Assembly: GCA_903926075.1 (NCBI GenBank) | Contig: CAIYHQ010000052.1 | Location: 1 to 61,412, forward strand | Reading direction: 5' to 3' | DNA: 61,412 nucleotides | Source: an uncultured Methanomicrobiales archaeon | GTDB lineage: Archaea > Halobacteriota > Methanomicrobia > Methanomicrobiales > Methanospirillaceae | In this document: positions 1-61,412 of the stretch, piece by piece | Position numbering within the stretch: position 1 is the stretch's first letter | Layout of the letters: each line of letters opens with the position of its first letter | Notes under the pieces: generated by a model | What the model was told of the DNA's origin: nothing | Seen by the model: only the letters and a program-made list of their open reading frames with translations | Databases searched by the model: none | Made by a program: the position numbers and the translations under genes

Positions 1-813
1 ATTTCACATCTGAATCATCGAGTTCCTTGCGAATAAGAAGCCATACAGGGAGAGGTTTTTGGACTTCTTTGTCGATTCTCCAAACTCGGATTGCAAAAAA
101 TTTTACATCCAAAAATCCTTTTGTAGAAATTCGAACACGGATAATTCTCCATTTAGTGATCTTTTCAATAATTTTATCTACACGAATTGAACTCGTATTG
201 GTGACCACAACCTTGGACTTTTTTCTCCCTTTATTTCCATTATGGGATGGAATTCCATATTTGGGTTCACTACAATATACATGTTCATCTGCCTTGATGT
301 CAGCGACAAAAAGTATCTTCATCTGTTCTAATCGGGTGAGTAGCCATGGTTTTGTACCATAAAACCCATCCATGCAGACATGTCGAAATCGAATTCCTGT
401 TCGAACTGCCTGAACTATCATTTCATATGCGAGCTCAGATTTTGTTCGAAACACTCGTTCACTTTCAGGGATACCTGCTTCATCACATCGATTCTGATCA
501 GCAATCCAACAATATGGAAGATAAAGACGAAAATCAAGTAATATCCGGGCACCCTGCTTTACATAAGCAAGAAAGACTCCTACCTGGCAGTTTTCAACTT
601 TCCCCAGATTCCCACAATACTGACGGTGGACTCCCACTGACTTTCTACCGGATTTGGAGTGCCACACTCATCAATAATCAGGACACCATTTTTTCCAATA
701 AGTTTCCAGCCGTTACTGCGGATCCAATCTAGAAGTAATCGATAATTCCAAGGTGATTGGGAGAGAAAATGGCTAAATGCCTGATTATTGATCTCACTAC
801 TTCTTGTTGATAT
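1..813 (-). pseudogene. IS701-like transposase remnant, frameshifted and truncated at both ends
   Basis: Read on the minus strand, this stretch encodes a DDE transposase of the IS701/DDE_5 type. A conserved stretch reads DECGTP, then after a shift SVGVHRQYCGNLGKVENCQVG, and further on VCMDGFYG; the Asp residues in DECGTP and MDGFYG are likely catalytic. The first part (about 813 down to 650) and the rest lie in different frames; inserting one base near 645-652 restores DECGTPNPGRKSVGV. The N-terminal 60 or so residues expected for the family are missing, and the C-terminus runs off the window at base 1. The open frames seen on the plus strand here are shadows. Dead transposase is the best reading; family assignment is by motif memory. 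Confidence 0.75.
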
Positions 814-818
814 AAAAG

Positions 819-1010
819 ATGGTAGCCGGTCAACGGTCTCCGCGAAATTCCCTTATAGTCGAAATTTTAAGAGATTACGGATATGTAGAGAGCTGGGGGA
901 GGGGAGTCAGGACCAAAATTATTCCACTCATGCGTTTGCATAACAAGGTTGACCCGGTCTTTCACGCAACTGAGGATTACCTCAAAACTATACTCCGCAG
1001 GAAACCCTAA
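819..1010 (+). pseudogene. C-terminal fragment of a Schlafen/AAA_4-type regulator (RecG-like annotation)
   Basis: The 63-residue frame contains GQRSPRNSLIVEILRDYGYVE followed by SWGRGVRTKIIPLM and TEDYLKTIL. This matches the C-terminal end of proteins with an AlbA_2/Schlafen AAA_4 domain, often annotated as transcriptional regulators or ATP-dependent DNA helicase RecG-like. Complete members have several hundred residues, so only the tail is left. The upstream part is replaced by the transposase remnant, which reads toward base 1 from the junction near 813-825. The ATG at 819 probably does not start a real protein. The insertion or deletion that joined the two remnants probably inactivated both. 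Confidence 0.65.
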
Positions 1011-1025
1011 TAACAAAAAAATATA

Positions 1026-2381
1026 TTAAATTTTAGGAATTTTACTGTACGCCTCATCCAGGAGTACCTGCGAAATTTCTACATCTTCAAGCCGTCCGTT
1101 CAGGTAATCATCATACGAGGACATGTCAAGGTTTCCATGACCCGACATATTAAAGAGAATTGTCTTTGCTTCACCTGTTTTCCTGCACTCAAGTGCAACA
1201 TCAATTGCCCCTTTCACTGCATGTGACGATTCAGGTGCAATGATAAAGCCTTCCGTCTTTGCAAAAATTGCAGCTGCATCAAATACTTCTGTCTGGTTGT
1301 AAGATACAGCTCTTGCAGTCCCGTCATGGACGAGCCTTGATACAATTGGTGAATCTCCATGGTATCTGAGTCCTCCGGCATGGAGAGAAGGCGGGATAAA
1401 ACTATGTCCAAGTGTATACATCTTCAGGAGAGGAGTAAGTCCGGCAACGTCACCAAAGTCATATGTATAAAGTCCCCTTGTAAGTGTCGGACAGGCGCTC
1501 GGTTCCACTCCGATAAGGTCAACATCCGGCATCTTACCTTTCATCTTCTCCCCTGCAAACGGGAATGTTATACCTGCAAAATTTGACCCGCCACCAACAC
1601 AGCCTATGATAGTATCTGGTTTAAGATCCAGTTTCTCAAGCTGAAGCTTTGCCTCAAGCCCGATAATGGTCTGGTGGAGGCATACATGGTTAAGTACAGA
1701 ACCAAGGGCGTAATTTGTATCATTGTGTGTCGCAGCATCCTCAACCGCTTCAGAAATTGCAATTCCAAGACTCCCGGGCGTGTCAGGGCTCTCTTCAAGC
1801 ACATTCCTGCCAGAATTCGTTGTAGTGGTTGGGCTTGGAAGACATTTTGCTCCCCAGAGTTCCATCATCATTCTTCGGTATGGTTTCTGGGTATAACTTG
1901 AGCGTACCATGTATACAGTGCATTCCATTCCAAACATCTGGGTTGCGAGTGCAAGGGCCGAACCCCACTGCCCGGCTCCGGTCTCAGTTGCAAGCCTTTT
2001 AATTCCCTCTTTCATATTATAATAGGCCTGAGGAACTGAAGTGTTTGGTTTATGGCTTCCGGCCGGGCTTACTCCCTCCCACTTGTAAAATATCTTCGCA
2101 GGTGTTTTAAGGTAATTTTCCAGGCGTCTTGCCCTGTAGAGGGGGGAAGGCCTCCATAACTTGTAGATCTCGCGGACTTCATCAGGAATATCGATATAAT
2201 TCTGTGGACTCATCTCCTGTTTAATCAGTTCCATTGGAAATATCGCGGATAAATCATCAGGCCCAACGGGTTTATGAGTGACCGGGTGGAGAGGAGGGTC
2301 AAGGGGAGTAGGGAAGTCAGGGAGGATATTGTACCATTTCTTTGGGATCTCCTCTTCTTCAAGAAGTATTTTCGTCTGCAT
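1026..2381 (-). CDS. trpB2: Tryptophan synthase beta chain-like protein TrpB2
   Basis: A 451-residue PLP-dependent fold-type II enzyme. TrpB2 proteins condense indole with serine or phosphoserine; in archaea they may salvage free indole or work with a TrpA elsewhere. Diagnostic signs are the TrpB2 length (TrpB1 is about 400), [13 protein letters not shown] with the PLP-binding Lys111, and [14 protein letters not shown] just after it. The glycine-rich phosphate-binding loop GCVGGGSNF follows at mid protein. The gene stands alone, divergent from the Cys-rich secreted protein, with no other trp gene in the window. A good TATA element lies about 25 bases upstream of the ATG, so the mRNA may be leaderless. 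Family call is firm; substrate preference is not visible. Confidence 0.95.
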
Positions 2382-2401
2382 ACATTATGGTGTGTTATGT
2401 A

Positions 2402-2411
2402 TATATTTATA
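2402..2411 (-). promoter_or_regulatory. Probable TATA box of trpB2
   Basis: On the minus strand the sequence tataaatata is centred about 25 bases upstream of the trpB2 ATG. That is the usual archaeal TATA to transcription-start distance, so the start would lie at or next to the ATG and the mRNA would be leaderless. This is inferred from position and composition only. Confidence 0.45.
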
Positions 2412-2542
2412 CATTGTTGTTCGCAAAAGCTCATGGTAAAATATAAATTCAACTGGAATAATTATAATCTGTTCCCTTTTTCCAGAAAAGTTTATTAACG
2501 GGTATGGAATAATATCGATATCCTTTCAAGAGGGAGATTGAG

Positions 2543-3967
2543 ATGAAAAGAAATTCAATTTTGTTTTTAGTATGTTTTATATGCATGTTAATGGTTATCC
2601 CGGCAGTAGTTTCGGGAGCACCCCCGACACTGGTTGCGAACAACATAGGTAAAATCTCAGGATTAAATCTTACCTTGGCAACTCCAACGATGAAAATATT
2701 GAAGCCACAAACGATAACTGTGATATCAGATTGTCAAAAATGCAATAACAACTGTGATTTAAATGCCGTCAATTATTCCGCATATGCCGGTTGTAAAGAA
2801 TATTGCGAATTTGTCTACGGTACCTGCCAGAGCCTTCCGATAACTCCTGAAAATTGCATTCAATGCAACAATCAATGTAATGCACACTCAATGGTAGACA
2901 ATGACAGATTTGCTTTTGCTCAGTGTAGGGAGAAGTGTTCTGCAACTTTTGGAAGTGAATGTGGTACCAATAAATATTGGACACCTCTTACATGCCCTGA
3001 CTGCCAGAATAACTGTATTGGGTTAACAGGAAATGACGAGACTACATGTCTGCAGGACTGTGCAAATAAATTCGGGGACGCTAGTTGCAATATCAATTAT
3101 TTGAATTACACGATTGCCACAGTAACATCTAAATACACTGGAAAAACAATCAAGACTATTCCACAAATCACAAAAAAACAGTATCCAACCACACTTCCAA
3201 CGACGATAAGATTTAAACCACAAACGTTATCATTGCCAGTAGATTGTCAGGATTGTTATATTAAGTGCGATCGCGATCTCCTGCCTAATCAGTTGTATAG
3301 GACTTGCAGGCAATATTGCCTGGCACTCCATGGGACCTGCCTGAACCCCCCGGTAACACCTCTAAATTGTCTTCAATGCCAGGATCAGTGTTCTATGAAT
3401 TTAAGTGTAAAAAATGACAGAAATGCTTTTGTCCAGTGCAGAGAGAAATGCTCGGCATCTTATGGAAGTGAATGTGAGACCAATACATATTATTCACCGG
3501 TTTCATGCCCTGACTGCCAGAATATGTGCACTGGGTTAACTGGAAATGATAAAACAGTGTGTCTACAGAACTGTGTGAATAAATTTGGGGAAGCCAGTTG
3601 CAATATTTACACTATAGGTTACACTTTTGTCGCTGCTACTCCTGAATACCCTGATAAGACGATCCAGATTATTCCACAAATCACAAGTCAACAGTATCCA
3701 ACCCTTAATTTACCTGTTGACAGAATTATTGGAGATAATACGGGTGGGCGGACAGTCCAGAATCAGCCCGCTTCTACGCCAGTTTTACCAACAATTAACA
3801 GGGGTATATTCATTGGAGGTGGGGACCAGTTGAAACCTCAGACACAGATAGTCAGTAATTCAAATTTTGGGACAATCGGACGAGTGTTTATGTCAAACGT
3901 GAGTACTGGAAACGTGACCCGCAATGCTACATCTGTTGTTGTAAACACAACAATGACAAAGAAGTAA
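2543..3967 (+). CDS. Secreted cysteine-rich repeat protein
   Basis: A 474-residue protein with a signal peptide (basic start, hydrophobic residues 5-24, AxG-like cleavage near 26). The mature part has a tandem duplication, residues about 64-215 and 235-386. Each copy has three modules of the form C-x2-C-x3-C-x(10-15)-C-x3-C-x(6-8)-C. The modules fall at 64-95, 105-140, 151-182, 235-266, 276-311 and 322-353, giving 36 cysteines. The last 90 residues are Cys-free, Thr/Asn-rich and have N-glycosylation sequons. The cysteines could form disulfides or bind metal; I do not recognise a named family. The ATG is preceded by gagggaga (2531-2538). A T-rich stretch after the stop (about 3982-4010) may terminate transcription. 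Confidence 0.8.
   Translation: MKRNSILFLVCFICMLMVIPAVVSGAPPTLVANNIGKISGLNLTLATPTMKILKPQTITVISDCQKCNNNCDLNAVNYSAYAGCKEYCEFVYGTCQSLPITPENCIQCNNQCNAHSMVDNDRFAFAQCREKCSATFGSECGTNKYWTPLTCPDCQNNCIGLTGNDETTCLQDCANKFGDASCNINYLNYTIATVTSKYTGKTIKTIPQITKKQYPTTLPTTIRFKPQTLSLPVDCQDCYIKCDRDLLPNQLYRTCRQYCLALHGTCLNPPVTPLNCLQCQDQCSMNLSVKNDRNAFVQCREKCSASYGSECETNTYYSPVSCPDCQNMCTGLTGNDKTVCLQNCVNKFGEASCNIYTIGYTFVAATPEYPDKTIQIIPQITSQQYPTLNLPVDRIIGDNTGGRTVQNQPASTPVLPTINRGIFIGGGDQLKPQTQIVSNSNFGTIGRVFMSNVSTGNVTRNATSVVVNTTMTKK
2732..3700 (+). repeat. Tandem internal duplication of a hexacysteine-module triplet
   Basis: Unit 1 is about 2732-3187 and unit 2 about 3245-3700 inside the Cys-rich gene. They share long matching peptides such as CREKCSA, GSEC, CPDCQN, GLTGND, NKFG and ASCNI in the same order, as well as clear DNA similarity. 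The duplication has diverged most in the first module of each unit. Confidence 0.75.
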
Positions 3968-4098
3968 AGTAATTGAAAAATTCTTTTTTTTTCATTTATT
4001 TATTTTGCATAATTATTTCTCGAATTTCCACATGGAGGGAACGAAATCAAACTGAAAGAATATTAAAATCGAGTGTAAATAAGATAGAGGAAATAATT

Positions 4099-4578
4099 AT
4101 GAAAATTTGTTGTATATTTCATTCATATTCCGGGGTAACCCGTAACGTCTGCATAAAACTTAAGAACGAATCAGGTTCTGACCTATTCGAGGTTAAACCC
4201 CTGAACGAATACTCAAAACTGACTGCTTATACAAAGGGATGCTTACGAGCCAGAAAAGGAGAGAAAGACAGTATAGACCATGAGTCAATTGATATTTCGT
4301 CCTACGACCTTGTTATTATCGGGACACCCGTCTGGGCATGGAAAACAACGCCAGTTATTAACGCAGCTGTTAATGCATTAGAAGGAGGTGAAGGAAAAAA
4401 GGCAATAATATTTGCCACATGCGGAGGTCAACCCGGAGAGTCACTTAGAATACTTAAAAAAGCCGTCGAAGAAAAAGGGCTGACGGTTATTGGTGAAGTA
4501 ATGATGACAAAAAATGATATCAATGAAAAGACGGAACAACTGGTAAAATTAGTAAAAGATACGGCGAGTAATTTATAA
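4099..4578 (+). CDS. Small flavodoxin-like protein
   Basis: A 159-residue short-chain flavodoxin. The start MKICCIFHSYSGVTRNV carries the FMN phosphate-binding loop SYSGVTRN. The segments VIIGTPVWAWKTTPVI and ATCGGQPG match the flavin-ring loops of flavodoxin_1/4-like proteins. The frame is open from 3973, but the ATG at 4099 has a purine-rich site (gatagagg, 4083-4090) ahead of it and gives the family N-terminus, so I start there. It lies 28 bases before a PqqD-like gene and just upstream of a radical SAM gene. A role as electron donor for reducing the [4Fe-4S] cluster is plausible but inferred. A general redox role is equally compatible. Confidence 0.85.
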   Translation: MKICCIFHSYSGVTRNVCIKLKNESGSDLFEVKPLNEYSKLTAYTKGCLRARKGEKDSIDHESIDISSYDLVIIGTPVWAWKTTPVINAAVNALEGGEGKKAIIFATCGGQPGESLRILKKAVEEKGLTVIGEVMMTKNDINEKTEQLVKLVKDTASNL

Positions 4579-4606
4579 ATAAGAGACATATCTTTATAAG
4601 ATAGAG

Positions 4607-4939
4607 GTGAATGGCAGTCTTATAAACTATAATAAACCCATCCAAAACCCTTCTGTGTTCTCACGCCCTATCTTTGATGACAATATTCTTCTTGTAAACT
4701 GTGATACAGGCGCATCACTTGCACTCAATAGTACAGGGAAACTTATCTGGAGTTTGTTTGATGGCAAAAGGACTGAGATGGAGATAGTTGCAAAGGTTTG
4801 TGAGAACTTCAAAAATGTTCCGGATAATGTCTCTCTTGATGTTACTTCCCTGATCTCGGCACTTTCAGAACAAGGTTTTATCGGGTTTGAGATAGATGCA
4901 GATTCCCTGGAAAATGGGAGGCTGAATTATCACGGATAG
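4607..4939 (+). CDS. Stand-alone PqqD-like (RRE) domain protein, copy 1
   Basis: A 110-residue PqqD-family protein. The family signature is visible as D-G-A-S-x-A-L-N-x-T-G-K-x-I-W about residues 33-48, then an acidic helix and a C-terminal two-helix part ending in GFIGFEID. PqqD-like domains bind the leader peptide of ribosomally made, modified peptides and present it to the modifying enzyme. Start is GTG at 4607; the site ahead of it is weak. It is closely related to the protein at 6404-6700 on the other strand (both have NPSV then FDDN then LVN-DTG-SL-LN). The precursor-like peptide begins 68 bases downstream. Confidence 0.85.
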   Translation: MNGSLINYNKPIQNPSVFSRPIFDDNILLVNCDTGASLALNSTGKLIWSLFDGKRTEMEIVAKVCENFKNVPDNVSLDVTSLISALSEQGFIGFEIDADSLENGRLNYHG

Positions 4940-4972
4940 ATATGAAAGTTTGATAGACAGGGATATATTTCG

Positions 4973-5007
4973 AAATGCTTTTATTTGAATGAGATATATA
5001 TACATTT
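4973..5007 (+). promoter_or_regulatory. 5' flank of precursor peptide 1, shared with precursor 2
   Basis: The 30 bases between an aaatg word (4973-4977) and the ATG match 17 of 30 aligned positions in front of the second peptide (8795-8829), at identical spacing. The word cttttattt (4978-4986) sits about 26 bases before the ATG and could be a TATA element of a leaderless mRNA; no clear ribosome site is present. The conservation may simply reflect gene duplication. Confidence 0.35.
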
Positions 5008-5130
5008 ATGTCTGAAAAAAAAGATGTTTTGCCTGAATACCAGCCACCACAAGTTATGAAGATTAATGACCTGAACAACGGAAGTGGTTTTCAACCTTGT
5101 GGAAACGGTTCTGGAGAGCACACAACTTGA
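5008..5130 (+). CDS. Candidate RiPP precursor peptide 1
   Basis: A 40-residue peptide that begins with MSEKKDVLPEYQPP. Its leader KDVLPEYQPPQV-x-KI-x-DLN-x-GSG (residues 5-27) is shared almost exactly with the peptide at 8830-8961. After GSG at 25-27, the core is FQPCGNGSGEHTT, with one Cys at 31. Both peptides keep C-[GN]-N-G-S in the core although the rest differs. A conserved leader with a variable Cys-containing core, between PqqD-like genes and a radical SAM/SPASM gene, is the classic layout of a RiPP precursor. The leader Tyr-x-Pro-Pro-x-Val-x-x-Ile-x-x-Leu resembles leaders read by PqqD domains. The modification is unknown. The protein would be easy to miss because of its length. Confidence 0.75.
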   Translation: MSEKKDVLPEYQPPQVMKINDLNNGSGFQPCGNGSGEHTT

Positions 5131-5135
5131 TTACC

Positions 5136-5157
5136 ACCCATCTATAACGATGTGGGT
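5136..5157. other. Small hairpin between converging precursor and radical SAM genes
   Basis: Acccatc (5136-5142) pairs with gatgtgggt (5149-5157) around a 6-base loop, with a small bulge. It sits just after the stop of precursor 1 and 106 bases beyond the stop of the convergent radical SAM gene. No T-run follows on either side, so a terminator role is uncertain. Confidence 0.25.
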
Positions 5158-5262
5158 CCGATCACCACCAAATCATCATGCAACCTTTTTTGTTTTTCAA
5201 TAATAACCATTTTTGGTCTTGGGTATCTCAATAAAATTGAATCATTAATATTTTCAAATTCA

Positions 5263-6417
5263 CTATCGGAGCCTGTTCTTCGGAAATACTCCCTTATTAA
5301 AAGCCTCATTACATAGTCTCTGAGGAGAGACGAGGGCCCCTCCATTAACATAGTTGTCAGCTACACAACCAGTCCGGCAGGACTGTGCATGGATACATGA
5401 GCCACAAATTCCAGGATATTCTTTAATATTTGCTAGATCTGAACGCAACTTTAGGAGAACAGGGTGAGAAATCCATATATCCCTGATACTGTCTTTTCCA
5501 AGAAGTCCGTAAACCAGTTCTGAAATCGTCTCACCTATGCCACAGAGAGCTACTTCGCCTGTTCCCAGAATTCCAAGTATACTACTGACACCACAATCGC
5601 ATACTTTTCCTTTTGTCCTCCACAGCTCTTTATATGGCGTAAGAGCCATGGGCAAAGTTAAAATTAGCGGAATTGGAGATATTGGCCTGAGCTTATCATT
5701 GACATATGAGCCAAGTGCAAGATACCCTTCAAGGTCAAACGTCTCTCCATTCTCATACATATTAAGACCCCTGCCGGCAGCAGTAACCGGATTAAACTTA
5801 ACGGAAGCAGCATTGTGTTCAGCTGCGAGCATGACAAGTTCTTTCATTCGCCCCATATTTCCCAGGTGAACAGACATGATGACCTGACAGTTGGTATATC
5901 CAGCATCAACAATTGAATCAAGTCCGGAAATAGTTCTGTGAAAGGCACCCTTTACCCCGCGAAAAGCATCATGCTCAGCAGCAATAGGAGAATCGAGGCT
6001 CACCGATATGAAACCCATCTTCGTCTTTTCTTTAAGATAACGGGCAATATCTGGTGTAATGAGTGTCCCATTTGTCTCCATAGAAAGAAAAAGCCCTTCG
6101 GAAGATAACATATCAACGACTTTCAGGAACTGATGATGGAGCATTGGCTCACCACCGGTTAATTTAATTGTGCAAAGACCAAGTGACTTCGCTTCGATGA
6201 CTGCTTTATGTAGAGCATCAGGATCAACAGTTGTACCAGAAACCGCTTTCTCTTTTCCTGAAAATTTTGGGTTAACCCAACAATGCCTACAACGAAGATT
6301 ACAACTTGATGAGAGGTAAACATATAAGGATTTTAATGGTGGGACCCCTTCAGGCAGATTAAGGTCATTTGTCATTACAGAACCAGAATCAGGATAAGGT
6401 AGATCACAAAGTGTCAA
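5263..6417 (-). CDS. Radical SAM/SPASM peptide-modifying enzyme
   Basis: A 384-residue protein with the radical SAM cluster motif C39-x3-C43-x2-C46 (SCNLRCRHC) and the SAM-binding GGEP at 88-91. The C-terminal SPASM region has C273/C275, G-x4-C292, then C338-x2-C341-x5-C347-x3-C351 and C369, enough for two auxiliary [4Fe-4S] clusters. Such enzymes make thioether or C-C crosslinks or epimerise residues in peptides. TTG at 6417 has agaggg about 6 bases ahead and overlaps the PqqD-like gene by 14 bases, so the two are probably co-translated. ATG at 6375 is the alternative. The nearest substrates are the two small peptides at 5008 and 8830. Which bond it makes cannot be read from the sequence. 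Confidence 0.9.
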   Translation of the reverse strand: MTLCDLPYPDSGSVMTNDLNLPEGVPPLKSLYVYLSSSCNLRCRHCWVNPKFSGKEKAVSGTTVDPDALHKAVIEAKSLGLCTIKLTGGEPMLHHQFLKVVDMLSSEGLFLSMETNGTLITPDIARYLKEKTKMGFISVSLDSPIAAEHDAFRGVKGAFHRTISGLDSIVDAGYTNCQVIMSVHLGNMGRMKELVMLAAEHNAASVKFNPVTAAGRGLNMYENGETFDLEGYLALGSYVNDKLRPISPIPLILTLPMALTPYKELWRTKGKVCDCGVSSILGILGTGEVALCGIGETISELVYGLLGKDSIRDIWISHPVLLKLRSDLANIKEYPGICGSCIHAQSCRTGCVADNYVNGGALVSPQRLCNEAFNKGVFPKNRLR

Positions 6418-6700
6418 TAAAACCCTCTGCTGAAAGTGTTAAAATCACTGAATTAACATCTTGTGCAACCGAATCCGGTACGTTCTTAAATTCTTTGCAG
6501 ACCTGCGCGACTATCTCTTCTTGTGTTAATTTGCCATCTAACAAGTTCCAGATAACCTTTCCTGATTTATTCAGTACGAGAGATTTACCAGTATCTCCGT
6601 TTACGAGCACTAGATTGTCATCAAAGGTTAGATGTGACATTACAGAAGGGTTTTTATTAAATTTTTCATGTGACCTGATTTCATAATTCACGGATATCAC
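6404..6700 (-). CDS. Stand-alone PqqD-like (RRE) domain protein, copy 2
   Basis: A 98-residue PqqD-family protein with the signature D-T-G-K-S-L-V-L-N-K-S-G-K-V-I-W and a C-terminal helical part ending ILTLSAEGFIDTL. It is translated just ahead of the radical SAM gene and overlaps it by 14 bases, so it is the most likely leader-binding partner of that enzyme. Start is GTG at 6700; a second in-frame GTG lies 9 bases later. It is a close paralogue of copy 1 at 4607-4939 in inverted orientation; the pair flanks the first precursor and the radical SAM gene. Confidence 0.87.
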   Translation of the reverse strand: MISVNYEIRSHEKFNKNPSVMSHLTFDDNLVLVNGDTGKSLVLNKSGKVIWNLLDGKLTQEEIVAQVCKEFKNVPDSVAQDVNSVILTLSAEGFIDTL

Positions 6701-6766
6701 TTTAATGTACAGCTGTCATTTATATGAAGTACTTATCTTTCCAGAGGACGACCTGTTCTGCAATAT

Positions 6767-8605
6767 ATGGGAAATTCACCACATTCAGAATTTAATCTCC
6801 ATGAGATGCTGACATCTTCAAAAGCCGAAATTCCACGGGCAATAAGACTAGTCTTTAAATTCACGCCCGGGTGGACAATTGCAAACATCTTTCTTATGAT
6901 AATTCTCGGTCTTTTACCACTCGCATCCCTGTATATAACCAAACTCCTTGTTGATACGGTTACTGCCGGAATCACTGCCAGTGATAAAACAGCTGTTTCA
7001 ACAGAACTTTTTATTGTTATCATTGCAGCAGTGGTTATATCGCTTCTCACTGCTTGCTTTAGAGCAATTTCTACTTATGTGACTGAAGTCCAGTCTCTTG
7101 AGATGACAGATGGGATCTCTGATCTCATTCATAGCCAGTCTATCGCACTTGATCTCGCGTACTATGAAAACCCAGAATATCAGGATACCTTACACAGGGC
7201 TCAGACTGAAGGAGCCTCCCGACCGGGAAAGATAGTAAATGATCTGGTGCTGATTATTCAAAATTGCATCTCTATCATTGCTGTTGGATCTCTCATCCTT
7301 TCATTCTCAGCCCTTGCAGGTATTATTCTCATCGCATCTGCGGTTCCAGCCATGATTGTCAGGTTATGGTATTCAAGGCAACTATATTTTCTAAAACAAG
7401 ATCAAACTGAATTGAACCGTAAAAGTTTTTATTATCACATCATGCTCACGCATTCACATTATGCCAAAGAGAACCGACTTTTTTCCCTCGGAACATTCTT
7501 CAGAGAGTTGTACAACAGCACTCAGGATTTAATCAGGATCTCAAAATTAGCAATTTCCCGGTCAAAAGCATTTTGGGAGGTAATTACTCAGGGTTTTGTT
7601 ACTGCTGCAGTGTTTGGTTCATTTACTGTCATCGCAATTATGACACTTAATGGAAAGATAACCCTGGGTGACATGGTAATTTACTTTATGGGTTTTCAGA
7701 TGTGTGTAGGGTACATTCAGACTATATTTTCAAGTCTTAATACGCTCTATGAGGACCATCTTTTTTTAAGGGATTTTTTCAAGTTTCTTGATATAAGACC
7801 ATTAATTAGAGCACCCGATAACCCAATACCACTCCCTGAAGACTCGATAGAGAAAATTCAATTAAATTCTATTTGTTTCACTTATCCAGGAGCACATACC
7901 CCGGCATTGGAGGACATTTCAATTACCATCAGGAAAGGGGAAGTAATTGCTTTTGTAGGCGAAAATGGTGCTGGAAAAAGCACTCTTATTAAATTGCTGT
8001 GTAGACTTTATCTTCCTGATTCCGGGTCTATTACAGTTGATAATATAGATCTTAACTACATTGATCCAGAAATATGGAGACGGCGGCTATCAGTACTTTT
8101 TCAGGATTATATTCGGTACCAACTGACCATAGAAGATAATATCAGGGTAGGGGATATCGGGCGTCCGGATGGTCCGGAAAACGTTGAAAAATCTGCTCAT
8201 AAATCAGGAGCAGACAAAACAGTGGAACGACTTCCAAACGGTTACCAGACGGTGTTAGGGAAATTTTTTAGTGGGGGTCATGATATAAGCACTGGTGAAT
8301 GGCAAAAAATTGCATTATCCCGGGCTTTTTTCAGGGATGCTGAATTTATTTTTCTCGATGAACCTGCAAGTTCGCTTGATGCTCTTGCCGAAGCAGAGAT
8401 TTTTCAAAAGTTCAGGGAGGTTATTCAGAATAAAACCGCTATTATTATCAGTCACCGCTTTTCTACCGTTCAAATGGCAGATCGAATCTATGTTATCGAA
8501 TACGGAAAACTGATTGAATTTGGCTCACATACTGATCTCATGATATTAAACGGACGATACGCTGAAATGTTTAAAATTCAATCTGATCCATATATTGAAA
8601 AATAA
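6767..8605 (+). CDS. ABC exporter, fused membrane and ATPase domains
   Basis: A 612-residue half-transporter. The N-terminal part has about six membrane helices (about residues 40-320). The ATPase part has Walker A GENGAGKST near 398-406, Q-loop FQDY, signature STGEWQK in place of LSGGQ near 508, Walker B FIFLDEP near 530 and the H-loop SHR. There is no C39 peptidase domain at the N-terminus. It would work as a homodimer in the cell membrane. It diverges from the PqqD/radical SAM pair with a 66-base gap and lies ahead of the second precursor, so export of the modified peptide is the obvious guess. The Ser-Thr-Gly signature is a known variation in peptide/lipid exporters but deviates from the consensus. 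Confidence 0.92.
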   Translation: MGNSPHSEFNLHEMLTSSKAEIPRAIRLVFKFTPGWTIANIFLMIILGLLPLASLYITKLLVDTVTAGITASDKTAVSTELFIVIIAAVVISLLTACFRAISTYVTEVQSLEMTDGISDLIHSQSIALDLAYYENPEYQDTLHRAQTEGASRPGKIVNDLVLIIQNCISIIAVGSLILSFSALAGIILIASAVPAMIVRLWYSRQLYFLKQDQTELNRKSFYYHIMLTHSHYAKENRLFSLGTFFRELYNSTQDLIRISKLAISRSKAFWEVITQGFVTAAVFGSFTVIAIMTLNGKITLGDMVIYFMGFQMCVGYIQTIFSSLNTLYEDHLFLRDFFKFLDIRPLIRAPDNPIPLPEDSIEKIQLNSICFTYPGAHTPALEDISITIRKGEVIAFVGENGAGKSTLIKLLCRLYLPDSGSITVDNIDLNYIDPEIWRRRLSVLFQDYIRYQLTIEDNIRVGDIGRPDGPENVEKSAHKSGADKTVERLPNGYQTVLGKFFSGGHDISTGEWQKIALSRAFFRDAEFIFLDEPASSLDALAEAEIFQKFREVIQNKTAIIISHRFSTVQMADRIYVIEYGKLIEFGSHTDLMILNGRYAEMFKIQSDPYIEK

Positions 8606-8645
8606 ATTCCATATGTTATTGGTTAAGGAATGGCATTGATGACAA

Positions 8646-8672
8646 GCAAATTATATAGACTTTATAATTTGC
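8646..8672. repeat. Perfect 10-bp inverted repeat, 7-base loop
   Basis: Gcaaattata (8646-8655) is perfectly complementary to tataatttgc (8663-8672). It lies 40 bases after the ABC exporter stop and about 158 bases before the start of precursor 2. It could be a weak A/T-rich terminator hairpin, or a dyad operator. The region 8606-8829 otherwise holds no credible gene apart from a possible GTG extension of the peptide (from 8752). Confidence 0.5.
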
Positions 8673-8794
8673 GGGTGCATAAGGAAAATTGGATAGTATA
8701 CAGCAGTTTTTATGATAATTTCAACAATGAAGCACTTAAATTTGTTTACATGTGTTTGGACGGGATAAATGTTTGGCAGAACTGAATTGTTGCA

Positions 8795-8829
8795 AAATGT
8801 TTATCCGTGAGTGCGGTATACAGATACAT
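8795..8829 (+). promoter_or_regulatory. 5' flank of precursor peptide 2, shared with precursor 1
   Basis: The word aaatg at 8795-8799 is followed by 30 bases to the ATG, the same spacing as before precursor 1 (4973-5007), with 17 of 30 matching positions. The segment tgtttat (8798-8804) is a possible TATA element. This shared flank supports choosing the ATG at 8830 over upstream GTG 8752. Confidence 0.35.
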
Positions 8830-8961
8830 ATGCCTATCGATAAAGATGTTTTACCTGAATATCAACCCCCACAAGTCACGAAGATTTATGACCTGAACAA
8901 GGGGAGCGGCGGGAGTATTGGTACTGAGTGTAATAACGGTTCTAATGACGTTAAAAGCTAA
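8830..8961 (+). CDS. Candidate RiPP precursor peptide 2
   Basis: A 43-residue peptide. Residues 5-16 (KDVLPEYQPPQV) are identical to precursor 1, followed by KI-x-DLN-x-GSG at the same positions. The core GSIGTECNNGSNDVKS has one Cys at 34 and keeps the C-x-N-G-S word of the first peptide. The frame is open from a GTG at 8752, which would add a Cys-rich N-terminal extension; alignment with precursor 1 favours the ATG at 8830. It lies between the ABC exporter and the third PqqD-like gene. Two precursors with a shared leader and different cores suggest one enzyme acting on several products. Confidence 0.75.
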   Translation: MPIDKDVLPEYQPPQVTKIYDLNKGSGGSIGTECNNGSNDVKS

Positions 8962-9067
8962 TCTTAAGACGGGATCAACGCTACCATCAATTCTGGTAAT
9001 ACAGTGATACAACAATTATAGGTGTATTATAGATGAATCACAAAAAATTTTTATTTTTTAGACGTCC

Positions 9068-9346
9068 ATGATCTCAGGTCGGGTTATTGTTAATCCTGAT
9101 ATATCATGCAGAGTCGAGTCTGATGACTATGCTCTCTTATTCAACCCTGACACCGATAATACAGTACTCATTGACCATTCAGGACTTTTAATCTGGAGAT
9201 TCATTGATGAGCCTAGGAGCATCAATGATATTATATCATATTTGAAGGGCTGTTTTTCAAACTGTCCTGACATTGATACCCTTGAGCAGGATATTATCAA
9301 ATATCTTAGTGACCTTATTCCTGAATTTGTTCTAGAGATCTTCTGA
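9068..9346 (+). CDS. Stand-alone PqqD-like (RRE) domain protein, copy 3
   Basis: A 92-residue PqqD-family protein with LLFNPDTDNTVLIDHSGLLIW as the signature region and a helical C-terminal half containing two Cys (CFSNC). It is more distant from the other two copies than they are from each other. Its stop overlaps the start of the kinase/peptidase fusion (the ATG at 9346 lies in the TGATG junction), so the two are translationally coupled. That suggests it delivers the leader to the fusion protein rather than to the radical SAM enzyme. No ribosome site precedes the ATG; an A/T-rich stretch about 20-25 bases upstream fits a leaderless mRNA. Confidence 0.82.
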   Translation: MISGRVIVNPDISCRVESDDYALLFNPDTDNTVLIDHSGLLIWRFIDEPRSINDIISYLKGCFSNCPDIDTLEQDIIKYLSDLIPEFVLEIF

Positions 9347-10893
9347 TGCAAAAAAATGTAATTTTTTCCTCACCCTTTTTCAGCCTTGGATTTGCAGACG
9401 GTCAGAAATTTATTCTTCATCCAACCGACAACCAGGCTGCAGAAATAGTCAACATGATGTCAGATGTGATGCATCTCTCACCAGGGACTGTCGGGCGGGA
9501 GATCTTTGTTTGTGTATCTGATAAAAAAGAGTTTCAGATTAACAACCTTAAAAATGGCGGGCCTTTGGTTTGCTGCCTCCTTCCAGGGACAAACCCAAAT
9601 ATTAGAGAAATTCAGATGTCCGAACTCGCAAGGTACATAGCTGCACAGATGATACCCGGCGGAGGTATGCTTATCCATGGTGGGCTTATAAGGCATGGGG
9701 GACAGGGATTTATTCTTGCTGCTCCGGGAGGGACAGGAAAAACAACCGCATGCAATCGGCTTCCAGAATCATGGGATGCATTGAGTGATGATGCTACCAT
9801 GGTCGTACAGACAGATGAGGGTAGATATCTTGCTCATCCATGGCCCACATGGAGCCGTTTTCTCGATGGTGGTTCGGGTGGAGACTGGAATGTTGAAGAG
9901 GCAGTGCCCCTCTCATCCATATTTTTCTTACAGCGTTCAGAAATTGATAATGTTGAGCCACTATCAAAGGTAAATGCAACTGCATTTCTCATGGAGTCAA
10001 TACGACAGGTTATGTTAACTCCAAGGATTGGAAAACTGCATTCTGATAGTATTGAAGCTATCCTGAAAATGAGTTTCCCTCATATAGAAAGACTAATACT
10101 GTCGATACCAGTCCAGATTCTTCAGATAAGTTTATCTGGGAATTATTGGGAAGGGATTTTTCAGAGTCTTAAAAAAACAGAAGTTCCAAAACATCCTGCT
10201 CCTTTATTTTCACAGATTAAGCATATAGATAAAAATAGTAACATATTTAATGACCAGAGCATTCCGGTTATTTATTCAGGCCCAAGCATGAATCCTTCCT
10301 TTTTGGATTCTGATCTTTTAGAGGTGGTTCCATATGGAAGGAGACCATTTAAGGTTGGAGATGTAATCTACTTTTTCTCTCCTGTCAAAGAGACCCATAT
10401 AATCCATAGAATTGTTAGCATATCTGAAAACGGAGTTCAGACACGAGGGGACAATAACCCTGCTCCTGACCCTGAACTTGTATTGCCAGGTGAAATTATA
10501 GGAAGAGTAATAGCGGTATCAAGAACATCCGGAACATGGAAAGTAACAGGTGGAACAAGCGGGAGGATTCTTCAGGCGTTTCTTCTGGCCCGGAAGTCAA
10601 TACTCGCTAAAATAGATTATATCATATTGAGTAAAAATCCAGTCGGAGTTTTTGTGCACATCATCAGATGTTGCTTCGCATATATAATGAGACCTAGATA
10701 TGTACTATTTTCTACACGATATTCATTTTTCTTAAAATTATACATAGGTAATCGTTTGATTGGAGATTACAATACCATTAGGATGACCTGGATGATCAGA
10801 TCACCATTCTCTCTTTTCATAGATAGAACTCAACTGCCCACATTAAAACCTCCTCTTCCGAAAATTAGATTTTTAAGGGAACTGGGTCATTAA
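9346..10893 (+). CDS. HPr kinase-like domain fused to an S26-type peptidase
   Basis: A 515-residue two-domain protein. Residues about 1-275 resemble HPr kinase-like proteins of RiPP loci: a Walker A loop APGGTGKTT at 126-134 (Lys132), then ALSDDATMV with the usual acidic pair. Residues about 305-400 look like an S26 signal-peptidase core: SGPSMNP with Ser314, GDVIYF, then H354 in HIIHR and D369 in RGDNN. That is the Ser/His/Asp set of archaeal/ER signal peptidases, without the bacterial Lys. There is no obvious membrane anchor in front of the peptidase. The C-terminal 115 residues are unassigned. Neighbours imply action on the precursor, for example phosphorylation or leader removal. The first half recalls ScmC of the cassette named SynChlorMet; that is from memory. 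Confidence 0.8.
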   Translation: MQKNVIFSSPFFSLGFADGQKFILHPTDNQAAEIVNMMSDVMHLSPGTVGREIFVCVSDKKEFQINNLKNGGPLVCCLLPGTNPNIREIQMSELARYIAAQMIPGGGMLIHGGLIRHGGQGFILAAPGGTGKTTACNRLPESWDALSDDATMVVQTDEGRYLAHPWPTWSRFLDGGSGGDWNVEEAVPLSSIFFLQRSEIDNVEPLSKVNATAFLMESIRQVMLTPRIGKLHSDSIEAILKMSFPHIERLILSIPVQILQISLSGNYWEGIFQSLKKTEVPKHPAPLFSQIKHIDKNSNIFNDQSIPVIYSGPSMNPSFLDSDLLEVVPYGRRPFKVGDVIYFFSPVKETHIIHRIVSISENGVQTRGDNNPAPDPELVLPGEIIGRVIAVSRTSGTWKVTGGTSGRILQAFLLARKSILAKIDYIILSKNPVGVFVHIIRCCFAYIMRPRYVLFSTRYSFFLKLYIGNRLIGDYNTIRMTWMIRSPFSLFIDRTQLPTLKPPLPKIRFLRELGH

Positions 10894-10955
10894 TATCACT
10901 ATTTTAAACGATTTACTCAGATATCAGGTTAAAAAAGACCCATTGGTATCCTGAC

Positions 10956-12188
10956 TCAAAGGTAATCAATAAAACTCCACCAGCGCCGGATATGGGCAAG
11001 GTAAGGATCCCAACTGCTTTCTGAACGTCGATATTCGATCATCAGATGCGAAGGAGGCAGGATAAAACGCCCACAATATTTCAGTTTCTCTACAAATCCG
11101 GGCAACCTTTTCAAACGGAGATGGAATACTGCGAGAAATGAGGTCTCCTGAATTGCAGCATACTTCCACATTCGTTCTTCCCATTCTGATGGAGAAGGCC
11201 ATGTCGAGAAATCGGAAAATTTTGAAGGTAAAGTATTTCCAGACCAGAGAATAGCTTCTTTGAGAGCAATCTCAACAGGAATTCGGGTATGATGTGTAAC
11301 TGAAGATCTTTCGAGGGATTTCCAGTCGTCATTTATAGTGAAATCCCGTATCAATCGTGAAATATCCACTATCCAGTCCAGTCGCCGGTGGTTATGAAGT
11401 ATAACATTGTGGAACACCAGGAACTGGAGATGATCTTCGGGATGCAGGGTATCAAAGATAAGATCTTTGGATTGGACATGAATTTTTCTTTTCAGGGAAT
11501 TATCTAACCAGTTTTCTGGAAAATATCCAAAGCCAAAGTCTGCCATCCAGTGAATTTCAACCATTACTCCGATTTTTTCAGGTAAAAATGCCTGGTGGTG
11601 GAACGCATAGCGGGAAATGTGGTATGTAAGGGCAGTACTGGAATACCCGAGTGTTCCCATCACCTTTTCACAATGTAAAAAATCATCTGGTCTAATTAGA
11701 AGATCGATATCAGTCGACTGGCGCATTGCCAGGTCAGGGTATATCGTTCTTCCAAGAGCTGGACCTTTGACCAGCAGAACTGGAATTCCTGCTTCCTGAA
11801 ACTTCAATAGGATCTGGCGAATCTGATCTCCCATAAAAATGTTTCGGGCTGTACCTGCAAAGAGGGCATTTTTAAAAACAGACAGGGTTTTTTCAGGTGG
11901 CTGGAACTCTTTATGCCATGACAAAATATGCGAAGCTATGAAGGGAATTATCAAATGCGAACCAATAATTTTGATAAAATCATCCCATTCTTCAGGTCCG
12001 CACATCGGAGGCGTACAGGGAATATCTCTTATCGCACCGATCAAGTAAATAATGAGATCGTCACGGATTGAAAAAAGTGCATTGGGTGGATTTCCCATTA
12101 GTGGGTAATTTGCATGCCATTTTTGAATAAAGGCAGGTAATGTGGTGAGATCATCAGGCTGCGCATGTGATTCAAAAACAGTTTTCAT
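10956..12188 (-). CDS. PF14907-type nucleotidyltransferase-fold protein
   Basis: A 410-residue protein of the NTP_transf_5 family. The core LLVKGPALGRTIYPDLAMRQSTDIDLLIRPDDF carries the D-x-D pair (DID) expected for nucleotidyltransferase metal binding and the K-G upstream of it. Members are common beside PqqD-like and HPr-kinase-like genes in lasso-peptide and other RiPP loci and in polysaccharide loci, with unproven substrates. It converges on the fusion gene and is transcribed from the tRNA side. The region between the stops (10894-10955) has no further gene. It may add a nucleotide to the peptide or to a sugar; this is inference. Confidence 0.85.
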   Translation of the reverse strand: MKTVFESHAQPDDLTTLPAFIQKWHANYPLMGNPPNALFSIRDDLIIYLIGAIRDIPCTPPMCGPEEWDDFIKIIGSHLIIPFIASHILSWHKEFQPPEKTLSVFKNALFAGTARNIFMGDQIRQILLKFQEAGIPVLLVKGPALGRTIYPDLAMRQSTDIDLLIRPDDFLHCEKVMGTLGYSSTALTYHISRYAFHHQAFLPEKIGVMVEIHWMADFGFGYFPENWLDNSLKRKIHVQSKDLIFDTLHPEDHLQFLVFHNVILHNHRRLDWIVDISRLIRDFTINDDWKSLERSSVTHHTRIPVEIALKEAILWSGNTLPSKFSDFSTWPSPSEWEERMWKYAAIQETSFLAVFHLRLKRLPGFVEKLKYCGRFILPPSHLMIEYRRSESSWDPYLAHIRRWWSFIDYL

Positions 12189-12195
12189 TTAAATA

Positions 12196-12211
12196 CCAAA
12201 AATAAAAAAAA
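12196..12211 (-). terminator. T-rich terminator after tRNA-Leu
   Basis: On the minus strand the tRNA is followed at once by a T-rich tract (cattttttttattttt), typical of archaeal T-run termination. It also forms the leader of the nucleotidyltransferase gene starting at 12188. Confidence 0.5.
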
Positions 12212-12294
12212 TGCGAGGGAAGGGATTCGAACCCTTGAACTCCTGCGAGAACCGCTCTTGAGGCGGTCACCTTTGGCCTCTTGGTTACCCTCGC
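12212..12294 (-). tRNA. tRNA-Leu (anticodon CAA)
   Basis: An 83-nt tRNA on the minus strand. The acceptor stem gcgaggg pairs with ccctcgc, followed by discriminator A. The anticodon arm ccgc-ctcaaga-gcgg gives anticodon CAA for UUG. A long variable arm (class II) and the T-arm with ttcgaat are present. CCA is not encoded. No intron is seen. It borders the RiPP-like region. Confidence 0.93.
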
Positions 12295-12388
12295 AAAAGA
12301 GAGAGGCATGAAAAGGTGGTTAACCCGCAAAGTACCTTACACCTTCTCTTTTCTCTTCCACTTAATCTCTCGCATCATTATCAGTTAA

Positions 12389-13555
12389 TCATTTTTGTCC
12401 GGCTATTTCAGATAAGGTATCAGCAAAGATCTGTACCTCTTCAACATCATTATAACATCCGACAGATGCCCTTACTGTCCCGGTATTCGAGAGCGAGCGT
12501 GCAAGTGGCTCCGCACAGTGCATCCCACTTCTTACACATATCTTTGCACGGTCATCAAGTTCGCGGGCAAGCGCATTGGGAAGCCATCCTTCAAGATTAA
12601 AAGAAACAACCGGACTGCCTTTTGGGCTGTAAACGGTCACTCTCTCAATCCCTGATATCAGGTCCCACATCTTTTTCCCAAGATTTAGCTCATGTGAGTG
12701 AATCAGTGGAACAGTAAGCTCATTTACAAGTTCAATTGCACGGCCAAGTCCGATAACTCCTGGTATATTCGGAGTCCCGGGTTCATACTTCGCAGGGGGT
12801 GGCAGGAGGTCTACTTCTTCAAGAGTGACTTTCTCAACCATTCCACCACCATGGAGTGAACATGAAAGGCTCTCATTATCTTTCATATAAAGTGCCCCGG
12901 TCCCTTGTGGCCCTAAAAGACCTTTATGGCCCGGTATTGCAAGATAGTCAATAAATGAGGTTTTAATTGGGATATGCCCTACTGCCTGTGCTCCATCAGA
13001 TATGAAAGGAATACCTGCATCATGAGCTATCTTTGCTATAGCCTCAATAGGCTGAATTGTCCCAAGTATATTTGGCATCCAGGTAACAGCGACAATTTTC
13101 GTCTTCTTTGTTATCAGTTCGGCCACACTTTCAGGGGTTATGTAACCTTCTTTGTGAGGGGCAACCTTTACCTTGACACCCTGGTTCCGAAGAGCCATCC
13201 AGGGGAGCATATTTGAATGATGATCAAGCACTGTAGTTATAACTTCATCGCCTTTTTTCCAACAAAGGCCCCTCGCGACCATGTTTATTGCTTCTGTTGT
13301 ATTCCTTGTAAAAACAAGGTTCTCTCTAGGAACTTCGAGAAACTTCCCCAGGAGATCCCTAGTCTCTTCATACTTTTCTGTAGTCCTGCGTGCAAGGTGA
13401 TGGGCACCTCTACCGTGGTTTGCGGCGTATTCATAAAAATACTCTACCATCGCTTCAACGGAACGTTTTGGGGTCTGAGATGTGGACGCACTGTCCAGAT
13501 AGACACATTTTCCAAGTATTGGAAATTCAGCCCGCAATTTTTTAAGATCATACAT
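12389..13555 (-). CDS. SufS-like cysteine desulfurase (class V aminotransferase)
   Basis: A 388-residue PLP enzyme. The PLP lysine is K211 in IPGHKGLLGPQGTG. The catalytic Cys347 sits in RSGMHCAEP, the SufS/CsdA form. It would release sulfane sulfur from cysteine for Fe-S clusters or thio-modification. Some archaeal homologues have other cysteine or selenocysteine lyase roles. There is no SufE/SufBC next to it. It starts 48 bases after the polymerase gene stop on the same strand. A run cgagggaga lies 10 to 15 bases ahead of the ATG. A possible hairpin (aaggtg...cacctt, about 12315-12346) follows downstream of the stop, before the tRNA. Confidence 0.9.
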   Translation of the reverse strand: MYDLKKLRAEFPILGKCVYLDSASTSQTPKRSVEAMVEYFYEYAANHGRGAHHLARRTTEKYEETRDLLGKFLEVPRENLVFTRNTTEAINMVARGLCWKKGDEVITTVLDHHSNMLPWMALRNQGVKVKVAPHKEGYITPESVAELITKKTKIVAVTWMPNILGTIQPIEAIAKIAHDAGIPFISDGAQAVGHIPIKTSFIDYLAIPGHKGLLGPQGTGALYMKDNESLSCSLHGGGMVEKVTLEEVDLLPPPAKYEPGTPNIPGVIGLGRAIELVNELTVPLIHSHELNLGKKMWDLISGIERVTVYSPKGSPVVSFNLEGWLPNALARELDDRAKICVRSGMHCAEPLARSLSNTGTVRASVGCYNDVEEVQIFADTLSEIAGQK

Positions 13556-13603
13556 TAATTCTTCAGTCTCCCTCGTATGAAGTATTCACAATTGTGAGTT
13601 TAT

Positions 13604-16600
13604 CTACATAAAATCTGCGAGTCCCAGCTGTTGTTCCTTTGGTTGCCCAAAGGTAGATTCAATAGCGAGAAGTATCACTTCAACCCTTTGTTTCGTATAG
13701 AGCGAAACCTTGTATTTTGTACAGATATCGCGTGACATCTCAAGATATTTTTTAACCGACCCTTCATGTACAGTAGGTATGATATTTCCGTTGCATTTTG
13801 AACATTTTCCTGCAAGAGGGACCCTCCTGTAACTTGTGTTACATTTAGAACAGCGAAACTTCTGCTTTGAGAATGCTGAAAGGTTGCCCATAAGATCGCG
13901 GATAAAATGCGTGTTAAGAACTCTTTCTGCAACATCATCTACATCTACAGCCCGGATTTTCTCGGCAAGCGAAAGCTCAGCCTCAAGTTTCTCAAGCATT
14001 GACTCCATCTGGGTATACATCGATTCTTTTGGACCGAGCGAAATATCTGACGTCTCATGAGTATACGAGAAACCTTCAACGGACTCCGGTTTACCAAGCC
14101 TGTGATCAACACGATCAATCAGAGCCTCAACATCTTTTGGATGGGCGTAAAGAAGGGCTTTTTTGTAAAGTTCAAGTGGGTAAAACCTGCATACATCAAT
14201 ATTATGGCTCTCTTTGTCGATCTCTTTTGGATCTATACGGGTTGTGAGCACAAGGGGAGCATCCATAAGCCCGCCACGCGTTTCAGGCAGAAATGCCCTT
14301 GAGAAGTTAAGGAGCCCGTCGAGGAGCAGCATAATACAGTCCTCGTCGCCGTCACACTGGCCGGTAAATACCCCGTTAGCAAGAACTGTATGTTCTTCTG
14401 CAACAGTCAGGCAAAACACCCTCTCCTCTGTTGCCGGTACTATTTCTCTCTTTTTTATACGATCAGAGATTACTGCATTTCCCACAAAAACCGGAACTGA
14501 ATCCCCTTCATTCACTTCGATTGCCCGGACTTTCCTAAGGTAACTGAGATCCCACACAAGCATGGCATGGTCAGGTGTGACAATAAGCACATTCCCCCTG
14601 CCGGTCTCAAACCTGTACAGTCCTTCCGGTGCTTTATGTACTGAAACCGAGGTTATTCGCCTGATATGCACAATACCGCCGGTATCGACTGTCCGGGTAT
14701 AGTATGGACGGACCGGGTCTGAATAATATGTACCGAGCCGGTCTAACCCGGGCCTCGCAAGATCAAAGTTCTCAAGCACGAACCTGCGGATCTGGATTTT
14801 TTTCCAGACAGAACCATCATAGACTTCAATTTCGGTATCTCCAAAAAAACAGTTCCTTCGTTTTGCAGCATGAAAGAAAGGGTGGGCATAACCGACGTTA
14901 GCAGTACAAAAACCGATAATACGTGATAAAACTCCTGCACTTGTATGTGGTGCAAGACCTATTACAAGGTGTCCAAGGAGGTCATCGCGGTTTTCCACGT
15001 TGTAAAATGGAGGGAGAGAGTAGACCTTTTCCAGAAGTTCATCAATAAAGTGGGCTACCTGAATCAGGTACTCGGCACAGTGATCCGAGAGAAGGATATC
15101 CTGTGTCCTAAGTTCAAGGACCTGGTCTTCATGTGTAAGTGGGACACCATCTGTATCCACCTCATATCCAAGGTTCAACAAGGTTTCTACCCGGACTCCC
15201 GTCTCTTTTGGAGTGAAATGTGTAAGAGGCAGATCGATCATATCATATCTGACAGTTCCATCTTTAAAGACATAGACCTCATGCTTTGCCCTTAAAATTC
15301 CTTTGCTGATATCCTCAACAGCCTTTTCACGAGAAGTAAGACCTTTAACACCCTTTACGAGCGGTACCATCTCCTCTCTGAACCCAAGTTTTTCCATTAT
15401 AGAGAGATATTCAGATTTAAGGTTGAAGATTAGGTTCTGACTTGAAGAGAGAGGAATTCCACACAGATCACAAGTTTCACCTCTCCCTTCCCTGCCACAC
15501 TTCTGGCAGCTGAAAACAGGGTCAGTATGAGAATTACAATCACACAGATTTCTGAATGTAATTTTTCCGCATGAAGGACACCTCCTGCGTCCTGTCTGGA
15601 TGGTAAGAGTGCCTCCGTCTTTCAAAACATTAGTGGTGAAGGTCTTTGCCTCCTGAAATGATCTCCTCGAACCTCCTGCTTCACCAAGTGGAAAGAGGAC
15701 ATGTGGTGGAGGGTTCATCTTTCGTGGCCTGGATTTTCCAGGTCTCCCCATTCTTCCGCCAATCCTGGTCCCTGATTTTGAACGGAGTTTTATTCCTGAA
15801 AGTTCAGTGATATAGAGTAGAGGATCAGATTCACTTGTAGGGGGGAGGGATCTTCTTTGATTTAAATTTCCATTAAGACCAAGACACTCAAGAAATACAA
15901 TATAATTACTTATACAGATCTTGTCTACTGAGATAGTATGAGGCAAAAGGATCTCTTCAATAATTTCCTTGATATCCCGTTCATAAGGGAGTATTAACGT
16001 ATTACCTTCCAATTTCCCTTTTTCTGAAACAAACGAGTGCAGGGACTGTATTTGCTCAATCGTTAGATCGTCCCAGAGATATGTATAGTCAGGGTGAAGA
16101 TAGCCACCATTTTTAGTAAGAGCGAGTGCAGCTTCTTCAGTTTCAGGCTGCTCACCTTCACACTCCTGACTCCACCATTCATGGCAGTATACAGAGGGTA
16201 CTAAAGGATGGTTATTCTCAAGAAATTCCCCAAAACTGATAAGTAATTCCCCTACATCAAGAATGCACTCAACATTACCGGAAATTTCCTTTGCAGACTT
16301 CGGGTCATCAACTCTCCTGACCTCTCCTCCCTTGAGCCTCACGGTGGGACCCTCAATAGAATCAACAGGAACTATCCCTGCTGCTTTTCCGGGCCTCTCT
16401 ATCTTCATCTGAGTCCCTACTGCAAGAAAGTCTCCAAGAATATGCATGGTTGCCGGGTTCAGCCCAGCTGCCGCATATCCTGTATTGCGTGACCGGCCAT
16501 ACCTGAGCCGGAAACCACCTTTTCTCATGGGATATGCAAAAACCGGCCTCCCACCGATGAGATCATCAAGGTACTTGTATTTCGGTTTGATTGAGACCTT

Positions 16601-17458
16601 CTCATCACTTCCGGCAGGCATTGCCCCTGCAACAAATGTGTCAAGCCAGTCCCAACCGTCGAGGCCAAGCTTTTTCACATGTTTCTGAACTTTTGGCGCT
16701 TTTAGTGCAATCCCTTCGCCTATTACGAGAGCCATTCCTCCCCTGATTGCATTTGTCTCTACCCTGGCAAGGTCCCGGTAACCACTGACCTCTGCCTTTT
16801 CAGTCCCTTCTCCATCTACACAGACCGGACAATTTCTTACAATCAGGCGGATTTCATCATCATTTGGGAGATACTGGAGTTTTGTTACGGTATTGTATTG
16901 TTTGATCTCCTCAATGTAACGCTCGACTTCTTCATCACGCGGTTTATATGCAGCAAGGCCAAGACCCCGGCGCACATAATCACCCACTAGCACTGACAGA
17001 GCCTGTGCAGTACCACCTGCACTCCGTATGGGTCCGGCATAAAAAATCTTCAGATATTCAGTCCCATCGTCATTTTTACCCAGGCTTACCTTTGCTATTC
17101 CTTCCGTCGGAGCTGCTACTACTCCTTCTGTCAGAATTGCCATTGCCGTCCTTATAGCATGGTCAAGGGTCTCAACTGTTGAGGTGCTCCCAAACCTCCT
17201 TGCAACAAAATCATCCCCTATCCGGAGTGCAACTTCTTCGCGGGAGATAGTTGCTTCAAGTTCCCTGATACGGGCCGATATACCTTTAATTCCAAGAAGT
17301 GCCTCAACTCTGTCTGCAAGGTCAGTCGCAACAGGTATTTCAACTTCCGTACGTGGGTCAAGTCCTCTGGACCGGGCTGATTTTGCAACAGAATACGCAG
17401 CATCCAACCCAATATTGAGTCTCTTCTGATACCCAACCATAGACTCTGACCAATCCAT
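13604..17458 (-). CDS. polC: DNA polymerase II (family D) large subunit DP2, with intein
   Basis: The catalytic subunit of the euryarchaeal replicative D-family polymerase, partner of DP1 encoded at 54102. The frame is open to 17506 (1300 residues), but the family N-terminus starts at the Met in [14 protein letters not shown], so I use ATG 17458 (1284 residues, 1119 without the intein). Visible signs: KFRCSKCN and CSKCN zinc pairs near the C-terminus, further zinc-finger pairs CPSCGK, CQKCGR and CDLCG mid-protein, and the conserved block [24 protein letters not shown], which is split by the intein at CDGDED. That block holds catalytic Asp residues. A HEAT-repeat gene lies just upstream and a cysteine desulfurase downstream, all on the same strand. 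Confidence 0.97.
14357..14851 (-). other. Pol-II mini-intein (165 residues)
   Basis: The intein runs from Cys1 (residue 870 from the 17458 start) in [13 protein letters not shown] to Gln165 in NGVFTGQ, followed by extein Cys of CDGDED. Block A (CFFGDTEI), block B with TPDHAML (T..H), and block F/G with [21 protein letters not shown] are all visible. There is no LAGLIDADG endonuclease. The last residue is Gln instead of Asn, as known for other Pol-II inteins. It interrupts an essential active-site block of DP2, so it must splice for the polymerase to function. Confidence 0.92.
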
Positions 17459-17533
17459 ACCTAGCCTTTCCTTCGGGAGGGAATTTATCTTTATGGAATA
17501 TCCCATACGCAGTACTTGACAGAAAAAAGTAGA

Positions 17534-18097
17534 TCAGTCAGGTGAATCTATCCCTTCTTTCACCGCAGTATCAATTCCGGTCTCACCCATTCTCATGAGA
17601 GTCAGCATACTACAGGAAGAGACAACAGAGTCTTTATCATTGAGTAAACTTTTTAGGGCTGGAATTGCAGGAATGCCAATCCTGCAAAGCGCGAGGGAAG
17701 CATATCCTCGCAGTTCAGGGTCATTTGCCCGGAACAAAGTGACCAGGGGGTCTACTGCATCATAACCCATTTCACCGAGTGCTGCAGAGAGATATCTCCT
17801 GACAACAGGATCCCTGTTTTCCTGCATTATATTAATGAGATAGACTGGATCATGGACCTTGGCAAGAACTAATGCCAGATACCAGCGTTCATCGTCAGAA
17901 TCAGCCGAACACAATGCAGATACTACCATGGGTATCACGGATAAACCAGCCTTTGATAGCTGTTTCACTGCAAAACGACGCTCCTCAAGAGAGCCAGACC
18001 TGATATGTGCTATTTCGAGGGCCACATCATCCATATTTTCATCATCAAAACCTGTCAAGGGTGGGAACCTCTTAATATAAAAAGGCTTAATGTTCAC
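17534..18097 (-). CDS. Small HEAT-repeat (PBS-lyase type) protein
   Basis: A 187-residue helical-repeat protein with about four to five HEAT/PBS-lyase repeats of 30-32 residues. Repeated words include RRFAVKQLSKAG, RWYLALVLAKV, RRYLSAALGEMG and LRGYASLALCRIG. Such proteins act as protein-binding scaffolds. The start is GTG at 18097 without a clear ribosome site; the Met in MDDVALEIAH is a possible alternative. It lies 75 bases upstream of the chosen DP2 start, same strand, but the function cannot be inferred from that. A related larger protein is encoded at 26840. Confidence 0.8.
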   Translation of the reverse strand: MNIKPFYIKRFPPLTGFDDENMDDVALEIAHIRSGSLEERRFAVKQLSKAGLSVIPMVVSALCSADSDDERWYLALVLAKVHDPVYLINIMQENRDPVVRRYLSAALGEMGYDAVDPLVTLFRANDPELRGYASLALCRIGIPAIPALKSLLNDKDSVVSSCSMLTLMRMGETGIDTAVKEGIDSPD

Positions 18098-18176
18098 AAT
18101 ATAAAATCATTCTCATTAAATTCCTTGAATGCATACCTTGTTTCCTTCTGTGCTCAATTGAGGGTGTGATGATATC

Positions 18177-19286
18177 CTGGACTTTTTTGTAAACCTCGGG
18201 CTTCTTTTCATATTTTTTATTGTCCTCTTGCTCCCTTTTGCAATAAAAAAAATCGAAACCAACCTGGAGATCTTTCTCTTTATCTGTGGATCTGCTGCCC
18301 TTACCATTGCCGGTTTTGCATCAGTGCCAGGAGAAAGCACGGGATGGAACACTGCAATTATAATTGAAGCACTCACTACTCCGCTCAACATTACAAATAT
18401 TTTTGGAATGCCTGTGGGTATTGTCCAGGTAGTTTTATTAGCCGGATTCCTGATATACTTCTTCAATAGCGTAATAGAGAGAGAGATCAGCCGGCTTATT
18501 GATAAAGTCTCACTTAAGGCAATTATACCAATCCTGATTATCATTCTTGGTCTTGTATCAAGCGTTATTTCCGCAATCCTTGCAGCAATATTGCTTGTTG
18601 AGATTATTTGTGCCCTGCCGATAAAAAAAGAGGTAAAGGTAAAGATAACGGTCATAGCATGTTTTTCAATAGGTCTTGGCGCTGCTTTGACACCTCTGGG
18701 AGAACCACTCTCTACTATAGTCGTTTCAAAACTTGCCGGTGCACCATATTATGCTGATTTCTGGTTTCTCCTGAAGAGACTGGGATTCTATATTATTCCT
18801 ATGATCCTTCTTCTTGGAGTTGTTGCTTTTGCTACCTTTCAGCGACACCACAACCCTGATACAAGACTTGAATGTACTGTTGAAAAAGGGAGTATAAATG
18901 AAGTTTTGTTGAGAGCTGGCAGGGTCTATCTCTTCATCATGGCACTAATATTCCTGGGGGAGGGTTTTAAACCTTTAATTCTTGAATACATAATCCAAAT
19001 ACCTGCCCAAGCCATTTACTGGGTAAATATTGTTTCCGCGGTTCTTGATAATGCAACAATTGCTGCTGCAGAGATTAGCCCGGCACTTTCATCAGAGCAG
19101 ATTAACGCTGCAATTCTTAGTCTCCTGATTTCTGGAGGCATACTCATTACAGGGAACATCCCAAATATTATTGCTGCCGGAAAACTTGGGATTTCCGCAC
19201 GTGAATGGGCAAAGGCCGGAATCCCGCTCGGACTTCTCCTGATGTTTATGCTCTTCCTGATTCTCTTTTTCAGTGCCGGTTTTTGA
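18177..19286 (+). CDS. DUF1646 family membrane transporter, probable CTG start
   Basis: A polytopic membrane protein with about ten helices, matching the DUF1646 (PF07854) putative cation transporters. Conserved parts include LPFAIKKIETNLE near the N-terminus, LGAALTPLGEPLSTI and SAVLDNATIAAAEI. The first TTG in frame, 18228, would cut off the first membrane helix. The homologous reading LDFFVNLGLLFIFFIVLLLPF needs an initiator upstream. CTG at 18177 gives this N-terminus, with gtgat 6 bases ahead that can pair with the archaeal 16S end. The alternative is ATG 18169 with one T missing from a run of six. Substrate unknown. Confidence 0.8.
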   Translation: MDFFVNLGLLFIFFIVLLLPFAIKKIETNLEIFLFICGSAALTIAGFASVPGESTGWNTAIIIEALTTPLNITNIFGMPVGIVQVVLLAGFLIYFFNSVIEREISRLIDKVSLKAIIPILIIILGLVSSVISAILAAILLVEIICALPIKKEVKVKITVIACFSIGLGAALTPLGEPLSTIVVSKLAGAPYYADFWFLLKRLGFYIIPMILLLGVVAFATFQRHHNPDTRLECTVEKGSINEVLLRAGRVYLFIMALIFLGEGFKPLILEYIIQIPAQAIYWVNIVSAVLDNATIAAAEISPALSSEQINAAILSLLISGGILITGNIPNIIAAGKLGISAREWAKAGIPLGLLLMFMLFLILFFSAGF

Positions 19287-19368
19287 TTTAATCTTTGCTT
19301 ATCTTTGACCATTAGCAAGCATTCTTCAACATTGAAAGAACATACAATCTGAATAAGAGAATATCAGT

Positions 19369-20499
19369 ATGCCAAGATTATTGTATCCAATTAGTGTCGT
19401 AATAATTATAGCAAATCTCTTCATTATAACATCCTGTATTGCTGCTATTGATGTTTCAGGACCTTTGGTGATAACAAAACCAGGCACTTACGAGCTCTCG
19501 AGTGATATTTACTTAAAAAACAACTCTGTATTTTTTGATATACGTTCATCTGACGTAATTCTTGATGGCAAAAGTCACACTATAGACCATCTGACATCTC
19601 CTTTAACTTCCTCTCAAACTTCCGGAGTCAAAATTGCGGGCATCAACAGGGAACTTCAGAACGTATCAGTCATGAATATCAAGGTAAACAACTTTTCAAA
19701 AGGGATATCAGCAGAGAAATTAAAGCGGGGTTATATCAATAAAATACTACTCTTCGGAAATACGAAGGGTATATCCATACTTAATTCAAGTTCTGTCACT
19801 ATTACAATGTCTGATATTATTGGAAGTGTTGGAAAGAGCCAGTCTTTGACTGAAGGAATATATCTTGAAAACGTAAAAGACGCCCTAATTACTGATAACC
19901 TTCTCGAAAAGCAATCATCAGGGGGAATAGAACTAAAGAACTCTAAAAATATCACAATGGGTGGAAACTGGATTGATATCAATAATGGGGCAGGAATATC
20001 ACTTGATAAGACGACACAAGGGCTTATTGTGAATAACTATCTCAACAATACAATGAACACACGGATTCTGGGCGACAGTAATGCTACATGGAACTTTGAG
20101 AAGCGAAACGGCCCCAATATCATGAACGGCCCATATGCAGGAGGTAATTATTGGGCCTCACCAGATGGAAAAGGTTTTTCTCAACAATGTAATGGCAGGG
20201 GAGACGGGTTCTGTAATGAAAGCTATATCCTGAATGCTCAAAACAAGGATAATTTGCCACTTACTCTCATTTACATAAAGCCTTTACCTGATCAAGCTCT
20301 CCCCCCGACAGACCCGGATAAAGACGGACTTTATAAGGACATTAATGGAAACGGAAAAAAGGATTATGAAGATATAGTTCTTGATTTTCAATATCTTGAC
20401 TGGATCCGGGATAACGAACCTTTAAATTATTTTGATTTTGACAGAAACGGAAAAATCGATTACGAGGACGTTGTTACCCTCTTTTCAGATATAGGATAG
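19369..20499 (+). CDS. Secreted NosD-like beta-helix protein with C-terminal dockerin-like repeats
   Basis: A 376-residue protein with a signal peptide (about 1-26), then a right-handed beta-helix of the NosD/parallel-helix kind. Its repeats read ITMSDIIG, GIYLENVKDALITDNLL, GGIELKNSKNITMGGN and GISLDKTTQGLIVNNYLN. The end (about 308-376) has two EF-hand/dockerin-like calcium loops, DINGNGKKDYEDI and DFDRNGKIDYEDV, separated by FQYLDWIRDNEP. This tail occurs on many secreted proteins of Methanomicrobiales and may mediate cell-surface attachment via a cohesin-like partner. That partner is not in the window. Beta-helix function is open: a carbohydrate or surface binding role is likely. Confidence 0.85.
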   Translation: MPRLLYPISVVIIIANLFIITSCIAAIDVSGPLVITKPGTYELSSDIYLKNNSVFFDIRSSDVILDGKSHTIDHLTSPLTSSQTSGVKIAGINRELQNVSVMNIKVNNFSKGISAEKLKRGYINKILLFGNTKGISILNSSSVTITMSDIIGSVGKSQSLTEGIYLENVKDALITDNLLEKQSSGGIELKNSKNITMGGNWIDINNGAGISLDKTTQGLIVNNYLNNTMNTRILGDSNATWNFEKRNGPNIMNGPYAGGNYWASPDGKGFSQQCNGRGDGFCNESYILNAQNKDNLPLTLIYIKPLPDQALPPTDPDKDGLYKDINGNGKKDYEDIVLDFQYLDWIRDNEPLNYFDFDRNGKIDYEDVVTLFSDIG

Positions 20500-20579
20500 A
20501 TCCTGCTAAAATATTTTTTTCATTCATCATAATATGTAAAACCGATAACTTGAATGTATCAAAGGCTGAAGGGAGATAT

Positions 20580-21056
20580 ATGAGATCCACGGTCTTTGTT
20601 CTTTTTCTTTTTTCATTGGTAATGGTTATGGCAATAACTTCAGTATCTGGTTTTTTTTTCTACAATGCGGATAAACATGCACATATAGAAGCGCTGAACG
20701 GACAAGTGACAGGGAACACTTCGCCTGGATTGACGAGTACTTTAAATTTTGTGTACAATTTTGCAGTTGTCAACACAATAGATACATCTTCCACCAAGAA
20801 TATACATGAAAGCTCTATAATAATTGTCATTCCAACGAAAACAACGACTCTGATAAACAAATCATACTCAATCGTTCAGAATGGCCTTAATATCACTTCG
20901 TCTATAAAAAAGCTGATTACTCCCATATACAAAGTAACCCCATACCTTCCTATATCAAACAAATCCAGACTGGTTGTGGCAAACTGGACTCTGAATATTC
21001 TGCCGCTAAAACCTACGCCATATCCAATAATTCGAAATTTAACTAAATTTCTTTAA
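20580..21056 (+). CDS. Secreted or membrane-anchored hypothetical protein
   Basis: A 158-residue protein with an N-terminal signal/anchor MRSTVFVLFLFSLVMVMAIT, then a hydrophilic Thr/Ser/Asn-rich body with several N-glycosylation sequons (NTS, NKS, NIT, NWT, NLT). The frame is open from 20550; the ATG at 20580 has gaaggga just ahead and gives a proper signal peptide. I see no conserved domain. It follows the beta-helix protein by about 80 bases on the same strand and converges on the acnX gene with only 8 bases between stops. Probably a cell-surface protein; function not recognisable. Confidence 0.6.
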   Translation: MRSTVFVLFLFSLVMVMAITSVSGFFFYNADKHAHIEALNGQVTGNTSPGLTSTLNFVYNFAVVNTIDTSSTKNIHESSIIIVIPTKTTTLINKSYSIVQNGLNITSSIKKLITPIYKVTPYLPISNKSRLVVANWTLNILPLKPTPYPIIRNLTKFL

Positions 21057-21064
21057 TATTTTCC

Positions 21065-22234
21065 TTATTTTTCCCCGCATGCGGCACTGATGCAGTCTTC
21101 AAGAGTCCCGAGCCTTGAAAGCGCACCACACATATTGGGAATATATGCAAGAGCCTTCCCGCTATTCACCATCACACTTTTGTATCTCTCCATCATTGGA
21201 GAGACGACCATGCATGTATCCCCATAGACCTTAGCACCGCTCATTTCTATCTTCCGGACAACTGACGAGTACTTTTCAATTATTCCCTGTGCCACAAAGA
21301 TAAATAGTGGTATTATCACCTTTTTTTGCAGAAGGATCTCTGATATTTTTATAAGTTCGTCCGGTGAGCAGTGTGGACACCCTATTGCCACTGCTTCAAC
21401 TGGTGAGTTATCATACAATGCAAGAATCTCTTCCCTCGATATTGTGAACTCTTCAAGTTCAGTGTTCGTGTATTTGAAGATTCGGGCATCCGGTGTTATC
21501 CCTTCAATATGATAGAGGGCTACTGCACCTGTTGCAGCCATGGCAGCACCAAGGGCCTTGAGAGAGTCTTTTTGAGGCCTGATACCTGAGAATAAAGGTA
21601 TTTTATTGCCTGCAATCTTTCCTGCAAGAAAACCGAGACCTCCATAAAGAGACGTATCTTCTGCCGAATTTAACCCATCTACTTTGAAAGCAACCTGAGG
21701 GGCCCTGTTTTCAAGGAGATGCAGCCCATATTCAGGCGTTTTCCCGATTATTCCTGCAGCAAGGGCACTTGGACCTCCTTCTCTGTTTGTCCTTGCACCT
21801 ATGACCGAATTCGCATAGCTTACTGCTGATGATTCTGACCATGCCAGATGGTCCCCATAATCAGTAATTGTGAGATAATAAGGAGTGCAGGTACATTCAA
21901 GACTTGCACCCAGTTTTTCATAGGCATGTAGAATCTCAATCTGTTTTTCAACAAAACGTGAATCTATACCCATCTCCTGGTACCTGTTTCTTGACATCCC
22001 TACCGGGTTTACAATTGTCGGAACCACGACATGAGCATCAAGCCCCTGAAGCCATTCCAGACCATATTCACCTATGGTCTTGTAAGATGCACCGCTAACC
22101 TGGACGCTTCGGACAGGAATAAGTCTCTCTGCACCGAATACTTTTCCAAGGGCTATAAGTATCTCAAGCATCTTTGCAGGGGTTTCACCATATTCCCCTG
22201 CGAGGACCTTCTGGTCGTCCTCCTCTATCTGCAT
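21065..22234 (-). CDS. Phosphomevalonate dehydratase large subunit (aconitase X type)
   Basis: A 389-residue AcnX (DUF521) catalytic subunit. The Fe-S site Cys residues are seen in LECTCTPYY, GCPHCSPDE and NMCGALSRLG. In archaea the large/small AcnX pair dehydrates (R)-5-phosphomevalonate to trans-anhydromevalonate phosphate, the first special step of the archaeal mevalonate pathway. The gene is 5 bases downstream of a UbiD-type decarboxylase gene, which fits the next step of the route. The small subunit (DUF126, about 130 residues) is not adjacent and not seen in the window. The start ATG at 22234 gives the usual N-terminus MQIEEDDQKVLAGEYG. Confidence 0.9.
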   Translation of the reverse strand: MQIEEDDQKVLAGEYGETPAKMLEILIALGKVFGAERLIPVRSVQVSGASYKTIGEYGLEWLQGLDAHVVVPTIVNPVGMSRNRYQEMGIDSRFVEKQIEILHAYEKLGASLECTCTPYYLTITDYGDHLAWSESSAVSYANSVIGARTNREGGPSALAAGIIGKTPEYGLHLLENRAPQVAFKVDGLNSAEDTSLYGGLGFLAGKIAGNKIPLFSGIRPQKDSLKALGAAMAATGAVALYHIEGITPDARIFKYTNTELEEFTISREEILALYDNSPVEAVAIGCPHCSPDELIKISEILLQKKVIIPLFIFVAQGIIEKYSSVVRKIEMSGAKVYGDTCMVVSPMMERYKSVMVNSGKALAYIPNMCGALSRLGTLEDCISAACGEK

Positions 22235-22239
22235 TTAAT

Positions 22240-23475
22240 TTACCACTCTGCCTTTCTGAATTCTGTTTCACGGCCAAACGGGTAGGTCGCATCAACACCT
22301 ATCTTTACATTCGTACCGTCTTCACACTGTACCGGGTCAAGCGATGAACCTCTGACACCCGTTATTACCATCAGGTCGGTGTCACCACGTACTCGTGTTG
22401 CTAGTGCATATTCAACTTCATCCATTTCCAGGGGATTTATATCGTCATCAACAATAACAACATGCTTTAATGATGTATGTGCAGCAAATGCCGCCATTAT
22501 CGCATTTTTAGGGTCTCCTGGAGTTCGTTTCTTTATCTGGATGACAGCGTGGAGATACCCGCATCCCCCTTTTGTGAGCACAACATTTTTCACTTCAGTC
22601 ACACCTGCTACTGCAGAGTAAATTTTAGGTTCATAAGGCGCTCCCATGAGAACTTTATGCTCATCCGCCCCAGGAAGGATGCCATGATAGATACATCCTT
22701 CTTTCATGAACATGCCTGTAATTGTAATTACAGGTTGTTCTCTTACAGAATCATATGTACCTGTTATATCAACAAAAGGGCCTTCAGGTACATTTTCCTT
22801 TCCAATATAACCGACAAGGACAATTTCTGCGTCAGGAACCAGTACACCGTTTCCACAATCATAAAGCCAGAGGTCCCCTCCCATTAGTTCTGACGCATAA
22901 TTAAGCTCCTTTCCTGGTGGGACCCTGGTGCAGCAGGCAAATATTACTGCAGGGTGGAGACCAATCGCTATTGCGACAGGGAGGACTTCTCCGTTTGAAA
23001 GAGCTTTTTTATGAAGGTTATCGGTATGGCGCCCCTCGACAAGACGTGCCGCAAGTCTTGTATTATCAAGAACGAGCATCCTGTGAATTGATGCATTGAA
23101 TTCTTCATGGTATCTGGAAAATACTACCCCGGCAGTGATATAACGGCCTGCATCTTTTGGATAATGGTGCATTATGGGTATTTTTGTAAGGTCCGGGGGC
23201 CCGATAAAAAGAGCTCCTTTTTCATGCAGCCTGCCATCCATCTTTTTTGTTGCAAGGGTCTTTACGAGTTCGTGGGACGGAATATCCAATGCAACAACTA
23301 GTGACTCCCTGTCTGCAGTAAGGTTCATTACTGCCTTTTTCCCATCGACATTGTGGAAAAAAAGAATTTTTGAAGTCGATGAAGCCATCTTTGGAGCTTC
23401 AAAGACTGATGAACAGGGTTCTGTAATATCAGTCACTAGTCCTCTTTCCCGCATTATTTCAATAAAATTACGCAT
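22240..23475 (-). CDS. UbiD family decarboxylase, probable anhydromevalonate phosphate decarboxylase
   Basis: A 411-residue UbiD-type, prenylated-FMN dependent decarboxylase. The start is ATG 23475 (MRNFIEIMRERGLV), preceded by ggag about 8 bases away; an upstream ATG at 23502 is less likely. Family signs include the E-x3-R-E-like segment TGTYDSVREQP, HHYPKDAGRYITAG and VDDDINPLEMDEVEYALATR. The dehydratase gene follows after 5 bases, and a UbiX gene lies directly upstream and overlaps it by 8 bases. UbiX makes the prenyl-FMN cofactor. Together these suggest the archaeal mevalonate branch rather than ubiquinone synthesis, which methanogens do not carry out. The exact substrate remains inference. 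Confidence 0.85.
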   Translation of the reverse strand: MRNFIEIMRERGLVTDITEPCSSVFEAPKMASSTSKILFFHNVDGKKAVMNLTADRESLVVALDIPSHELVKTLATKKMDGRLHEKGALFIGPPDLTKIPIMHHYPKDAGRYITAGVVFSRYHEEFNASIHRMLVLDNTRLAARLVEGRHTDNLHKKALSNGEVLPVAIAIGLHPAVIFACCTRVPPGKELNYASELMGGDLWLYDCGNGVLVPDAEIVLVGYIGKENVPEGPFVDITGTYDSVREQPVITITGMFMKEGCIYHGILPGADEHKVLMGAPYEPKIYSAVAGVTEVKNVVLTKGGCGYLHAVIQIKKRTPGDPKNAIMAAFAAHTSLKHVVIVDDDINPLEMDEVEYALATRVRGDTDLMVITGVRGSSLDPVQCEDGTNVKIGVDATYPFGRETEFRKAEW

Positions 23476-24028
23476 TCTGACCGCTCCACCGTTTTGATAC
23501 ATTATGGGGCACTTTTAAGTGATCAAGCACCCGTGCAACAACCGTATCAACAAGGTCTTCTATTGTTGCAGGGCGATTGTAAAATGTAGGGCTTGCAACC
23601 ATCACAATTGCACCAGCTTCATCGGCTATCAGCATATTCCTGATATGGACTCTTGAGAGTGGCATCTCCCTTAGAACGAGAATACAGGGCCTTTTCTCTT
23701 TAAGGCATACATCTGCAGCTCTCCCTATCAGGTTTGAGGAATAACCGTGAGCTACAGATGAGAGAGTTTTCATACTGCAGGGGACAATTACCATTCCGTC
23801 ATGCATAAATGAACCACTCGCTACCGGTGCTGCCAGGTCATCGGCTTTGTGAATACATGTTACTTCACAGTCCTCAAGGCTTACTCCTTCCATAGATGCA
23901 ACCCTTCTACCAGTTTCAGATACAATGAGCTGAACCTGTGCAGTTCTGCAAAGTTCATGGAGAAGCCTCTGTGCATAGATAATTCCGCTTGCACCGGTAA
24001 CTGCGACAATAAAATTTTTCCTTGTCAT
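23468..24028 (-). CDS. ubiX: UbiX flavin prenyltransferase
   Basis: A 186-residue flavoprotein that makes prenylated FMN from FMN and dimethylallyl phosphate for UbiD enzymes. The N-terminus NFIVAVTGASGIIYAQRLL carries the FMN-binding loop. Further signs are VIVPCSMKTLSSVAHGYSSNLIGRAADVCLKEKRPCILVLREMPLS. The family length is about 185-200. It is followed, overlapping, by the UbiD gene and then acnX, forming a three-gene operon. Confidence 0.93.
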   Translation of the reverse strand: MTRKNFIVAVTGASGIIYAQRLLHELCRTAQVQLIVSETGRRVASMEGVSLEDCEVTCIHKADDLAAPVASGSFMHDGMVIVPCSMKTLSSVAHGYSSNLIGRAADVCLKEKRPCILVLREMPLSRVHIRNMLIADEAGAIVMVASPTFYNRPATIEDLVDTVVARVLDHLKVPHNVSKRWSGQNA

Positions 24029-24048
24029 GATTTAAAGAAATTTTGGAT

Positions 24049-24501
24049 TTATTCTGATTTTTTTGGGGGGGAGTAAAATTTGAACCTGAAAGGAGGTTTT
24101 AAAAATTTTTTATAATCTGTTGGTTCGAGTTCTTTTCTCACCGAAATTACAATCTGATTCAGGAGGTTCTTCTCCTTAAGCAGATCATACTCATTTTCCC
24201 GATTTTCATTTAAAAAGTCCAGAAGCTCATTAACAACGGTCAGGACTTCCCTCCCACCGACAAGGTTCAGGCCGTTAAGTACTTTTGCAAGTTCCATCTT
24301 TGCATGCCCGACTTTGTAGTCATCTCCACCAGAGACATTTAAATCAGTTATTGCATTGAGAAACGAATAATAGATCTTCATCTTCTGGAGGTCATGAACT
24401 GCCTGTACCTCGCGCTTTGAGTTGATTAGCAGGGTTAGTGCAAGGATAAAGATTATTGCAACAACACCGCATACTGTGAACTCTAGATCTGTTATCATCA
24501 T
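24049..24501 (-). CDS. Membrane-anchored hypothetical protein
   Basis: A 150-residue protein with one N-terminal transmembrane helix (about residues 7-26, FTVCGVVAIIFILALTLLI), then a mostly helical cytoplasmic or external domain rich in Leu, Asn and Glu. The start ATG 24501 is preceded by gagag five bases away; GTG 24507 and ATG 24498 are alternatives. It lies between ubiX, 20 bases on, and an HD phosphohydrolase gene on the same strand. I do not recognise the family. Confidence 0.6.
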   Translation of the reverse strand: MMITDLEFTVCGVVAIIFILALTLLINSKREVQAVHDLQKMKIYYSFLNAITDLNVSGGDDYKVGHAKMELAKVLNGLNLVGGREVLTVVNELLDFLNENRENEYDLLKEKNLLNQIVISVRKELEPTDYKKFLKPPFRFKFYSPPKKSE

Positions 24502-24543
24502 ACTCACTCTCTAATTTTAATTTATCCGTTCCCTTTAAGACAT

Positions 24544-25752
24544 TTACCTCTGAAAAAGTCGTTCCTGTCGTGTCAAAGGACGAACAGGAAGCTCTTCATG
24601 GGCAGCAGAGGTGATAGATATCCTGTGAGGGGCGGGAGTATAGACTCCCAGTCTCCATTGTGCCCGTCTGGTTGCATTCAGAGTACTAAGCAGCGGAGAG
24701 AGCGATTCAAGATTGGTATTTGAATCATTGTTCTCCACTTCCACCTGCATTTTCATATCAACCGGAAAATGAGGGATGTCGACAATTACATCGGATACTG
24801 GAACAGATGCCCTTTCAGCAATTTTTTCCGCTATTTTGCACCCGGTTAGATATCCCTGCATCTTTGCAACCGAATCTGGAAAAACCTGATCATATCCAAT
24901 ATAAAGAGCCCTTTTATAGAGCTCCCTATTCATAATCTTTTTAGAAATTTCCATAGAAACGGGTTCGTGGGATCCCCTGAGTGACTGAATACATTCGATA
25001 TCATCCATTCTGAAAAATTTTTCCAGATAATCTGTTTCTTTCGCCCTCAGGTGAATATCAGCAGCAAGAATCCACATGCGCTCTGCTATACGGCTAACGT
25101 GATGGAAGTATACGGAGGGTCTCATCAGGGTCCTTGCAATAAGAAGTGCCTCTGCTGCATTTATCCCGTTTTCACTAAGCACCAGACCACGGTCAGTCAA
25201 CATCGAAGTACGTATTAGCCGGTCAGTGTCCACTGTCCCATAAGGGACTCCGGTATAATGAGCATCGCGTGGGAGGTAGTCCATCCTGTCAACATCAAGG
25301 TCCCCCTTGATTATCGAAGAAAGCCTATGATTCCCTTCAAGAAGCGATATCACCTCTGCAGGGTCTATGCAGCTCTCCTCCAGGATTTTTGATACCGGAT
25401 CATCAGACAGAATTGAATTTACGAGGGTATGTTCTCTCCCTATGCGCTCTCTCATAAGCTCCTCACTTGAATGTGAAAAAGGTCCATGACCAACATCGTG
25501 AAGCAGAGCTGCTGTGATTACTGTGTTGTTGTCATCCTGAGAAAGGCCGATTTTTCTTCCAAGCCTTCCGGCCAGATGCATTGTGCCGATAGCATGTTCA
25601 AACCTGGTGTGATTAGCACCTGGGTATACAAGGTAAGCAAAACCGAGCTGATGAAGATACCTTTGGCGTTGTACTAGCGCTGAATCCAGTACCGGCTCAA
25701 TAAACTCATCGACCTCAATATAGCCATGAACCGGATCCTTAATGGCCTTCAT
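24544..25752 (-). CDS. HD-domain phosphohydrolase (dGTPase/SAMHD1-like)
   Basis: A 402-residue HD-superfamily protein. The metal-binding set is visible as H in TRFEHAIGTMH, HD in ALLHDVGHGPFSHSSE and a later D in GDLDVDRMDYLPRD. This last block and the KDPVHGYIEVDE start are typical of dNTP triphosphohydrolase-like HD proteins of archaea. The likely activity is nucleotide hydrolysis; substrate not visible. It starts divergent from cofD, with 53 bases between. Confidence 0.88.
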   Translation of the reverse strand: MKAIKDPVHGYIEVDEFIEPVLDSALVQRQRYLHQLGFAYLVYPGANHTRFEHAIGTMHLAGRLGRKIGLSQDDNNTVITAALLHDVGHGPFSHSSEELMRERIGREHTLVNSILSDDPVSKILEESCIDPAEVISLLEGNHRLSSIIKGDLDVDRMDYLPRDAHYTGVPYGTVDTDRLIRTSMLTDRGLVLSENGINAAEALLIARTLMRPSVYFHHVSRIAERMWILAADIHLRAKETDYLEKFFRMDDIECIQSLRGSHEPVSMEISKKIMNRELYKRALYIGYDQVFPDSVAKMQGYLTGCKIAEKIAERASVPVSDVIVDIPHFPVDMKMQVEVENNDSNTNLESLSPLLSTLNATRRAQWRLGVYTPAPHRISITSAAHEELPVRPLTRQERLFQR

Positions 25753-25805
25753 CGAAAAAACCGTCCTAAAGTATCATTTACGCTCTGTTTCATAATTAAT
25801 TACCT

Positions 25806-26708
25806 ATGATAACTTTTCTCTCTGGCGGGACTGGTACGCCAAAGTTACTCCTTGGAATGAAGGACCTCCTTCAGGAAGAAGAGATTGCAGTAATTGTAAA
25901 CACCGCAGAGGATATCTGGATAAGTGGAAATCACCTCTCGCCTGACCTCGACACGGTAATGTACCTCTTTTCAGGTGAACTGGACACAGGGAAATGGTGG
26001 GGTCTTCGGGAAGATTCATTCATCACGTATGACGCATTGCAGGAGCTTGGGTATGAAGAGTTCATAAAAATAGGTGACAGAGACCGTGCAGTCCACATCG
26101 CCCGTGCGAAACTGATTAGCGAAGGACTCACACTCACCGATGCAACAAGACTCCTCTGTAGAAAAAAAGGTATTCACGCTATAATACTGCCGATGTGCGA
26201 TAGTGAGGTCACGACCATGGTCCGAACTCCTCGCGGTCTTTCCCATTTTCAGGAGTTCTGGGTGAAGTACCATGGTGAAGAAGAGGTGTTGGGTGTGGTA
26301 CGCGAGTGTTCTACGCATCCTATGGCAACAGATAAAGTAATATCAGTTATTGAATCGTCAGATGCCGTCGTAATCGGCCCAAGCAATCCGGTTTCTTCTA
26401 TACTTCCTATACTCGAATGTGGCGGAGTCCGCGAGGCTCTAAGTGAGGCCTTTGTTATAGGTGTAAGTCCTTTTATCGGAAATTCTCCTGTAAGCGGACC
26501 TGCAGGTGTCCTTATGCAGTCTATTGGGTTAAGACCTGATTCCTATGGGACACTTGAAGTTTATGAGGGCCTCGTTGATCTCTTTATCCACGATATACGG
26601 GATACACTAACTATTCCTGATTCACTGACTACCGATACACTGATGGTTAATCCGGAAAAGAGCCGGGAACTCGCCAGGTTTATCCTGAAATTAATAAATG
26701 AAAGATAA
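25806..26708 (+). CDS. cofD: 2-phospho-L-lactate transferase CofD
   Basis: A 300-residue enzyme that transfers 2-phospholactate (or phosphoenolpyruvate) from its guanosine-diphosphate adduct to FO, giving F420-0. Signs are the nucleotide loop FLSGGTGTPKLLLGM, NTAEDIWISGNHLSPDLDTV and VIGPSNPVSSILPIL. Length matches the family. Coenzyme F420 is essential in methanogens. cofH (FO synthase subunit 2) is encoded at 50996 in this window, so the pathway genes are scattered. The ATG at 25806 is the family start. Confidence 0.96.
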   Translation: MITFLSGGTGTPKLLLGMKDLLQEEEIAVIVNTAEDIWISGNHLSPDLDTVMYLFSGELDTGKWWGLREDSFITYDALQELGYEEFIKIGDRDRAVHIARAKLISEGLTLTDATRLLCRKKGIHAIILPMCDSEVTTMVRTPRGLSHFQEFWVKYHGEEEVLGVVRECSTHPMATDKVISVIESSDAVVIGPSNPVSSILPILECGGVREALSEAFVIGVSPFIGNSPVSGPAGVLMQSIGLRPDSYGTLEVYEGLVDLFIHDIRDTLTIPDSLTTDTLMVNPEKSRELARFILKLINER

Positions 26709-26839
26709 GGACTGAACACGAACAAAAAATTTAGATGTATATATGAAAATACAACCACACCACATATAATTCGATACTTATTAGTGTAAACCTGAAGATA
26801 TGCTCATTAACGATTATCAGGTAGAGAGGGGGTTTTAAC

Positions 26840-28003
26840 CTGTTTGGAAGAAAATCAAAACGAAAAGAAAACAAGAAGATAGGTATTTCAACAAACGAAC
26901 TTCAGGAGAATGTATTATCTGCCCTGAATTACGGTGACCTCGACGACCGTCTCAATGCTATCCGGATAGTAAGTACAACTGGTGTTCCTGCAATCTCAAT
27001 TCTCATAAAGACATTAAGCGATGAGTGCTGGATAGTCAGGAGGACCGCGTCTAATTTCATCTCACGTCTTGGAAAAACCGCTGTACCTACATTGATATCC
27101 TGTTACAGTGAACGAAGACCGGAAATCCATTCTGAGGTGTTCCATGCACTTACCATGATGGGGCCTGACATTCTGGATCTGCTCTATCCTGCATTGAATG
27201 ATGAGGACCCTCTGATAAGAGCAGGAATTATCGAGACGATTGCAGAACTGAAAAGTAATGTTTCAGTGCAGTATCTTATCAATATTTCACGTGACCCGGA
27301 CCCGGACGTTAGACGCGAAATTGCACGAGCCCTGGGAAAGATAGGTGGGAAAGATGCAATTATTACTCTCATCACATTACTCCGCGATCAGGATGGCAGG
27401 GTGTGGAGTTCAGCAGCAGAATCTCTGTTACTCCTGCACCCGGAAGCAACTGAACAACTGATAAAAATCCTCGCTGATACTGATATCAATTTACGCCGGA
27501 AATCTTCAGATACTTTGACAAGTGGAGGATTACAGGTTGTACCGATGCTCATCCACGCAACTGGAGACAATAATCCGGATATAAGAGAAGGTGCAGTCAA
27601 GGTTCTCGGGAGGATCTCTTCACCTGATGCAATAACTGCTCTCATGGTGTCTCTCGAAGACCATGAGGCTCGTGTCAGAAGTGAAGCTGTAACGGCTCTT
27701 GTCCGGATTGGCGAGTTATCAATCAAACCACTTACAGAAGCAATTCATTCTGATAGTCTTCCATTGAGAAATGGTGCAATGGAATCTCTTTCAAGGATTG
27801 GAAACCCTGCAGTTCCGCCTCTTATTGCATTGACAAAAGATAATAATCCGGTAGTCCGGAAAATATCCTGTTCAATTCTGGGGGAAAGTGGAGATAAAAC
27901 GGCAGAAAAGGCACTTATAGAGACTCTGAATGATGAAGTGGTTTCTGTCCGCAGAGAAGCATTCGAATCACTTGAAGTGCTAAGGAGCAAAATTCACTCC
28001 TGA
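26840..28003 (+). CDS. HEAT-repeat protein, probable CTG start
   Basis: A 387-residue protein built of about eleven HEAT/PBS-lyase repeats, for example VRREIARALGKIG, VWSSAAESLLLLHP, IREGAVKVLGRISS, VRSEAVTALVRIG and VRKISCSILGES. The frame begins LFGRKSKRKENKK at CTG 26840, after a stop at 26822 and with a strong gagaggggg site (26824-26832) about 8 bases ahead. No ATG, GTG or TTG is in frame before TTG 27092, which would start inside a repeat. Initiation at CTG is therefore likely. The protein is probably a scaffold; the basic N-terminus may bind an acidic partner. It precedes aspS by 94 bases. A smaller relative is at 17534. Confidence 0.85.
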   Translation: MFGRKSKRKENKKIGISTNELQENVLSALNYGDLDDRLNAIRIVSTTGVPAISILIKTLSDECWIVRRTASNFISRLGKTAVPTLISCYSERRPEIHSEVFHALTMMGPDILDLLYPALNDEDPLIRAGIIETIAELKSNVSVQYLINISRDPDPDVRREIARALGKIGGKDAIITLITLLRDQDGRVWSSAAESLLLLHPEATEQLIKILADTDINLRRKSSDTLTSGGLQVVPMLIHATGDNNPDIREGAVKVLGRISSPDAITALMVSLEDHEARVRSEAVTALVRIGELSIKPLTEAIHSDSLPLRNGAMESLSRIGNPAVPPLIALTKDNNPVVRKISCSILGESGDKTAEKALIETLNDEVVSVRREAFESLEVLRSKIHS

Positions 28004-28097
28004 TACAAATTTTCAGGCGTATTTGAGTACTACACGGAATCGTCACTCCTGCAACAGACTCATTACCCCACAAGTCAGACGTATAGGTGGATTTTCA

Positions 28098-29390
28098 ATG
28101 CGTATAGCTGTAAACGATGTAACACCTGAAACGAAAAGAGCCACAATTATCGGCTGGGTCCATGAAATAAGGGATCTTGGCGGCCTTGCATTCCTGCTTA
28201 TCCGCGACAGGACAGGAATAATTCAGGTCACAATACCGAAGAAAAAGATTTCAGCAGAAGTCCTCTCTGTTTTTAAGGAGATCTCCCGAGAATCTGTTGT
28301 AAGGATAGAAGGTGAAGTAAAAGAAATCGAAAAGGCTCCAGGCGGAAGGGAACTTATACCATCTTCAATTGAAATAATTTCAAAAAGTGAAAGCCCTCTT
28401 CCACTCGATGTGGTCGAGAAGGTATCAGCTGAACTTGATACAAGGTTTGATAACCGTTTCCTTGATGTTAGGAGGCCAAGAGTGAGTTCAGTATTCAAAA
28501 TTCGTTCATGCATCCTGCATACTGTCGAAGACAGCCTTTATAAAAAAGGATTCACGCAGATAACCACCTCAAAAATTGTAGGATCCGCAACAGAAGGCGG
28601 TACTGAACTCTTCCCTATTGCATACTTTGAAAAAGAGGCGTTTCTCAACCAAAGCCCTCAGTTATATAAGCAGATGATGATGGCTGCTGGACTGGAAAAG
28701 GTCCTCGAAATAGGGCCGATTTTCAGGGCTGAAGAGCATAATACTACTAAACACCTTAACGAAGCTACTTCCATCGATGTTGAAGTATCATTTGCAGATC
28801 ACTTTGAAGTAATGAAACTGCTCGAAGACCTTATTGTGGAGATATACGAGGAAGTAGCAGTGTCATGCACTGCTGAACTTGCAAGCCTTGAAATTAATAA
28901 TCTGAAAATACCGGTAGCTCCCTTCCCAAGACTTACTTACGAAGAAGCTATAGGAATTGCTTCAGGAAAATTAGCCGAAGGTGCAAATTATGGCGATGAT
29001 ATCAGCACGTCTGCGGAAAGGGCAATAGGAGAGGAAATTGGGTGCCATTACTTTATTGTTGACTGGCCAACGTCCATCCGTCCTTATTATGCCATGCCTT
29101 ATGAGGACAGACCCTCCGTTTGTAAGGCATTTGACTTAATGCATCCACGAATGGAACTTTCAAGTGGCGCAGAACGAGTCCATGATTATGATCAGCTCGT
29201 TCACCAGATAAAGGAAAAAGGACTGAACCCTGACAGTTTCAGTTACTATCTCTCTGCTTTCAGGTACGGGATGCCACCACATGCAGGCTGGGGGCTTGGA
29301 ACAGAGCGCCTTGTTGCAACAATGCTTGGACTCCAGAACGTTAGAGAGGCAGTACTATTTCCGCGAGACAGGCACAGGCTTGTCCCATGA
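28098..29390 (+). CDS. aspS: Aspartyl-tRNA synthetase, predicted non-discriminating
   Basis: A 430-residue archaeal class IIb synthetase. The N-terminal OB-fold (1-100) binds the anticodon. The catalytic part shows motif 2 [14 protein letters not shown] and motif 3 GLGTERLV. His22 in [10 protein letters not shown] and Pro81 in KAPGGREL occupy the positions that are Trp and Lys in the Asp-specific Thermococcus enzyme; His/Pro is linked to charging of both tRNA-Asp and tRNA-Asn. So this enzyme likely makes Asp-tRNA-Asn for the GatCAB amidotransferase. ATG 28098 with aggtgga (28086-28092) ahead is preferred over the longer frame from 28023. It overlaps the following methionine synthase gene by 4 bases. 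Confidence 0.95.
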
Positions 29391-30286
29391 TAGGACCTGG
29401 TCATCTACTCCCGACAACAGTTGTCGGGAGTTATCCGGTTGTCAGGAAGGGAGGATTGAGATCAATTCTTGACCCTCTTTCAGGTGCAGTACAGACTGCA
29501 GTATCTGACCAGATTTCTGCAGGAATCGATATTATCTCTGATGGCCAGGTGCGGTCTGATATGATTGGACTTTTTTCGTCTGACATCCCTGGGATAAAAG
29601 GTCTTGAGGTTATCGGGCCTGTGCAGGTTCCCTCGCAGACTCATTCACAGAATGACGTGAGATACGCATTAAAAAAACATTCATGGGTTAAAGGCATTGT
29701 GACCGGCCCAAGCACTCTCGCCCATGCTTTTCATATCGCCAACCCGGTTTATCGCAAAAAAGAAGACCTCATACAAGATCTTGCAAAAGTAGTCCTTCAT
29801 GAAGCGAGGTCTTTCCAGGATGCAGGTGTATCTATTATCCAGATAGACGAACCCATCCTTTCAACTGGTATTGCCTCACTCGAAACCGGAAGGGACGCAC
29901 TGGAAATGATTGTAAAAACCCTCTCAACTCCTGTAGCCATCCATGTATGCGGAGATATCAGCGGGTGTATAGATACCCTCGTAAATCTCCCACTTGATAT
30001 AATTGATATTGAATGTGCAAAAAGTCCGCAAAATCTTACTGTAATCTCAAAAAGAGACCTTCACAGAAAGATGCTTGGATACGGGTGTATTGATTCTTCT
30101 GATGACGAGCCTGATAGCACAGGAACTGTTGTCAAGCGTATAGAAGAAGCCCTCTCTCTTGTGAAACCAGAATCATTAATGCTTGATCCTGACTGTGGAA
30201 TGCGAATGCTCTCTCATGAAACAGCTTTTAAAAAATTATCGACTATGGTCATCGCGGCGGAAACGGTCAGAAAAGAGATAGTTTAA
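29387..30286 (+). CDS. Archaeal methionine synthase (MetE C-terminal domain type)
   Basis: A 299-residue single-domain methyltransferase of the cobalamin-independent MetE C-terminal type. The zinc ligands are visible: His186 and Cys188 in HVCGD, Glu209 in IEC and Cys270 in DPDCGMR. The short archaeal proteins methylate homocysteine from a corrinoid protein instead of folate; in methanogens this family has been called MesA. It starts ATGA-overlapped with aspS (4 bases), so the two are cotranscribed. The start [17 protein letters not shown] is right for the family. A poly(A) run follows the stop at 30287-30297. Confidence 0.9.
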   Translation: MIGPGHLLPTTVVGSYPVVRKGGLRSILDPLSGAVQTAVSDQISAGIDIISDGQVRSDMIGLFSSDIPGIKGLEVIGPVQVPSQTHSQNDVRYALKKHSWVKGIVTGPSTLAHAFHIANPVYRKKEDLIQDLAKVVLHEARSFQDAGVSIIQIDEPILSTGIASLETGRDALEMIVKTLSTPVAIHVCGDISGCIDTLVNLPLDIIDIECAKSPQNLTVISKRDLHRKMLGYGCIDSSDDEPDSTGTVVKRIEEALSLVKPESLMLDPDCGMRMLSHETAFKKLSTMVIAAETVRKEIV

Positions 30287-30300
30287 AAAAAAAAATTTAT

Positions 30301-31605
30301 TTATTGTATAATTTTGTCAATCATTATCTTCCAGTAATTTCCATAGAATCCTAAAGTATTCCAGGCAGCCACTTTGGACACAATATCATCTCTTTTTGTG
30401 GAAAGATTCTCCTGCTCTTTGGATATATCCCTGATATATGTATAAGTACCAGATCCTGACTGTTCGACCATTACTCTTTTAATGAGATTCTTTAGTGAAG
30501 GGAAATCATTAAAGGAGGAGTCGGGCAGAACATTTTTTCCAGTCTCTTCTTCATTACTTTCATAGATAATAGTCCCGTCTTTTTGCATTACAGTAGCCTG
30601 AATTGAGTTTGATTCTGTTGAGTTAAAGAGGTCTTTAAAGAGTAAATCATGGTTAATAACGAAGCCTGTAGCTCCAATAATCTCTCCGTTCTGGTTAAAG
30701 ACCGGGTATGCAACTACCATTTCGTCAATTCCTTCAACCGTTTTTATGATATCGCTCATCTGCGGCTCAGTTGTAGTAAATAGTTTCTTTATGTGGTCCT
30801 GACCTCCGATATTCTTTCCAATTATTGATGAGTACTGTAACGGCTGCACTGCCATTATAGTCCCGTTCATTGCGATGGTCATACTATCAATTGCATACGG
30901 GTTCGATTCTCTTAATTTTTCAAGGGCTGTTTCTGCCCCGGGCCCGCTAAGACCTGTTTTTGAAAGTAAATCTGCAGTGTTTTTCAATGAAGCATCGATA
31001 GACTTTAATTGCGAAGTGGAATTTCTGATTATAATATCAAGATTTTTCTCTGCCTCAGCATTTGTTGCTTCTTCCGGCTTCTTCAGAGTAGTATTTAGGT
31101 ATCTACCTGCCCCAAGGAACCAGGAACCATCAACATCTGCGACATAGGATACCTTCCCTTCCTCTTTAAAGTTGTTCCCAGGGTTCTGGGAGTTGTACTG
31201 AATAAAACCGCCACCTGCTGCTGCAAGATCCCTTATTGCCTGGACAGACCTGAATAGTGAGGAGTCCAGTAGAGAGAGCCGGTTTGAACCGAGTAAGTTT
31301 GGTAGATATGGCAGGGCTAGAGTATAGCCGTCGTAATCATAGGCAAAGATGTAGAGATCTCCTTTTGTGAAAGGGCCGTTCCTATCATTAAATACTGCAA
31401 GTGCTTTGTCTTTGCCGTTTTCAATGGCATATGTCTTTGCTTTGTTGACGAAGTCTACCAGATCTGCACTTTTTTCGCCGGTAGTAATTAATGTCACGTT
31501 AGTTGTTGAAAATGAAATGTTGCTGTCCGATGCTGCAAAAACCGTGCATGAATAAACGATGCACATCATTATGATAATTGTTAAAGAAACAGCTTTTAGT
31601 TTCAT
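30301..31605 (-). CDS. Extracytoplasmic Cache-domain sensor protein
   Basis: A 434-residue protein with a signal peptide (about 1-24). Residues about 40-170 form a Cache_2-like domain (FAYDYDGYTLALPYLPNLLGSNRL and VDGSWFLGAG); about 190-400 hold a second, dCache-like domain with MAVQPLQYSSIIGKN and VAYPVFNQNGEIIGATGFVI. There is no output domain and no clear second membrane segment, so it is a soluble or signal-anchored binding protein that may work with a separate receptor. It is convergent to the methionine synthase gene. The ligand is not visible. Confidence 0.82.
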   Translation of the reverse strand: MKLKAVSLTIIIMMCIVYSCTVFAASDSNISFSTTNVTLITTGEKSADLVDFVNKAKTYAIENGKDKALAVFNDRNGPFTKGDLYIFAYDYDGYTLALPYLPNLLGSNRLSLLDSSLFRSVQAIRDLAAAGGGFIQYNSQNPGNNFKEEGKVSYVADVDGSWFLGAGRYLNTTLKKPEEATNAEAEKNLDIIIRNSTSQLKSIDASLKNTADLLSKTGLSGPGAETALEKLRESNPYAIDSMTIAMNGTIMAVQPLQYSSIIGKNIGGQDHIKKLFTTTEPQMSDIIKTVEGIDEMVVAYPVFNQNGEIIGATGFVINHDLLFKDLFNSTESNSIQATVMQKDGTIIYESNEEETGKNVLPDSSFNDFPSLKNLIKRVMVEQSGSGTYTYIRDISKEQENLSTKRDDIVSKVAAWNTLGFYGNYWKIMIDKIIQ

Positions 31606-31685
31606 AGATATTGCTTATCTCTGTTCTGGTATTTATGAATCTGTGTGAGTTGTGCAATACATAAAAATTGTTAAAAGAGAGGAAC

Positions 31686-32312
31686 TCAGACAACTCTTGA
31701 TGTTGTGGAGAGTTCTATTCCATGCCTCATAATAAGGAATGGAAATACCCTCACAGGAGTATCTATACCTGAAACCTTGCTCACATGGAGAGTTCGTATA
31801 AATTCATTTCCATGAACTTCTTCATTGAGTTCTATTACAACATCAAATGCTCTAAATAGGAGTGTCTCTTCCGAAAGAGGATGTATATTCTTATAGAGTA
31901 TGAAGAAGTGATTATACGAGTGCTCTGTCGCATTCCTCTTAGCTTCTGCAATTAATGCAATAATTTCATTAATATTTGATCTGAGAAAGACTGATGAGAG
32001 TGAATCAAGAATCACAGTACCTCTTGAAAATAGTGGGGAGATCTCCCTGACCCCGAATTTTTCTGCGATTATCATGCCTTCAACAGGTGTCGAATCGATC
32101 ATGAGATATTGCGCAGAAGCCTCCTGAGACCTCCAGAACTGAAGGGCAAACTGTTCTATTCCCGAACAGGCTGAACCATGAACAAGAATTGTGGTTCCAA
32201 AAAAAAACCCGCCGTCGAGGAGCAGGTCAAGTCCATTTATGCCGCTTTTACACCTTTTGGGGCGTTCAGGACGTATTGAAGTCTCAATTACAGGGTCGTT
32301 CGGCAGGTTCAT
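31686..32312 (-). CDS. RecA/KaiC-like ATPase-fold protein with degenerate Walker A
   Basis: A 208-residue single KaiC/RecA-like domain. The start KSGINGLDLLLDGGFFFGTTILVHG is typical of KaiC domains, but the phosphate loop is GSACSGIEQFA and lacks the Lys-Thr/Ser expected for nucleotide binding (GSPGSGKTTFA). Residues VILDSLSSVFL fit the Walker B strand. It is likely an inactive or structural member. ATG 32312 is preferred over TTG 32324; both overlap the end of the acyl-CoA ligase gene by 29 or 41 bases, so it is probably co-transcribed with it. Function unknown. Confidence 0.72.
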   Translation of the reverse strand: MNLPNDPVIETSIRPERPKRCKSGINGLDLLLDGGFFFGTTILVHGSACSGIEQFALQFWRSQEASAQYLMIDSTPVEGMIIAEKFGVREISPLFSRGTVILDSLSSVFLRSNINEIIALIAEAKRNATEHSYNHFFILYKNIHPLSEETLLFRAFDVVIELNEEVHGNEFIRTLHVSKVSGIDTPVRVFPFLIMRHGIELSTTSRVV

Positions 32313-33861
32313 TTCGATTCTCAAGTTTTTCTAAAATTTCCAGATATTTTTCCCGAAGGGTCCTCCTCAGGAGTTTCCATCCATGTGCTCTTGGAAGTGA
32401 TTCTACAATAAGTATCCCTCTTGGTATCTTATATCCTGCAATTATCCCGCTGCAAAAATCCTGTAAATCCTCAAGTGTTACCGGTTCATCACTCACAACG
32501 GCCGCTATAGGTATTTCTCCTTTATGAGGATGAGGGATACCAAAAACTGCGACATCCATGATTTTTGGGTGACGGATTATCGCATTTTCTACTTCGGTCG
32601 GATAAATCTTCCAGCCCGACATTATTATCATATCTTTCTTCCGGTCTGTTATAGATAATCTGCCATTTCCGTCTAAAAATCCTATATCCCCGGTAAGGAA
32701 CCAGCCATCAGAGAGAAATACTTTTTCAGTCTCTTTCTCCTGGTTCCAGTAACCACTTGCAACTGCCGGACCACGTATAGCTATCTCCCCTGATTCACTT
32801 GCTTTTAAGGTTATAGAAGGATCTGAACTGTCAACAATTTTCAATTCAGTATATCCAACCGGGACACCTACACTGGTAAAATTATTATTAAACTCCTGGT
32901 TCCAGGGAAGTGCTGCTGTACCAGAGCCAACAACTATCGTTTCAGAGAGTCCGTAGGAATTTGCAACCGGAATTAAATATCTTTTTGAAAATTCTTCCCA
33001 GATGCTGGGTAGGAGCTGGCCACCCCCGCTGATTATCACACGTACTTTATGGAGATTGTTCTCTGCACCCGGTGGTGCATTGTTCAGTGAATGTAGGACC
33101 GGGGGCATCCCTGCAAGTACTGTGACATTATAATCCCGGGCCATTGATAAATATTTATCAGGACTAAAACGTTCCATTATCACAAACGTCCCGCCTGCAC
33201 GAAGAACAGATATTCCCCAGCTAATCCCCACGTGCGCCATAGGATAAATTCCCAGGTATACATCATTATGATTTAATGAAAGGACTTCTCTTTCAGCCTC
33301 AAGGGCAGCCATCCAGTTACCGTGTGTGAGCATTGCACCTTTTGGACGTCCGGTTGTTCCGGCAGTATACTGTATATGACAAAGAGTATCATGAGAGCAC
33401 GGACTGGGACGTGTTGCTAACAAGTTATTTCCGATATTATTCCAGCATATAGTGCCTTTATCTTCTCCACTGACCAGAATTATCCTTTTTAATTCCGGTA
33501 AACTGTTTGCAACAGACTTAAGGAGTGGTAGCGACTCAGAATCAGTAATTACGAGATTTACCCCAGCATCATATAATGTATAATATATCTCATCTGCTTT
33601 CAGTGAATTGTTGGCAGGGACAAAAACGGCCCCGAGTCTCCAGATTGCAAATATACTTATAAGATATTCAGGAGAACTCCCCATATAGATACAAACCCGG
33701 TCCCTGGGACTTATGCCAAGAGATGCGAGTCCTGAAGCTATTCTGATTACTTCAGATAGAATCTCCTTATATGTATATTCCCTACAAAGGGAGGGACTGA
33801 CGAGTGCAGTCTTATCCAGTTGAATAGCATTCGTATCAAGAAACGTGGTTATATTAAGCAT
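32284..33861 (-). CDS. AMP-forming acyl-CoA synthetase/ligase
   Basis: A 525-residue ANL-superfamily enzyme that activates a carboxylate to an acyl-AMP and passes it to CoA. The P-loop-like motif is YTAGTTGRPKGAMLTH near residue 168. Further signs are SYGLSETI, the adenylate motif WFLTGDIGFLDGNGRLSITDRKKDMI and the C-terminal KIPRGILIVESLPRA-x-GWKLLRR in place of the usual GK. The last feature should hold the catalytic Lys (here in GWKLLRR). Substrate is uncertain: medium-chain fatty, aromatic or acetate-like acids are possible. A KaiC-like gene follows with overlap. Confidence 0.88.
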   Translation of the reverse strand: MLNITTFLDTNAIQLDKTALVSPSLCREYTYKEILSEVIRIASGLASLGISPRDRVCIYMGSSPEYLISIFAIWRLGAVFVPANNSLKADEIYYTLYDAGVNLVITDSESLPLLKSVANSLPELKRIILVSGEDKGTICWNNIGNNLLATRPSPCSHDTLCHIQYTAGTTGRPKGAMLTHGNWMAALEAEREVLSLNHNDVYLGIYPMAHVGISWGISVLRAGGTFVIMERFSPDKYLSMARDYNVTVLAGMPPVLHSLNNAPPGAENNLHKVRVIISGGGQLLPSIWEEFSKRYLIPVANSYGLSETIVVGSGTAALPWNQEFNNNFTSVGVPVGYTELKIVDSSDPSITLKASESGEIAIRGPAVASGYWNQEKETEKVFLSDGWFLTGDIGFLDGNGRLSITDRKKDMIIMSGWKIYPTEVENAIIRHPKIMDVAVFGIPHPHKGEIPIAAVVSDEPVTLEDLQDFCSGIIAGYKIPRGILIVESLPRAHGWKLLRRTLREKYLEILEKLENRNEPAERPCN

Positions 33862-33953
33862 TCAGATACCTTGCAGGTTTACACTTAGTGTATAAAAAGG
33901 ATCATTAAAAAAATCTGTTGGGATTTATTCCTTTTTCCAATAATAAAATAAAA

Positions 33954-36389
33954 TTACTGGTATTCAGGTGGCTGGACCTCTTTAGGAAGTCCGCCTTTGA
34001 AATGCTCCTTTATTCTTTCATATGCCTCAAAAAGCCGTGGATTCATGGTGGGGTGAACTTTTTTTCTTGCAGCATCAAAATGGGCCCGTGTCACAATGGA
34101 TACATCTTCACGCATTGCAAGCATTCCAGCTTCACGACAGAGAACTTCAAGGTCAGCTCCGACAAAACCTTCGCAAATTAATGCTACTTCCCTCACAAAT
34201 TTGTCAAATCCCGGGTCCTTTAATCTAAGTTTTCTTGACCTTAATTTCTCATTGATATATTTCCTTCGCTGGCCTTTGTAATCTGTCTCCTGTTCAGGAG
34301 AAACTGACTTAGTCAGTTCAGCAAAATCATCTATTGAGAAATCCTTTGATTTTCCAATTGAGTCGATAATCCGGTCAATTTGCTCTTCGCTCCAACCTTT
34401 TGTCAGGTCAATAAGCTCTTCAAATAAAGAGTTTACAATCGGCATGCCATGAGAATGGATCTTTAATATTGCGATGCGGTCTTCAAGAACTGGTTCACCA
34501 ATATAAACAAGCCTGTCAAACCTACCTGCTCGAAGAAGCGCAGGATCCACAATATCAGGCCTGTTTGTGGCACCGAGCACAACGACGTCCTTAAGATCAA
34601 CAAGGCCGTCCAGTTCGGTCAAAAACTGGTTAAGGACACTTTCCACCACATGTGAATCCCCGGATGTCCCGCGGGCAGGAGCTATTGCGTCAATTTCATC
34701 AAAAAATATTATAGACGGGGCGACCTGCCTCGCCTTTTTGAAAACTTCCCTTACTGCACGCTCACTCTCTCCAACCCACTTGGACAAAAGCTGGGGTCCA
34801 CGGACAGCAATAAAATTTGCTCCGCTTTCACTGGCAACAGCTTTTGCGATCAGAGTCTTTCCAGTACCGGGCGGTCCATAGAGAAGAACACCTTTTGGTG
34901 GTTCTATACCAAGATCTTCAAATTTTTGCCTTTTTGTGAGAGGGTATTCAACAGCCTCTTTTACTTCCTCAATCTCTTCCTTCAGGCCCCCTACATCTCC
35001 CCAGGATACGTGTGAGACCTCAAGCATCACCTCACGCATCCCACTGGGACTCACATCCCGAAGAGCGGTCCGGAAGTCCTTTGCTTCAACATGCATCTTC
35101 TCAAGCACTTCTTCAGGTATCTCTTCTGCATCAAGATCTATTTCAGGGAGATAACGCCTAAGTGCCCTGATGCCGGCTTCGCGTCCCAGTGCTGCAAGAT
35201 CTGCACCGACAAAACCATGGGTCTTCTCTGCGAGGTCTTCGAGTTTTACATCCTCATATAGCGGCATCCCACGGGTATGGATCTTCATTATTTCAATTCT
35301 GTCGTACTCGGCAGGTACCCCTATCTCAATTTCCCGGTCAAAACGCCCGGGTCTTCGGAGCGCCGGGTCTATTGCATCAAGCCGGTTAGTAGCACCAATA
35401 ACGACAACCTGGCCCCTTTCCTCAAGGCCGTCCATCATGGTCAGGAGCTGGGCAACAACTCTTCGTTCCACCTCTCCTGTAACTTCCTCACGCCTGGGAG
35501 TGATTGAATCAAGTTCATCGATAAAGATTATGGCTGGAGAATTTTGTCTCGCCTCTTCAAAGACCTCACGAAGACGCTGTTCGCTTTCACCATAGTATTT
35601 CGAGATTACTTCAGGTCCGGCGATTGAGATGAAATGTGCCCCGCTCTCGTTAGCTACTGCTTTTGCAATCAATGTCTTTCCAGTGCCGGGCGGACCGTAA
35701 AGAAGCACACCTTTTGGCGGTTCTATTCCTAATCTCCGGAATAACTCAGGATGGCGCATAGGGAGTTCTATTGTCTCCCGGAGCCGCTGTAACTCATCTT
35801 TCAGACCTCCGATATCCTCATACGAGATCTGTTTGACTCCTTCAAAGCCTTTTGCGGGTTTTTCTGAAAAGATAATCTGTGTATTTTTTGTGATTATGAC
35901 TGCATTTTCAGGTTCGATGTCAATTACTTTAAAGGCAACAATCTGGGGCTGAATGAAAGGCAGGCCAACCATTATTGGCACAAGGTCATTCAGGACGACA
36001 GGGAAGTCGACAAGGGCGTTCGTTACGTTAGGATTATTCTCAATAGGAATATTTTTTGGAAGGTCTTCAGGAGGGGCAAGGATAATATGCCGTGCTTCCT
36101 GCTCTTCCTTCATAGTTGAGATTTTTATTGTATCTCCAATCGAGACACCGGCATTGTTCCTGGTATAGTTGTCAATTCTTAACTTTCGCTGGTTCCAGTC
36201 CTCGATGAGCGCTCTCCAGACCTTTGCTACGGTCTTTTTCTTTGCACCCTCTATCCAGACAATATCACCAGGGGAAATTTTTAGGTGAAGCATCGTCTCA
36301 GGATCGAGCCTTGCTTTTCCACCACCCTGATCACCCGGATACGCACTGTCAACCTTGAGGTAGATCTCTGGCATTACCTTTAAGGTCAT
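33954..36389 (-). CDS. CDC48/VAT family AAA+ ATPase
   Basis: An 811-residue double-ring unfoldase. N-domain 1-180; D1 with Walker A GPPGTGKT at 232-239 and DELDSI; D2 with Walker A GPPGTGKT at 505-512 and DEIDAI at 564-569. Both domains have the GATNR sensor 1 and arginine fingers (RRPGRFDRE and RAGRFDRL). The D2 small subdomain appears to carry a charged insertion of roughly 70 residues at about 660-735, before [11 protein letters not shown], which explains the length (VAT is about 745). It unfolds proteins for the proteasome. It is transcribed away from larC, with only 24 bases between the two starts. Confidence 0.96.
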
Positions 36390-36413
36390 ATACGCTGGGA
36401 TTTATACGTACTG

Positions 36414-37610
36414 ATGGTGGATACGACAATAGTTATAGACCCTGTGAATGGTGCCGCTGGAGATATGATTACAGCTGCCCTTATTGATGCAGGAGCAGAT
36501 AAAGATCTGGTCATGAGGGCGATGGCATCAGTTGTGAACCGACCCACGATAACTGAGGTCATGCGGGCAGGAATACGTTCTCTCCATATTGAAACCCATG
36601 CTCCTCATTTTACCAGATGCTTTGATGAGATTATACAAACGGTGAACTCTGCAGATGCCCCCTCTGATGCAATAGAGATGGCAAAAAATATTTTCAACAG
36701 GATTTACAGAGCTGAAGAAGCGGTTCACGGCCATTCTCCACATTTCCATGAAGTTGGGGCTGACGATGCTGTTGCAGATGTAATAGGAGCCTGCACCGCT
36801 CTCATTAGTATTAGGCCTGACGCTGTCGTGACCCTCCCTATCCCTCTGGGGGATGGATCCGTGCCCTCTTCTCATGGTCTTATCCCGGTTCCCGGACCTG
36901 CAACACTGCATATACTTATGGAGGCTGGACTGAATATCAGATTCGGACCACCAGGTTCCGGCGAACTCTGTACTCCTACCGGTGCCGCGATTATTGCAGA
37001 ATTTACAAAAGAAAATATCCGGGACATCCCTGGAGGTATGGTTAGTGCTATCGGAAATGGTGCAGGCACACGTAACCCTGTTGAACGCCCCAATATACTC
37101 CGAATAATAATAATCAAGTCAGAAGAAGAACAGATTCATGATTATGTAGACCTCCTCGAGACCAATGTAGATGATGTAAGTGGTGAAGTACTTGGTAATG
37201 CAATTGAAGCTTTAATGAATGCTGGTGCAAAAGATACTTGTGTAATTCCATGTACAATGAAAAAAGGGAGGACAGGTAACCTGGTACGGGTTATCTGTTC
37301 CCAGGATGATTCTTCACATCTTGCAGAACTTCTTGCTACCGAACTTGGAACTCTTGGAATACGTTGTATACCCCATATCCACAGGTTCATTGCAGAAAGG
37401 TCAATTCACGAGATAGAAGTGGAGATAAGAGGAGAACACAAGAAGATTCCGGTTAAATTCGGCTGGTCAGGCAAACGTTGCTACTCTGTAAAAGCCGAAT
37501 TTGAAGCAGCAAAGGAATGGGCAATTTCACTCGGGCTGTCTCCGAGAGAAGTCTGCAGGGTAATTGAAGAGTTTGCATGGCGATATGTTAATACGGATAA
37601 AATAAATTGA
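36414..37610 (+). CDS. larC: Nickel-pincer cofactor protein LarC (DUF111)
   Basis: A 398-residue LarC-family protein, which inserts nickel into the pincer nucleotide cofactor of lactate racemase and related enzymes. Signs: IDPVNGAAGDMITAALIDAG at the start, HGHSPHFHEVGADDAVADV with its metal-binding His residues, and GELCTPTGAAIIAEF. LarB and LarE are not seen near. In methanogens LarC homologues are widespread, so the nickel-cofactor use there is uncertain. The ATG at 36414 is followed at once by GTG 36417, an alternative. Its stop overlaps the TTG of radB. Confidence 0.93.
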   Translation: MVDTTIVIDPVNGAAGDMITAALIDAGADKDLVMRAMASVVNRPTITEVMRAGIRSLHIETHAPHFTRCFDEIIQTVNSADAPSDAIEMAKNIFNRIYRAEEAVHGHSPHFHEVGADDAVADVIGACTALISIRPDAVVTLPIPLGDGSVPSSHGLIPVPGPATLHILMEAGLNIRFGPPGSGELCTPTGAAIIAEFTKENIRDIPGGMVSAIGNGAGTRNPVERPNILRIIIIKSEEEQIHDYVDLLETNVDDVSGEVLGNAIEALMNAGAKDTCVIPCTMKKGRTGNLVRVICSQDDSSHLAELLATELGTLGIRCIPHIHRFIAERSIHEIEVEIRGEHKKIPVKFGWSGKRCYSVKAEFEAAKEWAISLGLSPREVCRVIEEFAWRYVNTDKIN

Positions 37611-38308
37611 CGACTCCACCTGACAGGTTAAAAAGCGGGAGTAGCGGACTCGATAAACTCCTTGGCGGGGGTTACGAGAGGAAAGTAATTACTCAGTTTT
37701 ATGGAGAGCCCGGAAGCGGGAAAAGTACTTTTTGTGTCCTTGCCCTCGCGAGCGCAATTGAAGCCGGTGATGAAGTAATATATATTGACTCGGAAGGCTT
37801 CTCAATGGAGAGGTTTAGGCAGATTGCAGGTGAGAACGCGACATCACTCGGAGAAAAAGTATTTCTTTACGAACCTGTTGACTTTAGCCAGCAGACCGTA
37901 ATTATCGGAAATGTTGACCAGGTACTCAGAAACCGCCGTGTAGGACTTTTAATTCTTGACTCAGCGACCGGGCTATACCGTACAGAACTTGATAAAGACT
38001 GGGAATCAGTCCAGCAGCTGACAAAACAGATGGTTATCCTCCTTGGTTATGCAAAAAGATACAACCTTGCGGTCGTAATTACGAATCAGGTTTTTTTTGA
38101 CAGAAAAACGAGTGATTACACAGGTCTAGGTGGGACAGGTCTTGCTCACATCTCAAAAGGAATTGTTAAACTTGACAGGGGTGTCCCGTGCCGGACGGCA
38201 ACTCTCATGAAACACCGTTCTTTACCTGAGGGGAGTAAATTCAGATTTATAATGACATCTGACGGCGTACAGGAGTGTCAGGTCAGTAATGATAATTATA
38301 AGACTTAA
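37607..38308 (+). CDS. radB: DNA repair protein RadB
   Basis: A 233-residue RecA/Rad51 paralogue of euryarchaea, a recombination mediator. It has the short RadB architecture without the N-terminal domain of RadA. Walker A GEPGSGKST lies near residue 31-39, and Walker B VGLLILDSATGLYR near 125. The start is TTG 37607, inside the TTGA overlap with the larC stop; the family N-terminus agrees. It is cotranscribed with larC. The next gene, 94 bases on, seems to have its own ribosome site. Confidence 0.94.
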   Translation: MTTPPDRLKSGSSGLDKLLGGGYERKVITQFYGEPGSGKSTFCVLALASAIEAGDEVIYIDSEGFSMERFRQIAGENATSLGEKVFLYEPVDFSQQTVIIGNVDQVLRNRRVGLLILDSATGLYRTELDKDWESVQQLTKQMVILLGYAKRYNLAVVITNQVFFDRKTSDYTGLGGTGLAHISKGIVKLDRGVPCRTATLMKHRSLPEGSKFRFIMTSDGVQECQVSNDNYKT

Positions 38309-38401
38309 AATACTCCGATTAGTTGAGATAATTACGCTCATACATTTTTAGCTTGAAAAGTGAACTGAAATATTTTAAGCGCTGGTAACCTAAGGAGATA
38401 C

Positions 38402-38785
38402 ATGCAAGGGGATGAGATGTTCAGACTAACAGTCGATGAACTGGAGAAACTTCTTTCAGTAAACAGAATAGTAGGAGAGCCAATAGATCTTGGTGACAAA
38501 GTGATAATCGGGGTTTCAATGTTTGGATTTGGATTTGGAGCAGGAAGTGGGTCCAATGAAACCAAAAAATCAGACGGCCAGGGCACAGGAGCTGGAGGCG
38601 GTATAAGCCCGGTCGCTCTTATTGTCCTTCATAAAAACATTTCAGGCCCTGAAGGGATCCAGGTCTTTTCTCTTCGAAAAAAAAGTGGAATTGCTGAATC
38701 AATCGGGACAATTAGTGAGACTATCGCCCCACAGATTGTTGATTTAATAAAGTCCTACAAAAAGAAAAAAGAAGATAACCAATAA
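38402..38785 (+). CDS. GerW/YtfJ family protein
   Basis: A 127-residue GerW (YtfJ, PF09579) protein. Signs: VNRIVGEPIDLGDKVIIGVSMFGFGFGAGSG, a glycine-rich stretch, then GAGGGISPVALIVLHK. In Bacillus the relative is a spore protein; archaea do not make spores, so the role must differ. The site aaggagatac precedes the ATG at 38402. Next comes a DUF2953 gene, 25 bases after, the same neighbour pair as in Bacillus (YtfJ/YtfI). Confidence 0.88.
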   Translation: MQGDEMFRLTVDELEKLLSVNRIVGEPIDLGDKVIIGVSMFGFGFGAGSGSNETKKSDGQGTGAGGGISPVALIVLHKNISGPEGIQVFSLRKKSGIAESIGTISETIAPQIVDLIKSYKKKKEDNQ

Positions 38786-38810
38786 TTCCATCTTTTTCCC
38801 GGTCACAATA

Positions 38811-39497
38811 ATGGTCTTAATTGCAATAATAGTGTTACTTATACTTATTGTTGCAGTTTATCTTTTTTTTCATGTGCCTCTTAATTTATCCGTCATATCT
38901 GATTTTATGGGTTCTGAATACATTTATAGCAAGTTAAAGGGATATTGGGGTCCCTTCAGTATAGAATTTCTTTTCGAGAACGGAGAGGCGAAAATTTTCT
39001 TATTTTTTATGAGATTCATTCTTTTTACCCATCAGTTTAAAGATATGAGGAAAGAGACAGAACTAGGCCTGAAAGATGACAGGATTAAACTAAAGTTAAA
39101 ACAGGGAGATAGGAAATTCGAATATCATATTGAGACTTTTCATCTTATAATAAAGTTTTTTGTGAATATTGCACCTAATCTCTGGAATTTTATAAAATTT
39201 TTCATCAATTCAGCAAAGGTTCAGAGTTTAAAAGCAAATATCAGGTATGGAACCGGAGATCCGGCATTGACTGGATCATTTTTCGGCCTCTTTTCAGCGA
39301 TAAGGCCATTACTCCATCTTCATGATGGAGTTATTCTAATATTTTCACCTGATTTTGAAGATAGGGTGCTAGAGGGAGATATTCAGATGGCTCTTTTTTT
39401 GGAACGTCCTTTATTAGTGCTATTACAATTACTTCCCATAATTTTTTCGACAAAATCATGGATCCCCATATTAGATATCGGTAGGCGGGTTTCATGA
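38811..39497 (+). CDS. DUF2953 membrane-anchored protein
   Basis: A 228-residue protein with a strong N-terminal membrane helix (about 3-22), and the DUF2953 signature RYGTGDPALTGSFFGLF. The region ends with a second hydrophobic stretch near 195-215. It lies between GerW and a small gene overlapping it by 4 bases, all in one operon. The family pairs with GerW in spore-formers. Function unknown. Confidence 0.82.
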   Translation: MVLIAIIVLLILIVAVYLFFHVPLNLSVISDFMGSEYIYSKLKGYWGPFSIEFLFENGEAKIFLFFMRFILFTHQFKDMRKETELGLKDDRIKLKLKQGDRKFEYHIETFHLIIKFFVNIAPNLWNFIKFFINSAKVQSLKANIRYGTGDPALTGSFFGLFSAIRPLLHLHDGVILIFSPDFEDRVLEGDIQMALFLERPLLVLLQLLPIIFSTKSWIPILDIGRRVS

Positions 39498-39748
39498 AAA
39501 CAGAATATTTACTAAAACCAATACCGGATCTGGCAGGAAGCAGGAGCATAATTCTCCTACTGGAGAAGATCACTTCTGGAGATCCTTCAGGTTTTTATGG
39601 ATCTTTTCGCCCGATAGGACTTATTATTATCGAGGGAGATGAAGTGCATATATTTTCGCTGGATATAATGTCTGACAAAATTTTTGAAAAAATGGACGCT
39701 TTTAAGAGATTACTCAAAGTGGAGTGCATCAATGGGGTTGAGATTTGA
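39494..39748 (+). CDS. Small hypothetical protein of the GerW operon
   Basis: An 84-residue protein, MKTEYLLKPIPDLAG at the start, then FYGSFRPIGLIIIEGDEVHIFSLD. Its ATG overlaps the DUF2953 stop by 4 bases, which is good evidence for translation. The 3' end overlaps the convergent ABC permease gene on the other strand by 39 bases. I do not recognise a domain. Confidence 0.62.
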   Translation: MKTEYLLKPIPDLAGSRSIILLLEKITSGDPSGFYGSFRPIGLIIIEGDEVHIFSLDIMSDKIFEKMDAFKRLLKVECINGVEI

Positions 39749-40864
39749 TGCTTTCCATGCAGGGTAAAATCCGGAGATCATGCAGATAATTATCCCAAAA
39801 GCCATACCCTGACCTATCGAGATGAGGCTTGGTATGGTGAAAACGTATTCGGTAGTTCCGAGCATCAGCGCAGATACAAGAAGTCCTCCTAAAAATGCGA
39901 TAAACGCCCCGATAATGCTACCCATGAGACCGAGAACAAACGCTTCATAAAGGAACATTATCCTCACTTCAGACCTGAGCGCTCCGATACTCCGCATTAT
40001 TCCTACTTCCTTTGTTCTTTCAGTTACAGACATGAGCATGACATTCAGGATGGATACACCTGCAACAATTAGTGAGATTCCGCCAATAGCTGTAACGAAA
40101 ACAGATATCCGTTCGAATGCCCCGATAATTGTTTCAAGAATTTTTCTTGTATCAATTACATCTACCATGGTATCATGCTGGTTCTCTTTCTTCTCAATAG
40201 CTGCCTTGACAAGGTCGAGGTCGCTTAAACTGTTTACCTTAATTACAATAGTGTCGAAATCCTTCCTCTGATAATTATCAGAAAACCACTTATCACTGAC
40301 CACAATACCATAATCAGGATTTATATCAAATCCCATCCCTCTTTCTTTCAGGATTGCACTGACCCGAAGATTGCCTTTGTCATTGACTGTTATGAGACTT
40401 CCAGGTTTGAGATTATTCTCTTCGGCAAACTTTGCTCCAGCCATGCATCCGGATTCACCACGGAGAAATACACCCTCTTTAACTTCGAGAAATTCAGGCA
40501 TATCATTTATATTAAGGCCATATATGACACCTGAAGTGTCCTTGTCCCCTACTTTCATCCTGTCTGCTGTCTGATAAACCGGAATAGCACGGTTGGGAGC
40601 GGCTGCACGCTTGATATCTTCAAACCTGCGTTGTGTTATTTTTTCATCAGTATTAACGGAATTGGATCCACCTCCCACATGCATCGTTACGACAAGTGTA
40701 TCACTAACTTTCGTCAGGTCTTTGGATACGAACTGAACAAGGCCGTTACCTAAAATTCCCATTGATGCTATAGATGCAACGCCGATAATCACCCCGATTA
40801 TTGCGAGAAGAGAACGGAAGGTGTGAAGTTTTAGGTTCCTTTTCGCTATTTCAAAAAAGATCAT
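39710..40864 (-). CDS. MacB/FtsX-type ABC transporter permease
   Basis: A 384-residue permease with one N-terminal helix, a large MacB-like extracytoplasmic domain (about 45-240), and three C-terminal helices. FtsX signs: LRSLLAIIGVIIGVASIASM at the start and TERTKEVGIMRSIGALRSEVRIMFLYEAF before the last helices. It starts overlapping the stop of the ATPase gene by 4 bases. Substrate is not visible: lipoproteins, peptides or cell-envelope signals are possible. Confidence 0.93.
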   Translation of the reverse strand: MIFFEIAKRNLKLHTFRSLLAIIGVIIGVASIASMGILGNGLVQFVSKDLTKVSDTLVVTMHVGGGSNSVNTDEKITQRRFEDIKRAAAPNRAIPVYQTADRMKVGDKDTSGVIYGLNINDMPEFLEVKEGVFLRGESGCMAGAKFAEENNLKPGSLITVNDKGNLRVSAILKERGMGFDINPDYGIVVSDKWFSDNYQRKDFDTIVIKVNSLSDLDLVKAAIEKKENQHDTMVDVIDTRKILETIIGAFERISVFVTAIGGISLIVAGVSILNVMLMSVTERTKEVGIMRSIGALRSEVRIMFLYEAFVLGLMGSIIGAFIAFLGGLLVSALMLGTTEYVFTIPSLISIGQGMAFGIIICMISGFYPAWKASNLNPIDALHFE

Positions 40865-41538
40865 ATGATCTTCCCGTCCCTTATCTCAACTATCCTCTCT
40901 GCATAACGAGCAAGATTCAAATCGTGAGTAACAATGATAACTGTTGTCCCCTGCTTGTTCATCTTTGTTAATAACTCCATAATCCCGGTCCCGGTTTTTG
41001 AATCAAGGTTACCAGTAGGTTCATCGCAGAGCAGTATATCAGGATTGTTTGCAAGTGCTCTTGCTATTGCAACTCTCTGTTGTTGTCCTCCTGACAATTC
41101 ATTGGGTCGCCGTTCAAAGGTGTTAACCGGGAGGTCGACAGCTTTTACCAGTTCAAGAGGCCTGTTAATGCATGCTTCGTCGGTTGAGCATTTCAAAATC
41201 ATGGGAAATTCAATATTCTCTCTTACAGTGAGGAGGGGAAAGAGATTGAACTGCTGAAAAATAAAACCGATATTATCACGCCTTATAAAAGTAAGCTCAT
41301 CGTCATTGAGATCTTTCACATTCCGGCCTTTTATTATTAGTTCTCCGGAAGTAGGGGTATCAAGACAACCTATGAGGTTCATAAGAGTCGATTTACCTGA
41401 ACCGGAAGGTCCCATTACCGCTATGAATTCTCCTTTCTCAACTGAAAGTGAGATGCCATCGAGGGCTACTACTTCACCGGCCGGATGTGGATATACCTTT
41501 GAAACTTCGAGAAAACGTATGACAGTTGAATCTGTCAT
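40861..41538 (-). CDS. MacB/LolD-type ABC transporter ATPase
   Basis: A 225-residue ATPase. Walker A GPSGSGKST, Q-loop IFQQFNL, signature LSGGQQQRV, Walker B LLCDEPTGNLD, H-loop VTHD. The start is ATG 41538 with aggggt ahead; the open frame to 41586 is not needed. It partners with the permease that overlaps it by 4 bases. It is third in the operon: Yip1 protein, COG1361 protein, ATPase, permease. Confidence 0.95.
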   Translation of the reverse strand: MTDSTVIRFLEVSKVYPHPAGEVVALDGISLSVEKGEFIAVMGPSGSGKSTLMNLIGCLDTPTSGELIIKGRNVKDLNDDELTFIRRDNIGFIFQQFNLFPLLTVRENIEFPMILKCSTDEACINRPLELVKAVDLPVNTFERRPNELSGGQQQRVAIARALANNPDILLCDEPTGNLDSKTGTGIMELLTKMNKQGTTVIIVTHDLNLARYAERIVEIRDGKII

Positions 41539-41548
41539 AAATAGACCC

Positions 41549-42691
41549 CTAAGTGATTCGCCATGACCGGTAAATTGCCCCTGCAATGATGAGTCCTATT
41601 ACTACAAACAATAAAAACAATGGAATTGGAAAACTGTTTGAAGAAGCGTTTGGCACCAGGCTGAACATGCTACCGATTTCTACAGTAACATTTGTCTGGA
41701 AAATATTGCCATCAGCGTCTTTATAATAAACAATGAGTGGAACTTCCGGTGTATTGGGTGATCTGAATGTCACATCAAAACTTGAAAAATCATCAGGCTT
41801 AAGTGAGCCTACAACAGAGACCCTGTATGGATCTACAGGGATCCCAGGCGGGCCAACTGAAATAACAACCCCTTTTGCATCTTCAAGCCCTGCATTTGTG
41901 ACATCACCCGTAATATGGAGAAAGTCTGATTCAGGTTTTACCTGGATATTGGTTAGTATGGGGTCAGATTGTTTTTTTCCCTCAGCAATGGTAATCGGGA
42001 CATCAAGTTCCTGTTCATGGATATTTATACCATTATTGTATTGGACTTTGATCTTTAGAACTGATGAACGCTCAGGAGTGATTGAAAAAGTAGCAACACT
42101 TTGTGCATTAGGGGGCAGGATTCCGATAAGGGAGCTGGTTGGAGTTATTTCTGCTCCATCACACTCAGGGGTAACTGTAACACCGGATACAAAGTTATCC
42201 CTGGGATTCCCGACAGACACCCCTATCTGTTCTTTGCGTCCATTCGCGAAGTTATCAGGTTTTTGAATAATCCCCACATTCAGGGGAGTATTACTTACTA
42301 CCAGCTGAATCGGATATCTCAATTGCCCTGCATCGCGGAAGTCCAGATGAAAGACCGGGTAGTAAATCCCTCCAAATGTATCGGCTTTCACAGTAAATGT
42401 AAAGTTCATCCGGTTCTGAGCTCCAATAGCGCCTACTGACTCATACTGACTTTGTAACACCCTTATACTATTATCTTCGAGAGTCGCTCTGTTACCAACT
42501 ACCGGTTCATTCCCGTTATTCACTACAGATACCGTGACGGTACCTGTATCTCCTTCGAAAAAAACATTTGGATTAAGGTATACTTCACTTACAGTTAGTT
42601 GTGAATTAACGGGAACATCTGATGGAGAGACACTGGATACAAAGAAGGTAACGCACAGGAGTCCAATAAGGATTAAAAGGTTTATTTTCAT
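41549..42691 (-). CDS. COG1361-like secreted protein of the ABC operon
   Basis: A 380-residue protein with signal peptide (about 1-23), three to four Ig-like/CARDB-type beta domains (VSVVNNGNEPVVGNRATL, ITGDVTNAGLEDAKGVVISVG) and a C-terminal membrane helix (FPIPLFLLFVVIGLIIAGAIY). Such surface proteins often come with MacB-type transporters in Methanomicrobiales. It follows the Yip1 gene by 2 bases. Confidence 0.82.
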   Translation of the reverse strand: MKINLLILIGLLCVTFFVSSVSPSDVPVNSQLTVSEVYLNPNVFFEGDTGTVTVSVVNNGNEPVVGNRATLEDNSIRVLQSQYESVGAIGAQNRMNFTFTVKADTFGGIYYPVFHLDFRDAGQLRYPIQLVVSNTPLNVGIIQKPDNFANGRKEQIGVSVGNPRDNFVSGVTVTPECDGAEITPTSSLIGILPPNAQSVATFSITPERSSVLKIKVQYNNGINIHEQELDVPITIAEGKKQSDPILTNIQVKPESDFLHITGDVTNAGLEDAKGVVISVGPPGIPVDPYRVSVVGSLKPDDFSSFDVTFRSPNTPEVPLIVYYKDADGNIFQTNVTVEIGSMFSLVPNASSNSFPIPLFLLFVVIGLIIAGAIYRSWRIT

Positions 42692-42693
42692 TA

Positions 42694-43425
42694 TTACCTC
42701 ATCCCTGGTATTGCGAATGTGGCAGATAACATTAGAATTATAATATATACTATTACTGGCACGGCAACAGTTAATATCGCCTGCTTGGAAGAGAGTCCTT
42801 TCCCATGACGGAGACCAAAAATCCAGATATTTGCACTCCAGAAAAGAAATAACAAAGATATTACGGATGAACCCAGATTGAATGCCTGCATCGAGGGATC
42901 AAGAAATATTGACCTTGTGGCACTTTCAATTGCCTGTTGATTCGCAGTACCTGTCAAGACTGGAATTTTTATTGACGGAAGATATATGACACCCAGTATA
43001 AGGACAATCAGAGCTCCAATTGCCTGGGGAAGATATCCATACCCTATTAGCGCAACAGTATGCAGGATTGAACCGGGTCCTTTTAATTTCATCCCTCTAA
43101 CGTGCGAGATACGATTTGAAATTACATAAATTACAAGCCCCCAGATTATCCAAAAGAAAAAGACAGCAACAATAGCACCTAATGCGGCTATAATTCCCAA
43201 TAAACCTCCAATTCCCGGGGAAGTTTTACTTAATAACTGGCCTGTAATACTTCCAGACATATACGCAGAAATTGCTGAAATTATTCCGACAATTAAGACA
43301 ATTATTGCAGGAGACCTGATGTCATTCTCCTCATTTACAAGTCCTTTATAGAATTTGGAAGGGTTAAAGAGTATTTCTTTCACCTTATCCTTGTTAAATC
43401 TCATACTGGTAAAACCTATAGTCAT
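42694..43425 (-). CDS. Yip1 domain membrane protein
   Basis: A 243-residue protein with five membrane helices, matching the Yip1 (PF04893) architecture. LFNPSKFYKGLVNEENDIRSP precedes the first helix; further along are FFWIIWGLVIYVISN and LIGYGYLPQAIGALI. ATG 43404 (MRFNKDKVKE) is a good alternative start. It heads the four-gene ABC operon; the next gene starts 2 bases after its stop. Function within the operon is not known. Confidence 0.8.
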   Translation of the reverse strand: MTIGFTSMRFNKDKVKEILFNPSKFYKGLVNEENDIRSPAIIVLIVGIISAISAYMSGSITGQLLSKTSPGIGGLLGIIAALGAIVAVFFFWIIWGLVIYVISNRISHVRGMKLKGPGSILHTVALIGYGYLPQAIGALIVLILGVIYLPSIKIPVLTGTANQQAIESATRSIFLDPSMQAFNLGSSVISLLFLFWSANIWIFGLRHGKGLSSKQAILTVAVPVIVYIIILMLSATFAIPGMR

Positions 43426-43476
43426 TTCTCGCGATTATTTAAAATAGATAGCATTTGGTGTATGGCTGCTTTTTTT

Positions 43477-44409
43477 TTAAAGCATGTTCCGGTGCCAGAA
43501 GTAGAATATTCCAAAAACACATAATGTCATTGATATTAACATTACAATTGGAAATGCATAGAGATTTTCCTGAAGTGGAAGAGGTACATTCATGCCATAA
43601 ATACTAGCTACAAGTGTAGGGATCATAAAGAGGATGGTAACTACTGTGAGAAATTTTACGACTATTGCTACATTGTTTGAGATAATCGATGCAAAAGCAC
43701 TCATCATTCCGCTCATCACCTTTGCATAAACGTTCGCCATCTCAAGAGCCTGACGATTCTCTATCATCAGGTCGCTAAAAAGGTCATTCTCTTCTTCATT
43801 CATCTTCATACAGGCCGAATGATTAAATTTTTCAAACATCAGAGCGTTTGTCCGGAGTGAGGTTGTAAAAAAGACGAGACTACGTTCAAAATTATAAAGT
43901 TTTAAAAGCTCCTCATTTCGCATTCCTCCGTGTACCTCTTCTTCGACAACGCTCGTCATCCTGTTTATCTCCTTTAAGTACTTGAGAAATTTTAATGCAG
44001 TCCTGTAAAATATCTGGAGGACGAAACGGGTTTTTTGAGATGTCCTGAAATTCCTTATTTTTCCATCAATAAATTCCTGGAGGATTTCAGATTCACTAAG
44101 TGTTATAGTTATTACAGCAGTATCCGTAAGAATTATACCTACAGGTAGTGTATAAAAAGGAATTTTTGAAGATCTTTCACTTCTTTTTGGTGTACGGATA
44201 AGAATAAGGGTATTTTTTTCATCCCTTTCAATACGGGCCCTCTCATCATAGTCAAGAGGATCTGTCAGGAAGTCAGCCGGGACATCCCAGCGTGAAATAA
44301 GGGCCTCAAGCTCGCTTGGGCTTGGGTTAACAACATGCAGCCACTCACCCTCTTCGAAATCTTTGCATTCACAAAGACCTCCTTCTGCTGATTTATAAAC
44401 CGTTATCAC
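43477..44409 (-). CDS. CorA-family magnesium/divalent cation transporter
   Basis: A 310-residue CorA-type channel. The GMN motif occurs in SIYGMNVPLP between the two C-terminal helices (about 250-305). The N-terminal part is the cytoplasmic funnel, with ELEALISRWDVPADFLTDPLDYDERARIERDEKN as a typical segment. Ions are Mg2+, or Ni2+/Co2+ in some members. It is upstream of the ABC operon by 51 bases and on the same strand. The region 44410-44518 between it and the next gene's stop has no further gene. Confidence 0.9.
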   Translation of the reverse strand: MITVYKSAEGGLCECKDFEEGEWLHVVNPSPSELEALISRWDVPADFLTDPLDYDERARIERDEKNTLILIRTPKRSERSSKIPFYTLPVGIILTDTAVITITLSESEILQEFIDGKIRNFRTSQKTRFVLQIFYRTALKFLKYLKEINRMTSVVEEEVHGGMRNEELLKLYNFERSLVFFTTSLRTNALMFEKFNHSACMKMNEEENDLFSDLMIENRQALEMANVYAKVMSGMMSAFASIISNNVAIVVKFLTVVTILFMIPTLVASIYGMNVPLPLQENLYAFPIVMLISMTLCVFGIFYFWHRNML

Positions 44410-44518
44410 GTCAATCCTCCTTTATCCTCATTAACAGAGAGACTTCGCGACCTATGAAAGAATATTTAGATCTAAAATTTAGGAGCAACAACTTTAAACA
44501 GGGAAACAGATGGCATTA

Positions 44519-45655
44519 TTACTCTGTAATACGTTCTATCCGCTCCATCGCAATAGTCAGTTTCTCCATAGAAGCTGCATATGACAACCTCTGCCATCCG
44601 GGATGGCCAAATGCTGATCCGGGTGTGACAGCAACGTGAGCATTATTAAGCCATTTTCTGGCAATATCCAGATCGTCTCCCGGTGTTTTGATATATGCGT
44701 AGAACGCTCCATTGGCGGGAGCCGTGGTGTATCCCATATCTAAAAGTTTACTGATTACGAACCTCCTCCTGCAGTCGAACTCTTCACGCATCAGTCCAAC
44801 GCAGTTCTGAGGACCATTGAGGGCAGCAACTCCGCCCCACATGGCAAATGTAGTCGGGTGAGATATTGTATGTTGCTGGACCTTTGACATCTCACGGATT
44901 ATCTTTTCATTTGCGAGCGCATATCCAAGTCTCCAGCCTGTCATAGCGTATGCCTTTGAAAAACCATTTATTGTTATGGTTCTATCAATCATCCCTTCAA
45001 GAGAAGCAAGAGAGGTGTGAGACGTTTCATATACAAGTTTCTCGTAAATCTCATCAGAGAGAGCATAGAGATCATTATCAATACAAATGTCTTTTACCAG
45101 ATTTAGGGAATCATGACTTAAAATAGACCCGGAAGGGTTTGAGGGTGAATTTATGACAACCATCTTTGTTTTCGAATTTACCTGCTCAATTATCCCATCA
45201 TCTATCTGAAATCCTGGTTCCTTCAGTGAATAGTGAGATACTTTTGCACCTGCAAGCCTGACACAAGGTTCGTAGGATACCCATGACGGATCAAGGATGA
45301 TTACCTCATCAGTAGGATTGAGTACCGCTTCCATCGTTTCATAGATGGCATCTTTTGCACCGGCAGTGACAATTACTTCATCAGGTCCGAGAGAGAAATT
45401 ATTTTCACGATTCACTTTCTGAGAAATCGCAGACAATAGTTCCGGGATACCGTTACTCGCAGTATAATGGGTCTCTCCGCGATTTAGAGCTTCAATACAT
45501 GCATTAGTAATATGTTCGGGTGTTGCAAAATCAGGTTCACCAAGGGAGAGGCTGATAACGTCAATGCCTTCCATTTGCATCTTTTTTGCAGTGTTTGCTA
45601 TCTCCATTGTTGCAGAACCTGCAATATTTTTGATCTTCTCAGAAAGTGGCTTCAT
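44519..45655 (-). CDS. Class I aspartate-family aminotransferase
   Basis: A 378-residue fold-type I PLP aminotransferase. Signs: [14 protein letters not shown], the PLP lysine in [18 protein letters not shown] and SNPSGSILS-type substrate loop. Length and the RLSYAAS-type ending fit AspC/AspB subgroup I-gamma enzymes. Aspartate or aromatic amino acids are the likely donors. The ATG lies in the stop of ribH (4-base overlap), so it is in the riboflavin operon. Confidence 0.9.
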
Positions 45656-46068
45656 CCCAACCGCTGGACTAGTTTCACTGCAGACTCAACAGCTCTCTTT
45701 GCATAGTCAATCCTGTCCGATGCTTCAAGGCGTGTCATTCCAGGCCCTGAAATACCTAGTGTTACCGGCTTCCCATACTCAAGAGAGAGGTCAATAATCT
45801 TTCTTGCTGCATGCTGGACTACTATCTCATCATGCCCTGTTGCACCTTCAATTACACAACCAATTGTAACAACTGCATCAACGTCCTTTGTTGAGAGCAT
45901 CTTTTTAATTGCAAGGGGCATGTCATACGCACCAGGTACATATAAAATTTCTGTCACAACTGCACCAAGAAATGCTGCGTGTTCTTTTCCTTCTATCTCC
46001 ATCATGTAAGTAATATCCCTGTTAAATTCTGCAACCACAAACCCTAGTTTAATTGGCATATTTTTCAC
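45652..46068 (-). CDS. ribH: 6,7-dimethyl-8-ribityllumazine synthase
   Basis: A 138-residue lumazine synthase, making the immediate riboflavin precursor. Signs: [13 protein letters not shown] with the aromatic contact, [14 protein letters not shown] and the catalytic His in [17 protein letters not shown]. It is shorter than bacterial RibH, as in archaea. It follows ribC after 33 bases and overlaps the aminotransferase by 4. Confidence 0.94.
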
Positions 46069-46101
46069 CTCTGATTTTGTTCTGTTCTGGATTTTAATTT
46101 T

Positions 46102-47690
<1,589 letters not shown>

Positions 47691-47740
47691 TTGAATCAGC
47701 CTATATCTGTTATGGGCGCAAAAATAAAAGTGTGGTCACA

Positions 47741-48139
47741 ATGGACTTACCTGAGGTAGCAGTAATATCAGGGTCAGAAAAGGACAGGGAAATTGTAGAA
47801 AAGGTGCGGAAAGTTCTGCAGTATCATAATGTACGGGCTGATTATCAGGTTATTTCGGCGCATCGGGACCCTGACCGACTGGACCTGTATGTTAAAAACG
47901 CACCTGTTTCTGTATTTATTGCAATTGCCGGACTTTCTGCCGCCCTTCCAGGGGTAATTGCCTCAAAAACAGAAAAGCCGGTCATTGGAGTGCCGGTATC
48001 TGGAATTCTCCTTGGATTCGATGCACTGCTGTCAATTGTCCAGATGCCAAAAGGCGTCCCGGTGGCATGCGTTGGAGTTGATAATGGTGAGAATGCCGCA
48101 CTCCTTGCAGTAAGAATTCTCAATCTAATAAAAAATTGA
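47741..48139 (+). CDS. purE: N5-CAIR mutase PurE (or AIR carboxylase)
   Basis: A 132-residue PurE-fold protein. Signs: [15 protein letters not shown], the conserved SAHRDP loop, and [18 protein letters not shown]. It catalyses a carboxylation/mutase step of purine synthesis. Short length and lack of PurK nearby leave the direction of CO2 use open. The ATG at 47741 is preferred over the open frame from 47675. The stop is 2 bases from the convergent thiC stop. Confidence 0.9.
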
Positions 48140-48141
48140 AT

Positions 48142-49425
48142 TTAATTGGAAGATTCCTGCTCCTCCTTCCTGAAGAGATCGCGGACCAATCTTACCGCGC
48201 ATAGGTCTCCGCACATTGAGCAGGTATCTGATTCTCCGTCCCTATCATGAATGCGCCTGGCATTTTCTCCAAAGAGAGCAGTTGAAAACTGTTCATTCCA
48301 GTCCAGGTCTCTCCTCGCCTCTGCCATTTTAACCTCCCTTTCAAACGGAATCCCTCCTTTTTTCCGTATAAGATCGCCAATATGTGCTGCAATTTTTGCT
48401 GCCCGCGTCCCTTCAATTATATCATTCGTGTCAGGTAAAGACAGGTGTTCACTCGGTGAGACCATACAAAGAAAATCTGCCTTGTGCATACATGCAACTG
48501 CACCCCCGATTGCACCGACAATATGGTCATATCCAGGTGCAATGTCAGTTACGAGCGGGCCCAGGAGGTATAGAGGGGCATTTGCCGTAACTTCCTTTAG
48601 AAAGTCAACATTATAGCCAATCTGATCAATTGGTATGTGACCCGGGCCTTCGATCATCCTTTGGACTCCTGCAGAAAGTGATCTTTGTGCAAGTTCGCCT
48701 AATGTGAGATATTCAGTGCTCTTAGCCCTTTTACCTGCATCATACAGACATCCTGGCCGCATACCGTCTCCAAGAGACAGTACAACTTCATATTCCTTAA
48801 GAATTTCAAGCAGATAGTCAAATTCTTTAAAAAGAGGATTTTCTTCTCCATGGGTCGCAATCATCGCAACATGGAACGCTCCACCTCTACTGACAACACC
48901 AAGCAATCTTGGATCGCTTTTCAATGCTGAAAATGCAGATTTATTCACTCCACAGTGGAGTGTCATAAAGTCGACCCCTTGTCTGCATTGTTCTCTAATC
49001 ACCCTGAATAGCAGTTCAGAGTCAATATTCTGGACATTCCCTGCCTTTCTTATGGCCTCGTAGATAGGGACGGTCCCTAGTGGAGCATTTAGATTCAGGA
49101 TTTTATGTCTGATTTCAGTAAGGTCCCCTGCAGTTGAAAGGTCCATCAAAGTGTCTGCACCATTTGCGAGGGCGACCTGAGCTTTTATTATTTCAAGGTC
49201 AGGATCACACCTTTCACTTGATGTTCCAATATTCACATTAACCTTAACAGAACAACCCTGCCCAATCGCACAGGAACTCTTCCGGATCCTTTCATTTTTA
49301 AGAAGTACAACAGTCCCGTTCGCTATTCCCTTTGCAAGCACCCCCGGGGCCTCTCCTTCAACCTTCGAGATTGCAAGCACCTCATCAGGGATACCTTTTT
49401 TACAGGCCTCAATAAGGGATTCCAT
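48142..49425 (-). CDS. thiC: Phosphomethylpyrimidine synthase ThiC
   Basis: A 427-residue radical SAM enzyme of thiamine synthesis. The ending CSMCGDLCA is the C-x2-C-x4-C cluster motif of ThiC. Other signs: DTLMDLSTAGDLTEIR, FMTLHCGVN, GDGMRPGCLYDA, QRMIEGPGHIPIDQI. It converts AIR to HMP-phosphate. The frame is open to 49548, but ATG 49425 (MESLIEACKKG) is the family start. It is divergent from the hydrolase at 49460 with 34 bases between; no TPP riboswitch is apparent. Confidence 0.97.
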   Translation of the reverse strand: MESLIEACKKGIPDEVLAISKVEGEAPGVLAKGIANGTVVLLKNERIRKSSCAIGQGCSVKVNVNIGTSSERCDPDLEIIKAQVALANGADTLMDLSTAGDLTEIRHKILNLNAPLGTVPIYEAIRKAGNVQNIDSELLFRVIREQCRQGVDFMTLHCGVNKSAFSALKSDPRLLGVVSRGGAFHVAMIATHGEENPLFKEFDYLLEILKEYEVVLSLGDGMRPGCLYDAGKRAKSTEYLTLGELAQRSLSAGVQRMIEGPGHIPIDQIGYNVDFLKEVTANAPLYLLGPLVTDIAPGYDHIVGAIGGAVACMHKADFLCMVSPSEHLSLPDTNDIIEGTRAAKIAAHIGDLIRKKGGIPFEREVKMAEARRDLDWNEQFSTALFGENARRIHDRDGESDTCSMCGDLCAVRLVRDLFRKEEQESSN

Positions 49426-49459
49426 AAACCACTTTTGCCAGTATATCTTAATATTCCCT

Positions 49460-50059
49460 ATGTCTGTCAGATGGATACCAGGAGAGATGATGATGGCAAA
49501 CGCTTTTTTCGATGAGGGTATGCTTGTAGACGCAGGAGTATACCCCATGGCAGTTGCAAAATTTCAGGACGAGATAGAAACAATTGTCCTGACTCACTGC
49601 CATTTTGATCATATCGCATATGTTCGTGAAATTGCCCACATGTGTAATGCCGAAGTTGCTATTCATGAGGCAGATTTGCAAGGATTAACAGATGACACAT
49701 ACAGCCTTGCCATGCATTTTGGCAGGCGTTCTCCTGGAATTAAACCGGACAAAATCCTGAAAGACGGTGATTCGCTTGGTAAATATACAGTTTACCATAC
49801 ACCCGGACATACACAAGGGAGTATCTGTCTTTACGATAGGGTTAATAGAACCCTTATATCCGGAGATACTGTCTTTACTGACGGGGGATTTGGAAGGTAT
49901 GATTTCCCGGGAGGAAACAGAGCAATACTAATTAACTCTATAGAGAGGCTTTCAAAACTCGAAATCAACGGCCTTTATCCAGGGCATGGCGAACCGGTCC
50001 ATGAAGGTGGATCTCTTCAGGTACAATCTGCACTTTGCGGCATCAGGTCAGGTTTTTAA
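49460..50059 (+). CDS. Metallo-beta-lactamase-fold hydrolase
   Basis: A 199-residue glyoxalase-II/Zn-hydrolase type protein. Metal ligands: THCHFDHIAY, HTPGHTQGS, SGDTVFTDGG and PGHGEPVHEG. Thioester hydrolase, glyoxalase II or persulfide-related roles are possible. It starts a plus-strand run with an NADPH-dependent FMN reductase and a DUF1805 gene. The divergent thiC start is 34 bases away. Confidence 0.9.
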   Translation: MSVRWIPGEMMMANAFFDEGMLVDAGVYPMAVAKFQDEIETIVLTHCHFDHIAYVREIAHMCNAEVAIHEADLQGLTDDTYSLAMHFGRRSPGIKPDKILKDGDSLGKYTVYHTPGHTQGSICLYDRVNRTLISGDTVFTDGGFGRYDFPGGNRAILINSIERLSKLEINGLYPGHGEPVHEGGSLQVQSALCGIRSGF

Positions 50060-50119
50060 AACACTTTCTTTACATCATAAATGAAAACTCTGAAATAGTG
50101 AAAAAACGAGTGTAACCAT

Positions 50120-50671
50120 ATGAAAGTGCTTGGCATCTCTGGAAGTATGAGAAAAAACGGTAACACTTCAAAACTTGTAGAGAGGATTCTATCCCGTTGT
50201 GTTGGAGACGGAGTTGAGTGTGAGTTCATAACGCTCGCCGGAAAAGTTATCAGGCCCTGTCTTGGGTGCGAATGGTGTAAACAGAATAAGGTATGCATCA
50301 TTGATGATGATGACTGGCCGGGATTAATAGAGAGAGTATTGAGTTGCGAGGTCCTTGTCATTGGTTCACCTACTTATTATTACGACCTTTCAGGCCAGCT
50401 TAAGAATTTTATTGACCGTACTTATTCGCTCTTTCATGACAGAAGGCTTGCAGGAAGACACGGAGTCGCAGTTGCAGTCCATGCAAACAAAGGTGCAGGA
50501 CGTACAATTGAGACTATCGAAGGATTTCTGAACGCACATGAGTTTTCATCCCTTGGATTTGTCCAGGGTCAGGGTTATGGCCCTGATGATGTCCTTAACG
50601 ATTTTCAGGCACTGGAAAAAGCGGATGCTATTGGTGACAAAATCGTCAGACTTATTAAAAAAAGCCATTAA
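50120..50671 (+). CDS. NADPH-dependent FMN reductase / iron-sulfur flavoprotein-type protein
   Basis: A 183-residue flavodoxin-fold protein. The start KVLGISGSMRKNGNTSKLVERIL holds the FMN phosphate loop, and CLGCEWCKQNKVCIIDDDDW gives a Cys cluster like that of methanogen iron-sulfur flavoproteins (C-x2-C-x2-C-x5-C). GSPTYYYDLSGQLKNFIDRTYS binds the flavin ring. It may carry a [4Fe-4S] cluster and move electrons from ferredoxin to an unknown acceptor. Confidence 0.9.
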   Translation: MKVLGISGSMRKNGNTSKLVERILSRCVGDGVECEFITLAGKVIRPCLGCEWCKQNKVCIIDDDDWPGLIERVLSCEVLVIGSPTYYYDLSGQLKNFIDRTYSLFHDRRLAGRHGVAVAVHANKGAGRTIETIEGFLNAHEFSSLGFVQGQGYGPDDVLNDFQALEKADAIGDKIVRLIKKSH

Positions 50672-50682
50672 TAACATATAAT

Positions 50683-50988
50683 ATGCCTGAGGAAGTTATC
50701 AAGCTTAAAAATTCGTGGGCTTGTGGGTATGTTTTCACACTTGGTCCAGCCAACCTCGTATGGGTAAGGGCAAATAAAGGTATGATTGGTTGTGGTGCAT
50801 TTGATGTATGCGCTCTGGAAAAGTTTGAATATGCTGCAGCACGGGTTAAGCCTCCGGTGGGAGAAGAATCGGTTAAATCAGTAGATGACCTTCTTTGCGG
50901 AGAAGTAAAAGAGACAAATAAATATGCGGAATTGTCAGGAGTAAAAGTTGGTATGAAGGGTAAAGAAGCTCTCGACCTTCTTTCATGA
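50683..50988 (+). CDS. DUF1805 protein
   Basis: A 101-residue DUF1805 (YunC-like) protein. Signs: AGCGY-type WACGYVFTLGPANLVWVRANKGMIGCGAFDVCALEKF. The family has no proven function. It follows the FMN reductase gene by 11 bases and converges on cofH (7 bases between stops). Confidence 0.87.
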   Translation: MPEEVIKLKNSWACGYVFTLGPANLVWVRANKGMIGCGAFDVCALEKFEYAAARVKPPVGEESVKSVDDLLCGEVKETNKYAELSGVKVGMKGKEALDLLS

Positions 50989-50995
50989 ATATTTA

Positions 50996-52078
50996 TTAGA
51001 TGAGATTATATAACGTATCCCGCTCTTTTAATTGCCTCCCAATATCCTCTGCGATTCTTTTCATGAGTGTAGGGGCGAGATAATCTGCACCTTCTGCACC
51101 GGCATTAACAGAAACATCATCACTCCACATTGTTCCGGCAAAGTCGTTAGCTCCAGCAAGAAGAGCCATCTGCGCCAGTTTTACCCCCAGTTTTCCCCAG
51201 GATACCTGAATATTTTTGAAGTTATCAAGATAGAGGCGGGAAACTGCATGGAGGAGGAGGTCTTCCCTGCCTGTCGCTCCCGGATTCGCAATTCCACTAC
51301 GGAAGAGGGGAGTGTTTTCATGGATATAAGTAAGGGGGACAAGTTCAGTAAAACCGTTAGTAGCCTCCTGGATATCACGGAGGACCGACAAATGTTCAAC
51401 TCGCTCTTTTGGCCCTTCAATCGAACCATACATAATCGTTGCAGTGGTTGGTATCTCCAGGCTATGTGCCTCTTTTATTATTTTCACCCATTTCTCTGTA
51501 CTTATCTTATTCGGACAGATTATTTTCCTGACTGAGTCCACAAGTATTTCGGCTGCAGTGCCCTGGAGTGAACCCAGACCCGCTTTTTTCATACGAAAAA
51601 GGACCTCTTTTGTTGAAATTTCGTCCTTATCTGATGCATGGGCTACTTCATCAGGACTGAATGCATGTATATGAACACCTGGAAAGACACTGTGAACTGT
51701 AGCAAGCATCTCTACATAATGGCTGATAGTAAAATCAGGATGAACACCGGACAAGAGACAGATTTCACTCACCTCCCTTTCCTTTGCTAATTTAGTCTTT
51801 TTTATGAGGGTAATTTGATCGTCACAGAATGATCCATCATCTCCGGCACTCCTGCCAAAACCACAAAAACCACAAAGATTTTTGCAAATATTCGTGATGT
51901 GAATGTTTTGATTCTTTACAAAGGTGACAATGTCACCAGCTTTTTCAAACCTTGACTTATCTGCTGCATCCAATACCGGATAGATGTCATTTCCCTTTTG
52001 TGAGAGAAGGATTACCGCCTCCTCATTACTAAGGCGGTGTCCGTTATTGGTATCTGAGAGGAGCTCTTTGACATTCAT
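50996..52078 (-). CDS. cofH: FO synthase subunit CofH
   Basis: A 360-residue radical SAM enzyme. The cluster motif is C-x3-C-x2-C in NICKNLCGFCGF. Other signs: EICLLSGVHPDF, GLGSLQGTAAEILVDSVR and IPTTATIMYGSIE. CofH joins tyrosine to 5-amino-6-ribitylaminouracil, a riboflavin-pathway intermediate; CofG completes FO. cofG is not in the window. A signal peptidase gene lies directly upstream with 1 base between, an unusual pairing. Confidence 0.95.
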   Translation of the reverse strand: MNVKELLSDTNNGHRLSNEEAVILLSQKGNDIYPVLDAADKSRFEKAGDIVTFVKNQNIHITNICKNLCGFCGFGRSAGDDGSFCDDQITLIKKTKLAKEREVSEICLLSGVHPDFTISHYVEMLATVHSVFPGVHIHAFSPDEVAHASDKDEISTKEVLFRMKKAGLGSLQGTAAEILVDSVRKIICPNKISTEKWVKIIKEAHSLEIPTTATIMYGSIEGPKERVEHLSVLRDIQEATNGFTELVPLTYIHENTPLFRSGIANPGATGREDLLLHAVSRLYLDNFKNIQVSWGKLGVKLAQMALLAGANDFAGTMWSDDVSVNAGAEGADYLAPTLMKRIAEDIGRQLKERDTLYNLI

Positions 52079-52079
52079 T

Positions 52080-52898
52080 TTAAGGTTTATTCTTAGTGTT
52101 TTTGGGATTTTTTGTTTCGTTTGCTGCCTTAGATTCCTTCCTTCGCATGTACAGCCAGTGAATTACCATTATTATTATTGCGATTATTAAAAGTTCCCTG
52201 ATATGGAGCGGCAGAAGGCCTACGATAGGAATGGTAAAGAGTGCCTTTCCGACTATCCAGTCATCCCTCACTGGCTGGATAATACCAACGGTTTTATAAT
52301 CCCAGCCTTCATCAATAACCGAGTTGTGGTCACCTTTTGTAATGTATCCACCCTGAGTGTTGTTCAGGAACAGTGGGAGCTTACCTGGATTTGCCGCCCA
52401 ATCTTCCGGTCTTACAGGGAGTAATTCTTTTGGAATTGTCCCATTTTCAACTTTTTCCAAAAACTCACCGGGTCCGACCCACATCCTTGCCCTGTGAATT
52501 ATAGGATGAACTCCTGGAATCCCGCGAAGATTCTTGATTATCTGGGTAAACATGTCATCACCATACCCATTTGGTTTATAAATTATGACATCCCCGTAAT
52601 CATTGAATTTTTTATAACCAGACAGTTTTCCCTCCTCGTAAGTCTGAAGAGGACCGAACCGGTCTTTTTGTACAATAAAGACCAGGTCTCCGACATTCAT
52701 ATTGGGAACCATGCTCTCTGACTCTATTGTTACTACTGTAGGCCAGGTCCCGGATATTAAAAATAAAAGGAGTGCAATTCCTCCTACCACGCAGATAACC
52801 CATCCAATGTCACGCGACAATGAGGCTGCCCAATGTTCACTATTCTTCCAACGCTCAAAAGACGTCTGCAAACGGTTTTTCTTTTTATCTCCTGTCAT
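52080..52898 (-). CDS. Signal peptidase I, archaeal (S26B)
   Basis: A 272-residue membrane peptidase. N-terminal membrane helix (about 33-53), Ser62 in IESESMVPNMNVGDLVF, His in IIHRAR, Asp in TKGDHN, and a C-terminal helix near 240-258. It has the Ser-His-Asp set of the archaeal/ER type. It cleaves signal peptides of secreted proteins, of which this window encodes several. The next gene, cofH, begins 1 base after the stop. A second, soluble S26-like domain is in the fusion at 9346. Confidence 0.92.
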   Translation of the reverse strand: MTGDKKKNRLQTSFERWKNSEHWAASLSRDIGWVICVVGGIALLLFLISGTWPTVVTIESESMVPNMNVGDLVFIVQKDRFGPLQTYEEGKLSGYKKFNDYGDVIIYKPNGYGDDMFTQIIKNLRGIPGVHPIIHRARMWVGPGEFLEKVENGTIPKELLPVRPEDWAANPGKLPLFLNNTQGGYITKGDHNSVIDEGWDYKTVGIIQPVRDDWIVGKALFTIPIVGLLPLHIRELLIIAIIIMVIHWLYMRRKESKAANETKNPKNTKNKP

Positions 52899-53083
52899 GA
52901 TCTGTTTTACTTAGTTCGGCGCTATGTGTATAATCTCTTGGATTCTTCAAATATTACGAACAAATGAGCTAAAGATCAAAAAAATAATGAATATGAGGGT
53001 TATATAAGTAGTAATAAAAAATTTTACCTTTGCACAAACTGTCGTTTACATATAAATAAAAGGAAATACTAATTCTGGATTAT

Positions 53084-54037
53084 ATGAACAGACTAACTAT
53101 CCTTCTTATTCTACTCATTCTAGGCAGTCCTTTGATTTCTGTAGCATATGCAGAGAATTATACACCAATCAACGTGGTTGGTGAAGTATATCTCCCTTTT
53201 TCTTTTCCAGCCGATGACGGGACCAACATCACAGGTTTCTCTGTAGAGCTTCTCGAACAGATTTCAAATCTTTCAGGAGTGAAGATTAATAATTTAAAAC
53301 TTATGCCATGGGAGCAGGCGTATAATTTAACTCTGAATAATAAAGATACAATAGTTCTTGCGATTTATAAAACACCCGAGAGGGAAGGTTCATTCCTGTT
53401 TATAGGACCCATAGCAAAGGATTATTCAACAATATTTCTACTCGAAGACTCAAACATTTCAATCAATTCGGCTGACGACCTGAAAAAAATGAAGATCGGG
53501 GCGGTTTCAAAAGATGCAGGAATTGACATCCTCAAATCAATCGGTGTCCCGGATTCACAGATCATAACAGGTTCTAACCTGCCAGCAATATCGTCAGATC
53601 TAAAAAATCATACTACTGACGGGTTCATTTATGGGGAAGATGCGGTTATTGACTTTGCATATAAAACAAAAAGTACCTTTAAAATTGGCATAAGGCTGAA
53701 AGAAGAGCCAGTTTATTTTGGAATTAATAAAAATTCCTCTATTGCTACCGCGTCAGCCTTGGAAGTGGCATTACAACAGGCAATGCTCTCAAAAAACGGA
53801 ACTACTAGTGATTATGAGAATCTGGCAGATATGTACAGGGTTCATATGGTCGAAATAAATGAAACAACATCGTCTTCCATAACACAGACCCAAGTAGCCC
53901 TGGAGTCTGCTTCTGTTGCTCCCCCAACATCATCATCAGCAGCGACAACAACAAAGAAAAGTCCAGGAATACTGCCACTCACGTGTATTATTGGTTTAAG
54001 TTTAATTGCTATCTTTTTTGCGAGGAATAAACCCTGA
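53084..54037 (+). CDS. Membrane-anchored extracellular solute-binding protein (family 3)
   Basis: A 317-residue protein with signal peptide (about 1-23), an SBP_bac_3 domain (about 30-255) and a C-terminal Ser/Thr-rich linker with a membrane helix (PGILPLTCIIGLSLIAIFFA). Signs: EVYLPFSFPADDGTNITGFSVELLEQIS and DLKKMKIGAVSKDAGIDILK. No permease or ATPase is adjacent. It may be a sensor or a binding protein for amino acids. A TATA-like run (aatttttac region, about 53020) lies in the 185-base gap before it. Confidence 0.87.
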   Translation: MNRLTILLILLILGSPLISVAYAENYTPINVVGEVYLPFSFPADDGTNITGFSVELLEQISNLSGVKINNLKLMPWEQAYNLTLNNKDTIVLAIYKTPEREGSFLFIGPIAKDYSTIFLLEDSNISINSADDLKKMKIGAVSKDAGIDILKSIGVPDSQIITGSNLPAISSDLKNHTTDGFIYGEDAVIDFAYKTKSTFKIGIRLKEEPVYFGINKNSSIATASALEVALQQAMLSKNGTTSDYENLADMYRVHMVEINETTSSSITQTQVALESASVAPPTSSSAATTTKKSPGILPLTCIIGLSLIAIFFARNKP

Positions 54038-54101
54038 TTTCAACTTTTTTTATTGACATTTTTACTTTCACTTTTATCCAGAATTTTAACGTTTTGGGTC
54101 T

Positions 54102-55535
54102 ATGAAAGAATTTTTTTCCTCTCGTGTGGAATCCTACATCATGCTTGATGCGGAGGTGATTGTTGAAAAATTTCTTGAGACGAAACTCCAGGTCCATCCG
54201 GAAGTTGTCCGTTTTATCAGGGAACAGAACGATCCTTCCCTTATTGAAAAGATAATATCCTCAATACCTGTCGATACAATTGTAGTATCTGTCCATCACA
54301 TTCCTGCTATTTCAGGGGAATGTGATGGCGCACGTTTTAATGCAGACCCCCATATTGAGATAATTTCAGGACTTGGAGGGACTCAGGGAAGCACGAACAT
54401 TGATAATTACCTTCATCTCTTTCGGGATCGGTATCAGAAACTGGGTGGAATTATTAAAAGCCGGTTTAATGCAATGCCAATAGAAGGACTTACATCCAGT
54501 AAAAGGTATCTTAACGTTGAATGTAGTTTAGTCGGCATGACAGGTGAGGTACGCACAACAACAAATGGTCACCGGCTTATTGATCTTGAAGATACTACCG
54601 GGAAAATATCCGTCCTTTTTAATAAAAACAATGATGGATTTAAAGAAGCAGTGGTGTTAATTCCTGACGAGGTAATTGGAGTAAGGGGAACTCTTTCTGG
54701 TGATGGAAGAATCTTCTTTGCGGATACTCTATACCGCCCTGATATTCCCCATAATAATGCTCCTTTTAAAAGCAAATTCCCAGGCAAAGCTGCTCTTATA
54801 TCTGACATCCATGTTGGCAGCAACACTTTCCTTGAAGAGGCCTGGAACAATTTCCTTGAATGGCTTAGTAAGTCCGAAATATCGTATTTGCTCGTAGCGG
54901 GAGACCTTGTAGATGGAATCGGTATCTATCCGGGTCAGGAACATGAGTTATGTATCCCAAACATTTATGCACAATATGCAAGACTAGGAGAGATGTTTTG
55001 TTCTGTCCCAAAACGAATAAAAGTCATCCTTTCACCAGGAAACCACGATGTCGTGCGTGGTGCAGAGCCTCAGCCTGCAATTCCTGAAGAATTTCGCAAA
55101 AAATTCCCTGATAATTGCACATTTGTTGAAAACCCTGCAATTATCAGCCTTCAGGGTGTACGTGTTCTTATGTATCACGGGCGCTCTATTGATGACCTTA
55201 TAGGTCTCATACCTGGAGCGTCTTACCAAAAAGGGGGGAATATGATGGAAGCAATGCTGAAGCGACGACACCTCGCACCAATATACGGAAGAAAGACACC
55301 CATTGCTGCAAATTACGATGATTCTCTCATAATTAATCCGATACCTGATGTAATTCATACAGGTCATATTCATATCTCCGCGACAACTGAGTACAGGGGA
55401 GTTATAGGAATTAATGCCGGTACCTGGCAGGCACAGACCGCATTTCAGAAACAGATGAATATTCAGCCGACTCCAGGGAAGGCAGTGGTACTAGACCTCC
55501 AGACGCTCTCATATGACATGCTTGACTTCAACTGA
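54102..55535 (+). CDS. polB: DNA polymerase II (family D) small subunit DP1
   Basis: A 477-residue subunit: N-terminal helical part, OB fold, and calcineurin-like exonuclease domain. Metal-site motifs: SDIHVGS, AGDLVDGIG, SPGNHDVVR, MYHGRS and HTGHIHI. It gives the 3'-5' proofreading exonuclease of the D-family polymerase, working with DP2 encoded at 13604. ATG 54141 (MLDAEVIVEKFLE) is the alternative, more family-like start; the first 13 residues from 54102 are uncertain. Confidence 0.95.
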   Translation: MKEFFSSRVESYIMLDAEVIVEKFLETKLQVHPEVVRFIREQNDPSLIEKIISSIPVDTIVVSVHHIPAISGECDGARFNADPHIEIISGLGGTQGSTNIDNYLHLFRDRYQKLGGIIKSRFNAMPIEGLTSSKRYLNVECSLVGMTGEVRTTTNGHRLIDLEDTTGKISVLFNKNNDGFKEAVVLIPDEVIGVRGTLSGDGRIFFADTLYRPDIPHNNAPFKSKFPGKAALISDIHVGSNTFLEEAWNNFLEWLSKSEISYLLVAGDLVDGIGIYPGQEHELCIPNIYAQYARLGEMFCSVPKRIKVILSPGNHDVVRGAEPQPAIPEEFRKKFPDNCTFVENPAIISLQGVRVLMYHGRSIDDLIGLIPGASYQKGGNMMEAMLKRRHLAPIYGRKTPIAANYDDSLIINPIPDVIHTGHIHISATTEYRGVIGINAGTWQAQTAFQKQMNIQPTPGKAVVLDLQTLSYDMLDFN

Positions 55536-55617
55536 AGGGTGATAATATACCTGATTCTCACTAATATTATTCCGCAAGTGTGCTCTTTTGCACATTGATT
55601 CGGAGGTAGATCTTTTG

Positions 55618-57663
55618 ATGGTAGATCCACTATTACTGGTTCTTGTATTTGTCATCATTGCTTTCCTTGTTGCAACTTTCCTAGCACGCAGCGTGCTCAG
55701 ACAGGGAACTGGAAATGCAGAGATGCAGAAGATCGCAAATGCGATCCGTGAAGGTGCTGAGGCTTTTTTAAAAAGGCAGTATAAAACAATTGCAATCATT
55801 GCGATTATTGTCGCGATTGCCCTGTTTATTGCATATTTTGCATTGGGACAACAGGGAATAGCTATAAAAACCGCACTCGCCTTCCTGTTCGGGGCTTTTT
55901 GTTCCGCTATATCAGGAATTATAGGCATGTTCATTGCAGTGCGAGCAAACCTGAGAACTGCTGCGGCAGCTGAAAACAGTGCAGCAAAGGCATTACAGAT
56001 AGCACTTCGTGGTGGTGCAGTCTCAGGTCTTACAATTGTATCACTCTGTCTTCTTGGTGTAGGTCTCACCTACTTTCTGCTAGGAGGGAATCCACAACAG
56101 ACACCTTTCCAGATGGTAGGTTTTGCATTCGGGGCTAGTTTTGTAGCACTCTTTGCCCAGCTCGGCGGAGGTATCTACACAAAGGCAGCCGATGTAGGCG
56201 CAGACCTTGTAGGAAAGGTCGAGGCATCAATCCCTGAAGATGATCCCAGAAATCCTGCAGTGATTGCAGACCTTGTCGGTGACAATGTAGGAGACTGTGC
56301 AGGTCGTGGTGCTGATCTGTTTGAGTCTACAGCTGCAGAGAACATCGGTGCAATGATCCTTGGTGTCTCACTCTTTCCGGCATTTGGTGTTGGAGGGGTG
56401 TTATTTGCACTTGTTGCATGCTCATTCGGACTTATTGCATCAATTATTGGAATATTCTCAGTCCGTCCAAAAGAGGAGGAAGACCCGGTTAAACCATTAA
56501 TCCGTGGTTATTTTGTAACATCGATTATCGCAGCCGTTTTCCTCTATATTGCAACGATGTGGCTCCTTGGAAATATCTGGTTCTTCTATGCAGGAGTTAT
56601 AGGAATTGTGCTATCAATAATCATTCTGTACATTACACTTTATTATACCGAGCACAAATACAGGCCTGTACTTGACATTGCAAAAGCAAGTGAGACCGGA
56701 GAAGCGACAAATATCCTTACAGGATTTTCTGTCGGACTTGAATGTGTCGCCCTCCCGGTAATTGCTATCTCTGCTGCACTTATTCTTGCATTCAAATGTG
56801 GTGAACTATCAGGTATTACGAATGGCGGTCTCTATGGGACTGCAGTTGCAACCGTGGGTATGCTCTCAACTGCAGCGTATGTACTTGCCATGGACACATT
56901 TGGGCCAATTGCCGACAATGCCGGCGGTATTGTCGAGATGTCAAATGCTCCAAAAGCAACCCGTGACAAGATTGACAGGCTTGATGCAGTAGGGAATACA
57001 ACTAAGGCACTCACAAAAGGGTATGCAATCGGTAGTGCGGCACTTGCAGCATTCCTGCTCTTCTCTGCTTATATGACTGATGTTGCAGCCCTGACCGGAA
57101 AAGCTTTCAACATAGTAAATATTGCGAAGGTTGAGGTTTTTGTTGGTGCATTACTTGGTGCAATGCTTGTATTTCTCTTCTCTGCATTTGCTATCCGTGC
57201 AGTCTCCAAAACGGCAGGTTATATTATCGAAGAGGTCAGGAGGCAGTTCAAGGATGGTAAGATATTAGCCGGCGAAAGGGCACCGGATTACGCGTCCTGT
57301 GTTGATATAACAACAACAGGGGCACTGAAGAACATGGTCCTGCCTGGCGTCCTTGCGATAGCTGTCCCTATCTTTGTCGGTGCTGTTCTTAAATATGAAG
57401 CAATGGCTGCTTTCCTGATGGTTGGAACAATTACTGGTATCCTTATGGCAAACCTCATGAACAATGGTGGTGGTGCGTGGGATAATGCAAAGAAGTACAT
57501 CGAATCAGGAGCGTTTGGTGGAAAAGGTTCAAAAGCACATAAAGCAGCAGTCGTTGGTGACACAGTCGGTGACCCGTTCAAAGACACTGCAGGGCCTTCT
57601 ATCCATGTGCTTATCAAGCTTCTCGCAACGATAACACTGGTGCTTGCTCCTCTATTTATCTGA
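55618..57663 (+). CDS. hppA: Membrane proton-translocating pyrophosphatase, K+-independent type
   Basis: A 681-residue enzyme with about 16 membrane helices. PPi-binding signs: DVGADLVGKVEASIPEDDPRNPAVIADLVGDNVGDCAGRGADLFES and NTGGAWDNAKK-like GGGAWDNAKKYIESG. The specificity word GNTTKALTKGYAIGS has Lys and Thr where K+-dependent enzymes have Ala and Gly (AAIGKG), so the enzyme is predicted K+-insensitive and proton-pumping. ATG 55618 has ggaggt (55602-55607) ahead; the earlier ATG 55588 is not needed. It conserves energy from pyrophosphate. Confidence 0.95.
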   Translation: MVDPLLLVLVFVIIAFLVATFLARSVLRQGTGNAEMQKIANAIREGAEAFLKRQYKTIAIIAIIVAIALFIAYFALGQQGIAIKTALAFLFGAFCSAISGIIGMFIAVRANLRTAAAAENSAAKALQIALRGGAVSGLTIVSLCLLGVGLTYFLLGGNPQQTPFQMVGFAFGASFVALFAQLGGGIYTKAADVGADLVGKVEASIPEDDPRNPAVIADLVGDNVGDCAGRGADLFESTAAENIGAMILGVSLFPAFGVGGVLFALVACSFGLIASIIGIFSVRPKEEEDPVKPLIRGYFVTSIIAAVFLYIATMWLLGNIWFFYAGVIGIVLSIIILYITLYYTEHKYRPVLDIAKASETGEATNILTGFSVGLECVALPVIAISAALILAFKCGELSGITNGGLYGTAVATVGMLSTAAYVLAMDTFGPIADNAGGIVEMSNAPKATRDKIDRLDAVGNTTKALTKGYAIGSAALAAFLLFSAYMTDVAALTGKAFNIVNIAKVEVFVGALLGAMLVFLFSAFAIRAVSKTAGYIIEEVRRQFKDGKILAGERAPDYASCVDITTTGALKNMVLPGVLAIAVPIFVGAVLKYEAMAAFLMVGTITGILMANLMNNGGGAWDNAKKYIESGAFGGKGSKAHKAAVVGDTVGDPFKDTAGPSIHVLIKLLATITLVLAPLFI

Positions 57664-57751
57664 TTTTACCTTTTTTTTTACTGGATTTGTCCTGAAAAGT
57701 TTTTGTGCTCATATAAAAACACTTATCAGTAACATCTGATCAGTAGTTATC

Positions 57752-58168
57752 ATGGAATTAAAAGAGAAGATACTTGCAGTAGTGTCTGGCCCGCATGTGA
57801 ATGCTGTAGCCACGGTTGATGAGGGAAAACCTGTAGTCAGATTTATGGTCCTTGGTGGGTTTGATGACATGACTTTTGTAGGAGGGACAATGAAAAGCTC
57901 AGCCAAAGTCAACCAGATTAAAAAGAACCCACAATCAGCTCTAACAACATGGTCAGGAAAGGAGTTTTCAGATCCCTATGTCGAGGTATTAGCAATAGGA
58001 GAAGTCCATGATGATCTCGAGACAAAAAAACAATACTGGAACCCAATGTTTGAAAAGCATTTCCAGTCTGTTGACAATCCGGATTATGTAATCCTGAAAT
58101 TCATTGCTCAGGAAATCGTATACCATGAACCAAAGACAATGGAGATAGAGACCTGGAAGAGAGGCTGA
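57752..58168 (+). CDS. FMN-binding split-barrel (pyridoxamine 5'-phosphate oxidase-like) protein
   Basis: A 138-residue split-barrel protein. Signs: VSGPHVNAVATVDEGKPVVRFMVLGGFDDMTFVGGTMKSSAKVNQIKKNPQ. It is likely flavin- or F420-binding and related to general-stress/PNPOx-like proteins. It is followed 4 bases later by a DUF3795 gene with which it seems to be cotranscribed. Confidence 0.85.
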   Translation: MELKEKILAVVSGPHVNAVATVDEGKPVVRFMVLGGFDDMTFVGGTMKSSAKVNQIKKNPQSALTTWSGKEFSDPYVEVLAIGEVHDDLETKKQYWNPMFEKHFQSVDNPDYVILKFIAQEIVYHEPKTMEIETWKRG

Positions 58169-58172
58169 ATTT

Positions 58173-58616
58173 TTGTTTGAGATGGTAACACCCTGTGGAT
58201 TGTACTGTGGTAATTGCGCATTTTATAAAGACGGTGATGTCAGAAAACATGCCAAGGATCTCGCTATCCTCCTTGAAGGGTTTGAAAATCTGGTCCCAAT
58301 AATTGCCGAACATGCACCGGAATTCAGGAATTATGAGGCATTTGGTTCAGTTCTTGAATCTCTGTCTTCAGTACAATGTCCTGGTTGTAGAGCTAAAGAT
58401 GTTCCAGATCATATACAGGATTGTTCATTCAGAAAGTGTTCAATGGAGAAAGGGGTTTTATTTTGTGGAGAGTGTAAAGATTTCCCGTGTTCAGACGCAC
58501 CTCAGAAGAACCCGCCTGTTGCCGAAAAATGGAGAGCTAATGGAGATAGATTGCGGGATATAGGGATTAATCAATATTACGAGGAAGTAAGGAAAAAACC
58601 AAGATATCTACATTGA
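58173..58616 (+). CDS. DUF3795 cysteine-rich protein
   Basis: A 147-residue protein with cysteine pairs in TPCGLYCGNCAFY, QCPGCR, CSFRKC and FCGECKDFPC, the DUF3795 pattern; probably zinc or Fe-S binding. The TTG at 58173 has gagg eight bases ahead; ATG 58182 is an alternative (MVTPCGLYCG). It follows the split-barrel gene by 4 bases. The function is unknown. A T/A homopolymer tract (58623-58647) follows, probably termination for both strands. Confidence 0.82.
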   Translation: MFEMVTPCGLYCGNCAFYKDGDVRKHAKDLAILLEGFENLVPIIAEHAPEFRNYEAFGSVLESLSSVQCPGCRAKDVPDHIQDCSFRKCSMEKGVLFCGECKDFPCSDAPQKNPPVAEKWRANGDRLRDIGINQYYEEVRKKPRYLH

Positions 58617-58617
58617 T

Positions 58618-58649
58618 AATACTTTTTTTTAAAAAAAAAATTTTTTAAG
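58618..58649. terminator. Bidirectional T/A-run terminator region
   Basis: The sequence actttttttt followed by aaaaaaaaaattttttt lies between the stops of the convergent DUF3795 gene and the REC-PAS gene. T-runs are present on both strands, as expected for archaeal termination; no hairpin is required. Confidence 0.45.
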
Positions 58650-60149
58650 TCAGAACCTTGATGATATATCATGGCATAAAGTGACAATCTGAAAAGACTC
58701 ATTTGCCTTCACAACCGTCGCATTTATCTCTACAAGAGTTAATTTACCATCAAGATGAATATAATTTATTTCGAAATTTCTAATCTTTCCATCTCTGATA
58801 CACCTGAGTAGAGCCTCTTTGTTCCTTTCCTCTTCATCAGGTGAAGTCCATTCGAGAATGCTTCTCCCCTTAATATCATCCAGTTTACTGTATCCGGTAA
58901 GCCGGATATACTCGATGTTTGCATCAATAACACAACCGGATTTATCAAGAATTACGTAACCCGTGTCGGTGGTCTCAACAAGTGTGCGGTATCGTTGTTC
59001 ACTTTCATATAATGAGGCTTCCTGTTTTTTTCTTTCAGTAATATCTCTTACCGTCCCAAGTAATGCATATTCACCTTGAAATGTTATTTTTTCCATTGTA
59101 AACTCTGCATCACGTATTTCTCCTGATTTCGTGAGATAATGGGCAAAATAATGGGAGGGGATGGCCTCTCCTGCTATTCTCTTTATTGCATATTCATACA
59201 TCACTTCTCGGTCACCAGGAGGAAGAAGGTCCCATACGTTGATTTTTTTAAGCTCCTCACTAGTATATCCTGTCACAAGAGGTATTTTCTGATTAAAGAA
59301 CAGAAAGCCTGTATCCCGGTATATATACACAAGATCATGACTATTCTCTGCAATCAGCTTGTATTTCTCCTCGCTGTCAAGAAGTGCCTCCTGGGCTTTC
59401 TTTTCTTCTGTAATATCGATAGCATATGAAAAAAAGAGGTCCTGGTTCCCTATCTGAATTCTTTCACATGAGAGATGTGCAATTATCTTCTCACCAGATT
59501 TTGTATTAATCTCTATTTCATTGTCCCGAATCGAGCCATTCTCATGTATTGCATTAACTATATGTACGAGAGTATTTTGATCAGCAAAGATTTCGAGCTC
59601 ATCTATTTTTTTACCGATCACTTCTTCACGGGAATAACCGATTTTCTTAAGAAAAGCATTATTAACATCAATGAATGTTCCATCTTCAGTTGAATTTATC
59701 ATTGAAATACTCGGATTTTTAAAAAAGACTTCGAAAAATTTTTTCTCAGATTTTATTCTTGCAAGTTCAGCCTCTCGTCTCCGCACTGATTGACGTATTT
59801 TGTGAGTGAGTTCTGCAAACTGAGATAAAGTATCATTTCCTTTCTGAATATAGAAATCAGCACCACTGTTTATTGCTTCAATTACTACTTCTTCACGTCC
59901 TTTACCTGTAAAAAGGATAAAAGGTATATCAACATTCTTTAAACGCACTTTTTTTAAAAATTCTATTCCATCAATTCCAGGCATCTGGTAATCTGATATA
60001 ATTGCATCATATGACTGCAGGTCTACTGAATCAAGAACATTATTTGCTGAAGTATTTGTATCAACGAGGAACTCCTTTGATCTCTCAATAAATTTTTTCC
60101 CGATTAAGAGAAGATCAGGGTCATCATCGACATAGAGCACTTGATACAT
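58650..60149 (-). CDS. Response regulator-PAS-PAS-PAS signalling protein
   Basis: A 499-residue protein. Receiver domain 1-120 with the acidic pair DDD at 8-10 and phospho-acceptor Asp53 in ISDYQMPGIDG, and Lys in IQKGND. Then come PAS domains at about 140-255, 262-380 and 385-499, with the PAC linker words RDITERKK, DITEEKK and HDISSRF. There is no histidine kinase or other output domain; the protein stops after the third PAC. Such REC-PAS proteins are abundant in Methanomicrobiales and may act by protein contacts. It is divergent from the next protein, with 171 bases between. Confidence 0.92.
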   Translation of the reverse strand: MYQVLYVDDDPDLLLIGKKFIERSKEFLVDTNTSANNVLDSVDLQSYDAIISDYQMPGIDGIEFLKKVRLKNVDIPFILFTGKGREEVVIEAINSGADFYIQKGNDTLSQFAELTHKIRQSVRRREAELARIKSEKKFFEVFFKNPSISMINSTEDGTFIDVNNAFLKKIGYSREEVIGKKIDELEIFADQNTLVHIVNAIHENGSIRDNEIEINTKSGEKIIAHLSCERIQIGNQDLFFSYAIDITEEKKAQEALLDSEEKYKLIAENSHDLVYIYRDTGFLFFNQKIPLVTGYTSEELKKINVWDLLPPGDREVMYEYAIKRIAGEAIPSHYFAHYLTKSGEIRDAEFTMEKITFQGEYALLGTVRDITERKKQEASLYESEQRYRTLVETTDTGYVILDKSGCVIDANIEYIRLTGYSKLDDIKGRSILEWTSPDEEERNKEALLRCIRDGKIRNFEINYIHLDGKLTLVEINATVVKANESFQIVTLCHDISSRF

Positions 60150-60320
60150 TCAGCACTTCCTTTTTAAGTTTAGTGTTTTTATAGAAAAACGTTTGATATT
60201 AGTAGTAAAGAGATTTTATTAAATTTAATATGATCTAAGGAGTTTTTCTCAATTTTCCAGTACCTCTTATGGAAGATCATAGGAAAAAGGTATCTCCAAG
60301 TAGACAGACAATAGAGAGTA

Positions 60321-61412
60321 ATGGCAGATCTTATCCGGGTCCTTTATGTCGATGATGAACCTTACCTTCTTGACATTGGGAAGATATTCCTGGAAAAACT
60401 GGGAGATTTTTCAGTTACAACTATTGATTCTGCTGCATCAGCTTTTGAACTTATCAGTAAGGAAAAATTTGATGCCATCATTTCAGATTACCAGATGCCG
60501 GAAATGGATGGGATTACGTTCCTTAAACGACTAAAAGAATCTGGAAATAATACACCCTTCATCATTTTTACGGGGAGGGGACGTGAAGAGGTTGCAATTG
60601 ATGCACTCAACAACGGCGCCGATTTTTATATTCAGAAAGGCGGAGAGCCAAAGGCTCAGTTCACTGAACTTGTTCACAAGATCCGATCGGCAGTAAACCG
60701 TCTGAGGACAGAAAAACTAGCAAAGGATGCCGAGAGACGACTATATGATATTATCAATTTCCTGCCTGATGCAACATTTGCGATAGATAATAACGGTCAA
60801 GTTATTGCATGGAACAAAGCAATTGAGGAGATGACCGGTATCTCTGCACGTGATATCCTTGATAAGGGAAATTATGAATACTCAATCCCATTTTATGGGG
60901 AGCGTCGTCCCACCCTTATCGATCTTGTGTCTATTCCAGATGAAGAACTTATCAATAAATGGTATTCGATAATTAAAAAAGAAGGAGATATCCTTATCGC
61001 AGAGACTAAGCTTCCACGTCCTCTTGGTAGACATTCAGTGCTTCTTGGAAAGGCATCCCGCCTCTATAACAGTGAAGGGATTGTTATTGGGGCCATTGAA
61101 TCCATCCGGGATATCACGGAACAGAAACAAACCCAGTATGAACTCAGGAAAGCCCATGACGAGTATATAGATCTGCTTGAGCATATGACAGATGTATATT
61201 ACCGAAGCGATATGCAGGGAAGGCTAATTCTTGCAAGTAGATCATGGGCAAAAGTCCTTGGATATGGTGACCTTTCTCTATGTCTGGGCAAAAATATTGC
61301 TGATACTTTTTATCTCGAACCTACCGACCGCAAAAAATTACTCGAGGAACTATATCGGAAGGGTTTTGTGTCAGATTACGAAATTGTTCTTAAGAAGAGA
61401 GATGGGACCCAG
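60321..61412 (+). CDS. Response regulator-PAS signalling protein, 3' end missing
   Basis: An open frame of 364 codons from ATG 60321 to the window end. It begins with a receiver domain (DDEP at 11-14, Asp56 in ISDYQMPEMDG, IQKGGE near 112), then PAS domains (LYDIINFLPDATFAIDNNG and YIDLLEHMTDVYYRSDMQG). It is a paralogue of the divergent protein ending at 60149. The true C-terminus, possibly with a kinase domain, is outside the window. The site atagagagta precedes the ATG. The 171-base gap between the pair holds only A/T-rich promoter-like sequence. Confidence 0.9.
   Translation, partial: MADLIRVLYVDDEPYLLDIGKIFLEKLGDFSVTTIDSAASAFELISKEKFDAIISDYQMPEMDGITFLKRLKESGNNTPFIIFTGRGREEVAIDALNNGADFYIQKGGEPKAQFTELVHKIRSAVNRLRTEKLAKDAERRLYDIINFLPDATFAIDNNGQVIAWNKAIEEMTGISARDILDKGNYEYSIPFYGERRPTLIDLVSIPDEELINKWYSIIKKEGDILIAETKLPRPLGRHSVLLGKASRLYNSEGIVIGAIESIRDITEQKQTQYELRKAHDEYIDLLEHMTDVYYRSDMQGRLILASRSWAKVLGYGDLSLCLGKNIADTFYLEPTDRKKLLEELYRKGFVSDYEIVLKKRDGTQ

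Follow-up and report, generated by a model that had tools for sequence, protein, structure and literature searches.

What does a methanogen make from two tiny peptides encoded among PqqD-like proteins, a radical SAM enzyme and a kinase, and does the locus belong with any pathway already described? Methanogen peptide products are open ground; a 2025 survey lists just two archaeal RiPP products that earlier work had validated by experiment, and both are lanthipeptides from haloarchaea (PMC12144867). The window, the whole 61,412-nucleotide stretch analysed here, comes from an uncultured Methanomicrobiales archaeon, and an earlier note had read part of it as a RiPP locus with parts common to lasso and SynChlorMet (Scm) cassettes. 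Open reading frames and profile searches placed every named part where the note had put it, and the profile matches together with conserved peptides support this reading. Positions 4607–12188 are a RiPP-type cassette whose parts are all present and conserved, and all its genes are open reading frames with intact catalytic residues. The two peptides are most likely recognised by the encoded enzymes, altered chemically, cut to size and exported.

The precursors are pepA (5008–5130, forward strand; MSEKKDVLPEYQPPQVMKINDLNNGSG/FQPCGNGSGEHTT) and pepB (8830–8961, forward strand; MPIDKDVLPEYQPPQVTKIYDLNKGSG/GSIGTECNNGSNDVKS), 40 and 43 amino acids long, with the slash marking the predicted cut. A start further upstream had been given for pepB, but ATG 8830 is most likely the correct one. 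The claim that the two share a leader holds: the leaders are near-identical, differing across 22 shared codons at nine third, one first and one second position (dN 0.06, dS 1.1), and they are under protein-level purifying selection. Across the whole 3.1-Mb genome, a leader profile matches at just these two places, with E values of 4e-15 and 9e-15, each being itself a row of the profile. The codon-position bias, this two-site result and the presence of peptides of the same design in relatives together place the observation beyond chance.

Relatives without the small peptides, or peptides lacking conservation, would have counted against the earlier proposal; it withstood this check, as small peptides of this design are present in 18 of the 22 related stretches read. 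In Methanomicrobiales and beyond, they carry a conserved RRE-binding leader motif, YxxPx[VILM] (YQPPQV in the window), mostly a G-x-G 16–17 residues later, and then Cys-x-x-Gly repeats. Of 23 Methanomicrobiales precursors, 22 have a G-x-G that separates motif from core (for shuffled sequences, a mean of 6.9 and a maximum of 15 of 2000), and in 20 of these 22 it sits at +16 or +17, a near-fixed distance from the RRE motif; it is absent from 3 of 27 precursors (G011, G248 and G257). Core cysteines fall within C-x(2-4)-G in 122 of 128 cases. The cores of relatives are highly variable in length, with 3–10 Cys units and up to six precursors per locus, whereas the window cores are shortened to one unit, C-x-N-G-S. 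No NCBIfam model recognised the small peptides tested above its cut-off.

Recognition of the leader would fall to three PqqD-like proteins, all above the PF05402 cut-off of 23.4 bits. PqqD1 (4607–4939, forward strand, GTG start; 49.6 bits) and PqqD2 (6404–6700, reverse strand; 52.3 bits) are 55% identical and form a first type of discrete RRE. PqqD3 (9068–9346, forward strand; 29.4 bits) is of a second type, the one that precedes ScmE in relatives, and shares 45% identity with the RRE that comes second in L014 and L030. For all three the best model is ScmD (TIGR04248; 56.7, 54.0 and 44.4 bits, respectively), below its cut-off of 100. The RRE profile of PqqD2 matches LppB (9x8z) at 6e-10, as well as TbiB1 (5v1u). 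By homology, these RREs would bind the YQPPQV motif and bring the precursor to the enzymes.

The reported kinase/peptidase fusion is present and can be refined to a fusion of ScmC, an HprK-like kinase, with an archaeal-type S26 signal peptidase (9346–10893, forward strand), its two halves scoring 143.9 bits (TIGR04249, cut-off 125) and 57.7 bits (TIGR02228, cut-off 51.85). The kinase half spans residues 62–273 with H111, K132, D148 and D149; the H, K and first D are invariant among ten ScmC proteins and the second D nearly so. The S26 half spans residues 305–390 with S314, H354 and D369, a triad retained in 16 of 16 compared sequences, and a search of this half for a transmembrane-like segment found none. 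A single-sequence AlphaFold model of the fusion was unusable (mean pLDDT 31). This arrangement suggests that the leader peptidase of Scm cassettes is an S26 enzyme that cuts after G-x-G. In the window, the S26 half may cleave after G-S-G in the cytosol, releasing FQPCGNGSGEHTT and GSIGTECNNGSNDVKS.

The radical SAM/SPASM maturase (5263–6417, reverse strand, TTG start uncertain) has the CxxxCxxC and SPASM cysteines and is 65–66% identical to its L014 counterpart. Its best model is ScmF (TIGR04251), at 334.2 bits against a cut-off of 400, with the next-best model more than 200 bits lower. Judged by these matches, the locus is a divergent form of the unstudied Scm cassette of NCBIfam (TIGR04248–TIGR04251), one without ScmE. 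The suggested sharing of parts with SynChlorMet cassettes is upheld. ScmC is the only component over its curated cut-off; ScmF and ScmD fall below theirs and ScmE is missing. Cassettes with ScmC or ScmF over cut-off (G248, G031) have the same leader type and Cys-x-x-Gly precursors; the window differs in the fusion of ScmC to S26, in its two RRE types in three copies and in its one-Cys precursors. A literature search for SynChlorMet and the four Scm accessions found no paper in the collection searched. We know of no Scm cassette with a known product, transcript or activity.

ScmE (TIGR04250) is missing genome-wide, the best match scoring 76.7 bits and belonging to another system (true homologues, 279–371 bits), and the product may thus differ from that of the relatives. 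This loss, the reduction to one Cys unit per core and a broken related set without a radical SAM gene elsewhere in the genome (C64, L037) could mean that the cassette is decaying and that its two small peptides yield no product. We regard this as very unlikely, as every gene is open with its catalytic residues intact, leader dN is far below dS, and an RRE gene has been gained, not lost. G011, moreover, is a mirror case with ScmE and no ScmF, so single-radical-SAM forms recur. The locus is instead probably a working RiPP biosynthetic cassette, a divergent single-radical-SAM Scm form that operates like the LPP system discussed below with a radical SAM step added.

PqqD and SPASM proteins side by side are also the layout of the PQQ and mycofactocin pathways. 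On that model the peptide would serve as a scaffold, and a small redox cofactor, meant for intracellular use or for export, would be excised from it by the radical SAM enzyme and the protease. The very short window cores would fit, and the mycofactocin maturase model gives 95.8 bits on ScmF, but the mycofactocin and PQQ models stay far under their cut-offs. A cofactor core is expected to be conserved, whereas Cys units and precursor numbers vary among relatives; the cassettes have no dedicated redox enzyme as a conserved neighbour, and an exporter and a kinase are present; a cofactor origin is accordingly improbable. A flavodoxin (4099–4578, forward strand), which had been counted in the locus, was considered as a dedicated reductant. 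Its homologue was found near no other cassette, and it is not a conserved part of this one.

For a peptide product, the ScmF-type enzyme would modify the single C-x-N-G-S unit of each core, most likely forming a Cys-derived thioether or a similar cross-link. In this presumed action of a SPASM enzyme on Cys-containing cores, the locus resembles ranthipeptide and sactipeptide systems (PapB and StsB models). It lies far under the cut-off of every such model, however, and has discrete RREs, an S26 protease and no D/E acceptor pattern. The PapB-family model gives 56.3 bits against 340, which does not support ranthipeptide membership. A candidate Asp/Glu acceptor at +6 from the Cys, of the kind in the ranthipeptide Cys-Xn-Asp/Glu definition (PMC9413430), is seen in both window cores; across the family, D/E frequencies at +4 and +6 are 5.5% and 6.8% against a background of 5.9%, with no enrichment. 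At 13 and 16 residues, each with a single Cys, the window cores are a minimal substrate for learning ScmF-type chemistry. Calculated [M+H]+ values for the cores predicted to be released after GSG are 1334.543 for pepA (1332.527 if cross-linked, 1412.494 if carrying one phosphate) and 1581.681 for pepB (1579.665 and 1659.632, respectively).

The remaining parts point to linear polyphosphorylated peptides (LPP), a Bacillota family in which biochemical work has established the kinase, RRE and signal-peptidase steps (Popov et al. 2026, PMC13381572). The LPP set of discrete RRE, HprK-like kinase, SpI-like peptidase with the same Ser/His/Asp triad and MsbA-like exporter is present in the window. The exporter (6767–8605, forward strand) has no C39 peptidase domain, is 78% identical to the G038 exporter and would export the product. 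A PF14907 nucleotidyltransferase (10956–12188, reverse strand; 149 bits, cut-off 31.2) is a candidate counterpart of LppN, for which the main text of PMC13381572 gives no Pfam accession; homologues adjoin the cassettes of G049, G194, G196, G146, G134, G135, G231, G248, G257 and G366. By its gene content, and with the PF14907 protein as candidate LppN, the window set amounts to LPP machinery to which a radical SAM step has been added and in which a single protein unites kinase and peptidase. The locus had been called an unusual mixture; the RiPP mixture stands but its uniqueness does not, since what remains once the radical SAM gene is set aside is, given that candidate, the LPP gene set. Of the LPP leader consensus YxxPxVLxHQxIxFETxxS (PMC13381572), the archaeal leaders have YxxPxV only, with G-x-G replacing FET; the predicted cut lies about 16 residues after the Tyr, compared with +15 for LppA (PMC13381572).

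In LPP one core Ser is phosphorylated multiple times (PMC13381572). The kinase half of the fusion may likewise phosphorylate a core Ser or Thr; the cores have Cys units and no conserved Ser3, and no Ser at a fixed core position was found in the family, which leaves the target of the kinase conjectural. A C-terminal Ser/Thr, as in paeninodin, is present in the window, G011, G038, G196, G031 and others, but is not general: the last residue is P, N, V or G in the precursors of G049, G134, G135, G005 and G146. At the phosphorylated residue, a sugar or nucleotide may be attached by the nucleotidyltransferase, as PsmN does for pseudomycoidin. Lasso systems of the paeninodin/pseudomycoidin type (PMC9266682) share an RRE with a YxxP-type leader, an HprK-like kinase with the H-K-D-D set and a nucleotidyltransferase. 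As the note had observed, neither the asparagine-synthetase-like lasso cyclase nor the transglutaminase-like B2 cysteine peptidase is among the cassette proteins, which have S26 and radical SAM enzymes instead.

Gene order, the two RRE types and the overlaps of PqqD2 with ScmF (14 bases) and PqqD3 with ScmC (at 9346) would also suit two half-systems sharing a leader: an LPP-like phosphopeptide unit (PqqD3, ScmC-S26, nucleotidyltransferase, exporter and pepB) and a radical SAM unit (PqqD1/PqqD2, ScmF and pepA). The almost identical leaders make this unlikely, as the same RREs should bind both, and in relatives both RREs and all enzymes serve one precursor type. As a single cassette, the locus connects two previously unlinked peptide-making systems and ties the Scm model family to established biochemistry, which makes each of its steps testable. 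It may represent an archaeal RiPP class in which a radical SAM enzyme modifies Cys-x-x-Gly units, an NTP-transferase does further tailoring, and one kinase–protease fusion carries out both HprK phosphorylation and a signal-peptidase-type removal of the leader, a proposal that we hold tentatively. If true, Scm cassettes would be the branch of an LPP/phospho-lasso superfamily that uses radical SAM chemistry, and the locus would provide a first methanogen product of its kind.

The signs of a genomic island are mixed. A tRNA-Leu adjoins the cassette, and the G+C content of the cassette genes is 37–43%, compared with 45–47% for trpB, sufS and polC, but the remainder of the window is itself at 42%.

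All parts of the RiPP-type modification locus proposed in the earlier note were found in the window and placed by coordinates. The forward strand carries a flavodoxin (4099–4578), the RRE PqqD1 (4607–4939), the small precursor candidate pepA (5008–5130), an MsbA-like ABC exporter (6767–8605), a second candidate, pepB (8830–8961), PqqD3 (9068–9346) and a fusion of the HprK-like kinase ScmC to an S26 archaeal-type signal peptidase (9346–10893). On the reverse strand are an ScmF-like radical SAM/SPASM protein (5263–6417), PqqD2 (6404–6700) and a PF14907 nucleotidyltransferase (10956–12188). A tRNA-Leu (12211–12295) comes next. PqqD2 overlaps ScmF by 14 bases and PqqD3 overlaps ScmC by 1 base, and the two junctions thus each pair one RRE with one enzyme.

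This cassette is a variant that probably works like both the linear polyphosphorylated peptide (LPP) and SynChlorMet (Scm) systems. LPPs were described from Bacillota by Popov et al. 2026, who termed them restricted to that phylum and whose main text does not mention a radical SAM enzyme (PMC13381572). Their gene set comprises a precursor, HprK kinase, discrete RRE, archaeal-type signal peptidase, MsbA-like pump and NTP-transferase; the signal peptidase cleaves the leader in an RRE-dependent manner and core Ser3 is phosphorylated (PMC13381572). The window combines these six functions, with the PF14907 protein as the candidate for the NTP-transferase, and adds ScmF. An RRE profile hit LppB (9x8z) at 6e-10 and TbiB1, a lasso RRE (5v1u), at 5e-11. 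The window precursors, when tested, did not match the LPP leader consensus, and by this criterion the locus is not an LPP. On the Scm side, ScmF and ScmD scored below cut-off, and a genome-wide search found no ScmE in the host (assembly of 3.14 Mb, 134 contigs, 97% complete), so the locus does not count as a complete SynChlorMet cassette either. In a literature search with most subscription journals outside its reach, neither SynChlorMet nor the four Scm accessions turned up in any paper, and no paper combined RiPP with HprK, a radical SAM enzyme and a signal peptidase.

The 22 common leader codons of pepA and pepB differ at nine third positions, one first and one second (dN 0.06, dS 1.1), which marks the leaders as translated and under selection. 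A profile built from five precursors of the window type matched only the pepA and pepB sites in the host genome (E 4e-15 and 9e-15); since both are rows of that profile, the search shows the absence of further sites and is not independent support. Relatives lacking the small peptides would have spoken against the locus, yet 18 of the 22 related stretches read have a similarly built small ORF close to ScmC or to the genes beside it. Of the other four, L014 and L066 are truncated by the ends of their contigs, L067 comes from a frame-broken genome, and L068 is a contig of 3.3 kb.

With few exceptions, leaders follow Y-x-x-P-x-[VILM]-x-x-[ILMF], then G-x-G, and the cores beyond contain repeated Cys units and much Gly, Ser, Thr, Ala and Asn. 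Among the first 23 precursors, 122 of 128 core Cys lie within C-x(2-4)-G; the conserved residue near the Cys is a Gly at +3. LppS cuts LppA at +15, counted from the published consensus YxxPxVLxHQxIxFET/xxS (PMC13381572). Of the 23 precursors from Methanomicrobiales, 22 have G-x-G between the leader motif and the first core Cys, and in 20 of these 22 it stands at +16 or +17, counted from the aromatic residue; when four precursors of other families in the phylum are added, the tally is 24 of 27. Shuffled segments of the Methanomicrobiales precursors gave a mean of 6.9 and a maximum of 15 in 2000 rounds; as the precursors share kinship, this test shows an excess over composition and does not count independent events. 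In its classic form, the signal-peptidase I rule places small residues at −3 and −1. Together with the position of the LppS cut, these residues suggest that S26 would cut after G-x-G.

The catalytic residues are retained. In ScmC, the kinase His, Lys and first Asp are invariant in 10/10 aligned proteins and the second Asp nearly so, corresponding to the His-Lys-Asp-Asp set required in lasso-peptide kinases (PMC9266682). The S26 Ser, His and Asp, present in 16/16 aligned proteins, form a triad like that of LppS, S29/H68/D93 (PMC13381572). Because these S26 proteins have no transmembrane-like segment (Kyte-Doolittle maximum 1.52), their sequences would better suit a cytosolic leader peptidase than a secretory one; a domain search of the window's exporter found no C39 peptidase domain. 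Cassette S26 proteins (window 10516–10893) share a C-terminal extension of ~110 aa, with W-x-I-R-x-P-[FY] near its end, which is missing from the type on host contig C33. ScmF retains both the CxxxCxxC motif of radical SAM enzymes and its SPASM cysteines. Both window cores have D/E at +6 from Cys; this spacing is not enriched across the precursor family, and a PapB-type bridge by ScmF is therefore not favoured. We infer all chemical steps of the pathway; by analogy with LPP and pseudomycoidin, the kinase would phosphorylate a Ser/Thr and the NTP-transferase may tailor the product.

The relatives, whose lineages are assigned by kinship labels, fall into two Scm types; the search across the phylum sampled 393 genomes. 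Canonical-type loci (G248, G257, G446, G366, G049, G146, G134, G135, G031, G219 and others) combine a single RRE type with ScmE, ScmF and ScmC, and most also have a separate S26 gene. Window-type loci (the window, L014, G038, G196, G194, G011 and G181) have RREs of types 1 and 2, leaders mostly ending in DLxxGxG, exporters with 50–78% identity to that of the window and, wherever the gene is complete, a ScmC–S26 fusion. L014, a Methanoregula MAG locus, holds the one named-genome match listed for the window's radical SAM protein (65% identical). Among window-type loci read far enough, only the window has ScmF but not ScmE, only it has three RREs, and only its cores have a single Cys. The converse is seen in G011, with ScmE and no ScmF; the two enzymes are thus separable. 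In L032 (G031) and L063 (G219), some five to six precursors of ~136 aa, with 9–10 Cys units, stand in an array; behind several of them come a separate PqqD and the truncated start of a ScmE, a pattern resembling tandem duplication of the precursor–RRE pair.

The host genome holds further RiPP-like sets. L037 (contig C64, 8872–12487 of the locus) is a remnant canonical-type Scm set in which the S26 gene is intact, the exporter survives as frame-broken pieces, and a short PqqD and a PF14907 gene are also present; neither a radical SAM protein nor a peptide was seen in the locus. L027 (contig C33, 7104–13572 of the locus) is a second, distinct cassette. One of its three radical SAM proteins is a fusion of 684 aa whose ScmC/HprK-like match is weak; the set also includes a PqqD, a peptidase of the S26 family and the small peptide MSELNKTWTEPLLTILTRHKPEEAVLTACK..., and no specific NCBIfam model matched this cassette over cut-off. 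Syntenic sets occur in G025 (L034), G015 (L035) and G028 (L036), with peptides of the form W-x-x-P-x-LTVLVR...CK. Directly upstream of the window's cassette (2543–3967, forward strand) lies a putative secreted protein whose Cys-rich region is duplicated, with CxxC and CxxxC patterns repeated. A reverse-strand gene at 13604–17506, which we take to encode the DNA polymerase II large subunit, contains an apparent in-frame intein.

Follow-up and report, generated by a model that had tools for sequence, protein, structure and literature searches.

Two short open reading frames in a stretch of DNA from an uncultured Methanomicrobiales archaeon (61,412 nucleotides, referred to below as the window) raised the question of whether they encode RiPP precursors and, if so, which modification the neighbouring genes would install. 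The original prediction took them for RiPP substrates with an identical leader and a divergent core. Both reading frames were found where predicted, with the following layout:

5008-5130, + strand: precursor peptide 1, open reading frame of 40 amino acids, MSEKKDVLPEYQPPQVMKINDLNNGSGFQPCGNGSGEHTT followed by the stop; leader block 5020-5088, single core unit CGNGSGEHTT 5098-5127, stop codon TGA 5128-5130
8830-8961, + strand: precursor peptide 2, open reading frame of 43 amino acids, MPIDKDVLPEYQPPQVTKIYDLNKGSGGSIGTECNNGSNDVKS followed by the stop; leader block 8842-8910, single core unit CNNGSNDVKS 8929-8958, stop codon TAA

The peptides share the block KDVLPEYQPPQV-x-KI-x-DLN-x-GSG at an equal distance from the start and diverge after these 23 residues, apart from C-[GN]-N-G-S. 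The leader is thus the same block in both peptides, as predicted, but full identity did not hold: 20 of the 23 residues agree and three pairs (M/T, N/Y, N/K) differ. At the DNA level, the leader blocks are 84% identical, with 11 base differences, eight of them silent and three residue-changing (NG86: dN 0.057, dS 1.05). Random substitution would give 8.3 residue changes, and the probability of three or fewer is 0.00015 (kappa 2) or 0.0019 (kappa 5). The leader of both peptides is therefore constrained as a protein and is not merely a recent DNA copy.

When the source genome (3.14 Mb, 97% complete) was searched with peptide 1, the only matches were peptide 1 itself and peptide 2 (E = 2e-9), which places the similarity of the two peptides far from chance. 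That search, together with one of 60 relatives in which the best other match (E = 0.0165, in G038) adjoined a homologue of the radical SAM enzyme ScmF, excluded that the leader is a recurrent housekeeping domain. Frameshifts were likewise discarded as the origin of the core differences, as the cores are mutually in frame and have the codons AAC GGT TCT in common. A longer form of peptide 2 starting at GTG 8752 was rejected because ATG 8830 aligns with ATG 5008, each standing four residues before KDVLP. Both peptides end in Ser or Thr.

A Pfam and NCBIfam scan of both peptides yielded no known precursor family. The surrounding genes were related to families that NCBIfam names SynChlorMet (Scm) and describes by the models TIGR04248 (ScmD), TIGR04249 (ScmC), TIGR04250 (ScmE), TIGR04251 (ScmF) and TIGR04252 (ScmA). 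The cassette comprised:

4607-4939, + strand: PqqD-like leader-binding protein a (TIGR04248, 2e-15, 56.7 bits, cutoff 100; PF05402, 5e-13)
5263-6417, - strand: ScmF-like radical SAM/SPASM peptide maturase, 384 amino acids (TIGR04251, 334 bits, cutoff 400)
6404-6700, - strand: PqqD-like leader-binding protein b, overlapping the start of ScmF (TIGR04248, 1.5e-14; PF05402, 7e-14)
6767-8605, + strand: ABC exporter, permease and ATPase without a C39 peptidase domain (family models)
9068-9346, + strand: PqqD-like leader-binding protein c (TIGR04248, 1.5e-11; PF05402, 1e-6)
9346-10893, + strand: fusion of ScmC with an S26 domain (TIGR04249, 143.9 bits, cutoff 125; TIGR02228, 57.7, cutoff 51.85)
10956-12188, - strand: nucleotidyltransferase-like protein, NTP_transf_5 (PF14907, 2.4e-43), recurrent in Scm loci

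The fusion exceeded the ScmC cutoff. The three PqqD-like proteins, at 57, 54 and 44 bits, stayed below the ScmD cutoff of 100, yet ScmD was their best family; proteins a and b are 58% identical. ScmF stayed below its equivalog cutoff, with homology over its full length. Neither peptide matched ScmA (cutoff 35) at E-values up to 1, despite a leader homologous to that of precursors in sister loci. The ABC exporter is 78% identical to its counterpart in locus L066.

Other genes lie near the cassette. Just upstream, 2543-3967 (+) encodes a protein of 474 residues that is rich in Cys, probably has a signal peptide and contains two similar repeats rich in C-x2-C. A flavodoxin-like protein (4099-4578, +) stands beside the first PqqD gene; it was rejected as a cassette member, having no counterpart in Scm loci except one distant match in L121. 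At 13604-17506 (-), a DNA polymerase II large subunit carries an intein-like insert in its KRRN-CDGDED region, apparently without an endonuclease domain.

Relatives were drawn from 232 genomes of the order, in which Methanoregula and Methanospirillum are among the named members, and from GTDB contigs, giving about 100 loci. The nearest ScmF relatives, 57-67% identical (G038, G165, G194, G196, G212 and G217), carry homologous precursors beside ScmF, and their leaders YSPPRVVRIGDLSDGKG and YVPPRVMRLGDLNEGAG match YQPPQVMKINDLNNGSG. About 73 precursors, both window peptides included, were collected by leader and core patterns (regular expressions), a procedure that favours look-alikes and can miss divergent precursors: none were found for L068/L072 or L069/L074. 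The collection spans archaea, Thermodesulfobacteriota, Chloroflexota, Acidobacteriota, Bacteroidota, Omnitrophota, Nitrospirota, WOR-3, Aminicenantes and others, and S26, NTP_transf_5 and ABC neighbours recur across the relatives. TIGR04252 matched 8 of 25 aligned precursors (best 6.6e-10).

Across this collection the leader follows the pattern [YWFH]-x2-P-x-[VIL]-x2-[IL], and the core is built from successive units of about ten residues, C-x(2,3)-G-[STNG]-x-[A..]-..., with a Cys-Cys spacing of mostly 10 or 11. Gly stood at +3 or +4 after 429 of the 462 core Cys (93%) in 73 precursors, and at +3 after 74% of the core Cys with eight following residues, compared with about 19% per position after shuffling; the collection demanded at least one C-x(1-4)-G, and this requirement by itself produces part of the excess in peptides with few Cys and much less of it in those with many. 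Ala is also favoured three residues after the Gly in relatives, a position taken by E or D in the window cores. Judged by this pattern, the single Cys of C-x-N-G-S is one copy of the C-x(2,3)-G unit that is repeated 2-15 times in relatives. The three-unit core of L129 (Bacteroidales) opens with CHNGSGEHST, almost all of core 1.

More elaborate arrangements also occur. In L059 (3709-19150) and L060 (3517-15190) the Scm array is expanded: several precursors are long, with about ten Cys units, PqqD genes are repeated, and additional ScmE-like copies are present. L144 (8305-9505, +), from a Bacteroidetes bacterium, has four tandem two-unit precursors.

A conserved leader, a variable core, and an adjacent leader-binding protein and modifying enzyme, as expected of a RiPP locus, were thus found in the genes and their homologies. 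Together with the roughly 73 family relatives, the surrounding genes strongly support the predicted RiPP precursors with a kept leader and a changing core, and we consider it very probable that the two peptides are RiPP precursors of a Scm-like cassette. This part of the original prediction stood; the SynChlorMet name, the absence of ScmE and the apparent shortening of peptide 2 by stop codons had been missed.

ScmF showed no sign of decay. It kept 46 of the 47 positions that are invariant in 37 relatives, as do sister ScmFs, and its branch length of 0.33 is ordinary beside those of its nearest clade members (0.03-0.58). Its clade of 13 is distinct and well supported (100/98), includes archaeal, WOR-3 and Desulfobulbus sequences, and holds the ScmC-S26 fusion relatives. 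ScmF has the cluster-binding Cys expected of a SPASM radical SAM maturase of sactipeptides: its CX3CX2C motif and C275, C292, C338, C341, C347, C351 and C369 are invariant. A sequence-profile search of solved structures placed the sactisynthase SkfB first (4e-22). The AlphaFold2 model (pLDDT 91, pTM 0.90) was closest to SuiB with peptide, with SkfB, BlsE, CteB, PqqE, anSME and ChlB also among the nearest folds. Ahead of its radical SAM domain, ScmF carries no domain that would bind a leader, and the PqqD-like proteins are therefore the likely leader binders.

The 515-residue ScmC-S26 protein combines an HPr-kinase/PEPCK-like domain, in which alignment showed H111, K132, D148 and D149 to be kept, with a signal-peptidase-like domain that keeps S314, H354 and D369. 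Kinases of lasso-peptide clusters need H, K, D and D residues (PMC9266682). Matches in the PDB were SEC11C (1e-11) and HprK (0.006). In a predicted model of moderate quality (pLDDT 71, pTM 0.52), a fold search found ScmC to resemble the PEPCK/HprK fold, and residues 278-305, at the position of a signal peptidase's N-terminal membrane anchor, formed no helix. On this model, a role of the S26 domain as a cytosolic leader protease is therefore plausible. ScmC and S26 were fused in 16 open reading frames and in both domain orders, which argues for a step common to both domains: the window has ScmC-S26, and the reverse order was seen in L126 (5188-6801), L127 (2229-3923), L132 (10882-12507) and L138 (10965-12659).

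Signal peptidases prefer small residues at -3 and -1, and a small-x-small motif is favoured by S26 proteases. A leader ending in small-x-small, G-S-G in the window, would therefore suit such a protease. G-x-[GA] occurred within eight residues before the first Cys in 39 of 73 precursors, versus 21.4 ± 3.4 in shuffled sequences. The C-terminal Ser of the cores is not conserved family-wide, so a kinase target is not fixed by the family pattern. Neither 'signal peptidase' nor 'S26' appears as a term in a review of the proteases that remove RiPP leaders (PMC10885120). Elsewhere in the family, the S26 domains of the ScmC-S26 reading frames in L077 (7690-9492) and L078 (11839-13641) have lost the catalytic Ser and His (GSAMN, VRRVVS), and a second, separate S26 gene lies nearby.

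What sets the window apart is reduction. Its peptides, alone among the approximately 73 collected, have exactly one core unit each, of ten residues (2-15 units in the others). ScmE, the second radical SAM enzyme of the cassette and partner of ScmF, was missing both at the locus and elsewhere in the 97%-complete genome, where a search for a copy gave ScmF itself, at 24%, as the best match. Among 45 comparable loci (at least 4 kb on both sides of ScmF), 43 have ScmE; the second exception, L067, is a partial homologue, and a few of the loci are one contig fetched twice.

A further trace of reduction lies directly downstream of peptide 2:

8962-9018, + strand: stretch after the stop codon of peptide 2, in frame, reading S, stop, DGINATINSGNTVIQQL

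Scored with a PSSM of the core unit without its Cys position, the best unit in this stretch had P = 0.0034 (0.34% of random window reads), and the best two-unit sum was reached in 0 of 4000 random reads; the stretch had been spotted by eye before the test, yet it is the only natural place to look. It probably represents two decayed core units without their Cys, which makes it probable that peptide 2 was shortened from a longer core, the stops being read from one assembly. Such a remnant suggests that part of the core has lost its function. Extra units after the stop of peptide 1 were rejected, since the same test gave no unit-like score there (P 0.19 and 0.13). The TGA stop of peptide 1 occupies exactly the place in which the Cys codon (TGY) of a next unit would fall.

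Taken together, these observations would fit the following route. The two peptides would be ScmA-type precursors of a reduced Scm cassette, in which PqqD-like proteins would hold each precursor by its Y-Q-P-P-Q-V-x-K-I leader and offer the core to ScmF. Working without ScmE, ScmF would link the sulfur of the lone Cys to the Gly at +3 (C-x-x-G) and so form one four-residue thioether (sactionine) ring per window peptide. The S26 domain fused to ScmC may then remove the leader, probably after G-S-G, leaving about FQPCGNGSGEHTT and GSIGTECNNGSNDVKS; the ScmC kinase domain and NTP_transf_5 may phosphorylate or further tailor core Ser/Thr, and the ABC protein would export the product. The core would once have been longer, at least in peptide 2, and the loss of ScmE would have left a one-ring system, a history to which the stretch after peptide 2 in part attests. 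We regard this account as a whole, with a reduced Scm-type RiPP, one Cys-Gly thioether made by ScmF, and the protease, kinase and export steps, as fairly probable.

The position of the bond would have a precedent in streptosactin, in which Cys31-Gly34 and Cys25-Ser28 form sactionine rings, i.e. C-x-x-[GS] (PMC8172795). The C-x-x-G spacing and the SkfB and CteB precedents point to the same kind of bond. The chances that ScmF makes a Cys-Gly alpha thioether are about even. For other chemistry at the C-x-x-G unit (a non-alpha thioether, epimerisation, another change, or a Cys kept free), which we rate as possible but the poorer bet, speaks the diversity among SPASM fold neighbours (SuiB with a C-C bond, CteB with a thioether, PqqE, ChlB); Gly at +3 could also be structural instead of a bond acceptor. 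The preference of relatives for Ala at Gly+3, besides the Gly fixed at +3/+4, points the same way, but in the window cores that position is E or D rather than A. Any bond to the conserved Gly must sit at C-alpha, because Gly has no beta carbon, and streptosactin offers a direct C-x-x-G precedent against such alternatives. Whether ScmF could act unaided is a related matter. With ScmE present in nearly all comparable loci, ScmF alone may not suffice, and the main sactisynthase of thuricin CD alone has less than 5% of the paired activity (PMC12093266). A minimal Scm-type RiPP, with ScmF alone making the single Cys-Gly ring and the kinase-signal-peptidase fusion coupling tailoring to leader removal, is put forward only tentatively. 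That the peptides are no RiPP precursors at all, but small peptides with a regulatory or structural role, or else give rise to a redox cofactor resembling PQQ, is highly improbable: the PqqD-like partners and PqqE-like fold would fit a cofactor, but the cores lack the E-x3-Y motif of the PqqA type, leaders homologous to theirs, followed by C-x(2,3)-G cores, are found again next to ScmF in archaea and in many phyla of bacteria, and a predicted precursor family of NCBIfam recognizes part of the aligned set.

Another reading makes the cassette a decaying one, with ScmE lost, the precursors cut by stops, and either no mature modified peptide or one arising only as a by-product. The missing ScmE, the resemblance of the stretch after peptide 2 to two Cys-less units and the TGA of peptide 1 in the place of the next Cys are all consistent with it. 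However, the reading frames of ScmF, ScmC-S26, the ABC exporter, three PqqD genes and NTP_transf_5 are all uninterrupted, most base differences between the paralogous leaders are silent, and in each peptide the stop follows one complete core unit. We consider decay unlikely, and on the evidence of the genes a reduced but working system is clearly favoured over a dead one, because of the almost fully kept invariant positions and normal branch length of ScmF and because all other cassette genes are open. The chemical and decay alternatives overlap with the preferred explanation and with each other, and their likelihoods are not meant to sum to one.

Comparison with known systems gives the preferred reading, a reduced but working Scm-type RiPP, its closest parallels. 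Streptosactin (GggA/GggB, an StsB-type sactipeptide) likewise involves a SPASM radical SAM enzyme, and small unnested C-x-x-[GS] four-residue rings have been reported for it. It differs in being bacterial, in its leader, and in that no PqqD, kinase or S26 partner is described in the review consulted for it; the StsB model gives only 83 bits here against a cutoff of 625. Thuricin CD (TrnC/TrnD) pairs two radical SAM enzymes, as ScmE and ScmF may be paired in relatives, whereas in the window ScmF stands without its partner. Phosphorylated lasso peptides (PadeK/ThcoK; pseudomycoidin, PsmK/PsmN) share an H-K-D-D kinase and a nucleotidyltransferase-like partner. In the window, by contrast, the kinase is fused to S26 and stands alongside a radical SAM enzyme, and neither a lasso cyclase nor a B2 protease was present among the nine cassette proteins scanned.

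The Scm cassette itself is the nearest counterpart. Likenesses are a ScmC above cutoff, homologues of ScmF and ScmD, and precursors beside ScmF with the same leader and the same C-x-G core logic; differences are the missing ScmE, a ScmF and ScmD below cutoff, peptides that TIGR04252 does not recognise, a single core unit in place of 2-15, the presence of three PqqDs, and S26 fused to ScmC. By its profile matches, the locus is a divergent, reduced Scm variant, of which only ScmC qualifies under strict cutoffs; it would work like a Scm cassette and should not be filed as a complete one. The open literature (subscription journals lay outside the search), queried for the Scm name and accessions, contained no paper naming the family, and in this literature Scm product and chemistry appear uncharacterised. 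Usually, numerous Cys units per precursor and a pair of radical SAM enzymes make Scm biochemistry hard. With one Cys, one enzyme and two natural core variants, the window locus offers a simple test case for Scm chemistry. If the proposal is true, ScmF alone would be the crosslinking enzyme of a large family across methanogens and many bacterial phyla. The locus also suggests that the leader is likely removed by a protease of the signal-peptidase fold that is physically joined to an HPr-kinase-like domain.

Follow-up and report, generated by a model that had tools for sequence, protein, structure and literature searches.

The open reading frame at positions 9346-10893 of the forward strand of the window, i.e. 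the whole 61,412-nucleotide stretch of DNA from an uncultured Methanomicrobiales archaeon that was analysed here, encodes an HPr-kinase-like kinase fused to a soluble S26 peptidase. We consider it likely that the two enzymes form a soluble unit that matures the peptide of a SynChlorMet-type RiPP pathway, by phosphorylating the precursor and removing its leader. Carrying this reading are the folds of both halves, the conservation of their active sites, the lack of a membrane anchor, the conserved linkage of the genes, the occurrence of fusions in both orders and a family of precursor peptides, all of which were observed. The fusion gene lies in the following cassette (coordinates, strand, product):

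3973..4578, +, flavodoxin (longest ORF), which might supply the radical SAM enzyme with electrons; putative cassette member
4607..4939, +, PqqD-family chaperone, ScmD-like
5008..5130, +, precursor peptide 1, MSEKKDVLPEYQPPQVMKINDLNNGSGFQPCGNGSGEHTT
5263..6417, -, radical SAM enzyme, ScmF-like (334 bits, below the curated cut-off of 400)
6404..6700, -, PqqD-family chaperone, ScmD-like
6767..8605, +, ABC exporter, permease-ATPase
8830..8961 (longest ORF from 8752), +, precursor peptide 2, MPIDKDVLPEYQPPQVTKIYDLNKGSGGSIGTECNNGSNDVKS
9068..9346, +, PqqD-family peptide chaperone, ScmD-like by profile matches
9346..10893, +, fusion protein of 515 aa: ScmC-type HPr-kinase-like kinase, soluble S26 peptidase and C-terminal tail
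10956..12188, -, nucleotidyltransferase-like protein, PF14907, present in many related cassettes

The stop of the third PqqD gene and the start codon of the fusion overlap by one base, and precursor peptide 2 more likely starts at 8830 than at 8752. Outside the cassette, 2543-3967 (+) encodes a secreted-looking protein with a Cys-rich module in two copies and no Pfam match, and 13604-17506 (-) encodes the large subunit of DNA polymerase D (DP2), whose catalytic domain is interrupted by a small intein; the intein ends before a Cys and gives a weak Pfam intein match.

The cassette resembles SynChlorMet (SCM; NCBIfam TIGR04248-TIGR04252, i.e. ScmA, C, D, E and F) in its ScmC kinase, which scores above the cut-off, its ScmD-like PqqD proteins, its ScmF-like radical SAM enzyme and its precursors. 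It differs in that the kinase is fused to a peptidase, ScmE is missing and the ScmF and ScmD matches remain below the curated cut-offs, so that the combination of ScmD, ScmE and ScmF beside ScmC is not found in the window. The cassette is thus a reduced one, with three PqqD genes (44-57 bits against the ScmD cut-off of 100) and one ScmF-like radical SAM gene; ScmE is absent from the window, and a search of the genome gave no match above 77 bits. The ScmA model (TIGR04252) did not match the window precursors, and the precursor of one relative reached 14.3 bits against a cut-off of 35. No SCM model for a peptidase, exporter or nucleotidyltransferase surfaced in the profile scans. Delta proteobacterium NaphS2, which we take to be among the genomes on which the SynChlorMet models were founded, has this kinase gene and this S26 peptidase gene as well, with an overlap of 4 bases.

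Within the fusion gene, the following parts and residues were distinguished:

9346..10191, +, kinase domain, residues 1-282, PEPCK/HprK fold
9721..9747, +, P-loop APGGTGKTT, residues 126-134 (Lys132 in 91/91 homologous kinases)
9787..9792, +, Asp148-Asp149 of the HprK-type active site (Asp148 in 91/91; Asp149 in 85/91, Glu in the other 6)
10192..10239, +, disordered linker of 16 aa, residues 283-298 (pLDDT under 50)
10243..10545, +, S26 catalytic core, residues 300-400, LepB/SEC11 fold
10285..10287, +, Ser314, predicted nucleophile (70/70 homologues)
10405..10407, +, His354, predicted general base (70/70)
10450..10452, +, Asp369 of the GDNN motif, which begins at Gly368 (69/70)
10468..10470, +, Asp375, by the Asp spacing in SEC11 the likelier candidate for the essential Asp (70/70)
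10546..10860, +, conserved tail, residues 401-505, two helices and four strands, common to this peptidase branch

A first, sequence-only reading had proposed the joining of an HPr-kinase-like domain to an S26 signal-peptidase core, and both halves are borne out by profile and by fold, with the P-loop, Ser314, His354 and Asp369 sitting at the positions given there. Residues 62-273 match the ScmC model TIGR04249 with 143.9 bits (E 6.2e-42, cut-off 125), the weak match to HprK_rel_A also falling in this half. The model of archaeal signal peptidases, TIGR02228, aligns to residues 305-390 with 57.7 bits (E 1.2e-15, cut-off 51.85). Pfam Peptidase S26 (PF10502) stays below its gathering score (15.9 against 22.9 bits); the fold matches even so. 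AlphaFold modelled the whole protein with a pLDDT of 84 and the C-terminal half alone, from a 70-row alignment, with a pLDDT of 88. In structure comparisons, including Foldseek, the kinase half resembles PEPCK (Z 14.0) and HPr kinase, and the C-terminal half resembles E. coli LepB (Z 12.3, 97 residues, 2.0 Å) and human SEC11C (Z 10.2), the latter matches spanning the catalytic core and not the tail. This conserved tail (about residues 400-505) comes in addition to what the first reading had described. The frame is uninterrupted across 515 codons, and a frameshift or assembly artefact, which like a lack of S26 similarity would have spoken against that reading, was ruled out, since the fusion also occurs as an unbroken frame in other assemblies, among them that of Methanospirillum stamsii Pt1, and in bacteria. 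A viral, phage or plasmid origin was likewise rejected, as no relative was found among viral contigs, phages or plasmids.

The active site of the kinase half is that of an HprK-type enzyme, i.e. with the His, the P-loop GK[ST] and the Asp pair in place. His111 (conserved in all 89 homologues covering that position), Lys132 and Asp148-Asp149 agree with the motif of the lasso-peptide kinase BsfK, which consists of a His, three Gly, Lys, Ser and Asp-Asp (PMC10368454).

A search of relatives located the fusion in the window's own genome, in G038 and in Methanospirillum stamsii (G011), and G049 harbours the kinase and the peptidase as adjacent but separate genes two times. Wider searches added a fusion in Methanoregula sp. 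OWC_0057 (G511), a partial copy in G497, and separate genes in G392, G205, G303, G077, G086, G462 and others. When 84,980 species genomes were scanned, 80 named loci emerged, many of them from metagenome-assembled genomes (M. stamsii Pt1 being a named strain). Kinase-peptidase fusions account for 10 of these 80 (WOR-3, KSB1, Deltaproteobacteria, Methanomicrobiales and others) and peptidase-kinase fusions for eight (Syntrophaceae, Verrucomicrobia, Pelobacter, Aminicenantes, Acidobacteriota and Lentisphaerae), and most of the remaining loci encode the two as separate, often overlapping genes. There are 36 split adjacent pairs, 28 with the kinase and eight with the peptidase first, and 22 of the 36 overlap when starts are taken from the longest ORFs. 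The opposite fusion orders imply at least two fusion events; beyond that the trees disagree, with five changes for the kinase-peptidase order on the kinase tree and one on the peptidase tree (support 90).

The recurrent order of the locus is PqqD, ScmE, ScmF, precursor, kinase, peptidase, ABC exporter and PF14907 nucleotidyltransferase, both radical SAM proteins (ScmE and ScmF) being present in relatives such as L100, L140 and NaphS2 (L173). Where at least 4 kb of sequence was available on either side of the kinase, the peptidase was present in 29 of 36 loci. Seven lack it by the threshold used, among them L176, due to its broken genes; elsewhere, some kinases were scored as standing apart only since their contigs end. 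Conversely, two loci of the window's own genome, i.e. L027 (G000:C49, 22-3809) and L028 (G000:C64, 6869-10490), encode a tail-bearing soluble S26 peptidase with an ABC exporter and a PF14907-like nucleotidyltransferase and no kinase, and no YxxP precursor was found beside either of them. Considering these together with the seven kinase loci, the kinase and the peptidase are not strictly interdependent. The same genome has a second RiPP-like locus (L029, G000:C33, 2101-8183; listed together with L030 and L099, with related loci in G025 and G323) consisting of a PqqD protein, a tail-less soluble S26 peptidase and three radical SAM ORFs, one of which (684 aa) ends in a weak ScmC-kinase-like domain.

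Other components of the cassette are fused as well. A PqqD-kinase fusion, confirmed by HMM, was found in Chloroflexota (L147, 8194-9666), and similar ORFs were noted by reading at L151 (1093-2421) and L155 (2523-4250), these three loci belonging to Chloroflexota and Acidobacteriota. In Bacteroidota, the peptidase is fused to the PF14907 protein (L160, 4363-6204). A radical SAM-peptidase ORF in L130 was set aside, as it runs across unknown bases.

Most loci encode precursors with a YxxPxL leader and a Gly/Cys core. A pattern search within the loci (a YxxP leader followed by a Gly/Cys-rich tail, with six clear false matches removed) gave 90 likely precursors, 84 of them with distinct leader starts, and a position matrix built from the 90 found further ones. 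The leader Tyr and Pro are invariant by design of this search, and the Leu at +8 is partly so, the first pattern having asked for a mostly hydrophobic residue; the location of 400 of the 515 core Cys in CxxG and their typical spacing of 9-12 residues were not imposed. A matrix scan of the whole 61-kb window found two peptides only (5008-5130 and 8752-8961), both within the cassette. They share KDVLPEYQPPQVxKIxDLNxGSG and have a single Cys and no repeats.

The leaders also offer a candidate cleavage site. In 44 of the 84 sequences a small residue, i.e. Gly, Ala or Ser, stands both 14 and 16 residues beyond the leader Tyr, where 31.6 such sequences are expected (0/5000 permutations); kinship inflates this excess, which is the strongest among all i,i+2 pairs tried. 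S26 enzymes cleave after small residues at -3 and -1, and a cut after GSG (...DLNKGSG and ...DLNNGSG) is therefore predicted for the window peptides. GxG-like steps are also seen in some precursors of loci without the peptidase (L108). It is conceivable that the peptidase is active and cytoplasmic and cuts at another place instead, either in the repetitive core between CxxG repeats, to give several small products, or at the C-terminus, with another enzyme removing the leader. Many precursors contain 3-9 CxxG units at the above spacing and are rich in Gly, Ala and Ser, and would offer small-x-small steps there too. Yet the same enzyme serves the single-Cys, repeat-free precursors of the window, the covarying small pair lies at one fixed distance from the leader Tyr, and the repeats would provide too many sites, all of which makes such a mode of cutting unlikely.

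For leader removal coupled to phosphorylation, which we prefer, the pathway may be envisaged as follows. The precursor would be held through its YxxPxL leader by the PqqD proteins, while the radical SAM enzyme or enzymes would modify the Gly/Cys core. The ScmC kinase half would then phosphorylate Ser/Thr of the precursor with ATP, as lasso-peptide kinases do. In the cytoplasm, the S26 half would use a Ser-His-Asp mechanism to cut off the leader behind the small-x-small (GxG) step preceding the first core Cys. Export of the product would fall to the ABC protein, and the nucleotidyltransferase may attach a group to the phosphate. Being fused, the two halves would work on one and the same bound substrate, so that its phosphorylation is coupled to the removal of its leader.

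This scheme follows the phosphorylated lasso peptides, such as paeninodin, pseudomycoidin and BsfA. In these pathways a PqqD-like protein binds the YxxPxL leader, an HprK homologue phosphorylates the precursor before the leader is removed, a nucleotidyltransferase, sometimes fused to the B2 protease, adds sugar to the phosphate left by the kinase, and an ABC exporter is present (PMC10368454, PMC8498205). The cassettes described here share with them the YxxPxL leader, a PqqD-type recognition protein, the HprK-like kinase, the nucleotidyltransferase, a leader protease and the ABC exporter. They differ in the Gly/Cys-rich core and in having an S26 peptidase and radical SAM enzymes instead of the B2 transglutaminase-like protease and the lasso cyclase: no B2 protease or asparagine-synthetase-like cyclase was recognised among the scanned neighbours of the fusion (window 3973-12188). 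The S26-nucleotidyltransferase fusion of L160 parallels the B2-nucleotidyltransferase fusions of lasso clusters. The best reading of this analogy is that the S26 module takes the place of the B2 protease; with radical SAM enzymes in the position of the cyclase, the fusion is read as a coupled phosphorylation and leader-removal enzyme.

By the same analogy, the substrate of the kinase is predicted to be the precursor peptide. HPr kinase itself has a regulatory role, with a protein as its substrate, and fusion is also typical of regulatory pairs. The kinase could accordingly phosphorylate the peptidase, PqqD or another protein and so gate the processing of a product that carries no phosphate, although none of the results obtained here favours this over a peptide kinase. 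Against such a role, the HprK homologues of lasso RiPP clusters have the precursor as their substrate (PMC10368454, PMC8498205), the kinase occurs fused to PqqD, and a PF14907 protein often adjoins, the nucleotidyltransferase of pseudomycoidin acting on the phosphopeptide. We therefore hold a purely regulatory kinase to be rather improbable.

As for the peptidase half, the catalytic triad of the first reading stands in Ser314 and His354, both invariant in all 70 peptidase domains, and has to be amended in its third member, which from the alignment is more likely Asp375 than Asp369. The Asp of GDNN aligns with residue 129 of human SEC11C (counted on the alignment), the catalytic Asp of which is presumably residue 134, adjoining Asp135. 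In Methanococcus voltae, we take the essential Asp to be the later one, six residues on, i.e. the counterpart of Asp375. Of the two conserved Asp, archaeal enzymes depend on only one (PMC2913515).

No membrane anchor was detected in the fusion protein, as that reading had also noted: its maximal 19-residue hydropathy is 1.43, compared with 2.34 for a control membrane signal peptidase of a related archaeon (G222), and stand-alone relatives do not exceed 1.94. Stand-alone homologues begin 8-80 residues (median about 20, by longest ORF) ahead of the catalytic Ser, which in most leaves little or no space for an N-terminal anchor. Given also the ATP-dependent kinase in the same chain and the absence of a signal peptide, the peptidase is predicted to be cytoplasmic. 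Its action there on a PqqD-held and possibly phosphorylated peptide, as first suggested, is supported by the cassette, the lasso parallel and the small-x-small step between leader and core.

The enzyme shares the catalytic core, the Ser-His-Asp motifs and the S26 fold with archaeal and ER-type signal peptidases (TIGR02228, Sec11). It lacks their membrane anchor with a non-cytoplasmic active site, is fused or coupled to a kinase, has an extra C-terminal tail and would act on a different substrate. A conventional secretory signal peptidase joined to the kinase by chance, as the TIGR02228 score above the curated cut-off might suggest, is very improbable and was rejected, considering that neither fused nor stand-alone members have a transmembrane segment, that an ATP-dependent kinase shares the chain, that the linkage to RiPP cassettes is constant and that the conserved tail lies outside the part aligned to known signal peptidases. 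TIGR02228 also scores above its cut-off on soluble cassette-linked peptidases of L096, L089 and L173, the automatic naming of which is therefore likely wrong. SodX, the nickel superoxide dismutase maturation protease (TIGR02754), is an S26-type protease that acts in the cytoplasm on an N-terminal leader; the match to it is weak (26.5 bits against a cut-off of 63.25), so that the peptidase is not a member by score, and substrate and partners are others. A dead substrate-binding domain, for which SipA (4n31), a structural match here with a presumably non-catalytic role, would be a precedent, is just as improbable given that Ser, His and Asp375 are invariant in all 70 diverse domains.

The cassette as such is already known, i.e. 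NCBI has named it and made models of the kinase, PqqD, radical SAM and precursor proteins. In the 5.4 million open papers searched, neither SynChlorMet nor its TIGR models turned up, no leader peptidase of the S26 type was reported together with an HprK-like kinase, and neither the peptidase as a core part of the cassette nor the two-way fusions were found described. The leader protease of the cassette may have escaped recognition in part because it scores as signal peptidase I: the 'signal peptidase I' equivalog model TIGR02228 places soluble RiPP peptidases above its cut-off.

Taken together, the kinase-peptidase pair is probably the phosphorylation and leader-removal unit of a large, little-studied peptide family. 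We lean, somewhat more cautiously, towards the view that an S26 peptidase which has left the membrane for the cytoplasm and is paired with an ATP-dependent peptide kinase serves as the dedicated, previously unrecognised leader protease for a broad class of Gly/Cys-rich RiPPs, phosphorylated and modified by radical SAM enzymes, in methanogens and many bacterial phyla. The SynChlorMet cassette thereby gains a candidate protease, a candidate modification, i.e. a phosphate, and a large set of precursors. These candidates are testable, a protein of 515 residues and a peptide of 40 being enough for a first assay, and the phospho-RiPP logic of lasso peptides would be extended to archaea.
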